Below, in pieces: positions 1 to 6,198 of a stretch of 6,198 bases of DNA. How positions within the stretch are numbered: the first letter of the stretch is position 1; every line of letters begins with the position of its first letter. The translations under genes were made by a program, and so were the position numbers. Below the pieces are notes generated by a model. The model searched no databases, was not told the origin of the DNA, and worked only from the letters and a program-made list of their open reading frames with translations. Source of the DNA: Nitrospirae bacterium CG2_30_53_67 (lineage in GTDB: Bacteria; CG2-30-53-67); assembly GCA_001873285.1 (NCBI GenBank), contig MNYV01000077.1, forward strand, positions 1 to 6,198, in the 5' to 3' direction.

Positions 1-1220
1 ACGATGGTCCCCCGTTTCAATTGCAATTCATCCATGGCAGAGAGCAGTCCATCCACTTCCCGCTGTCTTGTTTTCGGGTCTTTTAGGTTCCAGCAGACCT
101 GGATCAACTGACGTTCTCCTCCTGATTCCGGCCACAGAACAAAATCAACTTCATTTCCCTTCCTGGTGATATAGTATTCCGGCGCAAAGCCCTTCCTGCG
201 AAGATGCATATAGACGAGATTCTCCAGGCGTGCCCCCCGATCCTCGGTCATTTGGAAGGACATGGCTCCCAGAAGTCCCGTATCGATCACATAGACCTTT
301 TTCGGATTGACTTGCCGCGCCTTTACAGAGCGGGAGTGAAGCGGCGCCTGATAGACCAGGAAGGCATCCGTAAGGTGATCGAGATAATTATACAGGTTGT
401 TCTTCGTACAGGGAGTGCCTTGGCTTTTTAGAGTATTGTAAAACTTGTTCACACTGAACCGTGTTGCCGGCGCGCTCATGATATGTCGAATGAGGGTCCT
501 TAAGGCTGTGACATTGCTGATCGCGTGCCGTTCCACGATATCGCGAAGAATTACAACGTCCAGGTAGTTTCGAAGCACTTGGCGTCGCAACTCATCGTCG
601 AGCGATTGAACTTCAGGGAATCCACCCGTCTCACTATAGATTCCCATCATGTGTTGCAAGGTTGCTCTCATTTTGGATCCGAACCGGGGTGTTCCTTTTA
701 GCTCCACCTTGTTAAATCCTAAAAATTCTCTGAAGCTGAAGGGAAATATTTCCGTGATGAGTGACCTGCCCCTTAAGGCGGTGGCAATTTCCGTACTCAG
801 GAGTTTGGACGAAGAACCTGTTATACAGACGGACAATTGTTCTGTATCGAGGACGCGTCGTACGAACTTGTCCCACCCCTGGATACGCTGCACCTCATCC
901 AAGAATAGATAACATTGTCGTGTCTTAAAACCAGGGAACTTTCGATAGTAGGTTTCAAGGATGTGTTGAAAATCGGCTGCTGCAAAGGGGAGCAGTCGTT
1001 CGTCTTCAAAGTTCAGATACAAAAGCCGCTCTCTTTCAATTCCCTGTGCCAACAGCTCTTTCATTTGTTGATAGCAGAACCATGTTTTCCCGGAACGGCG
1101 CATTCCGATCACGACATTGGCCTTGCGTGGTACACGAGAGATAAACTGATCGCGCGGGATGAGGTCCGGCAGAGGTCTCTCATGGAAGTCGTCGATGAGA
1201 TGGTCTAAAATCATTTTCAT
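1..1220 (-). CDS. AAA_14/DUF4143-type P-loop ATPase, 3' end cut by window edge
   Basis: The minus strand reads open from ATG at 1220 to base 1, about 406 residues, with no stop before the edge. Seen: Walker A GMRRSGKT (residues 39-46), a hydrophobic Walker B strand CYLFLDEVQ (103-111) with D108 and E109, a sensor-like ITGSSSKLL (133-141), then the family-typical ALRGRSL...FPFSFREFLGF block (148-169). The C-terminal half has the DUF4143 pattern: a winged-helix-like middle, a YVIDTGLLGA segment, then LENLVYMHL and GNEVDFVL, which resembles a PD-(D/E)XK-type nuclease fold; the usual EVK is QVC here. Proteins of this family usually have about 390-440 residues, so little is missing. Their role is poorly known; many are strain-variable accessory genes, sometimes near TA modules. 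The gene lies 64 bases downstream of a truncated PIN toxin gene, in the same direction. The start lacks a clear Shine-Dalgarno, but an alternative ATG two codons later changes nothing. Family call confident, function not. Confidence 0.9.
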   Translation of the reverse strand, partial: MKMILDHLIDDFHERPLPDLIPRDQFISRVPRKANVVIGMRRSGKTWFCYQQMKELLAQGIERERLLYLNFEDERLLPFAAADFQHILETYYRKFPGFKTRQCYLFLDEVQRIQGWDKFVRRVLDTEQLSVCITGSSSKLLSTEIATALRGRSLITEIFPFSFREFLGFNKVELKGTPRFGSKMRATLQHMMGIYSETGGFPEVQSLDDELRRQVLRNYLDVVILRDIVERHAISNVTALRTLIRHIMSAPATRFSVNKFYNTLKSQGTPCTKNNLYNYLDHLTDAFLVYQAPLHSRSVKARQVNPKKVYVIDTGLLGAMSFQMTEDRGARLENLVYMHLRRKGFAPEYYITRKGNEVDFVLWPESGGERQLIQVCWNLKDPKTRQREVDGLLSAMDELQLKRGTI

Positions 1221-1260
1221 ATACCAAATCTATCTTTATTTAAGAGATAAATCAAGTCAA
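1221..1260 (-). promoter_or_regulatory. Tentative promoter and imperfect inverted repeat before the AAA_14 ATPase gene
   Basis: On the minus strand TTGACT (1260-1255) is a good -35 match. A 17-base spacer leads to AAAGAT (1237-1232), only a 3/6 match to a -10 box. An AT-rich imperfect inverted repeat (TATCTTT and AGAGATA arms, 1231-1249) overlaps this region and could be an operator. The leader would be only a few bases long and there is no Shine-Dalgarno. This is weak pattern evidence; the gene could also be read through from the VapBC remnant upstream. Confidence 0.3.
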
Positions 1261-1284
1261 TTGTTTAACTTATTTGAAGAAAGC

Positions 1285-1557
1285 TTAGATGGCATCAGGA
1301 AGTTTCAATTGATGCTGTCTTCTGAACTGTATGGTCTTGTCTTTTATGCCTTGAGAAATATCGATGACGGGAATTTCGCGTAGGAGTTCCCTGATTTTTT
1401 GTTCTTCCCCGGCGGTCAAAGATGGGTAGGACAATAGCTCGAGTTCGGTAACAAAAGAAATATAAAATTCGCCTTCCGGCAAGGCAAGGATATCTATTTT
1501 CTTCCCTATGACATAGAGAAGAATGTTCGTGTCAAGGAGGAATTTATTTCCACTCAC
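1285..1557 (-). pseudogene. VapC-like PIN-domain toxin, C-terminally truncated
   Basis: The 90-residue product begins with FLLDTNILLYV (first PIN acidic residue in LDTN), has a second conserved Glu in the TELELLSYPSL stretch, and the third acidic position in KLPDAI. The stop codon follows DAI at once. PIN toxins normally continue after this motif (often IIAATA and a TRN-D-F strand) for about 35-45 residues, so the last strand and the fourth acidic residue are absent. The 64 bases downstream contain no continuation in any frame. PIN toxins are Mg-dependent ribonucleases that cut tRNA, rRNA or mRNA; this one is probably inactive or reduced, which is inference. The start is GTG at 1557, overlapping the antitoxin gene by 14 bases, a normal VapBC arrangement. 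The AAA_14 ATPase gene begins 64 bases further on, so the truncation may date from its arrival. Confidence 0.8.
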
Positions 1558-1699
1558 TCCGCACCCGCCTTTGGTATTCTATAGGTTCTTCCTCAAGATG
1601 CACGGCGCCGGCGTAGGCTTTGAGCTTTTCCCTCGTCATGCCTTGGCGGCCTGATTTGAGCATCTGCTCGATTTCCTTCCATTCATCGTAGCTGATAAT
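1544..1699 (-). CDS. Small VapB-like antitoxin, non-canonical or lost start codon
   Basis: The reading frame gives 51 residues from an ATT codon at 1699: an acidic helix SYDEWKEIEQMLKSG, a linker with MTREKLKAYAG, and a tail EPIEYQRRVRSEW. The AYAG plus YQRR-R-EW tail is the type of short antitoxin seen just upstream of PIN toxins, where the C-terminus binds the toxin. The stop TAA (1546-1544) lies inside the toxin gene. No ATG, GTG or TTG occurs between the in-frame TGA at 1750-1748 and the internal ATG at codon 13. The related fragment at 4641-4692 has ATG exactly where this copy has ATT, so either ATT is used as a rare start or the gene is dead. Residues FSVEV just upstream of the ATT also partly match the second copy, so the original N-terminus may have been longer and replaced by the repeat. 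No Shine-Dalgarno is seen. Confidence 0.6.
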   Translation of the reverse strand: MISYDEWKEIEQMLKSGRQGMTREKLKAYAGAVHLEEEPIEYQRRVRSEWK

Positions 1700-1710
1700 G
1701 ACTTCGACTG

Positions 1711-1976
1711 AAAAAGCAAGGAGAAAAAGGGCGAGAAATTTCTCATCTCAAGGGTAGTCCGTTATCCGAGGGGCTTGCCTGTGTGCTCTTATTCCTTGTC
1801 TCCGGCGAATTCAAGGCAAGACAAACCGGATTGTCCGGTCGATGACAAGGGGACGTATGGATTGTCCGATCAAGCCTGTCTGCGCCTGCCTGTGCTGTGC
1901 GGCAGCACGCAGACAGGTGCGGACACGCACATGCAAGCCCCGGTAAACCGAGGGCAAGTCGGACAATGACAAACTG
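1711..1976 (+). repeat. Interspersed repeat, copy 1 (longest, with nested insertion)
   Basis: The block shares extended similarity with 4701-4872 and 5703-5871: a purine-rich start with GAGAAA, CTCATCTCAA, TTGCCTGTGTGCTCTTATTC, CCTTGTCTCCGG, ATTCAAGGCAA, then GGTAAACCGAGG and GACAATGACAAA at the end. Potential stems include TTGCCT/AGGCAA and the terminal pair TTGTCCG/CGGACAA. Copy 1 differs by a doubled GGATTGTCCG unit (1828 and 1859), a nested palindromic insertion and a perfect palindrome GAGAAATTTCTC (1733-1744). It encodes nothing convincing; open frames over it are fortuitous. It resembles REP/MITE-like intergenic elements. It directly abuts the antitoxin 5' end, so any transcript for the VapBC remnant must start in or beyond it. 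Confidence 0.8.
1871..1939. repeat. Nested 57-bp palindromic insertion with 6-bp direct repeat
   Basis: Relative to copies 2 and 3, copy 1 carries 57 extra bases (1877-1933) bounded by CAAGCC at 1871-1876 and 1934-1939. The insert carries a strong hairpin: CCTGTCTGCG (1875-1884) pairs perfectly with CGCAGACAGG (1908-1917), with an inner TGCTG/CAGCA stem (1893-1897, 1903-1907). The left outer arm begins in the last bases of the first CAAGCC. The direct repeat resembles a target-site duplication, but could also come from slippage. Confidence 0.6.
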
Positions 1977-2092
1977 AAATTCCGGCCCGCTCGGGGATTG
2001 GGCCCATAGAGCAACGTGCCCTAAATCAGGTAGGAAGGACTATAGGCGATGCTCCTCTCACGGTCGTAGTAAGAGAAGTTCTCCGAGAGCAT

Positions 2093-2176
2093 CAGCATCC
2101 GCCCGTTTTCCACCAGCACAAGATCGATCTCCGCTCCGCCGTGGGGCGCCTGGTAATACGCCTCGTCCGGACATAT
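2093..2176 (-). pseudogene. Degraded DUF4143-like ATPase fragment (nuclease-like motif region)
   Basis: Within an open minus-strand frame (2021-2380), residues from PDEAYY through HGGAEIDLVLV to ENGRML match the DUF4143 C-terminal pattern of AAA_14 ATPases, in which an aromatic residue and a GGAE(I/L/V)DL motif precede a Glu-x-Lys strand. The residues before it (rich in Arg and His) and after it (LSENFSYYDRERS...) do not fit the family; the Glu-x-Lys strand and the whole ATPase domain are missing. It is most likely a relic rather than a 119-residue protein. The wider frame ends at 2021, about 45 bases from the end of repeat copy 1. Family assignment rests on one motif. Confidence 0.5.
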
Positions 2177-2292
2177 CTCTCCAGCAGATCTTCGGCTTGG
2201 CTTGAGGTTGAAATGCCGTTGGGGTATATGGCGAACACGAGGAAGAAGGCGGTTTCTGCCTATCATGATTTCATCAATGCAACGGTGACGAC

Positions 2293-2311
2293 GGGTCATA
2301 GAGTATGACCC
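2293..2311. repeat. Perfect 8-bp inverted repeat, 3-base loop
   Basis: GGGTCATA (2293-2300), loop GAG, TATGACCC (2304-2311). It lies between the two ATPase relics. On the minus strand an AAAGGAGG-like stretch (2314-2321 region) stands just before an ATG that opens into the hairpin, but the reading frame there is not recognisable. No T-tract follows on either strand, so it does not look like an intrinsic terminator. Confidence 0.5.
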
Positions 2312-2321
2312 CATTCCTCCT

Positions 2322-2531
2322 TTATCTTGATGGATTTGGCAAGAACCACTTCCAGGCAGGAATGATATCAATGGACTCATCTTCTCTTCTTATTACCATG
2401 AACGATAGGGTGTTCCGGGATACGAATATTCCCGTCCCTTGTTTCGGGGGTACTGCGCGGCGCAAGAAACAGGTTGCAGTGGGGCTGGTCTCAGAATAGC
2501 TAAAGAATTCTTTAGTTCTGGGAGCAGAATC
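2322..2531 (-). pseudogene. C-terminal relic of a DUF4143-type ATPase (5' truncated)
   Basis: The minus strand is open for 69 codons from an in-frame TGA (2534-2532) to TAA (2324-2322), with no start codon except one internal ATG. The product has KEFFSYSETSPTATCFLRR, then GIFVSRNTLSF, and ends in SIDIIPAWKWFL plus six residues. A 'GI-V-sR' strand followed by 'I-(I/V)IP-W--L' near the stop is the usual C-terminal tail of AAA_14/DUF4143 proteins. This piece is therefore read as the 3' end of a lost gene. On the minus strand it lies upstream of the 2093-2176 fragment, although it would belong after it in a single protein, so the two come from different genes or a rearrangement. Family call is inference from the pattern, without alignment. 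Confidence 0.45.
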
Positions 2532-2543
2532 TCAGATTCTGCT
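2492..2543. repeat. Two adjacent strong palindromes at the edge of an ATPase relic
   Basis: CTAAAGAATTCTTTAG (2500-2515) is a perfect 16-base palindrome, extended by CAGAA (2492-2496) and TTCTG (2516-2520). Seven bases after its core, AGCAGAATCT (2523-2532) and its reverse complement (2534-2543) flank a single C. The second palindrome contains the in-frame TGA that closes the open frame of the 2322-2531 relic upstream, so it lies at the breakpoint of that relic. Role unknown; possible recombination or replication-slippage site. Confidence 0.55.
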
Positions 2544-2748
2544 AACCCGACGAGATAGAATGAGGGAAAGAGGCTTTCACCCAAATTCTTGACTCCGCAA
2601 CGGTTTTCTGTTAGCTTCTCATCAACGATTTAGAACCCTTCCAGGACGGACACGGGGAGGTCTGATAGTGTACAAGGGATTCGTGTGGTGATCGACAACC
2701 AGGAGGACCGGTCCGGTCTTCCCCGATTTTCTCTGGGTGTGACTGGCG
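2544..2748 (+). other. Intergenic region before the GHKL ATPase gene
   Basis: No convincing gene. A weak promoter candidate reads TTGACT (2589-2594), 17-base spacer, TAGCTT (2612-2617). An AGGAGG (2701-2706) is too far (43 bases) from the ATG at 2749 to serve it. The bases just before that ATG include GGGTGTGA (2735-2742), a poor Shine-Dalgarno match. Confidence 0.35.
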
Positions 2749-4545
2749 ATGAAGCGGAAAAAAAGAACTCAGAACGGAGGCAAACTCCGTATCGGCGATA
2801 GCTGGAACGCCATCACGATCATTGCTCTCTCACAGAGTAATCCCTTGAAGGCGATCGCGGAGTTTGTGGAGAACAGCATCGATGCCCATGCGCGCAACGT
2901 GACCATCATCCGGGGGCGGGACAAGGGCGCTCCTTACCTCAAGGTCATCGATGACGGCGACGGGATCCCCCTGGACGGCGACGGGCTTCCCAACTTCAAG
3001 TATGTCGCCACCCATATCTGCGATTCGATCAAGAGGCAGTTGAAAAGGGAGGGGGCCTCGAACCTCCAGGGGGAGTTCGGGATCGGTCTGCTCAGTTTCT
3101 GGACCGTCGGGGAGGAGTTGAGACTCGTTTCGGCATCGAGTGATGGCAAACACTATGAGATGGCGATGACCAAGGGATCGCCCGGTTACCAGATCGGCCG
3201 GCGGCATACTCTCCTCTCCTCCGAGGGGACGGAACTGACCATCTCCCCCTTGCTTCCGGGGGTACGCCACCTCAACGGGGAAAAGATCCAGCGCTATCTG
3301 GCCTCGGAGTTGCGGGACCGGATCCGGAGATCCGGCGTGAAGATCAAGGTGGTCGACCGGACAGCGAGAAAGGAGATCCCCGTGGAGCCCCGTGAGTTTT
3401 CCGGCCGGCTCCTTCACCAGCTTCCTGAGGCGGTCTCTCCGGCGGGCGAGATCTATCATGAGATCTACCTCAACGAGTCGAATACGGAGAACCGCGTGGG
3501 TTTGTACCGCTCGGGGACACGGGTCATCCCTTGCATCACCGAACTGGAACGGTTCAACCGGGAACCCTGGACCTCGGGCTGGCTCGAAGGGATCATCGAT
3601 GTCCCCTATCTCAATCTGACGCCGAGCACCCGGAGCGGTATCATTCAAGACGAACGTTTGGAAGATTTTTCGACTGCGATTCATCCCCTTGAAGAGAAGC
3701 TCATCGAGATCGTGGCGGAGCAGCGAAGGGCCGAGGAGGAACGGGCAAGCCGGAAGATTCTGAAGACGGTACAGAATGCCCTGAAGGAGGCGATCCTCTC
3801 GCTTCCGCAGGAAGAATACGACTGGTTTGATATTCACGTCCGGTCCCGGAGCGGGAAACCTTCCGTGGAGCGGGAGGCCGAAGGAGACGCGGTCGAGGGG
3901 AAGGCAATCCCGGAGGAAACCAGGGAAGGCCCCCGTCAGAAGGAGTTTTTTGAGTTTGCCGGTCCTCTTTTCAGCGCGCGTATCTCTCCGGCTTCTGCCG
4001 TTGTCGCCGTGGGAAAGAGCAAGGGATTCCGGGCGGTCCCCCGGGACAAGAGCCGGAGACTCGTGGAAGAAGGCCTGACCTTCGAATGGAAGATTGAAGA
4101 AGGGGGCGGAAGGCTGGAGGACCCCACGGACGAGATTGTCACATTCACCGCGCCCGCTGAACCGGGCCTGGTGAAGTTGTCCCTTACCGTAACGCAGGGA
4201 GAGACGGCCGTGACTGCCGAGGGGCTTGTTACCGTTTCCGATTCGATCCTGCCGAAACAGCCGGGCGGAGATGCTGCGGCCAAGGGACTACCCGGTTATA
4301 CCTTTCAGCGGGCGCCGGGAGATCTCTGGCGGTCGAGGTATGAAGAAAAGCAGAATCTCATCGTCATCAACAATGGGCACCGAGATTTCGTCTATGCCTC
4401 CAAGAGCCGGGCGAGGAAGCTCCGTTACATCTGCCGCCTTTTTGCCAAGGAACTGGTGTACCGCAATTTTCCCGGCATGCCTGCGGACCAGCTCCTGGAG
4501 CGAATGATCGAGCTTTCCCTCTACACCGAAGAGCACCTCAAATAA
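2749..4545 (+). CDS. Solitary GHKL (Hsp90/MutL/MORC-like) ATPase with Ig-like and conserved C-terminal domains
   Basis: The 598-residue protein begins with a basic tail (MKRKKR) and has a full Bergerat ATP-binding fold. The N box is EFVENSIDA (E38 probable catalytic base, N42 for Mg, D45); the G1 box is DDGDGIP (68-74); the G2 box is GEFGIGLLSF (108-117). Residues 235-305 look like the MutL/MORC-type transducer domain, with LYRSGTRVI and LTPSTRSGIIQDE. A charged, probably coiled-coil helix follows (312-350), then a low-complexity acidic linker (370-400). Residues 405-498 look like an Ig/cadherin-like beta-sandwich (ARISPASAVVAV ... TFEWKIEEGGG ... EIVTFTAPAEPG ... LVTVSD). A C-terminal domain (514-598) holds LWRSRY, LIVINNGHRDFVYA and a helical end. 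No signal peptide or membrane segment: cytosolic. GHKL proteins of this shape dimerise on ATP; the substrate here is unknown. TGA at 2740-2742 bars an earlier ATG. There is no partner gene in the same direction. It is more GC-rich than the flanking TA genes. Could be a chromatin-remodelling, repair or defence ATPase; undecided. Confidence 0.92.
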   Translation: MKRKKRTQNGGKLRIGDSWNAITIIALSQSNPLKAIAEFVENSIDAHARNVTIIRGRDKGAPYLKVIDDGDGIPLDGDGLPNFKYVATHICDSIKRQLKREGASNLQGEFGIGLLSFWTVGEELRLVSASSDGKHYEMAMTKGSPGYQIGRRHTLLSSEGTELTISPLLPGVRHLNGEKIQRYLASELRDRIRRSGVKIKVVDRTARKEIPVEPREFSGRLLHQLPEAVSPAGEIYHEIYLNESNTENRVGLYRSGTRVIPCITELERFNREPWTSGWLEGIIDVPYLNLTPSTRSGIIQDERLEDFSTAIHPLEEKLIEIVAEQRRAEEERASRKILKTVQNALKEAILSLPQEEYDWFDIHVRSRSGKPSVEREAEGDAVEGKAIPEETREGPRQKEFFEFAGPLFSARISPASAVVAVGKSKGFRAVPRDKSRRLVEEGLTFEWKIEEGGGRLEDPTDEIVTFTAPAEPGLVKLSLTVTQGETAVTAEGLVTVSDSILPKQPGGDAAAKGLPGYTFQRAPGDLWRSRYEEKQNLIVINNGHRDFVYASKSRARKLRYICRLFAKELVYRNFPGMPADQLLERMIELSLYTEEHLK

Positions 4546-4550
4546 GTCCA

Positions 4551-4570
4551 GTCCAGGGTACCCAGACTTT
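4551..4570 (+). terminator. Weak terminator candidate after the GHKL gene
   Basis: GTC-CA-GGGTACCC-A-GAC (4551-4567) can form a short stem with an internal loop, followed by only three T. It begins six bases after the stop codon. The stem is short and the T-tract poor, so this is a low-confidence call. Confidence 0.2.
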
Positions 4571-4640
4571 GATAATCGGATATTGACTTTCTACGACCCC
4601 TCCTGATCCTTCCTGTTCCTGCCATCCTCAACCTCATCCC

Positions 4641-4692
4641 GCCTGATTCGAGGATCTGCTCGATTTCCTTCCATATCATCATAGTTGATCAT
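4641..4692 (-). pseudogene. Frameshifted 5' fragment of a second VapB-like antitoxin copy
   Basis: The minus strand from ATG at 4692 reads MINYDD and then leaves frame. With one extra base removed near 4673-4678 it continues as W-KEIEQ-LESGG, matching the antitoxin at 1544-1699 (ISYDEWKEIEQMLKSGR). The nucleotide match with 1649-1711 is close until about 4641, then fades. No toxin gene follows. Repeat copy 2 joins its 5' side at the same place as copy 1 joins the other antitoxin, so both probably descend from one repeat-antitoxin junction. Confidence 0.7.
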
Positions 4693-4700
4693 GACTTCGA

Positions 4701-4872
4701 GTGAAAAGGAAAAGAGAAAAGGCCGGGAAATTCCTCATCTCAAGGGGGGCCCGTTATCCGAGGGGCTTGCCTGTGTGCTCTTATTCCTTGTCTCCGGTGG
4801 ATTCAAGGCAAAGAAACTGGATTGCCCGGTCAAGCCCCGGTAAACCGAGGGCAAGCCGGACAATGACAAACT
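4701..4872 (+). repeat. Interspersed repeat, copy 2
   Basis: Same element and orientation as copies 1 and 3. It shares a 68-base exactly identical block with copy 3 (4767-4834 against 5768-5835). The terminal stem is TTGCCCGG (4822-4829) with CCGGACAA (4856-4863), one mismatch. An inner CCCCGGT-AA-ACCGAGG stem is also possible. It lies between the antitoxin fragment and the TumE-like gene. No coding content is credible. Confidence 0.85.
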
Positions 4873-4877
4873 ATTCT

Positions 4878-4900
4878 CGGCTGAAGGCTTCCTGAAGCCG
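4878..4900 (-). terminator. Hairpin just after the TumE-like toxin gene, terminator candidate
   Basis: CGGCT-GA-AGG-CTT-CCT-GA-AGCCG forms a symmetric stem with a mismatched GA/GA step; an alternative reading is GGCTTC-CT-GAAGCC (4886-4899). On the minus strand it begins nine bases after the toxin stop. The sequence that follows (GAGAATAGTTTG) has no proper T-tract, so termination strength is doubtful. Confidence 0.3.
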
Positions 4901-4909
4901 TCTACTGAA

Positions 4910-5302
4910 TCAGTCTTCCTTCCGACCGGCTATGCTTTCTATTTCTTCAAAAACGTTCGTAAGTCTGATAAGGTGGGATTCAGCGATGCCTCCACTTCTA
5001 AGGTGTTTGTGGTGCGGGAAAGAGGTCAGATTTCTTGCTCTTGGATCGGGTGCGTTATCGTAGCGGAAGAGAACATCCGCCCCATAGCGGTAGTTGTAAC
5101 CGTATGAATATTTTTCCACGACCTGGCCCTTGTGTTCGACGAACTCCTTGAAGTCGAGCGTGAAACCATTCTTGAACTCTATTGTGCCGGAAATGAAGGC
5201 GATGTCGCTCGTTTTCCTGTCGATGGTGAGGATGTATGAGGAGACGATGGAATAAGAGGCGATGAGCGTTTCCACTTCGGCGATGTAGTTATCGATACTC
5301 AA
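4910..5302 (-). CDS. TumE-like toxin (DUF6516 family)
   Basis: The 130-residue protein shows the DUF6516 signature: an N-terminal alpha/beta part with FKNGFTLDFKEFVE (43-56), then YSYGYNYR (65-72), FRYDNAPDP (79-87) and FPHHKH (95-100), with a short helical tail. These aromatic and His-rich motifs probably form the active or binding site. Members are annotated as the toxin of a TumA/TumE-type TA pair; the cellular target is not shown here. The start is TTG at 5302, overlapping the antitoxin gene by 14 bases, with GAGG about nine bases before it. This coupling and the rare TTG start should keep toxin output below antitoxin. Length is normal and all motifs are present, so the gene looks intact. 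Family call is strong; toxicity is inferred. Confidence 0.85.
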   Translation of the reverse strand: MSIDNYIAEVETLIASYSIVSSYILTIDRKTSDIAFISGTIEFKNGFTLDFKEFVEHKGQVVEKYSYGYNYRYGADVLFRYDNAPDPRARNLTSFPHHKHLRSGGIAESHLIRLTNVFEEIESIAGRKED

Positions 5303-5564
5303 AATTGATTTCCTCGAGGGATTTCAATTTCCGCTCGACCCGCTTCAGTGTTTCAATCTCGCCTTCCCACTCGAGAAGTTCCATATCCCCGATTTTACCG
5401 TAGAGCTTTTTCCGGTCCGGTGAGCCGTACTTTTTCTCAAACTCCGTGATCTTGTTCCGGATTCTTTCCACGGTCTTTCTGAGCACATGGGCTTCAGTGT
5501 CGATGGCAATCTTGATTCTTTCGCGTGTCCAGTTGTCGTCTGCTTCGATGATTAACTTGGTCAC
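5289..5564 (-). CDS. Putative TumA-like antitoxin, upstream partner of the DUF6516 toxin
   Basis: The 91-residue, highly charged protein starts MTKLIIEADDNWTRERIKIAI and continues with a long helical segment (25-45, VLRKTVERIRNKITEFEKKYG) and a second charged helix (68-85), likely coiled-coil. It is the typical first gene of a DUF6516 toxin pair, and its 3' end overlaps the toxin start. The start is GTG at 5564, with a strong GAGGGGGTGA (5571-5580) seven bases upstream. A later start would remove the conserved N-terminal strand. The identity rests mainly on position, size and charge; the protein sequence itself is not strongly recognisable. It probably binds the toxin and represses its own promoter. 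Confidence 0.75.
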   Translation of the reverse strand: MTKLIIEADDNWTRERIKIAIDTEAHVLRKTVERIRNKITEFEKKYGSPDRKKLYGKIGDMELLEWEGEIETLKRVERKLKSLEEINFEYR

Positions 5565-5583
5565 CGAAATTCACCCCCTCACT

Positions 5584-5609
5584 GGAACCATTATATCCAA
5601 CTTTGGTTC
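5584..5609 (-). promoter_or_regulatory. Promoter -10 box with overlapping operator candidate for the TumA/TumE-like pair
   Basis: A perfect TATAAT reads on the minus strand at 5595-5590. It lies inside a perfect inverted repeat, GAACCA (5585-5590) and TGGTTC (5604-5609), with 13 bases between the arms. No good -35 box is seen at 17 bases. The transcription start would fall near 5583, giving a short leader ahead of the strong ribosome site. Such an inverted repeat over a -10 box fits antitoxin autorepression; that is inference. Confidence 0.5.
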
Positions 5610-5702
5610 TCGGTACCCTTGCTTGGGAAAGGTAGATTTCTCAAGCAGGTGAATGCAAGTTCAGGATAGCAGGTGGTTTCAGGCATGTCAATAAGAATCC
5701 TG

Positions 5703-5871
5703 TGGAAAATCAAGGAGAAAAGGCCGAGAAATTCCTCATCTCAAAAGGGGTCCGTTACCCTATGGGGTTGCCTGTGTGCTCTTATTCCTTGTCTCCGGTG
5801 GATTCAAGGCAAAGAAACTGGATTGCCCGGTCAAGGCCCCGGTAAACCGAGGTCAAGCCGGGCAATGACAA
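5703..5871 (+). repeat. Interspersed repeat, copy 3
   Basis: Same element as copies 1 and 2, starting near TGGAAAATCAAGG and ending at GGGCAATGACAA. The terminal stem TTGCCCGG/CCGGGCAA (5823-5830, 5857-5864) is perfect here. The antitoxin piece seen beside copies 1 and 2 is absent. It fills the gap between two divergently transcribed TA-type genes. Open reading frames across it on both strands are not protein-like. Confidence 0.85.
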
Positions 5872-5901
5872 GGCGCCGTCATCCCCGGCTCCGGGTGTCA
5901 T

Positions 5902-5920
5902 CCCCCGACTCGATCGGGGG
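5902..5920. repeat. 7-bp inverted repeat of the GTCATCCCCC...GGGGG type
   Basis: CCCCCGA (5902-5908), loop CTCGA, TCGGGGG (5914-5920), set between GTCAT and GTCGG. Short palindromes of this style are common dispersed elements in related genomes. It follows copy 3 directly, with a half-similar GTCATCCCCGG at 5879-5889. No T-tract follows, so a terminator role is unlikely. Confidence 0.5.
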
Positions 5921-5958
5921 TCGGAGGACAGGCATTTTTGTCGGAGGCCCATTTTTAC

Positions 5959-5987
5959 TTGACAAGAGATACCTCTAAGGGTAACAT
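5959..5987 (+). promoter_or_regulatory. Promoter for the DUF4160 gene, likely leaderless transcript
   Basis: A perfect -35 box TTGACA (5959-5964), a 17-base spacer and TAACAT (5982-5987, 4/6 match) stand directly before ATG at 5993. The expected start point, six to seven bases after the -10 box, coincides with the start codon, and there is no Shine-Dalgarno. The message would therefore lack a leader. Confidence 0.6.
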
Positions 5988-5992
5988 ATTTT

Positions 5993-6187
5993 ATGGGAAA
6001 GGTGCGACGAGGCGGGTTCGTCTTTTTCACTTGGGCAGGTGACCATGGGCCTCGGCATGTGCATGTCTACAAAGACGGAAAGCTCGTCGTCAAATGGGAC
6101 CTGGAAAACGAGATGCCGATGAAAGGTAAACCGTCTCGCAAGGTGATCGAACTGATCCGTGAATTGCTGTCTGAGGGGTTGATATGA
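5993..6187 (+). CDS. DUF4160 family protein, probable TA component
   Basis: The 64-residue protein opens with GGFVFFTWAGD, then the family's hallmark PRHVHVYKDG (20-29; usually PPHIHV in relatives), a KWDLE strand (34-38) and a C-terminal helix KVIELIRELL (50-59). DUF4160 proteins are small and usually paired with a DUF2442 or helix-turn-helix protein, in a presumed TA module; the biochemical activity is not established. Length is slightly short but within the family range. Its stop overlaps the next start in ATGA, and GAGGGG near 6171-6176 gives that gene a ribosome site, so both are translated together. If this is the toxin, the order is toxin first, unlike the TumA/TumE-like pair. The promoter points away from repeat copy 3. 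Confidence 0.8.
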   Translation: MGKVRRGGFVFFTWAGDHGPRHVHVYKDGKLVVKWDLENEMPMKGKPSRKVIELIRELLSEGLI

Positions 6188-6198
6188 AGATTAGCTCT
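6184..6198 (+). CDS. Start of a downstream gene, possible DUF2442-like antitoxin (cut by window edge)
   Basis: Only five codons are visible (MKISS). The ATG overlaps the DUF4160 stop by four bases and has GAGGGG about eight bases upstream, so translation is well supported. DUF2442 partners of DUF4160 proteins often begin with a similar Lys-Ile strand; from five residues this is only suggestive. Confidence 0.5.

Follow-up and report, generated by a model that had tools for sequence, protein, structure and literature searches.

Stand-alone GHKL ATPases with an inserted Ig-like domain form an apparently undescribed, patchily distributed bacterial family

The 6,198-nucleotide contig C77 of Nitrospirae bacterium CG2_30_53_67 (genome G000), which was analysed in its entirety and is called the window here, raises the question of what a solitary GHKL ATPase with an Ig-like insertion and an unassigned C-terminus does for its host. 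GHKL ATPases underlie chaperoning, mismatch repair, topoisomerases, MORC chromatin silencing, and several defence systems. To our knowledge, the mechanism of stand-alone GHKL-S5 proteins that have neither a nuclease nor an operon partner is poorly known.

The window contains an intact reading frame of 598 amino acids (coding part 2749-4542, stop through 4545), with an in-frame TGA at 2740-2742, just 5' of the ATG start. The gene is single copy in G000, where it was the sole match, and Rfam gave no match in the window. Its parts, and two flanking features, are listed below; L002 is the corresponding locus of sister genome G001, and L082 holds a distant relative.

2749..4545, + strand: whole gene of the 598-aa GHKL ATPase; ATG start, colinear in a 36-sequence full-length alignment
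2749..3348, + strand: GHKL (Bergerat) ATPase domain, residues 1-200; HATPase_c_3 at E 1.7e-9, and model compared with Hsp90 N-domains
2860..2874, + strand: motif I, E38-F-V-E-N42; E38 and N42 invariant in 36/36 sequences and in Ig-less relatives
2950..2964, + strand: motif II, D68-D-G-D-G72; D68, G70, and G72 invariant, Ig-less relatives included
3067..3099, + strand: motif III or ATP lid, Q107-GEFGIGLLS-F117; invariant or nearly so in 36/36
3349..3678, + strand: middle (S5/transducer-like) domain, residues 201-310; conservation, and Foldseek against Hsp90 N+M
3679..3834, + strand: long helix and Y357-D-W359-F360-D361 box, residues 311-362; box invariant, model helices at 312-350 and 354-359
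3835..3945, + strand: acidic disordered linker, residues 363-399; variable in length, highest dN
3946..4239, + strand: Big2-like Ig domain, residues 400-497; beta-sandwich in the model, LigA match at E 4e-4, missing in L082
4285..4542, + strand: C-terminal domain (CTD), residues 513-598, b-b-b-a-a; most constrained part, no PDB sequence match
2652..2720, + strand: relic of an ERCC4-HhH (XPF-like) nuclease gene; 14/23 residues identical (61%) to the L002 ERCC4 protein
3-1220, - strand: AAA_14/DUF4143 ATPase gene; 406 aa open in the window, C-terminal end beyond the contig edge

Comparison with L002, the nearest relative (89% identical), gave a dN/dS of 0.149 for the whole gene. Thus, the gene is under purifying selection, which the original prediction had considered probable. 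Among the parts of the protein, the CTD showed the lowest dN and dN/dS (dN 0.010, dS 0.391) and the linker the highest dN (0.116). The window and L002 loci are orthologous, and their flanks have eroded differently: the DUF4143 ATPase gene has lost its middle part in L002, where it is a 108-aa fragment, and the ERCC4-HhH nuclease gene is mostly lost from the window. Because the GHKL gene is whole in both sister genomes amid this differing decay of its neighbours, we conclude that it is maintained.

The ATP-binding motifs proved intact, as had been claimed: E38xxxN42, D68xGxG72, Q107GEFGIG113, and G160-T161 were invariant or nearly so in the 36-sequence alignment, and E38 is the predicted general base of the ATPase. 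HATPase_c_3 was the sole Pfam domain above cut-off in the window protein and was also found in 36/36 aligned relatives. The wording of the ATP lid is Hsp90-like and aligns to Hsp90 GQFGVGFYS. The middle domain contains invariant R254, R258, and R295 and an LTPxTRxGII loop. In the AlphaFold model (mean pLDDT 70), the ATPase core, middle domain, and Ig domain were well modelled, the C-terminus was uncertain, and the linker (352-401) was disordered. The modelled N-domain matched HtpG/Hsp90 N-domains with a VIA Z of 16.9 (range ~16-17; rmsd 3.0 over 169 residues), so that the modelled protein has the Hsp90 N-terminal ATPase fold, and in some rows Foldseek aligned the model to the Hsp90 N+M domains over ~380-410 columns. 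Assignment of the middle domain to the S5/Hsp90 type is thus supported at the level of the model. By sequence, its profile scored 18.2 against the Hsp90 middle domain, below the shuffled maximum of 21.5, and the domain alone was no more similar to Hsp90 or MutL than shuffles were. Full-model fold searches returned mainly Hsp90 and, among viruses, topoisomerase and RIIA; the RIIA match was set aside, as what the two proteins have in common is just the generic GHKL-transducer build.

Three known identities were considered and rejected. PF00183 had 0 matches in the window protein and 36 members at E values up to 1, which rejects HtpG, and the NCBIfam mutl equivalog reached 31.2 bits against a cut-off of 180, which rejects MutL. 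A close match to a housekeeping family, which would have spoken against the original prediction, was not found in these searches. The MORC motif GhXhhpXXRhl of the S5 domain was absent from all 36/36 aligned members and from L070, L071, L082, L084, and L085, and MORC identity was rejected. We conclude that the window protein is a stand-alone GHKL ATPase with the build of Hsp90, MutL, and MORC proteins, from a family that appears not to have been described before.

The model matches raise the possibility of a specialised Hsp90-like chaperone or maturase, whose N and middle domains would clamp a dedicated client that the Ig domain and CTD bind. Its best structural matches are Hsp90s, its lid reads GEFGIGLLSF as in an Hsp90-like protein, and the NCBIfam HSP90-family model PRK14083 matched in part (E 4.1e-7). 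The host genome, moreover, has no recognisable HSP90/HtpG: PF00183 had no match in G000 and its close relatives, and other bacteria of the same sample have HSP90. However, the window protein itself lacks a PF00183 match, its middle domain falls below the shuffled maximum, and its CTD profile scored at shuffle level against the C-termini of Hsp90 (and of MutL). A rare and patchy gene with no client gene beside it also fits poorly with a chaperone, and we consider this role somewhat unlikely.

An Ig-like beta-sandwich had been proposed between the ATPase core and the C-terminus, and the structure prediction agreed: residues ~404-497 were all-beta in the model with good confidence. A 22-row profile of this segment matched Leptospira LigA Big2 over its first 40 residues at E 4.2e-4, a value that needs divergent members in the profile and is 0.08 without them. 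The distant relative in L082 (513 aa, 25% identity) matches colinearly across the ATPase domain, middle domain, helix, and CTD, and a short linker replaces the Ig domain. The relative in L071, whose reading frame is broken, appears to be a second Ig-less member; its CTD matches the family profile at E 3e-8. Because these distant relatives keep the GHKL domain, middle domain, and CTD, we interpret the Ig domain as an insertion and the three retained parts as the core. We found no description of a bacterial protein that combines a GHKL domain with an inserted Ig domain in the open-access papers searched. A ParA-like gene was observed directly after the Ig-less relative in L071 (1-1900; G038). 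In L082, a 185-aa gene (611-1168, + strand) that reads like a DNA-binding protein overlaps the Ig-less GHKL gene by 4 bp and is a possible partner of its product.

The C-terminus had been described as conserved and without a family, and both points were confirmed by the substitution rates given above and by the CTD profile, which matched zero PDB chains by sequence. Searched alone against ~1150 genomes, this profile found the CTD solely at the C-terminus of the family, apart from one borderline match (E 0.01). The model of the CTD has three strands and two helices in the order b-b-b-a-a, at modest confidence (pLDDT 67). Its best 12 Foldseek rows were IrrE, PprI, selecase, and a 6cyy-type M. 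tuberculosis regulator, at insignificant E values of 0.28-2.1 and with low VIA Z against IrrE/PprI/selecase-type chains; we take the M. tuberculosis regulator to be IrrE-related. Against an ImmA/IrrE (M78) alignment that we built, the CTD profile scored 18.4 with just 16 residues aligned, a score reached by 2/200 and 0/150 column shuffles. The HExxH zinc site is absent from the family CTD, and an invariant K567-E568 stands at a like position. An inactive zincin-like fold is, in our view, a lead and not a finding. Extended to the whole protein, this lead would yield a new immune or genome-control system, in which a mobile single-gene GHKL clamp drives an inactivated zincin-like CTD (IrrE/minigluzincin fold, H-to-K) and the Ig domain is a cytosolic recognition arm; we regard such a system as a long shot.

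A scan of the genome collection returned 43 matching loci; identities are 45-89%, and wherever the contig is long enough the match is colinear from end to end. These loci span at least ten phyla; their hosts include Desulfobacterales, other former Deltaproteobacteria, Gammaproteobacteria, Burkholderiales, Acidobacteriota, Planctomycetota, Bacteroidota, Omnitrophota, Goldiibacteriota, Kiritimatiellota, Nitrospirota, and Bdellovibrionota. Phyla were intermixed in the tree, where a Saprospiraceae bin and a Granulosicoccaceae bin were paired with 100/100 support (87% identity) and Acidobacteriota were nested inside a proteobacterial clade; this mixing rests on metagenome bins, in which mis-binned contigs are possible. 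CTD-profile matches occurred in 6/386 diverse genomes, 4/395 genomes of one phylum, and 3/369 genomes of one class, and the prevalence of the family is ~1% of the genomes sampled. Two matching copies were present in four genomes, in one of which one copy has an in-frame stop and the second is cut by the contig. In genome G003, the GHKL gene (L047 1501-2574) is cut after residue 358. The reverse-strand stretch beside it looks like a candidate REP-type (Y1) transposase gene. The best reading is that the family is laterally moving and accessory. The distribution did not refute the proposed role in mobile-DNA control or defence, as patchy spread across phyla and extra copies are compatible with a defence gene or another mobile accessory gene. 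The phage, plasmid, and viral-contig collections searched held zero relatives.

A link to defence islands, which had also been proposed, was neither upheld nor refuted by the gene context. Matches to PADLOC models (E below 1e-10) were found for ~12/140 ORFs near the GHKL genes (within 3.5 kb) versus ~4/118 farther away in the same loci (Fisher p 0.07); these counts are approximate because the PADLOC tables list families, not proteins. The near matches were Fic, HepT-type, DUF4143, and AbiEii genes, one SNF2-type helicase, an exonuclease, and others, and by Pfam the neighbours were mainly metabolic and housekeeping genes. The protein itself had no convincing model match in PADLOC 2.0, the sole match being REase_II (E 0.0011) over 58 GHKL residues.

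These data bear on the idea of a single-gene anti-phage system, which would sense a phage component through the Ig domain and CTD and then shut down the cell or the phage. Such a system would be in keeping with the ~1% prevalence, lateral spread, and extra copies, with the Abi, Fic, HepT/MNT, and DUF4143 genes sometimes found nearby, and with the existence of other GHKL defence proteins (VcSduA, PMC12137116, and the MZA and Tiamat models in PADLOC). However, no effector domain was recognised in the protein, no PADLOC family matched it, and its mostly housekeeping neighbourhood is not significantly enriched in defence-type genes. We judge an anti-phage system of this kind to be quite unlikely.

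The surroundings of the gene had been described as decayed, and this holds for some parts of the window and fails for others. Signs of decay are the ERCC4 relic, what may be a DUF4143 remnant, and duplicated debris of an antitoxin, whereas the PIN, TumE, and DUF4160 genes are intact and the AAA_14/DUF4143 gene is also present. The PIN-domain toxin gene lies at 1285-1557 (- strand), and an open frame just upstream (~1558-1711, - strand) reads like an antitoxin. The TumE-family toxin gene (4910-5302, - strand; PF20126, E 3.6e-16) is preceded and overlapped by a 91-aa gene (5289-5564, - strand) that may be its antitoxin. A small DUF4160 gene is located at the contig end (5993-6187, + strand). DUF4160 genes are often half of a two-gene unit. 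A direct repeat is dispersed on both sides of the GHKL gene (window 1649-1975, 4641-4872, and 5702-5874, + strand). It consists of 138 nt and a 42-nt part, with a spacing of 2992 bp across the GHKL gene, and the two copies nearest this gene have an additional 34-nt piece in common; a fourth near-full copy is present at G000:C164, and many partial copies occur elsewhere. The repeat enters the apparent antitoxin coding sequence, which suggests a duplicated and decayed toxin-antitoxin segment.

The gene had been called solitary, and the survey of loci agrees: no gene was common to more than a few of the 44 loci, and a conserved neighbour was found in 0 of 44. In the sister genome, an ERCC4-HhH nuclease gene is intact upstream of the GHKL gene, with ~44 bp between its end and the GHKL start, and in the window and in L003 (G005) just its N-terminal remnants are left, at differing distances from the GHKL start, which suggests two ERCC4 losses. 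A paralogue of the nuclease is present at G000:C88 (61% identical). These relics mark ERCC4 directly upstream of the GHKL gene as the ancestral arrangement in the host family. The linkage is confined to the host family and was absent at the other loci surveyed. A GHKL-ERCC4 partnership is possible in the host lineage and is no trait of the family, and a conserved operon partner was rejected.

If such a partnership reflected the function of the gene, the protein might act in repair or recombination as a MutL-like ATPase, licensing the XPF-like nuclease that was originally its neighbour. The intact gene and its relics, the second ERCC4 gene surviving at G000:C88, and the MutL-like profile of the N-box argue for this interpretation. 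However, the linkage is restricted to the host family, ERCC4 was apparently lost twice while the GHKL gene stayed whole, the MutL score lies far below its cut-off, and no DQHA of the MutL endonuclease motif DQHA(X)2E(X)4E occurs in the translated sequence. We hold a MutL-like role to be quite unlikely.

The best explanation, to which we assign a probability of roughly 0.42, is an accessory ATP-gated clamp that acts on DNA-protein complexes and serves mobile-DNA control in the paraMORC sense. An accessory-factor role appears likeliest because the family is patchy and has extra copies, yet is accompanied by neither a nuclease nor a methylase. It is established that GHKL proteins work as dimers whose middle domain resembles a clamp (PMC12137116). 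The homodimer, ATP cycle, substrate, DNA binding, and biological role that we infer for the clamp would fit together as follows. Two subunits would be held together by the CTD, or by the long helix with the CTD. Once ATP is bound, the N-terminal domains would close round the substrate while arginines of the middle domain complete the ATP site; hydrolysis would then set the substrate free. Held by a flexible acidic tether, the Ig domain would have no catalytic part and would instead serve as a docking arm for the substrate or a partner, and the clamp would draw on unlinked host enzymes. Several points count against a clamp on DNA-protein complexes: the modelled N-domain fold is nearest to Hsp90, a protein chaperone; the genes lack the conserved restriction-modification, helicase, or nuclease neighbour of most MORC/paraMORC genes; defence genes nearby are weakly or not enriched; and no homologue turned up on sequenced phages or plasmids.

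With its invariant motifs, diagnostic CTD, insertable Ig domain, and natural Ig-less relatives, the family is well bounded and therefore testable. It could reveal whether compaction of the MORC type or clamps of the Hsp90 type operate in bacteria beyond the known systems.

Compared with known systems, the inserted domain resembles the Big2 domains of LigA/LigB and of bacterial teneurin-like proteins, which the first half of the beta-sandwich matches by profile. Unlike in LigA/LigB-type proteins, it lies between an ATPase and a CTD, with no surface repeat array and no other sign of export. The family shares with Hsp90/HtpG the N-terminal Bergerat fold, the lid wording, and the position of the middle domain as modelled, and differs in the missing PF00183 match, the lack of a recognisable Hsp90 C-terminal dimerisation domain, the Ig insertion, an unrelated-looking CTD, and a very patchy distribution. 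With MutL it shares an ExxxN box region that is most MutL-like by profile and the order of GHKL, middle, and C-terminal domains; the DQHA endonuclease motif is missing and the CTD is different. VcSduA, a GHKL-Shedu defence protein with a nuclease, for which E27A and nuclease variants were tested and loss-of-function variants reported (PMC12137116), is likewise a single-gene GHKL protein of comparable rarity (~1%). In contrast to VcSduA, which has a DUF4263 nuclease, no nuclease was recognised in the window protein, and Pfam found no domain besides HATPase, DUF4263 (Shedu) included, in it and its 36 relatives. MORC/paraMORC ATPases are described by Iyer et al. (2008; PMC2292703) as laterally mobile GHKL-S5 proteins, among which paraMORC families have other C-terminal extensions and some paraMORC3 genes stand alone. 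The window family differs in its Ig domain and in having no RecB-type, TIR, or HxH extension and no restriction-modification/helicase neighbourhood; no SFII helicase, DNA methylase, or endonuclease neighbourhood was conserved across the 44 loci, and one SNF2-type helicase was found among 140 neighbours. With respect to paraMORC proteins in the broad sense, the GHKL motifs are intact, and the S5 domain is backed by the model match to Hsp90, not by sequence. On the modelled structure, the family would share with MORC/paraMORC proteins a GHKL domain, an S5-like middle domain, and a C-terminal extension, and like them it is sporadic and apparently laterally mobile.
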